Below are positions 1 to 34,674 of a stretch of 34,674 bases of DNA, piece by piece. The first letter of the stretch is position 1. Each line of letters starts with the position of its first letter. Both the position numbers and the translations under genes were made by a program. Under the pieces are notes generated by a model. The model was not told the origin of the DNA, did no database searches, and saw nothing but the letters and a program-made list of their open reading frames with translations. The stretch is from a virus: positions 1 to 34,674 of IMG/VR virus record IMGVR_UViG_3300024262_000124; one strand, written 5' to 3'.

Positions 1-224
1 TTACGGTATACATAACGCAGCTTAGTCGCATCCCCTGGAGTAAACCACTTCTGACCCGTCACAATCTCTGTTGTGCTGTGCTGACCAATTTCTTTATCGT
101 TAAGCGCGTCTATAACGGTTCTAAAGTAATCCGTTAGAATTAGATTAGCCTCTGCCCAATCATTTGGTATAATCAGGTCATTAGGTATAAAGCTTTGTTC
201 AGAATTAGTTGGTGAAACACTCAT
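1..224 (-). CDS. Partial phage structural-region protein (N-terminal part)
   Basis: The ATG at 224-222 opens a frame that runs off the left edge of the window, giving about 74 residues that begin MSVSPTNSEQSFIPNDLIIP. Its start codon overlaps the stop of the nozzle-like gene in an ATGA arrangement, so the two are very probably translationally coupled. The visible part is hydrophilic, with a predicted helix around the residues AEANLILTDYFRTVIDALND, and has no signal peptide or membrane segment. Its place directly after the tail nozzle gene suggests a virion or tail-associated protein, but I do not recognise the family. Confidence 0.75.
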   Translation of the reverse strand, partial: MSVSPTNSEQSFIPNDLIIPNDWAEANLILTDYFRTVIDALNDKEIGQHSTTEIVTGQKWFTPGDATKLRYVYR

Positions 225-2785
225 GTCAAGCGACCGCCTTTCTCATGCCAAATAATCAGGGCATTAAGAATAAAACCGCTCCCCTGAATGTCTTTTGATA
301 TTGTTTGTGCTTCGTCTAATGTGATTTGATATTGGAAATATTGAGCTTCAACATTGCAAAACATTCGATGCCATACTTTGCTTTGATTCTCTACCGCTTG
401 CTCTGTATTGATTGTCTCGACTCCCCAATTAAAGAAAGGGTCACCCTTTCTTGGATTAACTCGCTGTTCTTCGTTGTAGTCGATAAAAATAGGTACGTCA
501 ATTTCTCCATTCTCTGTCTTGTCGATAAAGAAATCTATGTAACCAAGTTGCGTTTTTCTTCCCAGATTTGTCATGTTGAATTTTTTCGATGTAATACTGA
601 ATTTATCAACGCGTGAAATCTGACCGTTACCTATGTATGACGCCCCACCGGTTAAAACCGTTGCTTCTGATAGAGCCATTAGATTCTCTGCGACTCCTCC
701 CGCTGTATAGGCGGTGAATCCTAGCGAATTTATATCAATTGTGAATGTTGAGCCGCTAACTGCTACTACTTTCCCAGTACGATTATTCAGCTCAATCATT
801 CCACCTAGGTTCTCAAACTGCGCGTAATCGCCTATTCCTAGGTTGTGTCCTGCTGCTGTTACGACTGCTTGCGCTGCTAATGTAATCGCTGTCACATCGA
901 ATCTAGGTTTCTGTAATAGCTGAAATGTGTTTGTCGCTGCTGCTGTTACGATAAATCTAAACCCATTCAATAACGCTGCATCTGTTCCGATTACATCTGT
1001 TATTTCGATGATGTCATCGTTTTCTAGGTTATGGTTAGGTGAAGTGATAACACTAGGAGGCCCACCCGCTATTGACTGAATGTAAATAGAGGCGTCATTT
1101 CGAATCTTTGAGTTTAAAATCTCAACATATCCTTGCTGATTCCCCGCTACTATGTTAGGGAATGCGCTTTGAAGTTGACCTGAGTCCCACGACGTTACGT
1201 ACTGTTCCCACGTTGTATTGGTTAAGTCGCTCCATCTCACATCTGTTGTAGCCTGATAGGTCCCAAATACAGTGAAGCTGTCTTTAAAGAAAGCCCATGT
1301 TTGGTTATCATAGTTGTAAAGTAGCACTCTATTGGGGTAAGTGCTATTTTCGTCAGCGCTTGGGAATGTCCAGTACACAACCTGTTCGAAAAAGTCTCTT
1401 ACTCCGTGTACTCTCTGGACACCATTATTACCGTTGTGTATCTTGAAAACTTCATCTCTAATGAGTTGGTCGATTCGTTCTACATTGTTCCCGTTACAAG
1501 TGATAATACCCTTGTCGCCCACCGCAAGAATTCCGCCATCGAAACGAACAGGTGAAAATCTAGACTCTGCACCTAGTTCAATATTAATTCTCTCGAATAC
1601 AAACGGTAAAATTTCGTTTCCTGTATAGCGTAGTTTCCATGTAGACCGTTCGAAGAATACGATTAGGGTATCTCGGATAAAGGCTGCTGATATGATGTTT
1701 TCATTCGTCGGAGCATCAACGAAACCACCAAAACCTTGAATATCGTCTATCCAACCGCCTGTAGTACTCATTGCTATATTTGTAGGGTCACCATTCTGTG
1801 ACCAACGGCATCTGTTAGGGTGTTGTACTGTCGCTGTTCCTGCTACTGCGTCCGCTGCTTCGTATGTATTCAGCGCTACTAATCGACCACGGTACGGGAT
1901 GATAAGCTTTGCTGTTACCATAACGTTGGTGCCTGCGCTCTTTAATACAGGTAGAAACGCAGTAGCATTCCACGTTGCGCCGTTGTAATACCTAACTGGG
2001 TCGCTTGTCCCTACTGTTCCGCCTGAATACCCGTTTGTAACCCAGAAAAGCTTATTGTTGTTTGCATCAAACCAGTAGTTTGACCACCAAAAGAAAGAGA
2101 TATCATCCCCCTGCCACTGCGTTAATGTAGTGCTAGGAGTCTCTATAAATGCGGTGCTTACCGCGCTGTATTGATACGAATATCTAGTATCGAAAACTAT
2201 CATATCCTCTGTGTTGATAGTGACAAGTTCTCGTTGACAAATACCCATCACTGGCAATGACGGATAATAGCTTAGAGACAGAGTAACTGCTACCGCTCCC
2301 GGTGCTGCGGTGAATACGGCTGCAATTATACCTGTGGAATAGTCGATTGTTGCTGATGAAATCATAGGGGCGCCCCCAGTGATAACCAAAGCTCCCGTAC
2401 CAGTTGAGTCCGTTAGAATTGTCTCATTCGCACCGCCTGGGTCTAGTGTCACCACTAAATTACTGGCTGCTGTTCCGATTTGAAGGCTTGCGTTTGGCTC
2501 TAGTACATTAATACCGTAGATTGTGAAAAGAGGTATGGTATCCGCACCTATACCCGCAGGCGTAAACGTCATTGGCGTCGCGCCATCGACCTGGTTAACT
2601 TCAGCAGCTAAAACACGACGTAGTCTACCAAGTAAATTGTACCCATTCTTGCGCTTGGTTATTCCCCTCCAAACATACGCATTCTCAAGCTCAATAAAAG
2701 CATCGTTAGGCGTAACAAAAGCCTGTTTATCCTTGATTAAACCGCTATCTTGGTATGCTATGGTTGTAGGTTTATAAGCTGGCAT
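221..2785 (-). CDS. Tail nozzle / DNA-stabilisation-like structural protein
   Basis: A large protein (about 854 residues from MPAYKPTTIAYQDSG) rich in beta strands. The N-terminal ITKRKNGYNLLGRL segment and the central stretch with KGIITCNGNNVERIDQLIRD, then YNYDNQTWAFFKDSFTVFG, resemble the beta-propeller nozzle proteins of podoviruses (P22 gp10 / T7 gp12 functional class). This is a resemblance of pattern and position, not a proven homology. Around residues 570-690 are two modules of the type 'HNL..GD....', also present in two other virion proteins here. The frame is open up to a GTG at 2803, but the ATG at 2785 has a GGAG ribosome site 8-9 bases upstream and overlaps the upstream stop as TAATG, so I prefer it. 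It lies after the adaptor and two sister proteins and before the truncated gene, in one leftward operon. Confidence 0.7.
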   Translation of the reverse strand: MPAYKPTTIAYQDSGLIKDKQAFVTPNDAFIELENAYVWRGITKRKNGYNLLGRLRRVLAAEVNQVDGATPMTFTPAGIGADTIPLFTIYGINVLEPNASLQIGTAASNLVVTLDPGGANETILTDSTGTGALVITGGAPMISSATIDYSTGIIAAVFTAAPGAVAVTLSLSYYPSLPVMGICQRELVTINTEDMIVFDTRYSYQYSAVSTAFIETPSTTLTQWQGDDISFFWWSNYWFDANNNKLFWVTNGYSGGTVGTSDPVRYYNGATWNATAFLPVLKSAGTNVMVTAKLIIPYRGRLVALNTYEAADAVAGTATVQHPNRCRWSQNGDPTNIAMSTTGGWIDDIQGFGGFVDAPTNENIISAAFIRDTLIVFFERSTWKLRYTGNEILPFVFERINIELGAESRFSPVRFDGGILAVGDKGIITCNGNNVERIDQLIRDEVFKIHNGNNGVQRVHGVRDFFEQVVYWTFPSADENSTYPNRVLLYNYDNQTWAFFKDSFTVFGTYQATTDVRWSDLTNTTWEQYVTSWDSGQLQSAFPNIVAGNQQGYVEILNSKIRNDASIYIQSIAGGPPSVITSPNHNLENDDIIEITDVIGTDAALLNGFRFIVTAAATNTFQLLQKPRFDVTAITLAAQAVVTAAGHNLGIGDYAQFENLGGMIELNNRTGKVVAVSGSTFTIDINSLGFTAYTAGGVAENLMALSEATVLTGGASYIGNGQISRVDKFSITSKKFNMTNLGRKTQLGYIDFFIDKTENGEIDVPIFIDYNEEQRVNPRKGDPFFNWGVETINTEQAVENQSKVWHRMFCNVEAQYFQYQITLDEAQTISKDIQGSGFILNALIIWHEKGGRLT

Positions 2786-3492
2786 TATTGAACTCTCCAA
2801 CACATGATGACAGCGCCCGTTAATGAACCAACTTTCGTATTACTTTGATTCACAAACTCGATGTCAATGTAGCTAGTATTTACTTCATTTCCATAAGTTG
2901 CGGTATTTGGTACTTTTCCTATGACTGGATTTGATGAATTCAAAAAACCGTTTGCTGTGAACATGTATTTATTTGTCGGGTTTCCTGAAGCATCGACCAC
3001 CCCATTAGTAAAGAAGAAACGGTAATGACATTTGCTCGCTGTCAGTCGTTTTGTATTTGATGTGTCGAAGTTGAAGCTATTGTTAACGGTGAAGTTGTAG
3101 GTGCCGGCTCCAATGTTTGCGTCGGGTGTTAAATCTGAAATATTGATAGCAAAAACTGGATGCACACCTAAAAAAAGTTCACCGTCCTTTGTGAACTGAT
3201 TGACATCACCATTTGACTCTTTTCGTAAGTACAACTCTGTGTCTGTCCCATCTTCCAAAGCAAATAAGGCTAGCTCGTTCTCTTGAGTATCTGGTGCGTC
3301 TGTTGTTGGGTCATTACCTTGACTTAGAAACGTAGTCTTTTTATGCTTTCCTGCCCCTGCTGCTGCATCAAAAGCAACATGGTCGCCTGCTGTTCCGTAA
3401 ATCGTATTCAGTTGCCCAAAGTTAGTAAGCATATCACCCTGCGAGTCCGCGAGTATGTCTTTAGCTTTTGGGATTCCGGGGTTATAACTCAT
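2785..3492 (-). CDS. Structural protein, sister copy B
   Basis: A 235-residue protein, the same length as its upstream neighbour and clearly related to it. Both share an N-terminal pattern IPxAxD....Q...L.N....N..Y, then HV, a GKHKK.TF..Q..D.TT.A.D block around residues 48-68, and an LY.R.ES.G.V..(F/W)T element around residues 87-102. The C-terminal halves diverge, as expected for appendage proteins with a conserved attachment end and a variable distal end. No signal peptide or membrane segment is visible. Its stop overlaps the nozzle gene start. I infer a virion surface or tail-attached protein from position and from the conserved-head/variable-tail layout; the exact function is unknown. Confidence 0.65.
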   Translation of the reverse strand: MSYNPGIPKAKDILADSQGDMLTNFGQLNTIYGTAGDHVAFDAAAGAGKHKKTTFLSQGNDPTTDAPDTQENELALFALEDGTDTELYLRKESNGDVNQFTKDGELFLGVHPVFAINISDLTPDANIGAGTYNFTVNNSFNFDTSNTKRLTASKCHYRFFFTNGVVDASGNPTNKYMFTANGFLNSSNPVIGKVPNTATYGNEVNTSYIDIEFVNQSNTKVGSLTGAVIMCWRVQ

Positions 3493-3494
3493 GC

Positions 3495-4202
3495 TTATCC
3501 TACCGTGTAAACTTGTAATTGAACTAAATATGTATGTCTTTGCGCTGCTGTAAAAAGACCGTTTATAGTCTTGGTCATTATTCTGATTTGAGCGGCTGTA
3601 ACTGCCTGTGCGTACGTTCCAAACATGTAAGGTACTGTTGAATCGAAAAGACTATCCTCAAAATTTATAGACGAATTTCTTAGACCATAAAACGGTGAGA
3701 TAACCCAAAAGTATTTATCTGTGGTGATATTATTCGTAAACGACACTATCCAATCATCACGGACGTTTTTACCATTGACTAATGGGGATGCGGGAACCAC
3801 TGAAGCAATATTATTCTGAAGCTCTACGTTTTCTTCATTCTTAAGTATGTTCCCCTCGATGTCGAAAATAACAAAGGCTTCAAGCCTTAGAGCCGGTGCA
3901 ACGTGACCGCTGCTAGTCCACTTGTATACTGTCCCATCGCTTTCTGGTCTTCCGTACAAGCTAGGTTGACTACCGTCATTTTTTGTATACGCTGCGTAGT
4001 CCGTTGCCCCAGTTGTTTGGTCACCCGATTGCTCCTGAAATGTAACCTTCTTGTGCTTTCCTCGGTCTAGTTCTACCGAATCAGTCAATGAAACATGGTC
4101 GAAATTATATTGCCGGTTTATTTCGGTGTAATTTATCAACACTTGCTTTTGCGTTTGGCTGATGAAGTCGTTGGCCTGCGGTATCGACGCGTTAAATCCC
4201 AT
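3495..4202 (-). CDS. Structural protein, sister copy A
   Basis: A 235-residue protein beginning MGFNASIPQANDFISQTQ. It is a tandem paralogue of the gene immediately downstream: GKHKKVTFQEQSGDQTTGA corresponds to GKHKKTTFLSQGNDPTTDA in the neighbour, and the LYGRPESDGTVYKWTS block to LYLRKESNGDVNQFTK. The C-terminal domain is different in sequence. Its ATG overlaps the stop of the adaptor-like gene by one base, so it belongs to the same leftward transcript. It is probably a virion component made next to the tail adaptor and nozzle. I cannot assign a more precise role. Confidence 0.65.
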   Translation of the reverse strand: MGFNASIPQANDFISQTQKQVLINYTEINRQYNFDHVSLTDSVELDRGKHKKVTFQEQSGDQTTGATDYAAYTKNDGSQPSLYGRPESDGTVYKWTSSGHVAPALRLEAFVIFDIEGNILKNEENVELQNNIASVVPASPLVNGKNVRDDWIVSFTNNITTDKYFWVISPFYGLRNSSINFEDSLFDSTVPYMFGTYAQAVTAAQIRIMTKTINGLFTAAQRHTYLVQLQVYTVG

Positions 4203-5161
4203 TAAATTCCACTCCTAAAACTGTTGCCTGAGTAATTGCTAGACTGCTCGGAAAAGATTGTTTCAGTTCGTTGAGGCGTTATTTGCTCTATTGTACGGTG
4301 TAAGACAAGCTGTTTTTGTTCGTCTAAGCGTGCAGCCAAAGCCTGCATCGTTTCGATGTCCTGTCTGTCTTCTAGTATCTTGTACGCCGCGCCGAATGCG
4401 ATGTACTGCCACCATTGTCTAATGTCGGGCTCATCCCCTGCTACGTTTAGGAGTTGTGAAGGGGTACGGTAAACCTCGACGGTCACTTTATAAGCCTTAT
4501 CTGGCACAGGGCGCATTGTCATGGTGTCATCATAGAAAAGCATTGCTGTCGGTCGATTTGCTTCGTATGGAACGTACTGAGCGTTAATGACAGTGCCACT
4601 CGCTATAGTGTCGCCAAAGTTCGTGACGGTCACTGTTCCTGATATGTAATTTATTGTTCCTAGAACAGGTGTCGTTGTTCCTTCCGCGACCAAGTTACCG
4701 GTGAGGTCTGTAACGGGTATATCTACTAAAGTTCTGGTGATACTGTTTGTATCAACTGTAGTTACTAAAAAGTCACGCTTTAGGCATGGGACATTTGATA
4801 GTGTGAAAGTATAAGGTCCGGCACTTCCGTCGCCTGTTGCAACGTCCTGCGAGAAATTTAACTTAGGATAGATATTATAAAACTGCTCACGTAGTTGAGT
4901 ATAGAAAGACTGATATCCAGCAATATACAAAGGTGGGGATATGCTAAGAATCGTATTAACCGGTAGTGTGTATTCATCTTCATGTTGAGTTGTGTAAAAC
5001 TCATATGTATCGTGCAAGTTCCAAAGTTTTAGGTGTGCGGGTAGGTCTTGCTCGTAGAAAGTATCTATATATTCATCAATTAAACTATCTGGTAGTTGAA
5101 TAACTGAAGGAGTAGCTGTTAGTCGTCTTACTTTCGTTCTTATCTGCTGTAAAGTACCCAT
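4202..5161 (-). CDS. Putative head-tail adaptor / connector protein
   Basis: A 319-residue protein that starts with a helical segment (MGTLQQIRTKVRRLTATPS... SLIDEYIDTFYEQDLP), followed by an aromatic-rich LKLWNLHDTYEFYTTQ stretch. A central beta-rich insertion (residues about 120-210) comes next, and a helical C-terminus with DIRQWWQYIAFGAAYKILED. A helical bundle with an inserted beta domain, and a gene position between capsid/decoration genes and the tail nozzle, are typical of podoviral adaptor proteins (functional class of P22 gp4 and T7 gp11). The assignment rests on layout and architecture rather than a recognisable signature motif. The gene is followed by a one-base overlap with the next gene. 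Confidence 0.5.
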   Translation of the reverse strand: MGTLQQIRTKVRRLTATPSVIQLPDSLIDEYIDTFYEQDLPAHLKLWNLHDTYEFYTTQHEDEYTLPVNTILSISPPLYIAGYQSFYTQLREQFYNIYPKLNFSQDVATGDGSAGPYTFTLSNVPCLKRDFLVTTVDTNSITRTLVDIPVTDLTGNLVAEGTTTPVLGTINYISGTVTVTNFGDTIASGTVINAQYVPYEANRPTAMLFYDDTMTMRPVPDKAYKVTVEVYRTPSQLLNVAGDEPDIRQWWQYIAFGAAYKILEDRQDIETMQALAARLDEQKQLVLHRTIEQITPQRTETIFSEQSSNYSGNSFRSGI

Positions 5162-5169
5162 AATTTCCT

Positions 5170-5520
5170 CTATGTAGCAACATTGTCGTATGTACCTGTA
5201 ACTGGCACTACATGGCTTTCTGTAAATCCGTTACCGTTTGAGTACGTCGGTGTCAGATACGTAGCTAGTTGCGATGTATCGTAGTCCGATGTAAAGGTGG
5301 AGTCCGTTGGTATAGTTAGTACCGTTGCTCGCTTACCAGGTATATCCATACCGTACCTTTCATCTACGTGAAGTCTTACTAGCTGACCCACTACATAACC
5401 ATGTGCTTCCGTAGTCGTTACGGTAGGTTCGATTGCGTTACTTACGTCGGAAATCTCACGACGTTTAGGAACATAATCCGCATCACTTAACTTAAAAAAA
5501 GATGGCGCGTAGATTGTCAC
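5170..5520 (-). CDS. Small virion-region protein with FCCH-like beta module
   Basis: A 116-residue protein. Residues about 30-85 form a module with TTTEAHGYVVGQLVRLHVDE followed by YGMDIPGKRATVLTIPTDSTFTSDYDTS. This is the pattern 'HGY.VG..VR.....GM....G....V...D..TF....DTS' seen twice in the decoration-like protein at 5997-6962 and twice near the C-terminus of the nozzle-like protein. Modules of this kind in phage virion proteins are commonly described as FCCH-like. The C-terminal ESHVVPVTGTYDNVAT also parallels the AHLVPFGDVANGV segment of the 5997-6962 protein, so this gene may be a shortened relative of it. Its start overlaps the upstream stop (ATGA). Confidence 0.6.
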   Translation of the reverse strand: MTIYAPSFFKLSDADYVPKRREISDVSNAIEPTVTTTEAHGYVVGQLVRLHVDERYGMDIPGKRATVLTIPTDSTFTSDYDTSQLATYLTPTYSNGNGFTESHVVPVTGTYDNVAT

Positions 5521-5897
5521 TGATAGAACTCCAAAGATTCGAAATTCATACGTGAAATTGAACGTTGTTTTTTATCGACTGCCGGGGTTCCGTCGGCTGC
5601 TAAAATATGAGAATGCACGTTGTAGTTGCAGTTCGTATTTAAATGCTTTGCAAGTCCTGCGGGTACTTCGTATTCAACACCATCGAACATTGAAAAACGT
5701 CGAACCGGGTCACCTTTGAACTCTCTCCAACAAAGCGTTACATTTCCACCACGCGGCTCATGACATCTAAAGACACCTTTCACCATTCGATTAGACTCTT
5801 TACGTCTCTTTTCCATCTCATCTTTCGTAACTTTCTTAACGTTACTGATTGCACTCCCTGAAGTCAGTGCTTCTCCAAATTGCATTACTGCGCTCAT
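5517..5897 (-). CDS. Conserved phage protein of the capsid-tail region
   Basis: A 126-residue basic protein. After a charged N-terminus (KKVTKDEMEKRRKESNRM) it has a compact beta-rich core with FRCHEPRGGNVTLCWREFKG, then YEVPAGLAKHLNTNCNYNVH and a C-terminal FESLEFYQ. I have the impression of a small conserved family encoded next to adaptor genes in podoviruses, but I cannot name it. Translation starts at the ATG at 5897, which has a strong GGAGG site. A perfect hairpin lies just upstream of that site. The stop overlaps the start of the next gene. A head completion or tail attachment role is inference from position only. Confidence 0.6.
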   Translation of the reverse strand: MSAVMQFGEALTSGSAISNVKKVTKDEMEKRRKESNRMVKGVFRCHEPRGGNVTLCWREFKGDPVRRFSMFDGVEYEVPAGLAKHLNTNCNYNVHSHILAADGTPAVDKKQRSISRMNFESLEFYQ

Positions 5898-5912
5898 TGT
5901 AAACCTCCAATG

Positions 5913-5929
5913 TAAAGCGGCTTTACATA
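5913..5929 (-). promoter_or_regulatory. Perfect inverted repeat next to a ribosome binding site
   Basis: TGTAAAGC and GCTTTACA form a perfect 8-bp inverted repeat around a single base, two bases before the GGAGG ribosome site (5906-5910 on the plus strand) of the 5517-5897 gene. A one-base loop cannot close as drawn, so it would be a shorter RNA hairpin or a DNA palindrome bound by a protein. It could tune translation, act as a processing site, or be an operator. Confidence 0.4.
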
Positions 5930-5971
5930 CCTACCAATCCCTACCAATTCCTACTAAATTAGTAGTAAGCA

Positions 5972-5988
5972 GGGGGCTTTCACCCCCC
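5972..5988 (-). terminator. Hairpin between decoration-like gene and downstream operon
   Basis: A GGGGG / CCCCC stem with a short loop lies just after the stop of the 5997-6962 gene. No clear U-tract follows on the minus strand, so it may be a weak or partial terminator or a processing/stability hairpin that lets more capsid-region mRNA be made than downstream tail mRNA. An adjacent short palindrome (ctacta-aat-tagtag, 5951-5965) adds further secondary structure. Confidence 0.4.
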
Positions 5989-5996
5989 ACAATTCC

Positions 5997-6962
5997 TTAT
6001 TCGTTGTTTACGAATCCGGCTTTCCATGCTCTCCAATAAATGATATCACTAGTTAAGCCTGCTGGGGAATCTGCCCCGGCTGCTAGATTCATCACAATTT
6101 GAGCTTGATTATCAAGTGCTTGCTCTACACCGTTCGCCACGTCGCCAAAAGGGACTAAGTGAGCGTGTGTAAATGGAACACTTGCGGAAGCAGGGAACGC
6201 AAACGCAGTAAATGCAGAGCTATCAACATCGCTAAGAGTGACGGTGTTGTTCGCTGTACTCACTGCTGAAACAGTACCTACAATGTTATTCGCCTGTGTC
6301 ATACCGAAAACGGCCGGCACATGTAGACGAACCTTGTCGTTTACAGCTAAGTTATGAGTCACTGACAATGTAACAACTGCTGAAGTAGCGGCTGTAATTC
6401 CTGTGATATAATTCTTAGTTGGAACGTACAAAGGATTGTTAGGAATACGGCGTGAAAATCCTGCTGTTGCATCTGCTGCAAATCCACTCATGTCGATGTA
6501 ACCCAAAGTGAATGAGTTAGCATCAGGAACCGCAGTAATAGTAAATTCCATTCCTGCAATTTGCAGCATAGCTGTAGTGCCGTACATACGGACTCTATCG
6601 CCTACGCTGTATCCATGAGCTGTCGACGTTACAACAGATGTTGCCTTAGCGATGTCAGTACCAGAGGTAGCTTTTGCCGCTTCTGGTGCCTGTACGCTTT
6701 GGTCTACACGAGTAAAACCGCCTGAAGTAACGACTTCATGAGTTACGGTACTTGCCGAATCCTCTTTTGAAATCATCTTAGCGGAATCGGATGCATAACC
6801 TTTTCTCCAAGAAAATTCTATTCCTCTTCCTGTAGTCTGGGTTGTAGCTGCTTGTGTATGGTTTTCTGTTTCGAAAAAATCGAAATCAGAACGTAGTGCT
6901 ATTTGTTTCGCGGCCCCTGCTGATGTAAAGGAACCTGACGCGACTAATTGTAAACTAGACAT
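5997..6962 (-). CDS. Decoration-like virion protein with two FCCH-like modules
   Basis: A 321-residue protein immediately downstream of the major capsid gene. Residues about 105-165 (STAHGYSVGDRVRMYGTTAM... EFTITAVPDANSFTLGYIDMSGF) and about 195-255 (VTHNLAVNDKVRLHVPAVFG... GTVSAVSTANNTVTLSDVDS) are two copies of one beta module. The C-terminal part (DSPAGLTSDIIYWRAWKAGF) differs. High Ala/Thr/Ser content, absence of catalytic motifs and the gene position suggest a capsid decoration or cement protein, or another abundant virion protein. The start at 6962 follows a run with an AAGGAG-like site (TATAAGGAGAATATAACATG). A hairpin follows its stop. Confidence 0.6.
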   Translation of the reverse strand: MSSLQLVASGSFTSAGAAKQIALRSDFDFFETENHTQAATTQTTGRGIEFSWRKGYASDSAKMISKEDSASTVTHEVVTSGGFTRVDQSVQAPEAAKATSGTDIAKATSVVTSTAHGYSVGDRVRMYGTTAMLQIAGMEFTITAVPDANSFTLGYIDMSGFAADATAGFSRRIPNNPLYVPTKNYITGITAATSAVVTLSVTHNLAVNDKVRLHVPAVFGMTQANNIVGTVSAVSTANNTVTLSDVDSSAFTAFAFPASASVPFTHAHLVPFGDVANGVEQALDNQAQIVMNLAAGADSPAGLTSDIIYWRAWKAGFVNNE

Positions 6963-6974
6963 GTTATATTCTCC

Positions 6975-7661
6975 TTATACAGATAGGGTTACGCGATAAT
7001 TAATTACCCACGCATCGTTAGTGATACGAGGCACTTCAGCGAATTTATATCCAACTGATGCATTCAGAGCCAAAGGCCCGTCATAGATAGGTGGACGATA
7101 AATAAACTGACTGGAATAGCCGTCTTGCTCGATGCAACAGAAAGCCTCAAGTCCACAACAAAATACGTTGTAGATGTCCGCACCGTTCATTGATGCGTTA
7201 GCTGAAAGTGAACCGATTGAAGATAGCAAGAAACGTAAGTTCGATACTGAACCGTATTCAGGTCTTAAGACTCTGTCTTGATTCGGGTACTGAACTTTAG
7301 CGATGAAACCAGTTACACGGTCTAGGTCACCAATAAGATTAGTGTTTCCTAGTGCGAAAAAGGCATCACGAACAGGTGCAGAACCAAAGCGGTCCTCCCC
7401 TTCAATGCCATCACTGATAGTGTAAGCATTATTAGAAAGTAGCACGCGGATGATGTCGTCGACATCTTCACGAGCCAATTCTGTTGGATTATCCCCATTA
7501 ACGCCCGATACGCCATTTACAAAACTTGCTGAAGAACTGAGCATTTCACGCGTTAGTTCATCCTCTGTTTGACGGAGGCTAACCCCTAGACGCTGAGCGG
7601 CTTCGTTCAGAACTGGATCCTGATTTTGAAGCGTTACTTGCTCGTTGAGGTATATATATGT
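6975..7661 (-). CDS. Major capsid protein (N4-gp56-like), exon 2
   Basis: Exon 2 of the intron-split capsid gene. Read in frame from the 3' splice site it begins TYIYLNEQVTLQNQDPVLNE, then AAQRLGVSLRQTEDELTREM, and runs to the C-terminal VGYKFAEVPRITNDAWVINY before the stop. These blocks fit the N4-gp56 family of HK97-fold capsid proteins: a LNEQVT..N.D.VL.EAA..L.....Q..D.L.R.ML segment, then a helix with DVDDIIRVLLSNNAY, the YPNQDRVLRPEYGSVSNLRFLLSS stretch, and the closing GYKF....I.....VI motif. Part of this exon (up to residue TREM) has no start codon of its own, which is explained by splicing to exon 1. The joined product is 316 residues (88 from exon 1, 228 from exon 2). It forms the capsid shell. 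Confidence 0.9.
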   Translation of the reverse strand, partial: TYIYLNEQVTLQNQDPVLNEAAQRLGVSLRQTEDELTREMLSSSASFVNGVSGVNGDNPTELAREDVDDIIRVLLSNNAYTISDGIEGEDRFGSAPVRDAFFALGNTNLIGDLDRVTGFIAKVQYPNQDRVLRPEYGSVSNLRFLLSSIGSLSANASMNGADIYNVFCCGLEAFCCIEQDGYSSQFIYRPPIYDGPLALNASVGYKFAEVPRITNDAWVINYRVTLSV

Positions 7662-8410
7662 CGGCGCTGTTACTTTCGGTCCCTCATGACCTACTGACCC
7701 TAGCTTTCACTATGGGCGGGGGACGCTCTTCGGCTTCCCCTCTTACGGTTTCCCGCAAGTTCAGACTATCGCTTACGAAGGCGATGACGCACTAACGTCT
7801 CGTCCCCTTCGTCCTCTGGGCTTAGTCGTTGCTGGTACAGAAACCACTCCGTTGAGTTTCCTCATTTCCATCCATGCACTTTCTCGCAAATGCTGGATTT
7901 CCGGAGTTATACGGATGCCATTGAAACTTACCCATTCTTCCATGAACTTAAGGCAAAGGTTCGCTTGTTCTTTTTTAACAAGCAAAAATGGCATAACTAG
8001 CGTTAGGAATTTTTGGACATCATCTTTTTTTCTAACCATCCAACGATACATTGGACGTTTATGATGATAAGGCTTTTCTTCGTGAACTTTACCAACCCCT
8101 GTAACTTCTACGATTAAATCCAAAGCAACTCTCTCAAGCATTCCAACACGAATACAAGGTGCATAATGAGGGTGATAACATCCCCTTAATGCTCTTTGTT
8201 CCATGAATGATTTGCTTGCTTGCCTTTGAATCATTATTGACCCTTCTCCATCTATTATTCCTGCGATATACGCTAACTTCTCTGCTTCCATCGGGTTATC
8301 CTACTGTGTTAATATATGTTCCGCATATATTATACACAACTTAGACTTTCCCGTAATCACCAAAGGTTTTATTACGGCACATGTTATGCAGCTTCCTGCA
8401 TCTTTGCCCA
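7662..8410 (-). other. Group I intron in the major capsid gene
   Basis: A 749-nt intron. P1: exon UACGGU (8411-8416) pairs with internal guide GCCGUA (8373-8378), placing the expected U.G pair at the 5' splice site after base 8411. P10: AUGU (8379-8382), directly next to the guide, pairs with ACAU at the start of exon 2 (7658-7661). P3: CCUUUGG (8360-8366) with CCAGAGG (7813-7819). P4: CGGG (8350-8353) with CCCG (8292-8295). P5 region: nine-pair stem 8310-8318/8324-8332. P7: GACUA (7823-7827) with UAGUC (7764-7768). P8: ACGAAGG (7806-7812) with CCUUCGU (7775-7781). P9: UUGCGG-GAAA-CCGUAA (7743-7758). The last intron base is G (7662), as required. Joining the exons keeps the frame (264 + 687 nt). 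The pairings are read directly; self-splicing is inferred. Confidence 0.93.
7773..8291 (-). CDS. LAGLIDADG homing endonuclease inside the intron
   Basis: A 172-residue protein. The N-terminal LAYIAGIIDGEGSI (residues 6-19) is a textbook LAGLIDADG motif with its acidic metal-binding residues. A second copy is not evident, and the length fits a single-motif enzyme that works as a homodimer. It is expected to cut intronless alleles of the capsid gene and so spread the intron. The ATG at 8291 has an AGGA site and sits directly at the 3' strand of P4 (CCCG-AUG), so the gene fills the P6 region of the intron. Its last roughly 20 codons cover the P7 5' strand, P3 3' strand and P8, so protein and ribozyme share sequence. 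The basic C-terminus (KPRGRRGRD) is encoded by this structural RNA. Confidence 0.93.
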   Translation of the reverse strand: MEAEKLAYIAGIIDGEGSIMIQRQASKSFMEQRALRGCYHPHYAPCIRVGMLERVALDLIVEVTGVGKVHEEKPYHHKRPMYRWMVRKKDDVQKFLTLVMPFLLVKKEQANLCLKFMEEWVSFNGIRITPEIQHLRESAWMEMRKLNGVVSVPATTKPRGRRGRDVSASSPS

Positions 8411-8674
8411 ACCGTAGAAATCCATTTGTGCGTCAATGTTGACGGCTGTAAGTTGTTGCGGTGGAGGATGAATCCCTGAATTGCCTAGTGGTACTGTAGC
8501 AGTGTTCAGAGGATTGTATCTTCGCATCCTTAGCGTGGTTCCGCCATTCCTAGGCATTTGCTTGAGCATTGCAGGAATTTTGTGAATCATGTAAGGAACT
8601 GGAACCGACAACAACTTATAAGAAAACGATTGCTGGACTGGTGCCGGCAATACGCTGCTTGTTGTTATACTCAT
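8411..8674 (-). CDS. Major capsid protein (N4-gp56-like), exon 1
   Basis: The N-terminal 88 residues of the capsid protein. It starts MSITTSSVLPAPVQQSFSYK, with KLLSVPVPYMIHKIPAMLKQ and a RRYNPLNTATVPLGNSGIHP block, and ends DAQMDFYG at the splice site. These match the N-terminal arrangement of N4-gp56 family capsid proteins: '..LL....P..IH.......P...G.T...RRY..L..AT.PL..G..P', then an MDFYG segment. Without splicing, translation would continue a few codons into the intron (WAKMQEAA) and stop at 8384. The start at 8674 has a GGGGTAA site upstream. It follows the scaffold gene in the same leftward operon. Confidence 0.9.
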
Positions 8675-8694
8675 TAGTTACCCCGTTGTTTGGG

Positions 8695-9498
8695 CTAACT
8701 ACCTCGTATTGATGAAATCATCTCCTTTTGAAGCTGTTTCCTTAAGTCAGGGGTTAACCCTTTCTCAAATGAACCAGCTTGACTAAGAGGCGATGAACCT
8801 TTAGCAGCTCCTAATGTACCTGGCCTTGTAGCATTCTTATCCATTCGTGCTTGTTCATCTTGAACGCCAACGCTCGGACAGAACGCTTTAACTGCATCGT
8901 ATACTGATAATGCTTGCTGGTACGGGTCTGTATTCGCCGCCAAAGATGATGCAATATGAGGCTTGTTAGCCTTTAAATATTCCACATTATCTTTGGTGAC
9001 TACAGAATCGAAATCGGGCAACTCTTTATTCAGACGTTTAGGTAACGCTTCAAGCATGTTTTTTTTCTCTGCTTCATGGCGTTTTTTATCTTCTTTCTCT
9101 CGCTGCTCTTGATAAAGTTTTTTAAACTTTCTCTCTGCTAACTTCTCCGCTTGCTCACGAGTTGTCCAGTCATCTCCGGACAGCTCTGCAAGTTCGTCAA
9201 CCTCGTCCGGTGTTGCCGGTCGTGATTGCTGTTGCATAGACTTCTCAATTTCAGCTAGGCGCGAATCATATACCTGTGTTTGCTGTCTAAGCTCCTCGTT
9301 TTCTCTCTGTAGTCGCGCATTACTTTCGCGAATAGCCTTGAAGTTTTGAGCTTTGTCATCTTCAGGCTGGCCGGCCTGCTGATTGTCATAACCTGATCCT
9401 TCGTTTCTATACGCTTGTTCATGCGACGGGGAAACTTGTTCTTGTTCAGTCGGAGGGACGAACTCACTGGATACGTCTTGATTCACTGCTTCCGTCAT
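8695..9498 (-). CDS. Scaffolding protein
   Basis: A 267-residue, highly charged, Gln/Glu/Lys-rich protein lying directly before the major capsid gene, the usual place of the scaffold. Residues about 45-90 (FKAIRESNARLQRENEELRQ and on) and about 125-165 (EQAEKLAERKFKKLYQEQRE and on) are strong coiled-coil candidates. The C-terminus (TPDLRKQLQKEMISSIRGS) is basic and helical, as in scaffolds that bind the capsid inner face. The frame is open to 9600, but the ATG at 9498 (MTEAVNQDVSSEFVPP) has an AGAGGAA site 6 bases upstream and removes an atypical cysteine-containing leader, so I take it as the start. Its role is to direct procapsid assembly and then leave or be degraded. Confidence 0.8.
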   Translation of the reverse strand: MTEAVNQDVSSEFVPPTEQEQVSPSHEQAYRNEGSGYDNQQAGQPEDDKAQNFKAIRESNARLQRENEELRQQTQVYDSRLAEIEKSMQQQSRPATPDEVDELAELSGDDWTTREQAEKLAERKFKKLYQEQREKEDKKRHEAEKKNMLEALPKRLNKELPDFDSVVTKDNVEYLKANKPHIASSLAANTDPYQQALSVYDAVKAFCPSVGVQDEQARMDKNATRPGTLGAAKGSSPLSQAGSFEKGLTPDLRKQLQKEMISSIRGS

Positions 9499-9617
9499 CT
9501 GTTTCCTCTTTTTGAGCTTGCGACGCCCTGTTACTGCAAATATCACGCAAATGCACCCTTGACGTGGGCTACGATTAGCATTTACACCCTCAAAATACAA
9601 CGTGTTGCTTTTTTTTG

Positions 9618-9645
9618 TCTATAGATTAAGATAATCTATAGTAAA
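9618..9645 (-). promoter_or_regulatory. Candidate late promoter upstream of the scaffold-capsid operon
   Basis: On the minus strand, TTTACT (9640-9645) and TATAGA (9618-9623) are separated by 16 bases. The element TTTACYATAGAT...CTATAG recurs with the same 16-base spacing upstream of 33039. A perfect 10-bp inverted repeat (CTATAGATTA / TAATCTATAG, 9619-9628 and 9632-9641, 3-base centre) overlaps it and could be an operator. Because of the symmetry a TTGTCT-16-TATAGT reading also exists on the plus strand. Confidence 0.5.
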
Positions 9646-9654
9646 GGAAAAATA

Positions 9655-9683
9655 TTGCTACTTTTTCCAGTATGTTTTATAAT
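9655..9683 (+). promoter_or_regulatory. Sigma70-like promoter for the rightward accessory block
   Basis: TTGCTA (9655-9660) and a perfect TATAAT (9678-9683) are separated by 17 bases, about 20 bases before the AAGG site and ATG of the gene at 9706. TAGCAA (9683-9688) makes an inverted match to TTGCTA, so a repressor site may be superimposed. Confidence 0.7.
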
Positions 9684-9705
9684 AGCAAATTGATAAGGCA
9701 GGGCT

Positions 9706-9999
9706 ATGTTAAAAGTTACACACTACCAACCTATACAGGTTGAAGAATCAAAGGTTATCGGAATAGTAAAATTCTATATCCCAGAGTGGGGCCTACATTT
9801 GAATGATTGTAGATACATAAGAAAGAAAAATGGAGGCTTCTTTATTGGATTCCCGTCTAAGCGTCATGAAGAAGAAGGTCAAGAAACTACGTATGCGCCA
9901 TACTTTACGTTTGATAAAGATAGACTAGACAGGTTCCAGTCATCTGGTCAAAAGGCTATAAACGAGTGGATAAAAACTAACGGTGGTCATCGTGATTGA
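9706..9999 (+). CDS. SpoVG-like small phage protein
   Basis: A 97-residue protein, first gene of the rightward block, with an AAGGCAGG ribosome site and a strong upstream promoter. The core VIGIVKFYIPEWGLHLNDCR, followed by KKNGGFFIGFPSKRH and a YAPYFTFDKDRLDRF segment, follows the pattern of SpoVG-like phage proteins: beta strands, a conserved 'NG.F..FPS..' turn and a final helix. SpoVG itself binds nucleic acid in bacteria; in phages the role of such proteins is not settled. Resemblance is by pattern only. The stop overlaps the next start, so the two are probably coupled. Confidence 0.5.
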   Translation: MLKVTHYQPIQVEESKVIGIVKFYIPEWGLHLNDCRYIRKKNGGFFIGFPSKRHEEEGQETTYAPYFTFDKDRLDRFQSSGQKAINEWIKTNGGHRD

Positions 10000-10171
10000 T
10001 AAGAGAGAGGCTCTGATAATTGAGGAGATTTTTATTCAGTACGGTACAATTTGCACTGCTATTCTCATGCGAAAGCTAGGATGTAACAATACACATGCGC
10101 GTTGGATTGCTGAAAATATACGAACTAAGAAAGAGCTAGATAAGCTCACAAAGGACATTAAAAATGATTGA
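9992..10171 (+). CDS. Small winged-helix-like protein
   Basis: About 59 residues from a GTG at 9992, with GGTGG 5 bases upstream; a GTG at 9983 is also possible. The sequence IIEEIFIQYGTICTAILMRK, followed by LGCNNTHARWIAENI, looks like a short winged helix-turn-helix: 'I...LL.RKL...N..A..I.E.'. It could be a small DNA-binding regulator. It overlaps the gene before it (8 bases) and the one after it (8 bases). Confidence 0.5.
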   Translation: MIDKREALIIEEIFIQYGTICTAILMRKLGCNNTHARWIAENIRTKKELDKLTKDIKND

Positions 10172-10544
10172 ATTTGCGTTTATCACTTTATCTATTGGAT
10201 TATTCTTATTGCTTTACTTGTACGGTGAGTTAAGTAGAGAGATTGGATATTTGAATGGACGGCACAGAAAAGATTACCAAGAACTCGCTTCAAGCATTTT
10301 AGTGTGCAAAAATATCATCTACGACTTAAACGAATCTGTCGTAAATTCCAGTAAAATACAACATGACATAGTGGATAAGTTGGATGAGGCAATAGATAAG
10401 ATTGCTAATCTTGAAACGACTGATAAAGATGAAGAAATAAAATTTATGATTCAAAGAAGTAGAGAAAATCTGAAACGACAACTTGAACACCCGTTAATGA
10501 AAAGAATGGGGACCGATATTACGGAGGAAGATGATGAAATATAA
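10164..10544 (+). CDS. Membrane-anchored coiled-coil protein
   Basis: A 126-residue protein. The N-terminus EFAFITLSIGLFLLLYLYGE is one transmembrane segment (residues about 3-21). The rest is charged and helical, with heptad-like stretches from residue 40 to 110 and an acidic end (TDITEEDDEI). An AAGGA site precedes the ATG. The topology suggests a short N-terminal anchor with a cytoplasmic coiled coil. An i-spanin-like or superinfection role is conceivable but not supported by motif. Confidence 0.6.
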   Translation: MIEFAFITLSIGLFLLLYLYGELSREIGYLNGRHRKDYQELASSILVCKNIIYDLNESVVNSSKIQHDIVDKLDEAIDKIANLETTDKDEEIKFMIQRSRENLKRQLEHPLMKRMGTDITEEDDEI

Positions 10545-10593
10545 TCGTGAATTTATAGCCAAACCATGCCCATGCTGCGGTATTCTTTCATAA
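10534..10593 (+). CDS. Micro-ORF with CPCC motif
   Basis: A possible peptide of 19 residues (MKYNREFIAKPCPCCGILS) overlaps the end of the preceding gene. GGAGG at 10523-10527 stands 6 bases before this ATG (another ATG at 10531 is too close). KPCPCCG resembles the first zinc-binding knuckle of Lar-like or zinc-ribbon phage proteins (KPCPFCG), so this may be a truncated remnant. It was found by reading the frame after the very good ribosome site; expression is uncertain. Confidence 0.35.
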   Translation: MKYNREFIAKPCPCCGILS

Positions 10594-10684
10594 TAATCAC
10601 CTAAACTATAGGGATTAATTTAAGAGTGTCTGATAATGTACGTTATGTTGTTAAGAAAGGAAATTTAATGGAAAAAAGCAATCT

Positions 10685-10780
10685 ATGGCAATGAAATGTA
10701 TATCGCTTACATTGTTTCTAGGAGTTGGTATTATTTTCTGGTATTATATTATCACCATGCTACAATGGGCGTTAAATTAG
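10685..10780 (+). CDS. Small single-span membrane peptide
   Basis: A 31-residue frame (MAMKCISLTLFLGVGIIFWY then YIITMLQWALN) that is almost wholly hydrophobic and would form one transmembrane helix. No ribosome site lies directly upstream. An 8-codon frame starting at 10668 with an AAGGA site ends at 10692-10694, overlapping the ATG at 10691, so translational coupling is possible. It could be a lysis or membrane accessory peptide, or not be expressed. Confidence 0.35.
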   Translation: MAMKCISLTLFLGVGIIFWYYIITMLQWALN

Positions 10781-10796
10781 GAAAGGAATATATTAT

Positions 10797-10907
10797 ATGA
10801 TTAGAAAATTATGGAATCAACTTTGGAGAATTCTTGATGTCAAACCTACGAAAACTAGTGACTGGCGTGATATGCGCAATCAGCATGATTCATTTAGGAA
10901 CATGTAG
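10797..10907 (+). CDS. Small hypothetical protein overlapping a lipoprotein-like frame
   Basis: A 36-residue frame (MIRKLWNQLWRILDVKPTKT and on) with an AAGGAA site about 10 bases upstream. It is amphipathic and basic at the N-terminus. A second, good frame (10837-10968) starts inside it in another phase. I do not recognise it; it may be a leader that couples translation of the inner frame. Confidence 0.4.
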   Translation: MIRKLWNQLWRILDVKPTKTSDWRDMRNQHDSFRNM

Positions 10908-10968
10908 CGTGTACGATGATGGAACAGTAGAGAATAAGGGTGATGGAACCTACATTCTTGTTAAATAA
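10837..10968 (+). CDS. Small lipoprotein-like protein nested out of frame
   Basis: A 43-residue frame with GGAG 8 bases before the ATG. The N-terminus MSNLRKLVTGVICAISMIHL followed by GTC is a basic-then-hydrophobic signal sequence with a near-canonical lipobox (LGTC), giving a mature acidic tail of about 21 residues. It overlaps the 36-residue gene in a different phase. This layout recalls nested Rz/Rz1 spanin pairs, but the outer frame has no membrane anchor, so I only note the likeness. Confidence 0.5.
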   Translation: MSNLRKLVTGVICAISMIHLGTCSVYDDGTVENKGDGTYILVK

Positions 10969-11053
10969 TCACACCTAGGCAAGGATGCCTGTCAGAAAAT
11001 AATTACTTAGTGTTTTCATTGTTAATTTATCAAAACGTTTAAAAAGGGGTAGA

Positions 11054-11329
11054 ATGTTGGACAACAGGCAAAGTATTCGTGATAAACTGATATCTTCTAT
11101 TCATCTTAATCTATTAAGTACGGATGGAGTAGATGTAATGGATGCAAATAATATTATTTTTAATGTACTTTGTAACATATCGATTATATCTTCCACAAAT
11201 GAAGAACATCTAGATAAAATGATTGATGCTCACATTCTAGATATGGAAAACAACAGAGAAACAATGCAAAAAAAACTTAAATTATACCTTCAATCAATGG
11301 AGAATGAAAAAAATGCGAATTCTAATTAG
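11054..11329 (+). CDS. Hypothetical helical protein
   Basis: A 91-residue protein (MLDNRQSIRDKLISSIHLNL and on) with a GGGG-type ribosome site (AAAAAGGGGTAGAATG). It is mostly helical, with no signal peptide or membrane span, and has a charged C-terminus. The family is not recognised. Its end overlaps the start of the lipoprotein gene, so the two are coupled. Confidence 0.6.
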   Translation: MLDNRQSIRDKLISSIHLNLLSTDGVDVMDANNIIFNVLCNISIISSTNEEHLDKMIDAHILDMENNRETMQKKLKLYLQSMENEKNANSN

Positions 11330-11684
11330 CTTACTCACTCTTATGACTCTTTCATCCTGCTACGGTTCTGGTCGTTCAGATAATAAAGGTATTAAGGGTG
11401 GTTCATTTCATGCCGGTGGCGCTGCATACAGTAGCTCGTGCGCGGCTGCTGTGAATCCTCAGTATTTTCTAGCTTCACGCGACTTAACTGACGAAGAAAT
11501 GGAAGAAGCTGAAAATCTACCCGGTGGTGGATACTCTGACGGCAAGTGGACCGGTGAAAATCCTCCTGAAAATGAAGATGATAACGGTGACCCTACCTAT
11601 GCCGCACAACATGTTTGGGAAGATGACAACGGTACTATCATTATAATTGAGGATGACGGGGAAATTACTGAGATTACAACGTAA
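11313..11684 (+). CDS. Secreted acidic lipoprotein
   Basis: About 123 residues from MRILISLLTLMTLSSCYG. A lipobox LSSC marks the acylated cysteine (residue 16 from this start). The mature part has a Gly/Ser-rich section, then a very acidic region with EEMEEAE and repeated DDNG / EDDG turns. An ATG three codons earlier (11304) is also possible; GGAG lies 10 bases before the 11313 ATG. It is expected to be exported and anchored in the envelope of a Gram-negative host. The function is unknown; superinfection exclusion or cell-surface change are the usual roles of phage lipoproteins. Confidence 0.65.
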   Translation: MRILISLLTLMTLSSCYGSGRSDNKGIKGGSFHAGGAAYSSSCAAAVNPQYFLASRDLTDEEMEEAENLPGGGYSDGKWTGENPPENEDDNGDPTYAAQHVWEDDNGTIIIIEDDGEITEITT

Positions 11685-11685
11685 C

Positions 11686-12147
11686 ATGGAACACTTAATT
11701 GACAGAGACGTAAAGTTGGAACACTGGGGAGAGGGTGAATGGGTAGACGAACCCGACTACCTTGAGTTTGAACACATGGGTATTCAGTGTGAAATTAAGA
11801 GGGTACACGCTCCGGACGGACCTAAAGGAGAGTATCTATTCGGAGGTCATCTTTGTGGTTACGTAAAACTTCCTAGTGAAAATTTTATGACAGAGGATGA
11901 AATTAATGACCTTGATGTGCATGGTGGAATAACTTTTAACAAAAATACAAGTAATGGGCATTGGGTTGGTTTTGACTGCGCGCATTGCTATGATATTACT
12001 CCTTCTACGCAATCAATTAAAAAATCTATAGCTGAGAAATATGCTCATTTAGGAATGTTATGGTCTTCATACAGAAACTTCGAATATGTTAAGTCAGAGG
12101 TTGAATCCCTAGCTAAACAGGTAGCAGAATATAGAAAGGCCCCGTAG
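11686..12147 (+). CDS. Conserved phage protein with GFDCAH motif
   Basis: About 153 residues from MEHLIDRDVKLEHWGEGEWV. The frame is open further upstream (to 11647), but the ATG at 11686 lies just after the previous stop. The core DLDVHGGITFNKNT then NGHWVGFDCAHCYDITPSTQ follows the pattern 'VHGGLT....W..GFDCAH..D' that recurs in many phage and bacterial small proteins of unknown function. The His and Cys residues suggest metal binding. The stop codon TAG (12145-12147) lies inside a tRNA 5' remnant, so the end of this gene is shared with that remnant. Confidence 0.65.
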   Translation: MEHLIDRDVKLEHWGEGEWVDEPDYLEFEHMGIQCEIKRVHAPDGPKGEYLFGGHLCGYVKLPSENFMTEDEINDLDVHGGITFNKNTSNGHWVGFDCAHCYDITPSTQSIKKSIAEKYAHLGMLWSSYRNFEYVKSEVESLAKQVAEYRKAP

Positions 12148-12163
12148 TTTAGCGGTTAGAACA
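12138..12163 (+). pseudogene. tRNA 5'-half remnant (Glu-like)
   Basis: GGCCCCG-TA-GTTT-AGCGGTTA-GAAC-A reads as the acceptor 5' strand, positions 8-9 and a complete D arm of a tRNA. The sequence then changes at once into the start codon of the HNH gene. The matching acceptor 3' strand (CGGGGCC) and T arm are not found downstream in this window, so the gene is broken. Confidence 0.6.
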
Positions 12164-12699
12164 TGAAAAAATGCGCAAAGTGTAAATCATACATCCCTAA
12201 TTGGATAACTATAGAGGGAGTAAAGAAAAATTTAAGCAAACGTCGTTTTTGCTTATCTTGCTCCCCTTTTGGACTTAGGAATAGAATTGATTATACGAAA
12301 TATGACGATAGGGAAGGTTATAAAACATGTCGAAAGTGCGAAACTGAAAAACACTTAAGATACTTTTATAAATGCGATGAGAAAAGAGATAAAGCTAGTT
12401 CGGTGTGTAAATCTTGCCACGGAGAAATGATTAAAGGACGGCTTAAAGGGTATAAGAGACTTTGTTTAGACTACAAAGGGTCTAAGTGCTCGATTTGTGG
12501 TTATAATAGATGCGTAGAAGCTCTTGAATTTCATCATCGCGATAATATAGAAAAAGAATTTTCTATATCTAACGCACGATTTAAGAAATTTGATGATAGA
12601 ACAAAAAAAGAACTCGACAAATGTGACGTTCTTTGTGCTAACTGTCATCGTGAAGTACACGCCGGGGTCAATGTACAGGGTAGCTTTAGTTTGTTGTGA
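12163..12699 (+). CDS. HNH homing endonuclease next to tRNA genes
   Basis: A 178-residue protein. It has CxxC pairs for zinc (CAKCKSY at the N-terminus, CLSC, then CRKC and CKSC around residues 65-95), and a C-terminal HNH core of about 45 residues: CSICGY...ALEFHHRD...KCDVLCANCHREVH. The paired Cys residues and the HH...N..H residues are in place, so catalysis is plausible. Its ATG follows directly after the D arm of a truncated tRNA, and two intact tRNAs lie just downstream. This suggests an invading mobile gene that replaced the tRNA 3' half. No clear ribosome site precedes the ATG, so expression may depend on upstream translation. Confidence 0.85.
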   Translation: MKKCAKCKSYIPNWITIEGVKKNLSKRRFCLSCSPFGLRNRIDYTKYDDREGYKTCRKCETEKHLRYFYKCDEKRDKASSVCKSCHGEMIKGRLKGYKRLCLDYKGSKCSICGYNRCVEALEFHHRDNIEKEFSISNARFKKFDDRTKKELDKCDVLCANCHREVHAGVNVQGSFSLL

Positions 12700-12700
12700 T

Positions 12701-12770
12701 GGGTAATGAGGGAGAAAAACTTCTAAGCTGAACATATTTATATGTCAGCCTGATATACTCATTATCCCCC
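12701..12770 (+). ncRNA. Structured element between HNH gene and tRNA-Gln
   Basis: GGGTAATGAG (12701-12710) pairs with CTCATTATCCC (12758-12768) with one bulge. Inside are an AGAA/TTCT hairpin and a GCTGAACATA / TATGTCAGC hairpin (one bulge). The outer stem is followed by CCTGTTTTTG. It could be a terminator for the HNH gene, a tRNA-processing structure, or an intron-like remnant. It is not a tRNA. Confidence 0.45.
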
Positions 12771-12776
12771 TGTTTT

Positions 12777-12847
12777 TGCGAAGTAGTTCAGTGGTAGAAC
12801 ATCGGATTTTGATTCCGAGGGTCGCACGTTCGAATCGTGCCTTCGCA
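12777..12847 (+). tRNA. tRNA-Gln (anticodon TTG)
   Basis: The acceptor stem TGCGAAG/CTTCGCA is perfect (7 pairs). The D arm is GTTC...GAAC, the anticodon stem TCGGA/TCCGA with loop TTTTGAT (anticodon TTG), and the T arm GCACG-TTCGAAT-CGTGC. It is a complete cloverleaf of 71 nt without an encoded CCA end. Confidence 0.93.
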
Positions 12848-12850
12848 TTT

Positions 12851-12924
12851 GGATAAGTAGAACAATTGGCTAGTTTATCAGCTTGTCACGCTGAAGGTTG
12901 AGGGTTCAAATCCCTCCTGTTCCG
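12851..12924 (+). tRNA. tRNA-Asp (anticodon GTC)
   Basis: Anticodon stem TCAGC/GCTGA with loop TTGTCAC (anticodon GTC) and T arm GAGGG-TTCAAAT-CCCTC. The D stem is GAAC/GTTT with a compensating change. The acceptor stem GGATAAG/CTGTTCC has two mismatches in the middle, which is unusual and may mark a decaying or edited tRNA. It lies three bases after tRNA-Gln. Confidence 0.85.
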
Positions 12925-12948
12925 TTTAATATAACAACAAGGAAAAAC

Positions 12949-13197
12949 ATGAGTGCATTCAGATTAGATTACATCGGAAAATTCAAACCCGGCACCGTAG
13001 AGAAAATGACGGCTCTGCGAAGTAAGTTTATAGAGCTAGAGGGGGAAATTTCAGAACTTTTTCCATTGATTACAGGGGATGAAGATGCAAATAATTGTTT
13101 TCGTGTATTTTCTGAAACGTTATCACATCTAGAAAAGTCACAAATGTACGCTATTAAGATGCTATGCCTACTTAACGAGGAAAATGAATCCACTTAA
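12949..13197 (+). CDS. Acb2-like candidate (cyclic nucleotide sponge)
   Basis: 82 residues from the ATG at 12949 (AAGGA site); an upstream frame reaches into tRNA-Asp and is not used. The sequence has two helices: VEKMTALRSKFIELEGEISE and the later FSETLSHLEKSQMYAIKMLC. The pattern '..LR.KF.EL...I.E..P....', a loop, then '...L..LE.S.MYAIK.L' resembles Acb2-type phage proteins, which bind cyclic oligonucleotides and block CBASS and Thoeris signalling. In Acb2 the C-terminal motif is usually a LE.A.MWA..AI-like helix; here it is LEKSQMYAIKML. The N-terminal FRLDYIG region also fits loosely. The family link is an inference from this pattern and was not tested. Confidence 0.4.
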   Translation: MSAFRLDYIGKFKPGTVEKMTALRSKFIELEGEISELFPLITGDEDANNCFRVFSETLSHLEKSQMYAIKMLCLLNEENEST

Positions 13198-13366
13198 TAA
13201 TCACACATTGAAATTTGAGGACCGTAGAGGGTTAATTAAAAGCCCTGCCATTAACTGCTTTATCTCTTATTGTTACAAACCTCTACCACCTGTATTGAAA
13301 AAGATAATGAATGTAGAACGTAAGATTTTCGATAATCTAAAGAATGAAGCTAGACCAAAGATGTAG
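13184..13366 (+). CDS. Small hypothetical protein
   Basis: A 60-residue protein (MNPLNNHTLKFEDRRGLIKS and on) that overlaps the end of the Acb2-like gene and has a CGAGGAAA ribosome site. The C-terminal third is basic and helical. No motif is recognised. Tight overlap with its neighbour suggests co-expression. Confidence 0.55.
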   Translation: MNPLNNHTLKFEDRRGLIKSPAINCFISYCYKPLPPVLKKIMNVERKIFDNLKNEARPKM

Positions 13367-13656
13367 GATTTTATGGGTTATTATTGTTGGTGTGGTGAAA
13401 AATGCAGTGACGACAAGTGTAAATGTAAATGGGATGGTTGGAATAATGTAGAAGAAAATCTCCCATCAAAAGAGGGTGAATACTTAGTAAGGGTGGCCGC
13501 CTCTGGTGATAGATATGAAACTAAAATGAAATTCTCTTTTGAACCACGAATTGAAAGAGGATATGATTATGAAACTATTTATAAGTTACACTGGTCGGAA
13601 GAAGGTACTTACGATGATATGGTAATAGCTTGGAAAGATGTGTAATGTAGGATTTT
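13361..13656. repeat. 12-bp direct repeat flanking the DUF551-like gene
   Basis: The 12-mer ATGTAGGATTTT occurs at 13361-13372 and again at 13645-13656. The first copy ends just before the start codon of the 13373-13645 gene and the second begins at the last base of its stop codon. The copies enclose exactly that gene. Confidence 0.8.
13373..13645 (+). CDS. DUF551-like protein with N-terminal cysteine cluster
   Basis: A 90-residue protein. The N-terminus YYCWCGEKCSDDKCKCKW has six cysteines and may bind zinc. From residue 21 the sequence WDGWNNVEENLPSKEGEYLV follows the DUF551 pattern 'GW..VE..LP..G..VLV', and the end (HWSEEGTYDDMVIAWKDV) fits its closing 'V..W....' strand. The function of DUF551 is unknown. 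An AGGATTTT site precedes the ATG. It is the last gene of the rightward block; two more DUF551-like genes lie at 16872-17347. Confidence 0.6.
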   Translation: MGYYCWCGEKCSDDKCKCKWDGWNNVEENLPSKEGEYLVRVAASGDRYETKMKFSFEPRIERGYDYETIYKLHWSEEGTYDDMVIAWKDV

Positions 13657-13686
13657 CTTACATCTCTATGTATACCGTGGTGTATA

Positions 13687-14202
13687 TTACTTAGGTAGTA
13701 CCAACTCTAAGGGCTTCTCGGTGTCTACATCAATCGGTATCTTGAAATTCGCACAAGCTTCGTGATATAGATGCCCGCTCATGAATGCCTTTACCATCTG
13801 ATACATCCATTCTTCTTCTGGCGGTACATTCTCTGGGTGATGATACATCTCTTGACATGTGTTGTGGTCTGGGACTGTCCAAATGTATTCTACGTCACCC
13901 CTCTTATTGAATCGCCATACTGTTTGGTCATATGCAGGGGTAGGTAGTGTTTGTCGTGCTATGAAGTAACGACGTACAACGTTCTCCATTAACCTCTCTT
14001 TCTTAACTATAACAGTAATGAAAAAATCACCTTCAAAGTTCGGCTTACCGATATGCTTCTTGATACACTCCTCTAGCTGCGGAAAATAATCTTTATCAAT
14101 TTCCTGTTGCGTATCAATTATGCTCTGCTTAGTATCGGGATTGAGTAAGCGTTTATATGCTTCCTCTCCGACGGTTGTTTTTTTCTCATTTACGACTGTC
14201 AT
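13687..14202 (-). CDS. Conserved phage protein downstream of the portal
   Basis: A 171-residue protein, the last gene of the leftward replication-packaging block. The core GDFFITVIVKKERLMENVVR, RRYFIARQTLPTPAYDQTVW, FNKRGDVEYIWTVPD and a late EEEWMYQMVKAFMSGHLY follow a pattern I associate with a widespread but unnamed phage family encoded near portal genes. No membrane span or catalytic motif is evident. It may be a virion or packaging accessory; that is inference from position. It is separated from upstream genes by a strong hairpin. Confidence 0.6.
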   Translation of the reverse strand: MTVVNEKKTTVGEEAYKRLLNPDTKQSIIDTQQEIDKDYFPQLEECIKKHIGKPNFEGDFFITVIVKKERLMENVVRRYFIARQTLPTPAYDQTVWRFNKRGDVEYIWTVPDHNTCQEMYHHPENVPPEEEWMYQMVKAFMSGHLYHEACANFKIPIDVDTEKPLELVLPK

Positions 14203-14237
14203 GGTTCTCCAAGGTTTGTGTCATCATAATAATAGAA

Positions 14238-14255
14238 GGGGCGCGAAAGCGCCCC
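14238..14255 (-). terminator. Hairpin after the 14263-14466 gene
   Basis: A perfect 7-bp stem GGGGCGC/GCGCCCC with a 4-base loop, followed on the minus strand by TTCTATTATTAT. The stem and partial U-rich tail suit a rho-independent terminator (perhaps partial) after the portal cluster. Confidence 0.7.
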
Positions 14256-14262
14256 ATACTAA

Positions 14263-14466
14263 TTAGCTCCGGTCTATCCAATTAAGACGTATATCTTCCC
14301 CGTATGCATTCGAAGCGTATGCCTGCCTGCCTACTGGGTCGTTCTTAACTTCTTCTTTGGCACCTTTAGGCTCCTCTACCTCTGAAAGCTCATCATCCCC
14401 GAAAGGACTGTTTCTCTGTGAAGGATATGAAGCTGCGCGGTGATAAGGGTTGTCGTCTCTATACAT
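14263..14466 (-). CDS. Small acidic hypothetical protein
   Basis: A 67-residue hydrophilic protein (MYRDDNPYHRAASYPSQRNS and on) with an acidic middle (DDELSEVEEPKGAKEEVKND). No motif. It lies between the 14476-14697 gene and the terminator hairpin, so it is co-transcribed with the portal gene. Likely a small packaging-region protein of unknown role. Confidence 0.55.
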   Translation of the reverse strand: MYRDDNPYHRAASYPSQRNSPFGDDELSEVEEPKGAKEEVKNDPVGRQAYASNAYGEDIRLNWIDRS

Positions 14467-14475
14467 GATAATCCT

Positions 14476-14697
14476 CTAGCTAGGGTTTGCAGGGCTTCGC
14501 TTTTGCTTAGCAACAATCCTGTGATTCTCTTTAGAATAGTCGTCAATTCCTTCGATTGAATCTCTGTAACCACCCGGGCAGCCTTCCGCACCTTTAGGGT
14601 AAGCAACGTGCTTAACTTCCTGAGGCATGTTAGCAAAATCATTCTTTTGGCTAGAAATCATTCCGCTTTTCTTTTCCATCTTATCGTAATACTTCAT
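14476..14697 (-). CDS. Small hypothetical protein after portal
   Basis: About 73 residues from MKYYDKMEKKSGMISSQKND; the AAGGAATTTAAAG site supports this start over an upstream alternative at 14736. The segment HVAYPKGAEGCPGGYRDSIE followed by GIDDYSKENHRIV resembles a pattern 'YP.....Y.DS..GID......' seen in short phage proteins near portal genes. The role is unknown. Confidence 0.55.
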   Translation of the reverse strand: MKYYDKMEKKSGMISSQKNDFANMPQEVKHVAYPKGAEGCPGGYRDSIEGIDDYSKENHRIVAKQKRSPANPS

Positions 14698-14752
14698 CTT
14701 TAAATTCCTTTGTGAAAACTGCCTATTTCTAGACAAGGTTAATTTCCTCTAA

Positions 14753-16852
14753 TCACACCGGCAACGACTCTGCTACTGAGGGTGCTTGTTCCGGGGTGTC
14801 GCCTGCCAATTGACCGGCTTCTTTTACTATAGATTGTTCTTCATTAGTTTTCATCGCCTTTTCTTTCAGGATTTCAACTAGATTAACTAGACGTTCTAGA
14901 TGTTCTATATCCATACCTTCAAGCTCTTTCATCGCCTTGACCATATGTAAATTTCCTAACTGCTGGTCTTTCTTAGCTTCCGCCACCCGTTCGATTGCTA
15001 AAGCTCTGTTTTCTTGCACGCGACTTATACGCTCGATTCCTAGACCTTGGTCGGCTAGGGCTTTCGCATCGTATCCCTCTGCCTGCTTCTGCAATAGCAT
15101 CATTTGAACTTGCTGTTGCATCATCTCCATTTGCTGTTTTTGTTCTTCGGCTGCTTGGATATTCTTAACGAGCTTATCTTTATCCTGAAGTGTAGAAGCT
15201 TCTACGAGGTCCGCACCGCTCACAGGTACGCCTGTCTCTCTTAGCTGTAGTAGCTGCGCAAAATGTAGCTGTCTTTGCGTAGTAGTGTTTAGCCCTTCCT
15301 CAATCTCTACGTCATATGTACCGAAAGCTTTATCGTAGAATTGCGGGGTAGGGTCTTCGTTTGTGATACGCTTAATCTTACCTGGGGAGAAATGCTTTTG
15401 CACTAGCTCCAACCAAATGCTACCGAGCTGCTTAACAGAGCTATCGAGTTGGTCAAATAAGATTTGAAGCGTTGTTAGTCCTGCTCCCTGCCTTAGCTGC
15501 GCTAGTACTCCGGCTTTGTCATCATCTGCTGAACCTAATAGCTCCTCATTGACTCCGCTAATCTGACTTATCTCCTCACCTAACATCTGACTGAGCTGAA
15601 TCATAGATTGAGGGATGTCCGGCGCCTGAATCTTCTCAACATCTGACATGTCTGCGGTTTTCTTAATTGCTATGCCCTTACCCTGACCCTGCAAGTAGAT
15701 GTCTTTAGGGTTAACTAATGAATCTACCTTGTATTTGAATCCTGAACCTATTTGACTTTCAAGAATGTCAAGCTCAATAATTTTACGACGATTATATAAA
15801 AATTGAGAATCACGAAGATTTCGCACCACCCCTTGGATACGCCAAGGAAAGTAAGGTATTTCAGGCTCGTAGTAGCCAAGAAAAGGTATAAAAGGGTATC
15901 TGTCAATATCCAGAGGATTAGGGCCGTCATACATTACCTTCCCTTCAACTACTATCGCTAGTCGAGTAGTCGGTACGATTGTTGTTTGCTTCCTGATTTG
16001 GGGGAATTTCTTTAAGAACTGCTTTAACTTTTCGCCATCTTCCCCGTCATCGCTTCCCCACTCTCTAGTTTCACCTGATTCAAGGTCAACGAGTATGGTT
16101 TGTTCTCTAACGTCCTTGTACCAGTATTCATCGTAGCTAAGGAGGTTGAACATCGCATAGTTGTATGACTCCGCCATGAACTGAAACTTACCATCGCGAT
16201 TACCTCGGCTACTCATATGGTCAATTTCGTCATCTCTACCGGGTAGCATTGATTTAAGAACTGCTTTACTTAACCACTGTCTGCGCCAAATGAAATTGCA
16301 ATCGGATAAATCGGCCTTCTTAAAATATGGGTCAATCAGGAATCCGTTGTATGCTACGTGGTCACATCCAATATCACCGCTGACTGGGTCTTTTGAATAG
16401 TCCATATAGAGATTTATCAAGCTTAGGCCTGTAGTTACTGAACCGGCTTCAAATGCTCTGCTAATACAATCCTGAGTGTTAGCCTTGTTCATCGACCAAA
16501 ACATAACCTTGGTGTATAGGCTAGCTGTCTGTTCGTCTGAGTTCTCAACTGGTATAGCAATGATAGACTTGCGGTGTTTGCGCTGATGACCCGTAATCAT
16601 ATTGACAACGCGCCGGATTCTATTGAAATAGTATTGCTTCTTCCTGAACGCGGGTAGGTTTCCGTAGACGTCGTTCCATAGCGTCTGATCACCGGCTTTA
16701 AACCGTGTGTCGATGTCAGCCTCCGACCAGAAACTTTGATTTAGCGTGATAGCCTCGCTGTACGTTGTATCCATTCGCTGTAAAATATGCCTACATTCTT
16801 CACCACCGTCCGCGTAGTAAGAATCGTTCACATTATTTCTTGTTAACGTCAT
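14753..16852 (-). CDS. Portal protein (P22 gp1-like)
   Basis: A 699-residue portal. The N-terminal half has QSFWSEADIDTRFKAGDQTL, FRKKQYYFNRIRRVVNMITG and HQRKHRKSIIAIPVENSDEQ, the signature-like region of P22-type portals: an 'F..NRI...V..I.G...+......P.....' block. The middle has DRYPFIPFLGYYEPEIPYFP and RGIVR-like RNLRDSQFLYNRRK, and a SGVNEELLGS motif follows. The C-terminal part is Gln-rich helical, as in the portal barrel. It forms the dodecameric ring at one capsid vertex, through which terminase packages DNA. It starts after a GGTATGAGGC ribosome region and follows the DUF551-like pair and large terminase. Confidence 0.9.
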   Translation of the reverse strand: MTLTRNNVNDSYYADGGEECRHILQRMDTTYSEAITLNQSFWSEADIDTRFKAGDQTLWNDVYGNLPAFRKKQYYFNRIRRVVNMITGHQRKHRKSIIAIPVENSDEQTASLYTKVMFWSMNKANTQDCISRAFEAGSVTTGLSLINLYMDYSKDPVSGDIGCDHVAYNGFLIDPYFKKADLSDCNFIWRRQWLSKAVLKSMLPGRDDEIDHMSSRGNRDGKFQFMAESYNYAMFNLLSYDEYWYKDVREQTILVDLESGETREWGSDDGEDGEKLKQFLKKFPQIRKQTTIVPTTRLAIVVEGKVMYDGPNPLDIDRYPFIPFLGYYEPEIPYFPWRIQGVVRNLRDSQFLYNRRKIIELDILESQIGSGFKYKVDSLVNPKDIYLQGQGKGIAIKKTADMSDVEKIQAPDIPQSMIQLSQMLGEEISQISGVNEELLGSADDDKAGVLAQLRQGAGLTTLQILFDQLDSSVKQLGSIWLELVQKHFSPGKIKRITNEDPTPQFYDKAFGTYDVEIEEGLNTTTQRQLHFAQLLQLRETGVPVSGADLVEASTLQDKDKLVKNIQAAEEQKQQMEMMQQQVQMMLLQKQAEGYDAKALADQGLGIERISRVQENRALAIERVAEAKKDQQLGNLHMVKAMKELEGMDIEHLERLVNLVEILKEKAMKTNEEQSIVKEAGQLAGDTPEQAPSVAESLPV

Positions 16853-16871
16853 GCCTCATACCTTGTTTTAA

Positions 16872-17138
16872 TTATTCGCCCGGTGAAAACCATTTGTACC
16901 AACTTATTTTATCGGGAATAAAGGGAACTTCTACAAATAAGGCTTTCTCTGGTTCTGGTTCTGGGTACTCGTTAAAATCCGTCCAAGCTACCACTTTATC
17001 AAAGAAACAGTCTAATCCCCATCCCTTGTGCTTGTCGAACCTTCCACAGCAGTGATGAAGTTCACCTGATTCCATAAATGCAACTAATACCTCTATCTCA
17101 TCACCGGGTAATTCATCCTCTACAGTTTTCCATGTCAT
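16872..17138 (-). CDS. DUF551-like small protein
   Basis: About 88 residues from the ATG at 17138 (MTWKTVEDELPGDEIEVLVA), which overlaps the upstream stop as ATGA. The segment 'W..VEDELP.....VLV.....G' is the DUF551 pattern and the DKVVAWTDFNEYPEPEPEKA part its 'V..W....P.P' end. The family has no known function but is frequent in phages. It sits between the large terminase and the portal. Confidence 0.6.
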   Translation of the reverse strand: MTWKTVEDELPGDEIEVLVAFMESGELHHCCGRFDKHKGWGLDCFFDKVVAWTDFNEYPEPEPEKALFVEVPFIPDKISWYKWFSPGE

Positions 17139-17347
17139 ACCGATACTTCTCTGAACTTCTTCCACGCTACAACCTCATCAATTTTTTTAATTCTTAAACC
17201 CTCGTAGGTTCTACCGCTTGTCCTCCAACCATTAACTGATTTACCATTCTTTCCGACAAGGACACACAGGTCATACTCTGTTGGTAGCCTATCCTCTACC
17301 TTAAAAAACTCATCTCTACTTGGTCTGACTTTCCTCAAATTTTCCAC
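17135..17347 (-). CDS. DUF551-like small protein (shorter relative)
   Basis: A 70-residue frame with a GTG start at 17347; a TTG at 17338 has a GGTGG site in front and is an alternative. The core FFKVEDRLPTEYDLCVLVGK and the end DEVVAWKKFREVSV follow the same DUF551-like plan as its neighbour, so the two may be tandem duplicates that diverged. The function is unknown. Confidence 0.5.
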   Translation of the reverse strand: MENLRKVRPSRDEFFKVEDRLPTEYDLCVLVGKNGKSVNGWRTSGRTYEGLRIKKIDEVVAWKKFREVSV

Positions 17348-17373
17348 CTATATATAACACAAATTTATAGTAA

Positions 17374-18687
17374 TTAAAAATAACATCCTGCGATAGTTTC
17401 TTGTGGCTGCTGAAATACACGCGGTAGCTCGTTGCCGTACCCCATTGCTTCGTTATAAATACGGTCTAGGTCCTGCGGTTTTGTGTTAGAGCCTAGAGAC
17501 TGCCCAAAGTGTGTATATAGGGCATAACGCTGTGCATCCATCGAGTGGTCATTCTCTTTAGTGGGCTTATCTACCCCTTTCAACGACGCTTTCGTATCCC
17601 AAACATAGGTGCCGAACTCTCGTATAGTATTCTTACATCCTGCACAAATCTTGTATGTGCCGTTCGCTAATAGCTGTGACTGGAAGCGAATGCCGTTTAT
17701 TACATCGTTATCAGCATCTAGGACATCATCTATTCCCTGCCTTGACAGCTCTGCGCGAAATGAAGCCGCTGAAGGGTCAAGGTAGATAGCTTGTACATTG
17801 TACCCTTGTATAAACTCTTTCAAGTCCTCTGCGTATTCTGTATCTGTCTTTTGTCGATTAGTTACCCTTGAGCTGTAGTAATATTCTTTCTCTAGCCAAA
17901 TGTTAGGGTAGCTGTTCGGGTTGTATCCTATCATGCAGAATACAGAGGGGTTTGTAGTTCCGTAATCTATTCCGATTATGTAGTACTCTGCGCGCTTGCT
18001 TGGCAAAGGTATGACGTGTACATCTTCATCGAAGAACTCGTATACCGTACCATCCGCAAGAACCCATTGACCTTCGATGTACCGCTTGTACCAGAGTCCT
18101 GAATACTCTGACTTCAGGGCATCTATATAAGTCTTATCTAAGGAGGGGTTGTCCTCAATTCTGAAGTGCCAACGTGTGAGGTCTATTGCGGGATTGTCTA
18201 GGAAATCGGTCTTTAGCCAATGAAACGGGGAATCGGGGTTTGTAGTACCAAATAGCTTTGCACCTGTAACCGATAGACGTGATTGAAGCATCTTTATGAA
18301 TCCGTAGGGGATAAGTGACATCTCATCAACGTAGGCTATTGCTAGGGTTGACCCTTGTATCTTTCGTTGCGCTCGCTCATCGTTAGCCCCTACAAAATAG
18401 ATTAAGCGGTCGAACATGACCATTTGAGTGGTTTTAGGTGTAGGGCATGGAAAGCCAAGGAGATGGCACATTTCGACTAGTATATTACGTTGTATTGACT
18501 CCCTTGTGGGGCCTACAATCATTGCGTGACCGGCTGGCCCACTTCGCAACTCTTTAATAAAACGCAGAATAGAAATAAAAGATTTGCCGCTACGAACTGA
18601 GCCTTCCCAGATGTTAAGACGCTTTGTGCTACCAGCGTAAGATACAAGCTGCTTTTCAGATAAAGGCATATGATTGTATTCGACCAT
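17374..18687 (-). CDS. Terminase large subunit (PBSX / Terminase_3 type)
   Basis: A 437-residue DNA-packaging motor and nuclease. Walker A is GSVRSGKS (residues about 29-36), Walker B LAIAYVDE (about 115-122), and the coupling region LFGTTNPDSP follows. The C-terminal RNase H-like nuclease has its acidic residues in IIGIDYGTTNPSVF, AIYLDPSA and NDHSMDAQRYALY. The length fits the PBSX-type family. It cuts concatemeric DNA, docks on the portal and pumps the genome. It starts directly at the end of the small subunit gene. Confidence 0.95.
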   Translation of the reverse strand: MVEYNHMPLSEKQLVSYAGSTKRLNIWEGSVRSGKSFISILRFIKELRSGPAGHAMIVGPTRESIQRNILVEMCHLLGFPCPTPKTTQMVMFDRLIYFVGANDERAQRKIQGSTLAIAYVDEMSLIPYGFIKMLQSRLSVTGAKLFGTTNPDSPFHWLKTDFLDNPAIDLTRWHFRIEDNPSLDKTYIDALKSEYSGLWYKRYIEGQWVLADGTVYEFFDEDVHVIPLPSKRAEYYIIGIDYGTTNPSVFCMIGYNPNSYPNIWLEKEYYYSSRVTNRQKTDTEYAEDLKEFIQGYNVQAIYLDPSAASFRAELSRQGIDDVLDADNDVINGIRFQSQLLANGTYKICAGCKNTIREFGTYVWDTKASLKGVDKPTKENDHSMDAQRYALYTHFGQSLGSNTKPQDLDRIYNEAMGYGNELPRVFQQPQETIAGCYF

Positions 18688-19185
18688 CTATTTACCTTTG
18701 AGTTCTTCAATTTCTTCCCTCAATCTTAAATTATCTAGTGCTAGCTCTGTTGACCTATGAAACATGTCAATCTTCGCGCCTGCCTCTTCATGCTTGGCTG
18801 CTCCCATCTCATATTTGTATTTCTCTTTCTTCAACTCACGAGCAAGTTGCTTATCTTTCTTGTCCTCGTCAAATTCATCAACGTCCTTGAGATACATAGG
18901 AATGAACTTGCCAATTACCCAATTATTGCCCCCTCCGTCCATCGAAGATTTGACCATTTTCTGGCCTAAAATAGCTTGCGCACCTTTAAGGATCGGACGA
19001 AATTTAGCGTGTCTTGACGCTATTGTCTTGAGCCAACCAGGTGATTGACCCTTTTCGCCTACCTCAAATTCTGAGACATGCCATACGTCTGGCTTCTTAC
19101 AAAAGTCGTGAAGTTCCTTACCTAGCTTATCCAATTTTGGAGGTGTCCACTCTGTAGGCCTTCCGACCTTCTTCTTTTCACTCAT
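18688..19185 (-). CDS. Terminase small subunit candidate
   Basis: A 165-residue protein immediately before the large terminase, as expected. It begins MSEKKKVGRPTEWTPPKLDK, a 'GRPTEWTP' start common in phage small terminases, continues with a helix-turn-helix-like region (WHVSEFEVGEKGQSPGWLKT and SRHAKFRPILKGAQAILGQK), and ends in a charged coiled coil (KKDKQLARELKKEKYKYEMG to EEIEELKGK) suitable for oligomerisation. It would recognise packaging-site DNA. Its stop lies next to the large subunit start. Confidence 0.75.
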   Translation of the reverse strand: MSEKKKVGRPTEWTPPKLDKLGKELHDFCKKPDVWHVSEFEVGEKGQSPGWLKTIASRHAKFRPILKGAQAILGQKMVKSSMDGGGNNWVIGKFIPMYLKDVDEFDEDKKDKQLARELKKEKYKYEMGAAKHEEAGAKIDMFHRSTELALDNLRLREEIEELKGK

Positions 19186-19513
19186 GACTTTTTAGTCTCC
19201 TCAATTCAAACACGCCTACATAGCCGGGAAACTCATCCATGAATTTACGCGCATAGTACGGGAAAAAATTGTGATTTATACGGCCTGACTTTTCAGTACC
19301 ACTCCAACGAATTTGATGCACAATAAAATGCGCTCCTATCCTTCGGAATCCTTTATCCCAGGCTTGCTTAGTCTTCTCTTTGAATGATTCCCATATAGCA
19401 GGATGTTCCTCATCATACTCTCTGAAATCCTTCCACCGCTTTGTCTCGGTTTCTGAACCGGGAACAGGGGGTGGAAAGAAATAGCCTACACCATCTTCGT
19501 CCCACCAACCCAT
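19178..19513 (-). CDS. Conserved phage protein upstream of terminase
   Basis: A 111-residue protein. The segment EEHPAIWESFKEKTKQAWDK, then FRRIGAHFIVHQIRWSGTEK, INHNFFPYYARKFMDEFPGY and VFELRRLKSHE follows a recognisable pattern 'EHP.....F........G....S...I...RW......+.N.....YYAR.FM...P.....F..R.L' found in many phages. No function is known. Its last bases overlap the small terminase start. Confidence 0.6.
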   Translation of the reverse strand: MGWWDEDGVGYFFPPPVPGSETETKRWKDFREYDEEHPAIWESFKEKTKQAWDKGFRRIGAHFIVHQIRWSGTEKSGRINHNFFPYYARKFMDEFPGYVGVFELRRLKSHE

Positions 19514-19644
19514 TACTCACCCGCTCTGTTATATGATTCAGCTTGCCCATCATATTCAAGGGCGTAATTTAGCTTGAGATGACTAGCGCATCCTGTAAGT
19601 GCAAACATAACGCACAGTAATGTTACCATTTTGGTAGCTTTCAT
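19513..19644 (-). CDS. Small lipoprotein
   Basis: A 43-residue protein. MKATKMVTLLCVMFALTGCA is a signal with lipobox LTGC, leaving a short mature peptide (about 26 residues, SHLKLNYALEYDGQAESYNR). An AGAGGTG ribosome site is present, and the stop overlaps the next gene as TAATG. The size and type fit an o-spanin-like or small envelope lipoprotein, but no partner is evident. Confidence 0.65.
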   Translation of the reverse strand: MKATKMVTLLCVMFALTGCASHLKLNYALEYDGQAESYNRAGE

Positions 19645-19654
19645 GATTCACCTC

Positions 19655-19795
19655 TTATTTTTTTAGACTCTTTATTAGCTTCTTGTCTTCCTTAGCTTCC
19701 TTATTGAACATCTTCACATCTTCTTTAAGGTGCTTCTTGACTGTCTTTAGCTTCGTATTGGCCTTCTTTGGGCTTCCCATCGTCTTTTTTTTCAT
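19655..19795 (-). CDS. Small lysine-rich protein overlapping the preceding gene
   Basis: 46 residues from MKKKTMGSPKKANTKLKTVK; the ATG at 19780 is an alternative. It is very Lys-rich with a KKHLKEDVKMFNKEAKEDKK core that resembles short Lys-rich phage proteins ('KHLKEDIK.F..EA.EDK.L...L'). An AAGGCTAAAG site precedes it. Its first 71 bases lie inside the 3' end of the 19725-20135 gene in another phase. The two frames share DNA; both look real. Confidence 0.5.
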   Translation of the reverse strand: MKKKTMGSPKKANTKLKTVKKHLKEDVKMFNKEAKEDKKLIKSLKK

Positions 19796-20135
19796 CTTTA
19801 GCCTTCTTCGGTTCAATATATTTCTTGTTATACTCTTCACCCATTGTATGCAGTGTGAACCCTAGAAAGTTCTCGAAGTCTCCTCCCTCTGGTACAAAAT
19901 TAGCCGCGAATACTTCGATGGTTTTGAATAGATAGCCGATAAGCTCCGCATAGAGTAGGTTTGCACCGCGTTGGTACGCTTTACGTAAGTTTTCCTCGAC
20001 TACGGACGGTAGCATTTCCATAGGAACTTCATTCTCTTTTGCTTTATCGGCTTGCTCTTTTACATTGTCAGCTAGTGTCTTTCTCTGTTCAACTGGTGTG
20101 TTTACATCTTCAACTGGTGTGTTTTCTTCTGTCAT
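19725..20135 (-). CDS. Hypothetical helical protein
   Basis: A 136-residue protein (MTEENTPVEDVNTPVEQRKT and on). The N-terminal part carries two near-identical VED/NTPVE segments, the middle a compact helical region (ENLRKAYQRGANLLYAELIG), and the C-terminal part a Lys/Glu-rich tail. A TAGAGGGAAC site precedes the ATG. Its role is unknown; it is encoded in the cluster upstream of the terminase genes. Confidence 0.6.
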   Translation of the reverse strand: MTEENTPVEDVNTPVEQRKTLADNVKEQADKAKENEVPMEMLPSVVEENLRKAYQRGANLLYAELIGYLFKTIEVFAANFVPEGGDFENFLGFTLHTMGEEYNKKYIEPKKAKDEKKDDGKPKEGQYEAKDSQEAP

Positions 20136-20144
20136 TTGTTCCCT

Positions 20145-20321
20145 CTAGGTTATGATTTCTCGTAAAATTGTGATAAATAATAGAACTAAACTAAATGCGA
20201 TGAAAATTATGATGGGCATGAATAATATCAGCATGAGAATTGCCCACGAAATTACGATGGTGCTGGTCAGCTTTAGGACTAGTAAAAGAAAAAATAGAAC
20301 CGTAAAAAATCCTAGTGACAT
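20145..20321 (-). CDS. Two-span small membrane protein
   Basis: About 58 residues from MSLGFFTVLFFLLLVLKLTS; GGAG stands 8 bases upstream of this ATG. It has two hydrophobic segments (GFFTVLFFLLLVLKL and a longer AILMLILFMPIIIFIAFSLV stretch) and a short basic end. The FFTVLFFLLLVLKLTS.I..SW..L pattern resembles small phage membrane proteins sometimes labelled Fragile-X-F. A holin function is possible by size and topology, but no endolysin is near, so I leave it as a membrane protein. Confidence 0.6.
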   Translation of the reverse strand: MSLGFFTVLFFLLLVLKLTSTIVISWAILMLILFMPIIIFIAFSLVLLFITILREIIT

Positions 20322-20405
20322 TGTTTGTACTCCTTTATTTCCTCTTTTAAACACCACCCCCCTTCTTCAGGTGGATAGTAATCCCCATATGGTGATGGGC
20401 TAATC

Positions 20406-20714
20406 TTACTTGGTCTTTCTAGGTACTGACTTGTTTTGCTTGAGCTGCGGGTACTTTTTAAGAACTGCTCGTTTAATTCCTGCTGGATTAGGGGCGTTGT
20501 GTGCGAGCTTAAGAGCTGACTTAGCACGTTTAAGTGTGTTAATTGGATAACTCCCCGCCGGCGCCTTTCCTGCCTTTCCTGCCATATTCTTTGCAGATAC
20601 CTTAGAATAACGACCAATATTACTACCTCCAGCCTTCTTTCTGTCTCGTGCCACCTTGCTCGATAGAGATTTTTTGCCTTTCGATATTGAAATCAATCGT
20701 TTTGCTTTTGCCAT
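20406..20714 (-). CDS. Basic DUF6582-like protein
   Basis: About 102 residues from MAKAKRLISISKGKKSLSSK with a GGGGAGC site. It is highly basic. The C-terminal SYPINTLKRAKSALKLAHNA and AGIKRAVLKKYPQLKQ follow the 'YPI.D..HA..AL.+......I++AV.++YP' pattern of DUF6582-type phage domains. The function is unknown; such proteins occur near structural and packaging genes. Its start lies inside the end of the upstream gene. Confidence 0.55.
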   Translation of the reverse strand: MAKAKRLISISKGKKSLSSKVARDRKKAGGSNIGRYSKVSAKNMAGKAGKAPAGSYPINTLKRAKSALKLAHNAPNPAGIKRAVLKKYPQLKQNKSVPRKTK

Positions 20715-20970
20715 AGCTCCCCGCACTTTCAACGTTCTGGTCACGTAATAACCTGTTGCGCCGTAAATTTAGTTTAATCTTTTCGAAGTCGAATGTTTCG
20801 ATGTACTCTTTTGCTTTCCACATTCGTTTGTAAAATTGCATCTCCGACATCCCAAAACTCAACCAAAACTGTTTTAGGAAAAAACTTGTCTCACACATTG
20901 ACCACGCTTCTAATATAGATGCAAAGTTTAAGACGTCATACGATGTTATCTTGTTTCGTTTTGCTTTCAT
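20623..20970 (-). CDS. Hypothetical protein
   Basis: A 115-residue protein (MKAKRNKITSYDVLNFASIL and on) with aromatic-rich helices (MCETSFFLKQFWLSFGMSEM, QFYKRMWKAKEYIETFDFEK). Its last 92 bases overlap the start of the basic protein gene in another phase, longer than usual overlaps in this genome. No family is recognised. It may be a small DNA-associated protein; that is a guess. Confidence 0.5.
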   Translation of the reverse strand: MKAKRNKITSYDVLNFASILEAWSMCETSFFLKQFWLSFGMSEMQFYKRMWKAKEYIETFDFEKIKLNLRRNRLLRDQNVESAGSYGKSKTIDFNIERQKISIEQGGTRQKEGWR

Positions 20971-21115
20971 GTTTTACTATAACTTCGTAGGGTACTTCGG
21001 TTTCGAAATTTGTTTTAACTTTAGCTGTGATTGACTCACCTGATACAACATTCTGAAGGTCTATATGACTCATAGAGATAGTAATGACCTTTTTTCCTTT
21101 CATATCTGAAATCAT
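20936..21115 (-). CDS. Small hypothetical protein
   Basis: 59 residues from the ATG at 21115 (MISDMKGKKVITISMSHIDL); a GTG at 21127 overlaps the previous stop and is an alternative. Beta-rich with a C-terminal charged end. Not recognised. Confidence 0.45.
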   Translation of the reverse strand: MISDMKGKKVITISMSHIDLQNVVSGESITAKVKTNFETEVPYEVIVKHESKTKQDNIV

Positions 21116-21123
21116 GGAACATC

Positions 21124-21267
21124 TCACTTAGTTTTAGCCTTCTGCTTAAAAGGGCTTTTGGCTTTTGTTTTAAGCTTCTTGCCTTTAACTTTCTTCTCAA
21201 ATTCTTTAGCAAGTGAGGGACTAACCGCATGCATAAAACGACGCTGTGCTTCTGATTCAAAAGGCAT
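21124..21267 (-). CDS. Small basic protein with FESEAQRRFMHA motif
   Basis: 47 residues from MPFESEAQRRFMHAVSPSLA with GGAG upstream. The 'F.SEAQRRF..A..P.LAKE.E....' opening is a common motif of short phage proteins, and the rest is very Lys-rich. Another frame over the same DNA lacks any such motif. Its role is unknown; it may bind DNA. Confidence 0.6.
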   Translation of the reverse strand: MPFESEAQRRFMHAVSPSLAKEFEKKVKGKKLKTKAKSPFKQKAKTK

Positions 21268-21289
21268 TTACTTTCTCCATTACCATAGA

Positions 21290-21607
21290 TTATACCACTT
21301 TTACCACATTTATAGTAATAGGGTAAAGGCTTTCTACCATCTTCTTTTTCATAATAAAATCTTTGGTTTCCATCCCCTTCACATCGGTAAACTTCACCTC
21401 TCCATCTGCCCAGAACTCTACAAAATCGACAACGTAACGTACTCCACCTGGCAAATGAAAAGGCACCTGACGAAGGAAAAACAATAGCTCACCTGACTCC
21501 TTTGCTATCTTCAACTTCTTGTAGTAGCGTGCCTCTATCTTCGAATCAAACTTGATGCCATCGCATTCCGTTCGTACTGCTCCGAACTTATGTTTTACTT
21601 TTCGCAT
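21290..21607 (-). CDS. DUF1064 nuclease-like protein
   Basis: A 105-residue protein. The pattern HKFGAVRTECDGIKFDSKIE, ARYYKKLKIAKESGELLFFL, RQVPFHLPGGVRYVVDFVEF and the VKFTDVKGMETKDFIMKKKM block are the DUF1064 signature: 'K....DGI.FDSK.EA+.Y..L......G.I..L..Q..F.L.....Y..DF......G.....DVKG..T..'. The conserved acidic, Gln and D-V-K-G residues suggest a restriction-endonuclease-like fold, possibly Holliday junction resolution. The enzymatic role in phages is not certain. A hairpin follows the upstream gene. Confidence 0.8.
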   Translation of the reverse strand: MRKVKHKFGAVRTECDGIKFDSKIEARYYKKLKIAKESGELLFFLRQVPFHLPGGVRYVVDFVEFWADGEVKFTDVKGMETKDFIMKKKMVESLYPITINVVKVV

Positions 21608-21628
21608 TCGTATTTTCCCATATTAAAA

Positions 21629-21666
21629 GTTTGTGTCTCAGTATCCTCCATTGCTGATACACAAAC
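21629..21666 (-). promoter_or_regulatory. Inverted repeat upstream of the DUF1064 gene
   Basis: GTTTGTGT and ACACAAAC form a perfect 8-bp inverted repeat with a 22-base loop, followed on the minus strand by TTTTAAT. It is a possible terminator for the 21673-21951 gene or an operator. An 18-codon frame with GGAGG-like sequence also lies here and is not called. Confidence 0.4.
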
Positions 21667-21672
21667 AGATTA

Positions 21673-21951
21673 TTATATCTCTTTTAATGCTTCCTCTCTA
21701 TCTAACCCGATATGTTCGTAAGCTTCATCCATGAAACTTTCATGCAACAGGCCGTAGAACTGTGATAACTCACGCTCTTGTATAATAGAAATTGTCGTTC
21801 CTCTCTTTGTCATGATTAGAGGCTCTTTTAATCCATGTCCTGATATTGGTAACAATGAAAAGAATTTAACTTCACACTGTTGAGAAAGTGGACCCTCTGT
21901 GGTAATAATACTTCCCAAGTATTTACTATCATAATGCTGACTATTAATCAT
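21673..21951 (-). CDS. Hypothetical protein
   Basis: A 92-residue protein (MINSQHYDSKYLGSIITTEG and on). Beta-rich first half, helical second half with FYGLLHESFMDEAYEHIGLD. It overlaps the end of the replication protein gene by 8 bases, so it is probably co-translated. No family is recognised. Confidence 0.55.
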   Translation of the reverse strand: MINSQHYDSKYLGSIITTEGPLSQQCEVKFFSLLPISGHGLKEPLIMTKRGTTISIIQERELSQFYGLLHESFMDEAYEHIGLDREEALKEI

Positions 21952-23068
21952 ACTTTTGTTGCCCTTGTCCTAGTGATGATTGGTATTTATCATCTAATTG
22001 TTTTTTGAAATTATCTATATCTTTCATGTTGAGTGTAACCTCGGTACCTGGCAACATTTTAAACACAACATACTTGTCCACCAATTCAAAGTGATGTTGA
22101 TGTTTATCTTTTGACCACTTGATAAAATATTCTCTGTTCTGTTCAGCCTCTTCACTCATCGGTATTCTTTTATTGTTAATAGCAGCAACAATATAGGCCT
22201 CCATAGAGTCGATTCTAGAGCCTTTCCTGCCTTTCCTGATACAATCTTGGTCGTAGACTAATATAGCCACCTCAACACTGTTAATAGAGTTATTTTGTGC
22301 TATTCTGGCACACATTAGAGGTCTAATCATTCGGTCTTCTTTGTTTTCTGGCATCTTTCTAACAAGTTTCCAATATATTTTCTTCTGCTCTGGTGTGCAA
22401 GTTGCCAAGATGTCATCTATTTCTTCTTGCTTCTTTTTTGGAAGTACTTGTGGGGGTCCTTCCTTTTTTTCAGATGAAGGGCTATAGCACTTTGAACTCT
22501 TTGAGGAACTCTTAGTGGTAGTATTAGTATATGCGACCTGTGGGGTGCGGGGTGTCGACTTGGGGGGCGTGGGGTCACGACCTGTGGGGGTATAGGTAGC
22601 GATTTTTTGAATCTTTTCTACTGATGACGGAATCAATTCAATGAACTGACGATTAGATAAAGTGCCGGTATCGACGCCAAGATTTATATCTCTGAAATGT
22701 CGTTTGATATATCCATTGTCTTCAAGATATTTTAAGGCTTCCTGTATCTGCTTCTCTGAAAATCCGAACTGTTTTGAGTAGGCTTTTGTTTGACGTTGGA
22801 GGAAGTCCGCACGGAATTTCTTCTTAAGCCCAATCACTTGCCCTGTATGCTCATCTCTAACTTCAGTCGGACGATACCAGTATACTATATCACTTAATAG
22901 CGTGACGGCTACGAAATGAGGCTTACCATTAGCGAATGTTAAAGTTTGATACCAGTGGGACGGGACGATATTGCCGGTAATGGCTATTTTTCCGATTTCT
23001 AACACTTGTTGTGTTATATGTACTTCTTGACTTGATAAATTACTTTCTTGTTGGTATGGTTGTACCAT
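21944..23068 (-). CDS. Replication initiator-like protein (winged helix)
   Basis: About 374 residues from MVQPYQQESNLSSQEVHITQ; AGGAGG stands 7 bases before the ATG at 23068. The region GNIVPSHWYQTLTFANGKPH and VAVTLLSDIVYWYRPTE leads into a winged helix-turn-helix, KQFGFSEKQIQEALKYLEDN. A Thr/Ser/Pro-rich linker is followed by a C-terminal helical region. An N-terminal winged helix plus a linked C-terminal domain is typical of phage replication initiators and DnaD-like helicase loaders. A wHTH initiator is my call; an O-like replication protein is the alternative. It is the second gene of the leftward block, after the repressor. Confidence 0.6.
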   Translation of the reverse strand: MVQPYQQESNLSSQEVHITQQVLEIGKIAITGNIVPSHWYQTLTFANGKPHFVAVTLLSDIVYWYRPTEVRDEHTGQVIGLKKKFRADFLQRQTKAYSKQFGFSEKQIQEALKYLEDNGYIKRHFRDINLGVDTGTLSNRQFIELIPSSVEKIQKIATYTPTGRDPTPPKSTPRTPQVAYTNTTTKSSSKSSKCYSPSSEKKEGPPQVLPKKKQEEIDDILATCTPEQKKIYWKLVRKMPENKEDRMIRPLMCARIAQNNSINSVEVAILVYDQDCIRKGRKGSRIDSMEAYIVAAINNKRIPMSEEAEQNREYFIKWSKDKHQHHFELVDKYVVFKMLPGTEVTLNMKDIDNFKKQLDDKYQSSLGQGQQKYD

Positions 23069-23096
23069 ATGCAAACCTCCTGAGGGTTTTGTTTTC

Positions 23097-23117
23097 GGGG
23101 ATTATCTCCCCTTTTTT
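23097..23117 (+). terminator. Plus-strand rho-independent terminator I
   Basis: GGGGA/TCCCC with a TTATC loop, then TTTTTT. The U-tract is on the plus strand, although the flanking genes are on the minus strand. It lies about 29 bases upstream of the start codon of the replication gene. Confidence 0.6.
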
Positions 23118-23121
23118 CAAC

Positions 23122-23158
23122 GCACAAACCATAAAGCGCCACTCTATAGGCTTTGTGC
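23122..23158. other. Hairpin in the leader of the replication gene
   Basis: GCACAAA (23122-23128) pairs with TTTGTGC (23152-23158), a 7-bp stem with a 23-base loop, located between the two plus-strand terminators. It is a third structure in a 105-base leader and may take part in control. Confidence 0.4.
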
Positions 23159-23172
23159 ATCGTTTAAATATG

Positions 23173-23201
23173 GGCTATCTTAGATGATAGCCTTTTTTTT
23201 T
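23173..23201 (+). terminator. Plus-strand rho-independent terminator II
   Basis: GGCTATC/GATAGCC with loop TTAGAT, followed by nine T bases. It is a strong canonical terminator on the plus strand, between two minus-strand genes. Confidence 0.75.
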
Positions 23202-23216
23202 CCTATAAATAGCTTT

Positions 23217-23477
23217 CTATTTCAAATCATTTTTGGGCATTGTGTTAAATCTCATCTGTTCGCCTTTCTCTGTTTGGTCAACAAATTCCTCTGGATAAAG
23301 AGCTTCCATCCTGCTTACATGCCCCTTCGTTAATTCTTGAATCTTCACCGCCATTTTCTTACTTACTTTCCTATGTCCAGACAATATGTGATAAAAATAT
23401 TCCCTGCTAATCTCTAAGTCTTTTGCAAAATCTTGATACATTATTTGTTTTTTATCTAAAAAATCTCTTAATAACAT
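23217..23477 (-). CDS. Cro/CI-like or YdaS-like repressor
   Basis: About 86 residues from MLLRDFLDKKQIMYQDFAKD; an AAGGCAC site precedes this ATG, and an upstream 17-residue extension is less likely. The sequence LLRDFLDKKQIMYQDFAKDL, EISREYFYHILSGHRKVSKK and MAVKIQELTKGHVSRMEAL is a helix-turn-helix of the XRE/Cro type with a YdaS-like end (VSRMEALYPEEF). It is divergently placed from the rightward recombination genes and directly before the leftward operon, so it probably binds operators in 23530-23640 and chooses between the two transcription directions. It may act as a Cro-type switch. Confidence 0.75.
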   Translation of the reverse strand: MLLRDFLDKKQIMYQDFAKDLEISREYFYHILSGHRKVSKKMAVKIQELTKGHVSRMEALYPEEFVDQTEKGEQMRFNTMPKNDLK

Positions 23478-23580
23478 TGTTGTGCCTTTGTGAGTGGGTT
23501 TTGTGTTGTTTTCTCGGCATTGTATCATAATGTCACGTTGATAGCCAGGTTTAAATCATATCATTCTGCTAACATTTATC

Positions 23581-23621
23581 TTGCTATAATTATCGAACCT
23601 GTGTTATCTTATTGCTATAAC
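23581..23621 (+). promoter_or_regulatory. Rightward promoter region of the recombination operon
   Basis: TTGC-TATAAT (23581-23590) has an extended -10 element (TGC). TTGCTA is also 17 bases upstream of TTATCT (23604-23609). A second TTGC-TATAAC lies at 23612-23621. The start codon of the first gene is at 23644. Together with the divergent repressor gene, this is a likely control region. TTGCTATAA occurs twice, 31 bases apart. Confidence 0.5.
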
Positions 23622-23643
23622 GAAACACAAAGGGAGTTTTAAA

Positions 23644-23763
23644 ATGGATGAGTATGACGAAGATTTATGTCAGGAAGAAGATGACGAAAATGTGTGTCTT
23701 GAAGAAGAAGATGACACACCATGCTTAGATTTATATGGCATGTGTTCAAGCGATTTTATGTAA
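23644..23763 (+). CDS. Acidic peptide with 9-residue cysteine repeats
   Basis: 39 residues from the ATG at 23644 with a GGGAG site. Three 9-residue units end in Cys (DEYDEDLC preceded by M, QEEDDENVC, LEEEDDTPC), with cysteines at 9, 18 and 27, followed by C34. About 17 of 39 residues are Asp or Glu. It is the first gene of the rightward operon, right after the promoter region. Strong acidity suggests a DNA-mimic or a metal-binding peptide; neither is shown. It was found by reading the frame after the promoter. Confidence 0.55.
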   Translation: MDEYDEDLCQEEDDENVCLEEEDDTPCLDLYGMCSSDFM

Positions 23764-23780
23764 CAAAAAAAGGTTTAACA

Positions 23781-23972
23781 ATGAATTTCAACGAAGCAAT
23801 AGAGAAAATGAAAGACGGAAAGATTATGGAAGCTTTCTACTTCAAGTACAGAATCAAGAAAGAGAAAGAGGATTTTCTTTTTCAAAGGTATTACACACAT
23901 TTAAACGACTGGGATTTATGCACATTCGATAGTGCGGACATATTTTTTAACGACTGGACTTTATCAGAATAA
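23781..23972 (+). CDS. DUF2829-like candidate (Tad2 family resemblance)
   Basis: About 63 residues from MNFNEAIEKMKDGKIMEAFY, which has an AAGG site; an upstream 20-residue extension overlaps the acidic peptide gene and is not used. The opening 'MNF.EAI..MK.GK' and the ending SADIFFNDWTLSE fit DUF2829-type proteins ('..F.EAL...K.GKK...' to '...D.L..DW.I'). DUF2829 includes Tad2, which sequesters the Thoeris signal. Here the middle is short and lacks the usual G/W segment, so this may be only a distant relative. Function is not established. Confidence 0.4.
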   Translation: MNFNEAIEKMKDGKIMEAFYFKYRIKKEKEDFLFQRYYTHLNDWDLCTFDSADIFFNDWTLSE

Positions 23973-23995
23973 CAACCCTACTTAAGGAGTAAAAC

Positions 23996-24745
23996 ATGAG
24001 CAGCCAAATACAACTAGTAGCATCAAATACACATGACACACAGTGGACATACGAGCAATGCGAGATTATCAAGCGTACAATTGCCCCTGACCTCACTAAC
24101 GACGAACTGGCGATATTCGCACACATTTGCAAACAGGTGCGTCTTGACCCCTTCGCAAAGCAAATTTACGCTATCAAACGTGGTGGTAAAATGTGTATCC
24201 AAACGGGTATTGATGGGTTTCGTTTAGTAGCTGAAAGAAGCGGAATGTACTCACCGGGAAATGATACTGAATTTATGTTTGATGAAAAAAAGCGTCTTAC
24301 CGGTGCTAAGGTTTTTGTTAAGAAAATGACTGCTGACGGTACATGGCATAGTATCAGCGCTACAGCTTTTATGCATGAGTATAATGCCGGTCAAGGGCTT
24401 TGGACTAAGATGCCTTCAGTGATGATTGAAAAGTGTGCTGAGGCTAGAGCATTAAGACGCGCATTCCCTGCTGATTTGAGTGGACTGTATACGTCTGAAG
24501 AAATGGACCAAGCTGATGTACCAGCTCCAAAACTCATTCATGAAAAGATTGACGTCGAGATGGCGGAAAAGATTGATAACGCAGTGAATGGATACGATGA
24601 CATAAGAGAAGGCCTGTATAAAATCTGCAATGTAAAAAGCATACAGGATATAAATAAATCGCAGCTTGATGCCTGCCGTAAGTATGTCGCAGTTCAAGTA
24701 AAAAAGAAGAAGGAGGCGGAAGTTGTCGAGGTTGACTCTAAATAG
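23996..24745 (+). CDS. bet: Phage recombination protein Bet (Red-beta family)
   Basis: A 249-residue single-strand annealing protein. The core has YEQCEIIKRTIAPDLTNDEL, FAHICKQVRLDPFAKQIYAI, KRGGKMCIQTGIDGFRLVAE and a later PSVMIEKCAEARALRRAFPA block. These match the RecT/Bet family: the 'L.P...QIY.I', 'Q.GIDG.R..AER' and 'M..K.AEA.ALRRAFP' segments. It binds single strands made by the exonuclease and anneals them in replication-linked recombination. It starts after a GGAG-type site, two genes into the operon, and is followed by the YqaJ exonuclease. Its C-terminus (KKKKEAEVVEVDSK) overlaps the start of the next frame. Confidence 0.92.
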   Translation: MSSQIQLVASNTHDTQWTYEQCEIIKRTIAPDLTNDELAIFAHICKQVRLDPFAKQIYAIKRGGKMCIQTGIDGFRLVAERSGMYSPGNDTEFMFDEKKRLTGAKVFVKKMTADGTWHSISATAFMHEYNAGQGLWTKMPSVMIEKCAEARALRRAFPADLSGLYTSEEMDQADVPAPKLIHEKIDVEMAEKIDNAVNGYDDIREGLYKICNVKSIQDINKSQLDACRKYVAVQVKKKKEAEVVEVDSK

Positions 24746-25133
24746 TAATTGCATACTAGAGATAAGAAATTACGGCCCGCACAGGGAAGTGATTTTGATA
24801 GACCAAACCCCGTTGTCGATTTACCCTAATTCCATTTTGAGATTAAACGACGACGGGGCTTTTATGTCCTGGGGGACAAAGGTATCTTACAACTCGCTTA
24901 GCATAAATGTAAAGGAAGTCTATGAAAGTTCAAGTAGAGATTGCGATTTTAGAGAAGTCGATTTTATGCAGCATGATAGAAAATGTACTAGAGAGATATA
25001 TGACAATAAACCAAGGGGACTGCTTCAATCGTCAAGGGTTGTTGAACGAAATCAGCAACGAGATAGAGGCGATAAAGGAGCTAAATTTAATCAGTTTTTA
25101 CGAAGTATCTTCTTTCGTAGAGCTAAAAACTAA
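24723..25133 (+). CDS. Hypothetical protein overlapping Bet and next frame
   Basis: About 136 residues from a TTG at 24723, which has GGAGG 6 bases upstream. The first half (LNSNCILEIRNYGPHREVIL, IDQTPLSIYPNSILRLNDDG) looks like an ordinary beta-rich protein; the second half is Arg-rich. A second frame (24922-25161) occupies much of its 3' half with its own ribosome site, so either the two are nested genes or one of them is not expressed. Confidence 0.45.
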   Translation: MSRLTLNSNCILEIRNYGPHREVILIDQTPLSIYPNSILRLNDDGAFMSWGTKVSYNSLSINVKEVYESSSRDCDFREVDFMQHDRKCTREIYDNKPRGLLQSSRVVERNQQRDRGDKGAKFNQFLRSIFFRRAKN

Positions 25134-25161
25134 TAAGGAAAATGAAAATGAGCCTACCTGA
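24922..25161 (+). CDS. Hypothetical helical protein nested out of frame
   Basis: 79 residues (MKVQVEIAILEKSILCSMIE and on) with AAGGAAG in front of the ATG. Helical, with an acidic FNRQGLLNEISNEIEAIKEL segment. It overlaps the 24723 frame by 212 bases and the YqaJ gene start by 14 bases. Its amino-acid usage looks more natural than the Arg-rich end of the other frame in this overlap. Confidence 0.5.
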   Translation: MKVQVEIAILEKSILCSMIENVLERYMTINQGDCFNRQGLLNEISNEIEAIKELNLISFYEVSSFVELKTNKENENEPT

Positions 25162-26038
25162 ACAGAATACCGAAGAATGGAAATTGTGGAGACAAAACAA
25201 AATCGGCGCCTCGGACGTACCGATTATCCTAGGGGTATCCCCATACTCTACAGCGTTACAGCTCTGGAAAAGGAAGCTAGGGTTTACTGCTGAGATAGTG
25301 CAGCACGCGGGTATGAGAAAAGGCCATGAAATGGAATCGCACATTAGAGGTCTGGCTAATAGTCATCTTGATTCACATTTCGAGCCTCTCACAATACAAC
25401 ATCCACAACACGAATGGGCTATAGCGTCACTTGACGGGGCATCTGATGATAAACGTTTCGTTATCGAGATTAAGTACGCTAACAAAGATGACCATGCCGG
25501 CGCTCGTAAGGGTATTATACCAGAAAAATACATGCCCCAGGTGCAATGGCAAATGTTCATCTACAAAGCTCTATTCGAGGAGTTCGAGTCTCTGTACTAT
25601 TGTTCATGGAATAACAACGACTTCGTTTGTTTTGAAATCCCATTTCAGGACGATTTTATAAATAAATGCTTCTATGAGTGCGAGCAGTTCTTTAACTGCC
25701 TAGACACATACACACCACCCGCACCGTCTAACAAAGACCACATCGACATAGATGATGATGAATTTGGTAAAGCAGCAATCGAGTGGATACAGGCAAAGAC
25801 GACGTTCGACGAAGCGAAAAAGCAAGAAGCTTACTATAAAAAGAAATTAATTTCCTTTACTGATGACGGAAATTGTGAGGGTTATGGGGTACGATTAACG
25901 CGCGTTGAACAAAAGGGAAACATCGACTGGGATAGGGTGTGCGCTGATTTTGAGATAGATAAGACTGCTTTAGATAAGTATAGAAAAGAGCAAGTTGGTT
26001 TTTGGAGAATTGCAGTAACAGATAACAACGTGGTATAA
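25148..26038 (+). CDS. YqaJ-like phage exonuclease (alkaline exonuclease family)
   Basis: About 296 residues from MSLPEQNTEEWKLWRQNKIG; AAGGA lies 8 bases before this ATG (an alternative at 25142 is too close). The N-terminal NTEEWKLWRQNKIGASDVPI, LGVSPYSTALQLWKRKLG and a GMRKGHEMES element are the YqaJ opening ('S.IP.ILG.SP......LW..K.G' and 'G...E'). The nuclease core has ASLDGASDDKRFVIEIKYA and PEKYMPQVQWQM, where Asp, Glu, Lys and Gln are the conserved catalytic-site positions of the lambda-exonuclease-like fold. It pairs with Bet as a two-component recombination system: end resection plus annealing. Confidence 0.92.
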   Translation: MSLPEQNTEEWKLWRQNKIGASDVPIILGVSPYSTALQLWKRKLGFTAEIVQHAGMRKGHEMESHIRGLANSHLDSHFEPLTIQHPQHEWAIASLDGASDDKRFVIEIKYANKDDHAGARKGIIPEKYMPQVQWQMFIYKALFEEFESLYYCSWNNNDFVCFEIPFQDDFINKCFYECEQFFNCLDTYTPPAPSNKDHIDIDDDEFGKAAIEWIQAKTTFDEAKKQEAYYKKKLISFTDDGNCEGYGVRLTRVEQKGNIDWDRVCADFEIDKTALDKYRKEQVGFWRIAVTDNNVV

Positions 26039-26049
26039 AAACCTTTCCT

Positions 26050-26076
26050 TTGCTATATTATTTCACTCTATAGCAA
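26050..26076 (+). promoter_or_regulatory. Promoter/operator-like element before the second HNH gene
   Basis: TTGCTATA (26050-26057) and TATAGCAA (26069-26076) form a perfect 8-bp inverted repeat with 11 bases between. TGC-TATATT also reads as an extended -10. The HNH start at 26103 follows with a GGAGG site. The same words occur at 9655-9688 and 23581-23621. Confidence 0.5.
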
Positions 26077-26102
26077 GGGAACTTTTAAAATGGAGGTAAC
26101 TA

Positions 26103-26576
26103 ATGAAGGAATGCAAACGTTGTCACATATCTAAAACACTGGATTCGTTTCATAAACATAGGGGTTTTAAAGACGGTAGAAGAACACAATGCAAAGACTG
26201 TGCAAATTCTGAGTCTAGAAAATACTATAGTGAAAATCGTGAGTCACATCTAGAATCGTGCATGGACTGGCAAAGACGAAATATGGATAAGGTACGTGCG
26301 TATCAAGTCAATCATCGAAAGAGAAAAGCTAACTCTGATAATTTATATAAAACAAGTCACCCGCTTCGTGTACGCGCACAAAAGAAACTGAACTATGCGG
26401 TATTTAAAGGTGAAGTTCAAAAGATTAAGAGTTGCCAAGTTTGTGGTAACTGTGAAGCAAAAACAGAGGCTCATCACTATGATTATGATAAGCCTCTAGA
26501 AGTAATTTGGGTATGTATTGCTTGTCACGGCTGGATACATAGAAAACATAGGCCTGCACTAGTGTCGGCCGCTTAA
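26103..26576 (+). CDS. HNH endonuclease
   Basis: A 157-residue protein with the ATG at 26103 and a GGAGG site. The N-terminus has CKRCHISK and CKDCANSESRKYYSENRESH zinc-type pairs. The C-terminal CQVCGNCEAKTEAHHYDYDK, then CIACHGWIHRKHR, is an HNH core with HH, the Asp-containing YDYDK stretch and a second CxxCH. A mobile, free-standing homing endonuclease is the likeliest reading. It is at the end of the rightward recombination operon, followed by a bidirectional terminator. Confidence 0.85.
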   Translation: MKECKRCHISKTLDSFHKHRGFKDGRRTQCKDCANSESRKYYSENRESHLESCMDWQRRNMDKVRAYQVNHRKRKANSDNLYKTSHPLRVRAQKKLNYAVFKGEVQKIKSCQVCGNCEAKTEAHHYDYDKPLEVIWVCIACHGWIHRKHRPALVSAA

Positions 26577-26580
26577 CCCG

Positions 26581-26607
26581 AAAGAGGGCAATTTATTTGC
26601 CCTCTTT
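26581..26607. terminator. Bidirectional terminator
   Basis: AAAGAGGGCAA and TTGCCCTCTTT form a perfect 11-bp stem with a TTTAT loop between convergent genes. T-rich sequence follows on the plus strand (AAATTCTTTTTT). It overlaps the 3' end of the minus-strand CCCC-motif gene. Confidence 0.85.
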
Positions 26608-26967
26608 AAATTCTTTTTTCATAGCATATAATTCGTTGACAATTCTTACAAGTTTTTCGTCAGTAATAGGCTGTCCGTTACTCATGGGGTCGTTTATTCG
26701 TTTTTTTAACTCTTGAAAAGCTTCTTCATTATCGACGGCTTCATGGTCGAATTTTCTTGTTAGGACGTTAGCAAGTCGTTGATTAGATAATATTCTCTCT
26801 CTGACGCTTATATTTTTTCTACTGTGAAAAATATCCTTGTCATCTACAAAATATTCTTTTGGTTTAACCTTAGACTTCCAGCAACAGCAGCAACCTTGAC
26901 TATCAGTATTCTCTGCAAAGTGAAACTCTTGGTGTGGATGAATCTCTAGTGTTGGCTGTACGTTCAT
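26593..26967 (-). CDS. Hypothetical protein with CCCC motif
   Basis: A 124-residue protein with a GGGAG site. Residues 26-29 are four consecutive cysteines in SQGCCCCWKSKVKPK. The rest is charged and helical, with NISVRERILSNQRLANVLTR and an end MKKEFKEGK. Four adjacent cysteines followed by Trp and Lys may be a metal site or an acylation site; no family is recognised. Last gene of the fibre-side leftward block, ending in the shared terminator stem. Confidence 0.6.
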   Translation of the reverse strand: MNVQPTLEIHPHQEFHFAENTDSQGCCCCWKSKVKPKEYFVDDKDIFHSRKNISVRERILSNQRLANVLTRKFDHEAVDNEEAFQELKKRINDPMSNGQPITDEKLVRIVNELYAMKKEFKEGK

Positions 26968-27014
26968 TTAAACTCCCTTTGTTAATTCAACAACAATGAC
27001 AGGCACGCTATATT

Positions 27015-27185
27015 TTATTCGGGTGTAGATGGTGAAAGGTCAATATCAAAACCTGTCTGATTTTTAATTTGTTGCTCGGCTATTTCTTCAATAGGGTTGT
27101 CATCTTGTAAACCAATATATTGATTGATAGCTGTACATGCTCCAAAAGATATAGAAATAAGCATTAAACAAACTGATATTTTCAT
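27015..27185 (-). CDS. Conserved small phage lipoprotein
   Basis: 56 residues from MKISVCLMLISISFGACTAI; AGAGG stands upstream. Lipobox FGAC marks the acylated Cys (residue 17). The mature part NQYIGLQDDNPIEEIAEQQI, NQTGFDIDLSPSTPE follows a recurrent phage pattern 'GL.DDNPIEE..E..I...TG.DIDL.P..PE'. I recall this from small conserved phage lipoproteins near tail or lysis genes. The role is unknown; an outer-membrane localisation in a Gram-negative host is expected. Confidence 0.7.
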   Translation of the reverse strand: MKISVCLMLISISFGACTAINQYIGLQDDNPIEEIAEQQIKNQTGFDIDLSPSTPE

Positions 27186-27233
27186 AATTACCTCTAAAAT
27201 TTGATAGCTTTTCAACACGTCTGACAGCATGGA

Positions 27234-29024
27234 TTACTCATTAAATGCTCGGTACATAAAATTCCATGAAAAGTTTCCGTCCGCATTGGCTAGGGTTCCA
27301 GGTGTAATAAATGCACATGCAGTTCCAAAAGGTTGGAATTCTCTCACAAAAATGTAGGATGTATTTTCAGTTGCATAACATGAGCCACATACAGTTCCAT
27401 TTGCTAAAGACGCATCATCAAAAGAAAACCCTGCCATGTTTCTTTTCCAAGCGTTTTCACGCATAACAAGTGGAAGATGAAGCTGTAATGATCCTGCACC
27501 TAGAGGGGTATTATTAACGTTTGTCGTTGTATATGATATGTTAACCCATCCATTCGGTAAAAAACTATAGTGGTACGCATCCAGTGCAAATGTCGGTAAT
27601 GTATCACCCCCAACGCTAGAGCTTAAATATCTACTAGTAGCCCCGTTTTGCCCTGTAGCAAAAACAAAAGTAACCCCGAAATTATCTTTGCCGATTCCGT
27701 CTTTATCTGTTAATGCCTGTACAGTCCAATCGTCATTAGCTGCATCATTTTTTTGCATTAAATAAGTTCCAACCCTAACGCAAGGATTAGAGTCATAGTC
27801 TCCGACAGTTATAGAATCATCTAAAGCCCAAAAATATTTTTCATCATCTGCAACCGCACTTGAAGGCTTTCCGATTGTAGTAGAGCTTACGTTTGCTCCA
27901 TGATTACGGGATATCATCGGAGTAACCGCATCATTGTTATCATTTATAACAAAATATATCCAGAACGGCATGTTTAAACCCCAGGCTACTGTTGTAGTTG
28001 TGCCAAAGGTGTTGCCTGTAATATCTGAAGTTCCAGAATCATCGTCGAATGAATAATTAGCTGTTATCTCAAATACTTTTTTAAGTCCTTTCGTCGTATT
28101 GTCTGGAACTACTACCCACGCAGGATTAGTTGCAGAAAGTGCGTTTCCCCTAGAATCATGAATTGTAAACGTTGGTGAAGAATAGCTAATTCCTAAATTT
28201 ATTGTAGTTCCTACCGGGTATTGTAGTAATCTGTCCTCTATTTCAGTAAATCCGTTTCCATCTACTTTAAAATACCTGTTATCAAAAGATGCAAGTCCTA
28301 CATCAAACGGGTCTGCTGGTGTTGCTGCTAGTGCTGTTGTTAACTGTACATCTATATGAGTTTGATTAACTGCTCGTGTATGTGTGGCGACTGGTGAATT
28401 TAGATTTGTAGCATTCGTTACAGTATTACCCCATACCTGAACCAATCCCGACGCGCTTGCTACTACTGGATTAACTCCTGGACCTGTTAGAAAATTAACA
28501 TTAACCGATTGTACTGCCGGGTTAGTAGTATCCCCTGCGAGAGAAAACATACCGCTTGTTGCGTCTACTACAAATTGATTTTCATTTGCGCTAAGAAGTC
28601 CTGCATCATTAAAATCTGCCGGTGTTGGGGCTACAGCAAGCCCTAGTTGTATTTGTATTTTAGCTGTGTTCGCTGTGGCTCCGTCTGTAAAGACAGGCTG
28701 AGAAAGCACACCGGATAAGACCGTTTCTCCCAGAATGGAAATAACGCCTGCAAGTGGCTCAACTAGATTGCCATCATCGGTCATCAACTCAAGCATTGAA
28801 CCCTGAGAATCTGTAAAGCACGTCCATATAGCGTCTCCTGCTGTAAATCCAACTAGCATACACTCTCTAAACGTTACGCTATTTCTCCATATCGTTTGGA
28901 TTGGGAAATTTGTATCGTTTACAGTGGGGTCCCTGGGAGAATCTACAGTCGGCACACCGGAAAGCCTTGAATCTGCGTAAGCTAATGGGTCCCTGCTTGC
29001 TGGGGCTGTTCCAAATCTTGCCAT
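27234..29024 (-). CDS. Tail fibre / appendage protein
   Basis: A 596-residue protein (MARFGTAPASRDPLAYADSR and on), Asn/Thr/Ala-rich, beta-dominated, without a signal peptide or catalytic motif. It begins with a short attachment-like region that contains TVNDTNFPIQTIWRNSVT, followed by a repeated FNDAGLLSANENQFVVDA and FDVGLASFDNRYFKVDGNGF type unit (two similar units at residues about 135-260), and ends with GNFSWNFMYRAFNE. This matches a trimeric fibre or receptor-binding appendage. It lies last before the lipoprotein in a fibre gene series; the AGGAAATAG ribosome region supports the start at 29024. Confidence 0.6.
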   Translation of the reverse strand: MARFGTAPASRDPLAYADSRLSGVPTVDSPRDPTVNDTNFPIQTIWRNSVTFRECMLVGFTAGDAIWTCFTDSQGSMLELMTDDGNLVEPLAGVISILGETVLSGVLSQPVFTDGATANTAKIQIQLGLAVAPTPADFNDAGLLSANENQFVVDATSGMFSLAGDTTNPAVQSVNVNFLTGPGVNPVVASASGLVQVWGNTVTNATNLNSPVATHTRAVNQTHIDVQLTTALAATPADPFDVGLASFDNRYFKVDGNGFTEIEDRLLQYPVGTTINLGISYSSPTFTIHDSRGNALSATNPAWVVVPDNTTKGLKKVFEITANYSFDDDSGTSDITGNTFGTTTTVAWGLNMPFWIYFVINDNNDAVTPMISRNHGANVSSTTIGKPSSAVADDEKYFWALDDSITVGDYDSNPCVRVGTYLMQKNDAANDDWTVQALTDKDGIGKDNFGVTFVFATGQNGATSRYLSSSVGGDTLPTFALDAYHYSFLPNGWVNISYTTTNVNNTPLGAGSLQLHLPLVMRENAWKRNMAGFSFDDASLANGTVCGSCYATENTSYIFVREFQPFGTACAFITPGTLANADGNFSWNFMYRAFNE

Positions 29025-29053
29025 TTTCTATTTCCTAAATTTGATATCTTTCA

Positions 29054-29713
29054 TTAAAAATTAGTTACCGGCGGACCTCTTGAATCTGAATCTGCACCAG
29101 TGACTGTTCCCGTGTTTCCATTTCCTGATAAATCTCTTTCTGGTGAATCAGAACCTAGCACTGGCCAATATCCTACAAGATTCTGTCTTACTGAACCTGG
29201 CTTTTCCATTGATTCTATGATTTCATCATTTGATAGAGTCCTGTCCCAAGCTTGTACGTAGCAAATGTTACCCCTGAATCCCCCAGATACCGCTCCCGTA
29301 TTCCCAATAACAAAATCTTGACCAACGTCAGTATCATATGTTCCGGTCGGTGTAAGTGCTGTACTCGACCCTTCTGCAACTCCATTTAAGTAGAAGGAAG
29401 GCGTGTTTGAGGCGCTAGAGCTGTCGTACGTTGCTGTAACATAGTACCATGTGTTAAGGGAAAGATTCCCTGTTGATTCCTTTAGATTATCTCCTGAAAA
29501 GTATGCAAAAAAAGTTAGCTTTAGAGTCTCGAAATAGAAAACCCACCCTGAGTTTGTTAATACTTTAGACGCAATCCTTGCTAAGCTAACACTGCTAGTA
29601 TAATAAACCCACGCGGAAATAGTACCTCCGCTTGCGAAGATATCTTGAAGAACAGAATCATCTGCTACTCTAATCAAATCTGAATCTGCGTCCCATATAC
29701 GTGATGATCCCAT
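29054..29713 (-). CDS. LamG / concanavalin-A-like appendage protein
   Basis: About 219 residues from MGSSRIWDADSDLIRVADDS; this ATG overlaps the upstream stop (TAATG) and is preferred to an alternative start at 29737. The sequence TISAWVYYTSSVS, NTWYYVTATYDSSSASNTPS, FYLNGVAEGSST and VIGNTGAVSGGFRGNICYVQ follow the LamG beta-sandwich pattern ('F...AW', 'W.H...T.D', 'LY.NG', 'IG......GF.G.I..V..W'). LamG folds bind sugars or proteins, so a surface-binding appendage is likely. It is coupled to the fibre protein upstream. Confidence 0.75.
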   Translation of the reverse strand: MGSSRIWDADSDLIRVADDSVLQDIFASGGTISAWVYYTSSVSLARIASKVLTNSGWVFYFETLKLTFFAYFSGDNLKESTGNLSLNTWYYVTATYDSSSASNTPSFYLNGVAEGSSTALTPTGTYDTDVGQDFVIGNTGAVSGGFRGNICYVQAWDRTLSNDEIIESMEKPGSVRQNLVGYWPVLGSDSPERDLSGNGNTGTVTGADSDSRGPPVTNF

Positions 29714-30666
29714 TATGCTCGTGGTACCTCTACACAAAATCCAATAACTTGAAGGTCACCAGTTAAGTCATTAGCTGAGGCATTAGGTCTTGATAGTCTG
29801 CATAAAACAATATCATTAGCTGCCCACGCTAGATTAGTAACAGTCTCTGTCCATGAACCTTCCGTAATATCATCCTGCGTAGCATCTATAGCGATATCTC
29901 CTGAATCCTCACTAGTATACGTTTGATCCCATGACTCGCTGTTGTCAAGAGGTCTATGGTCAAATGTGAGTGCGACATTTTTTGAGGCTGCTGCTGTTGC
30001 TGCATACATCCAGACTCTAAATGTTACTGTTCCTGATGTGTCAATTTCCGCAGGAACCGTAAGAGAAAAATTAACGTATTCTTCTGTCGTATCGTCAAAA
30101 GAGCGAACCATAATCTTGGCATTCGTTCCGTTGTCTTGAGTAAGAGGTGCAAAATTCGTCTCTAAAGCATCAAAATCAGTAGCTTTGAAATAATAAACTT
30201 TATCTGGTAGCCCGCCTCCTGCTGCTGCTGCCCATGAAGGAACTCCAGCGGCCAATGTTAAGACTTCTCCGTTCGATCCTACTGCAAGCTTAGATAGCGT
30301 ATTTGAAGCACTGGCATAAAGAATATCACCTGCTGTGTATGTTGTTTGACCTGTTCCACCGTATGTTTCGTCTAGCGCTGTTGTTAACACAAGTGTTGGG
30401 ATAACAACGTCACCCGTACCATTCGGTGTTATATTGATATCACCATCAACATCCGTCGACGTTATAGAGTTACCGTCTATCGTTATATTATCTACGCTTA
30501 AAAGTGTTCCGCCCGAAATTTCACCGGTATCATTGATAAGCACCAATGAATCTTGGATTCCTTTTACACCGCCATCACCTCGAACCACCGCGTTATCCGT
30601 AAGGTTACTGGCTGCGGTTACATCACCACCACCACCACCGGCTTCGAAAGTTGCATAAATACCCAT
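29713..30666 (-). CDS. Tail fibre-like protein with beta-helical stem
   Basis: A 317-residue protein. The N-terminal GGGGG linker (MGIYATFEAGGGGGDVTAAS) leads to repeated stem-like units (NLTDNAVVRGDGGVKGIQDS, ITIDGNSITSTDVDGDINIT, TALDETYGGTGQTTYTAGDI, YASASNTLSKLAVGSNGEVL), typical of trimeric beta-helical fibres. A C-terminal globular region (VSFSLTV-type beta sandwich, TVTFRVWMYAATAAASKNVA) could bind a receptor or carbohydrate. Its stop overlaps the LamG gene start. It is likely to form host-contact fibres. Confidence 0.7.
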   Translation of the reverse strand: MGIYATFEAGGGGGDVTAASNLTDNAVVRGDGGVKGIQDSLVLINDTGEISGGTLLSVDNITIDGNSITSTDVDGDINITPNGTGDVVIPTLVLTTALDETYGGTGQTTYTAGDILYASASNTLSKLAVGSNGEVLTLAAGVPSWAAAAGGGLPDKVYYFKATDFDALETNFAPLTQDNGTNAKIMVRSFDDTTEEYVNFSLTVPAEIDTSGTVTFRVWMYAATAAASKNVALTFDHRPLDNSESWDQTYTSEDSGDIAIDATQDDITEGSWTETVTNLAWAANDIVLCRLSRPNASANDLTGDLQVIGFCVEVPRA

Positions 30667-30669
30667 TGA

Positions 30670-30990
30670 TTACCCCAAGGCGTTAATTATTAATTTACCG
30701 GCTCCGGCTGCTGTTACCCATTTTGTTTGTAGTTGAGTATTTGCAGTAAAAGTAAGCTTTGTACTCGTACCGTTGTTGTTGGCCAAACCTTCACCGATTG
30801 AAAGAGTCCCTCCACCCGGCACTTCAATATCATCCTCCGTACTACCATCTGTAATTAAAACACCGACTGCTGACGTATTTGTGATAGCTACTTTTGAAAC
30901 TGGAAAGTCAATTACTGCTCCGATATCTTGAAAGTTAGCGGTTAATGTCGCCGTATCCAATGTTCGTAACGCTCGCTTATATTGTGCCAT
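30670..30990 (-). CDS. Small beta-rich virion protein
   Basis: A 106-residue protein (MAQYKRALRTLDTATLTANF and on) with the pattern DFPVSKVAITNTSAVGVLIT, DGSTEDDIEVPGGGTLSIGE and TFTANTQLQTKWVTAAGAGK, that is, an Ig-like or jelly-roll beta domain of the type seen in phage appendage or decoration proteins. No catalytic motif. It lies between a fibre and a conserved appendage protein. Confidence 0.6.
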   Translation of the reverse strand: MAQYKRALRTLDTATLTANFQDIGAVIDFPVSKVAITNTSAVGVLITDGSTEDDIEVPGGGTLSIGEGLANNNGTSTKLTFTANTQLQTKWVTAAGAGKLIINALG

Positions 30991-31004
30991 TTAAAATCCC
31001 TTCT

Positions 31005-32270
31005 TTATGTTAATTCTCTCCATTCGATACCTCCAAATACATCCGCATTAGAGTTCCCAGGCAAAGGAGTGCAACATAGTACTATTTCATCGACAGTCCC
31101 ATCAATTTTGCTTCCTAGATTCAACGCACTATCTAGAGTGGAAGAAACTTCACCGCCTCGATTTACTGAACTGAAAAAACCGCCTCCAATGTCTGTACCG
31201 CCTGTAACTGTATTCCCTGTATCTCCGCGCGCCACTTCTATAGCACTATTTGACTCACCTGAATACGTAAACGTTCCGGCAACTGTTGGATTAAACCTTA
31301 AAAACCATCGGAGTTCTTTTCCTGAAGTTATCTCTGATAACGAAATATTTCTTAAATTTATAGTCTGACCAATGTAGTTTGATTTAAGTCTAATCCCAAT
31401 TACTGCGTAGACTGTTCCTGCTACATTAGCATTACACGCAGCCGATGAAGCGGCATACCTGATTTGACCGTTTTCTTGTATTCCGCCCTCACTCATAACA
31501 GTGCTACATATACAATCTAAATCACTTGCTACACCGGAACCGTCATTTGAAATTTCATATCTCACAGGAAGATTTGGGGTACTCATGTAGACAGTTGTTA
31601 AATTATTCGCATTAAGAAACTCGTGTGCGTAGTAAATTTTTCCATCCACTACAAAAGCAACACGTACCCTACCAACGCCTAACCACTCAAAATCTATGTA
31701 AAGTATCTGTGTTTTCGTTAAATCAAGTGTTACACCCGAAGCCCCTGTACCATCGAATTTGTCGATATTCCAATCGTCTTGTGCGATAGCTGTATTGGAT
31801 GGGGTACCTGAGGTGTTTGTTCTCGTTACTATATTTACGGTACTGCCTGACGTCTCTAAAAATATGCCATTGTCATCATCAAAATACCCGGCTCGCTTCG
31901 AAATATTTGCATCTAATGAAATAAAATTAAACGTACATATGATTAATTGGCTCTTTCCGGGTTGATAATTAAATCTTTGCTTGGATTGTCTTACCCTTGT
32001 CCCTGCCGTTGTATTTGCAACGGATAAACTCTGACACGCTTCATCTGGTCTAAATTCTGTAGTTGTTCCGCTCCCGCTAGTTTCTGCATTGTCCCAAAAA
32101 AGAGTAAGATTTTCTAAATTCGACGCTATCCCTTCATCATTGAAGATGTTTTTGCTATCAAATAATGTTTGTGGATTACTAACCCTTGACCGACCAAATG
32201 CATCAATACCAAAATTATCCGTAGGGGAAACGCTTAATTCTTTGTATGAATATCCTGTTGCAATGCCCAT
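31005..32270 (-). CDS. Conserved virion protein with DAFGRSRVSNPQTLFD motif
   Basis: A 421-residue protein. DAFGRSRVSNPQTLFDSKNI, RQSKQRFNYQPGKSQLIICT, AGYFDDDNGIFLETSG and DWNIDKFDGTGASGVTLDL, then EWLGVGRVRVAFVVDGKIYY and a TTVYMSTPNLPVRYEI block form a sequence pattern I recall from large phage and uncultured virus proteomes: 'DAFGR.RVSNP.TLFDSK', 'YQPGKSQ', 'R.GYFD..NG', 'NIDK.DG', 'EWLGVGRVR', 'TPNLPVRYEI'. It is clearly a virion protein; the structural role (fibre or decoration) is not known to me. It lies in the fibre operon. Confidence 0.7.
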   Translation of the reverse strand: MGIATGYSYKELSVSPTDNFGIDAFGRSRVSNPQTLFDSKNIFNDEGIASNLENLTLFWDNAETSGSGTTTEFRPDEACQSLSVANTTAGTRVRQSKQRFNYQPGKSQLIICTFNFISLDANISKRAGYFDDDNGIFLETSGSTVNIVTRTNTSGTPSNTAIAQDDWNIDKFDGTGASGVTLDLTKTQILYIDFEWLGVGRVRVAFVVDGKIYYAHEFLNANNLTTVYMSTPNLPVRYEISNDGSGVASDLDCICSTVMSEGGIQENGQIRYAASSAACNANVAGTVYAVIGIRLKSNYIGQTINLRNISLSEITSGKELRWFLRFNPTVAGTFTYSGESNSAIEVARGDTGNTVTGGTDIGGGFFSSVNRGGEVSSTLDSALNLGSKIDGTVDEIVLCCTPLPGNSNADVFGGIEWRELT

Positions 32271-32325
32271 TTAGTACCGTTTGTTTTAGTGGATAACCCC
32301 TCTTTATGAGGGGCTACCCCTCTTA

Positions 32326-33039
32326 TTAGCTTTGTCTTACAATGAAATAATCAAATCCGCTTACATCTGTTGTTTCAAGCGATCCTAATGCATCGTATGA
32401 GGCTACAGTAAATGAAGCTCCGGCGCTAATAGTTGTTATAAAATCACCTAGTGCAGGTGATGCATTCAAAGCTGACCTAGTAACAAATATTCTGTCCCCT
32501 GCTGCTATATTAGTGTTCGCAATCGTTACTGTTCCCGCAACTAATGTGCCTTGACCAATAAAGTCTGTTACTGCTCCACCGTTCATCTGTAGCTTAGTAG
32601 CCACAGCACTCATGATAATATCGCCGCCTGAAGTTACAGAGGAAGAACCTACAATTGCGGGTGCTGTGACTGATGTACCCACTGATACAACTGCATCAAG
32701 ATTAAAGGTTATAGTACTACCTGAACCGACGGACGTAATGTTTGTTCCACCGGCTAGAGTCATGTTTCCGGCTGCTGGGCTTAATGCACCTCCGCTATCA
32801 CCTGTTAGAGTGTCAACGTCTGAAGCTCCCGGTCCTAGAATTGTCCATGTTGCTGTAGCTGCTAATACATTTGTAAGCTGATACGACTGATTAGATGATT
32901 GGTCAATCCAAAGAGTACCTATCTTGTATCGTCTGTCTGTTGTTGCGGGCGCTCTTTGTGCTTTGATTGTTTTGGGGTGTGTTACTAGGTTAAGACCCAT
33001 GTACCCGCTAGGACTTTGTCCATCTCTATCTACTGACAT
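32326..33039 (-). CDS. Fibre-associated virion protein
   Basis: A 237-residue protein (MSVDRDGQSPSGYMGLNLVT and on). An N-terminal module YKIGTLWIDQSSNQSYQLTN precedes repeated stem-like elements (VDTLTGDSGGALSPAAGNMT, AGGTNITSVGSGSTITFNLD), typical of trimeric fibre stems (DTLTGD... / GGTNITS...). The C-terminal part is beta-rich (TSVTAPAIVGSSSVTSGGDI and on). The AGGAGG ribosome site is very strong. It begins the fibre operon after a promoter-like element at 33060-33087. Confidence 0.65.
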   Translation of the reverse strand: MSVDRDGQSPSGYMGLNLVTHPKTIKAQRAPATTDRRYKIGTLWIDQSSNQSYQLTNVLAATATWTILGPGASDVDTLTGDSGGALSPAAGNMTLAGGTNITSVGSGSTITFNLDAVVSVGTSVTAPAIVGSSSVTSGGDIIMSAVATKLQMNGGAVTDFIGQGTLVAGTVTIANTNIAAGDRIFVTRSALNASPALGDFITTISAGASFTVASYDALGSLETTDVSGFDYFIVRQS

Positions 33040-33059
33040 CGGAAACCTCCTACGATGTT

Positions 33060-33087
33060 ACTATAGTTTTTATATATCTATGGTAAA
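33060..33087 (-). promoter_or_regulatory. Candidate promoter of the fibre operon
   Basis: On the minus strand, TTTACC (33082-33087) and TATAGT (33060-33065) are 16 bases apart. The run TTTACCATAGAT...CTATAG matches the element upstream of the scaffold-capsid operon (9618-9645). TCTATG/CATAGA also forms a short inverted repeat here. Confidence 0.5.
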
Positions 33088-33100
33088 AATAACATAGAGT

Positions 33101-33241
33101 TTACTTTTTCTTCTTTCTTTTTCTTCGCTTCTTTTCTTGAGTCATAGTCTTGAGCATCAATTTCATTTCTTTAGCTGTTATATTCTCTAGATATCCATCT
33201 ATCTGCTTCTTGAGTTCTCCGGTTATGACGCTATTGCTCAT
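33101..33241 (-). CDS. Small basic protein coupled to the KTSC-domain gene
   Basis: 46 residues (MSNSVITGELKKQIDGYLEN and on) ending in a very Lys/Arg-rich tail (KKRRKRKKKK). Its ATG overlaps the stop of the upstream gene (ATGA), and GGAG stands 8 bases upstream. It may bind DNA or a neighbour protein; unknown. Confidence 0.6.
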   Translation of the reverse strand: MSNSVITGELKKQIDGYLENITAKEMKLMLKTMTQEKKRRKRKKKK

Positions 33242-34674
33242 TTCATAAACTCCTTTTTATACTCTTTAGATAGACGCTTAACTGTAGGTTCAGTTTTGAG
33301 TTTACTTTTCAATTTGTTCTCTAAGTAAACGACTGTATCAAAAAGAAAAGCGTCATCCATGTTCTTTAGGGATGGCTCTATATCCTTCAAGCCTTGCGCT
33401 CTAGATTTCTGTCTTCCTTCTAGTCTTTTCCCTGCAAATGGTGCGAATAATTCTGATGCTAAATGAGTTCTATCCGCTTCGATAATCGTTGATTCCTCAA
33501 CGCTATGGCCTTTAGGCTCTACTTTTTTGTAGGGGAATAGCTCTTTATTCTTCTTGATTTCCTTATTGAAAGTAGCTCCGATTGAAGGTTTTTTTGTATT
33601 GAACCAAACACCAAATTTGTTTGACCCTTCAGTAATTGGCTTAGCCTCTCCTGACGTCATTTTATTAAATGTGTCTAGGTCAAAGTTTTCATATTCATAT
33701 ACATCACCGCCCTTTCTACCCTCACGACCCTTAAATACTACACGCATTTTGCCCTTATCAGCGTCATACGTTGCTGCTGAAATGTTGCTAGACTTTAAGG
33801 AGGAGGCAAAAGGTCGTGCTTTACCCTTGATTGTTCCATCTTTAGATTCTGGTTTATCACCTATTAGCTGTTCGAATGACCAACCTGTTGGGTTTTCCTG
33901 TCTGGAAATTTGAGGGGAAGGTTCTTCTTCCACTTGTTCAATTAGTTCTGATTCTTGTTGTGGCTGTTCTACAGTTTCTATTTCTTCAACTTCTTCTAAT
34001 TCTTGTTCGGGTGCCCGTTGTGGCTGTTCAATCTGTGAGTGTTGTTTGAACTCCTCATAGACCTGTTCGAAAGGCTTCTTCCTAGCTCTTTCAATGTCTT
34101 TTACAGCATTTGCACCAAACATTTTACGCGTGAACTGCATAGCTTCCATAGGGCTTAGGTCTTGCTTCACACTCTCTAAAACAGTACCTACACCACTCTT
34201 AATCAAAACATCGTAGCTTGCTTTAGCTTCATTAGGGTCTACACCCTCAACTGGTACTAATGGCTGCTCTGTAACTTCTTGCTCTGAACCCACTTGTTCT
34301 GGGGTAGGAGCTTGCCCTTCCGTAGGACCTTGGTCAGGGGGTGTTTCCCCTCCGCCTTCCGATTGAGCTTTTGAGCTTAAATAGTTTGTCGCAGCTTCTT
34401 GGAGTGGTCCGATAGAAGCAGCGGTTACACCCGCCTTTATTCCACCTTTTGCTAGAGACATAACAAATTCTTCAAAGGGTAATGAGCCACCCTGCTGCAC
34501 ATGCTTTTCGAAAGACTTAGTAAGCTTGTTCAGCTCGTTATATCCTGCCATCCCTCCAACTATTGCGCCCGGTATGCCGCCAACTGCCCCGCCAACGGCT
34601 GCACCAACCGCAGCACCACCTAATCCTAGCGGTGCAGTACCACGGTCCGTCTGTACGTTCTGGCTCCGCTTCAT
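33238..34674 (-). CDS. Glycine-zipper protein with KTSC domain, candidate ejection protein
   Basis: At least 478 residues; the ATG at 34674 is the last base triplet of the window, so the true start may lie beyond. The N-terminus GLGGAAVGAAVGGAVGGIPG, AIVGGMAGYNEL is a glycine-zipper membrane-active segment. Residues about 180-280 are Glu/Gln-rich. A KTSC domain follows: SSNISAATYDADKGKMRVVF, then VYEYENFDLDTFNKM and NKFGVWFN, which match 'SS.I....YD...L.V.F..G..Y.Y..V....Y..L......G..F'. A zipper plus charged coiled part fits an ejected internal virion protein; this is inference. It lies at the far end of the fibre block. Confidence 0.6.
   Translation of the reverse strand: MKRSQNVQTDRGTAPLGLGGAAVGAAVGGAVGGIPGAIVGGMAGYNELNKLTKSFEKHVQQGGSLPFEEFVMSLAKGGIKAGVTAASIGPLQEAATNYLSSKAQSEGGGETPPDQGPTEGQAPTPEQVGSEQEVTEQPLVPVEGVDPNEAKASYDVLIKSGVGTVLESVKQDLSPMEAMQFTRKMFGANAVKDIERARKKPFEQVYEEFKQHSQIEQPQRAPEQELEEVEEIETVEQPQQESELIEQVEEEPSPQISRQENPTGWSFEQLIGDKPESKDGTIKGKARPFASSLKSSNISAATYDADKGKMRVVFKGREGRKGGDVYEYENFDLDTFNKMTSGEAKPITEGSNKFGVWFNTKKPSIGATFNKEIKKNKELFPYKKVEPKGHSVEESTIIEADRTHLASELFAPFAGKRLEGRQKSRAQGLKDIEPSLKNMDDAFLFDTVVYLENKLKSKLKTEPTVKRLSKEYKKEFMK

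Follow-up and report, generated by a model that had tools for sequence, protein, structure and literature searches.

Introduction

Introns in the capsid genes of phages are already known. The major capsid gene of mycobacteriophage LittleE holds a probable group I intron, whose splicing was shown by RT-PCR (PMC3706429), and the same paper cites a capsid subunit gene of lactococcal phage Tuc2009 whose intron is self-splicing. The intron described here resembles that of LittleE in lying in a phage major capsid gene, in containing a LAGLIDADG-like open reading frame (ORF), and in being preceded by U and ending in G; it differs in that the LittleE capsid is modelled on HK97 and the intron there measures 819 bp, has its ORF on the opposite strand and occupies a different site (PMC3706429). 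Tuc2009, likened here through its description in that paper, shares the capsid-gene location but belongs to another phage group. The present locus adds a new capsid family, N4-gp56, to these examples.

Relatives of this gene carry a short insert, devoid of a group I core, upstream of a full intron. Trans excision-splicing is the removal, by a group I core, of a short segment, with P1, P10 and a terminal G marking its limits. This reaction is mentioned for engineered group I ribozymes in PMC6155759; it is engineered and bimolecular, whereas the arrangement in the relatives is natural and the core lies on the same transcript. Neighbouring group I introns in phage Twort orf142 and in the SIOphi polymerase gene undergo exon skipping (PMC11878797). 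The relatives likewise have close group I introns in one phage gene, with competing splice sites, but their small middle exon must stay if a full capsid is to be made. We know of no core-less intron among the Twort and SIOphi introns. In fungal mitochondria, tandem and ratchet group I introns separated by tiny exons or pseudoexons are removed stepwise; these modules carry cores (PMC12308204), whereas the upstream unit in the relatives does not.

Splice junctions and reading frame of the capsid gene

The window, i.e., the whole 34,674-nt stretch of viral DNA analysed, contains on its minus strand a 316-codon major capsid gene of the N4-gp56 family, interrupted between codons 88 and 89 by a 749-nt group I intron (8410-7662; all coordinates refer to the window and to this strand unless marked otherwise). 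Exon 1 (codons 1-88; 8674-8411) reaches codon 88 with ..TTCTACGGT and ends in ..GATTTCTACGGT, terminating in TACGGT. The second half restarts at 7661 in a different frame, with ACATATATATACC.., and extends to 6975 (codons 89-316 plus stop). Removal of the phase 0 intron, whose last base is G, yields an in-frame protein of 316 amino acids (..QMDFYG|TYIYLNEQV..). This joined protein matches the N4-gp56 major capsid model TIGR04387 over residues 4-308 (126 bits, 2e-36), compared with only 40 and 47 bits for the separate ORFs, so that the joined form alone exceeds the equivalog cut-off of 60 bits. In unspliced RNA, the capsid frame stops eight codons into the intron, at a UAA (8386-8384) in the P1 loop, and only a truncated capsid would be made.

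The insertion point can be read from uninterrupted relatives. The nearest ones, viral contigs 93-80% identical to the window protein in alignments of residues 1-316, are continuous across DFYG-TYIYLNEQV. In their DNA, the GGT-intron-ACA of the window corresponds to GGC/ACC or GGA/ACG; one such intronless site is ..TTCTACGGC/ACCTAT... Altogether, the site is covered by 176 distinct capsid loci, of which 103 are uninterrupted over codons 80-106, the nearest being 93% identical. No close capsid relative was found among annotated phage genomes, where the best identity was about 23%. The initial annotation, made from the sequence alone, had proposed a group I intron with cuts after 8411 and after 7662, an N4-gp56 alignment that continues across the joint, and a truncated product from unspliced RNA. 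The coordinates are correct: the frame is kept, the empty sites agree with them, the core helices covary (see below) and the capsid profile is rescued by the joining.

The intron core

The helices named at that stage (P1, P10, P3, P4, P7, P8 and a GAAA-capped P9) are all present. P1 pairs UACGGU, at the 3' end of exon 1 (8416-8411), with the internal guide strand GCCGUA (8378-8373), its terminal U.G lying at the 5' splice site. P10 joins the adjacent AUGU (8382-8379) to the first bases of exon 2, ACAU (7661-7658), and this pairing covaries in relatives. For the remainder of the core, a group I structure written by hand was applied to an alignment of 19 cores: that of the window with its ORF deleted and 18 compact introns from other positions of related capsid genes. 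P3 (CCUUUGG, 8366-8360, with CCAGAGG, 7819-7813) covaries at seven of seven pairs, and P4 (CGGG, 8353-8350, with CCCG, 8295-8292) at four of four. The P5 region (8345-8300; UCUA 8345-8342 with UAGG 8303-8300) is paired in 77.6% of cells; P7 (GACUA, 7827-7823, with UAGUC, 7768-7764) is paired in all cells and covaries at three of five pairs. P6/P6a is formed by UGG..CAGA (8290-8281) and UCUG..CCA (7841-7833), the alignment supporting UGG/CCA and the endonuclease ORF being inserted beyond the 5' strand. P9 is the hairpin CUUGCGG-GAAA-CCGUAAG (7759-7742), also covered by the alignment, while P8 (ACGAAGG..CCUUCGU, 7812-7775), drawn by eye, and P9.1 (GGGG..CCCC, 7740-7719) were recognised in the window sequence.

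Over the whole alignment, 92.6% of the cells assigned to helices are paired, versus 37-52% when the partners are slid by one to three columns, and two-sided changes occur at 24 of the 30 pairs, a number equalled in none of 500 shuffles. These figures imply that the helices are not due to chance. The intron thus displays the hallmarks of group I: a P3-P7 pseudoknotted core with P4-P6, P8 and P9, a P1 ending in U.G, P10 and a 3'-terminal G.

The initial annotation had looked to the Rfam group I model as a check; RF00028 does match the intron, but weakly (21.5 bits, E 0.006) and below its gathering score of 50. This low score is partly accounted for by the ORF, which splits the core. Rfam scans of the window and 20 related loci yielded no gathering-level group I match, and close relatives with complete 200-nt cores likewise fall under the RF00028 cut-off, so that the silence of this model on the window says little. 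RF00028 is insensitive to this capsid-intron family, and a gathering score is a search threshold rather than a biochemical definition. A second weak RF00028 match in the record (7245-7544, 13.6 bits) was discarded, as it lies within the capsid coding sequence. A covariance model was built from 14 of the relatives' introns in the alignment, leaving the window out. It found a single match in the 34.7-kb record, 7911-7739 (39.2 bits, E 7.7e-7), which is the capsid intron. The match rests on the P7-P3'-P8-P9 half, the core being divided in two by the ORF: about 440 nt of it intervene between the P3-P6 and P7-P9 parts, and no single model spans an intact core.

The intron-encoded endonuclease

The ORF within the intron (8291-7773), absent from the initial account of the intron, encodes a LAGLIDADG homing endonuclease of 172 amino acids with one motif, LAYIAGIIDGEGS (8276-8241). 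Its start codon overlaps P6, and its coding sequence traverses P7, P3' and P8. Pfam family PF00961 (LAGLIDADG_1) matches all four homologues (best E 9e-5), the window copy by itself scoring 17.5 bits (E 0.008), under the curated cut-off of 23.1. A profile of the four homologues matches I-CreI structures (PDB 1bp7 and others) at about 1e-7, which suggests a likeness to this single-motif LAGLIDADG enzyme. I-CreI is an algal chloroplast enzyme, unlike the phage-borne protein of the window. Among endonuclease copies, dN/dS is about 0.11-0.20. As judged from substitution patterns, the endonuclease is under purifying selection, and so is the capsid. From its location, the endonuclease would be expected to cut intronless capsid alleles at the insertion site.

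Identity of the window intron

We consider it nearly certain (probability about 0.95) that the insertion is a group I intron, mobile and self-splicing, and that its host gene encodes the major capsid protein of an uncultured tailed phage with an N4-gp56-type capsid and a P22-like portal. The core structure, the exact empty site and the purifying selection on capsid and endonuclease are apparent from sequence comparison; splicing and homing are what they predict. In the first step, pairing between the UACGGU of exon 1 and the guide strand would form P1, and attack by guanosine after U8411 would free exon 1. The freed exon would then attack after the terminal G7662, positioned by P10, and the capsid frame would be restored. 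The I-CreI-like endonuclease presumably cuts the same site in intronless capsid genes, causing the intron to be copied in.

Given that the source is a metagenome contig and that the capsid halves occupy different ORFs, one might ask whether the capsid is a pseudogene or an assembly artefact, with the insertion representing a free-standing endonuclease gene. This is extremely improbable. A near-identical intron is found in another contig (L084), diverged copies (L085, L092 and L243) keep the same splice sites, the group I core is complete, and the exons are conserved.

Introns at this and other positions of related capsid genes

Besides L084, which carries the same intron as the window, L085/L086 (794 nt) and L092 (747 nt) have, at this site, diverged introns that share its core and endonuclease, and L243 has a further full intron (731 nt) there. 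In L087/L088, the window's core and endonuclease lineage is placed at a downstream site. A spliced protein-to-DNA aligner, which required a T before each intron and a G as its last base, was run over 184 distinct related loci and revealed insertions at approximately 30 positions of the capsid gene, with up to six per gene (L199; codons 79, 88, 97, 104, 261 and 275). Calls in the divergent loci L183, L184, L193, L195, and L083 at 234, were wrong and were excluded. Among the 80 best matches obtained with exon 1 as sole query, 16 proved to be interrupted somewhere. These figures answer the doubt, voiced in the initial annotation, whether an N4-gp56-type capsid gene is a common intron site; this gene is an intron hotspot.

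Five genes (L199, L178, L218, L222 and L240) contain four to six group I insertions each, many of them about 195-215 nt long and without an ORF. In such genes, one intron lineage has apparently spread over many positions of a single gene. In L121, the intron at codon 97 (from 3353) contains what resembles an ORF on the opposite strand, rather than the usual co-oriented LAGLIDADG gene.

Stenotrophomonas phage StenR_269 (OR838459; L083) also has an N4-gp56 capsid gene, adjacent to a related LAGLIDADG gene that is annotated as an intron homing endonuclease. It was considered as a precedent for a capsid intron and set aside: its capsid ORF is complete, so this is probably not a capsid intron. The LAGLIDADG gene lies directly upstream of the capsid gene (3900-4500 of L083), with an apparent repeat of the capsid start (ATGTCTTTTAGTGGTATG .. 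ATGAGTTTCTCGGGTATG).

Core-less inserts at codon 88 in relatives

In 61 loci, the site between codons 88 and 89 is filled only by an insert of 28-65 nt that has no core but keeps P1, P10 and the terminal G. The guide strand is GCCGUA, as in the window, and P1a pairs at six of six positions in 60 of the 61, a figure to be read with the fact that the scan which yielded many of these loci selected the P1a pattern, fixing the guide strand and leaving the variable base of P10 free. Watson-Crick pairing of this free base with the third position of codon 89 is seen in 60 of 61 loci, and all four pair types occur (G-C, 28; U-A, 12; A-U, 10; C-G, 10; one mismatch). The exon tree requires no fewer than 16 changes of the base, and 43 of 44 pairs are intact. 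When the 250 variable wobble columns are ranked, codon 89 comes first, at 0.98 versus a mean of 0.23 (sd 0.08). The mini-insert thus covaries with a synonymous exon base. All mini-inserts end in G, a base imposed by the aligner; their boundary is independently fixed because the exon side is Thr-Tyr following Gly.

A full group I intron is present 26-52 nt downstream, at codon 97, 104 or 105, in all 47 testable P1-selected loci, as against two of the 77 genes without a mini-insert in the exon-1 sample (Fisher, 3e-32). The 3' part of the mini-insert is joined to the short middle exon by a helix, which we call S (mean score 8.46; permuted maximum 5.83). Helix S usually ends 7-8 nt before the downstream 5' splice site when the latter is at 97.2 or 105.2, and 6-11 nt before it when it is at 104.0, so that at each of the three sites its end adjoins P1 of the downstream intron. 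The sequence of the mini-insert therefore varies with where the downstream intron lies. Minimum-energy folds at site 97 gave P1a, S and P1b (P1 of the downstream intron) as consecutive hairpins before the core in 47 of 47 loci. One unselected locus (L292), a MAG contig and the only relevant one in the bacterial genome bins, has the same organization: a mini-insert, a P10 of AGGU/ACCU, an S that matches likewise, and a downstream intron at 105. The capsid relatives L290, L291 and L292 belong to MAG bins of Simkaniaceae, Parachlamydiaceae and Methylococcaceae. The two chlamydial bins hint that environmental Chlamydiota are hosts to some of these phages, although bin assignments can be misleading.

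In codon-97 introns (L231, L274, L244, L258 and others), a stretch of about 10 nt in the P1b loop (TTGGTTTTGTA) is complementary to exon 3 (TACAAAACCAA); it resembles the S strand used with the core at codon 105.

A model for excision of the core-less inserts

Excision of the mini-inserts, its timing ahead of the downstream intron and catalysis by the neighbouring core are suggested by these features. The pairings, the covariation, the co-occurrence and the geometry can be read directly in the aligned loci. From the P10 covariation, the position of helix S and the link to the downstream intron, we infer that one ribozyme would act on both inserts in turn. In this scheme, the core of the intron at 97, 104 or 105 would first accept P1a and use the mini-insert's own 3' splice site, with S and P1b stacking where an ordinary P2 sits. 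Exon 1 would be joined to the middle exon at the terminal G of the mini-insert, with loss of 28-65 nt. P1b would then dock and the downstream intron would remove itself. We think it likely, though less assured than the identity of the window intron, that the downstream ribozyme excises the core-less 28-65-nt mini-introns of some 60 relatives and subsequently itself, one core thus serving two introns. The synonymous capsid base and the tether helix S would then probably be under selection for this function. All sequence predictions of the scheme are borne out in the mini-insert relatives, within the limits set by an aligner that demanded T/G borders and by one scan that selected the P1a pattern; the window itself carries the core-bearing form.

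The mini-inserts cannot simply be translated, since 59 of 61 contain an in-frame stop and none is both open and in frame; in all 61, a stop or the frame precludes read-through. Nor can they be part of one larger intron running from exon 1 to exon 3, whose removal would lose nine codons and the frame. A different proposal is that ribosomes skip the inserts, as in the translational bypassing of T4 gene 60 and of mitochondrial byp elements. The size of 28-65 nt, the hairpin that takes in the last codon before the gap and the stop codon inside the gap would all suit such a process. Bypassing requires, however, a landing codon that matches the take-off codon. Here the take-off codon is GGU and the last triplets of the inserts are AAG, AUG, UUG, UAG and others, none of which matches, and we reject bypassing on this ground. 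It would also fail to account for the covariation between P10 and the exon that follows, or for the strict association of the mini-inserts with a downstream intron, and we regard it as very unlikely compared with excision by the downstream ribozyme.

The literature, searched largely beyond subscription journals, provided no natural core-less or core-sharing group I intron. The window and its relatives make it testable whether a single natural group I ribozyme processes two introns in order. If the core is shared in this manner, an intron can lose its core and come to depend on a neighbour, and a stepwise route opens from self-splicing to splicing by a separate catalyst. Such a transition has been proposed to explain how shared splicing machinery arose. 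It would also follow that inserts of very small size, usually put down to frameshifts or errors when met in phage genes, can be introns, a point of consequence for annotation.

Other features of the window and related loci

Two loci contain, outside recognised capsid sequence (L237, 8-39; L279, 2615-2646), the pattern TACGGT..GTGCCGTAR followed by TAAAAC or TAAAAT, as at the 5' ends of the group I introns. These could be introns of other genes that share the guide strand. Two small proteins encoded on the plus strand of the window (12163-12699 and 26103-26576) have paired C-x2-C and His motifs and resemble free-standing HNH endonucleases; neither of these putative HNH proteins had a Pfam match at threshold. 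Also on the plus strand, adjoining genes for tRNA-Gln (UUG) and tRNA-Asp (GUC) occupy positions 12777-12925.
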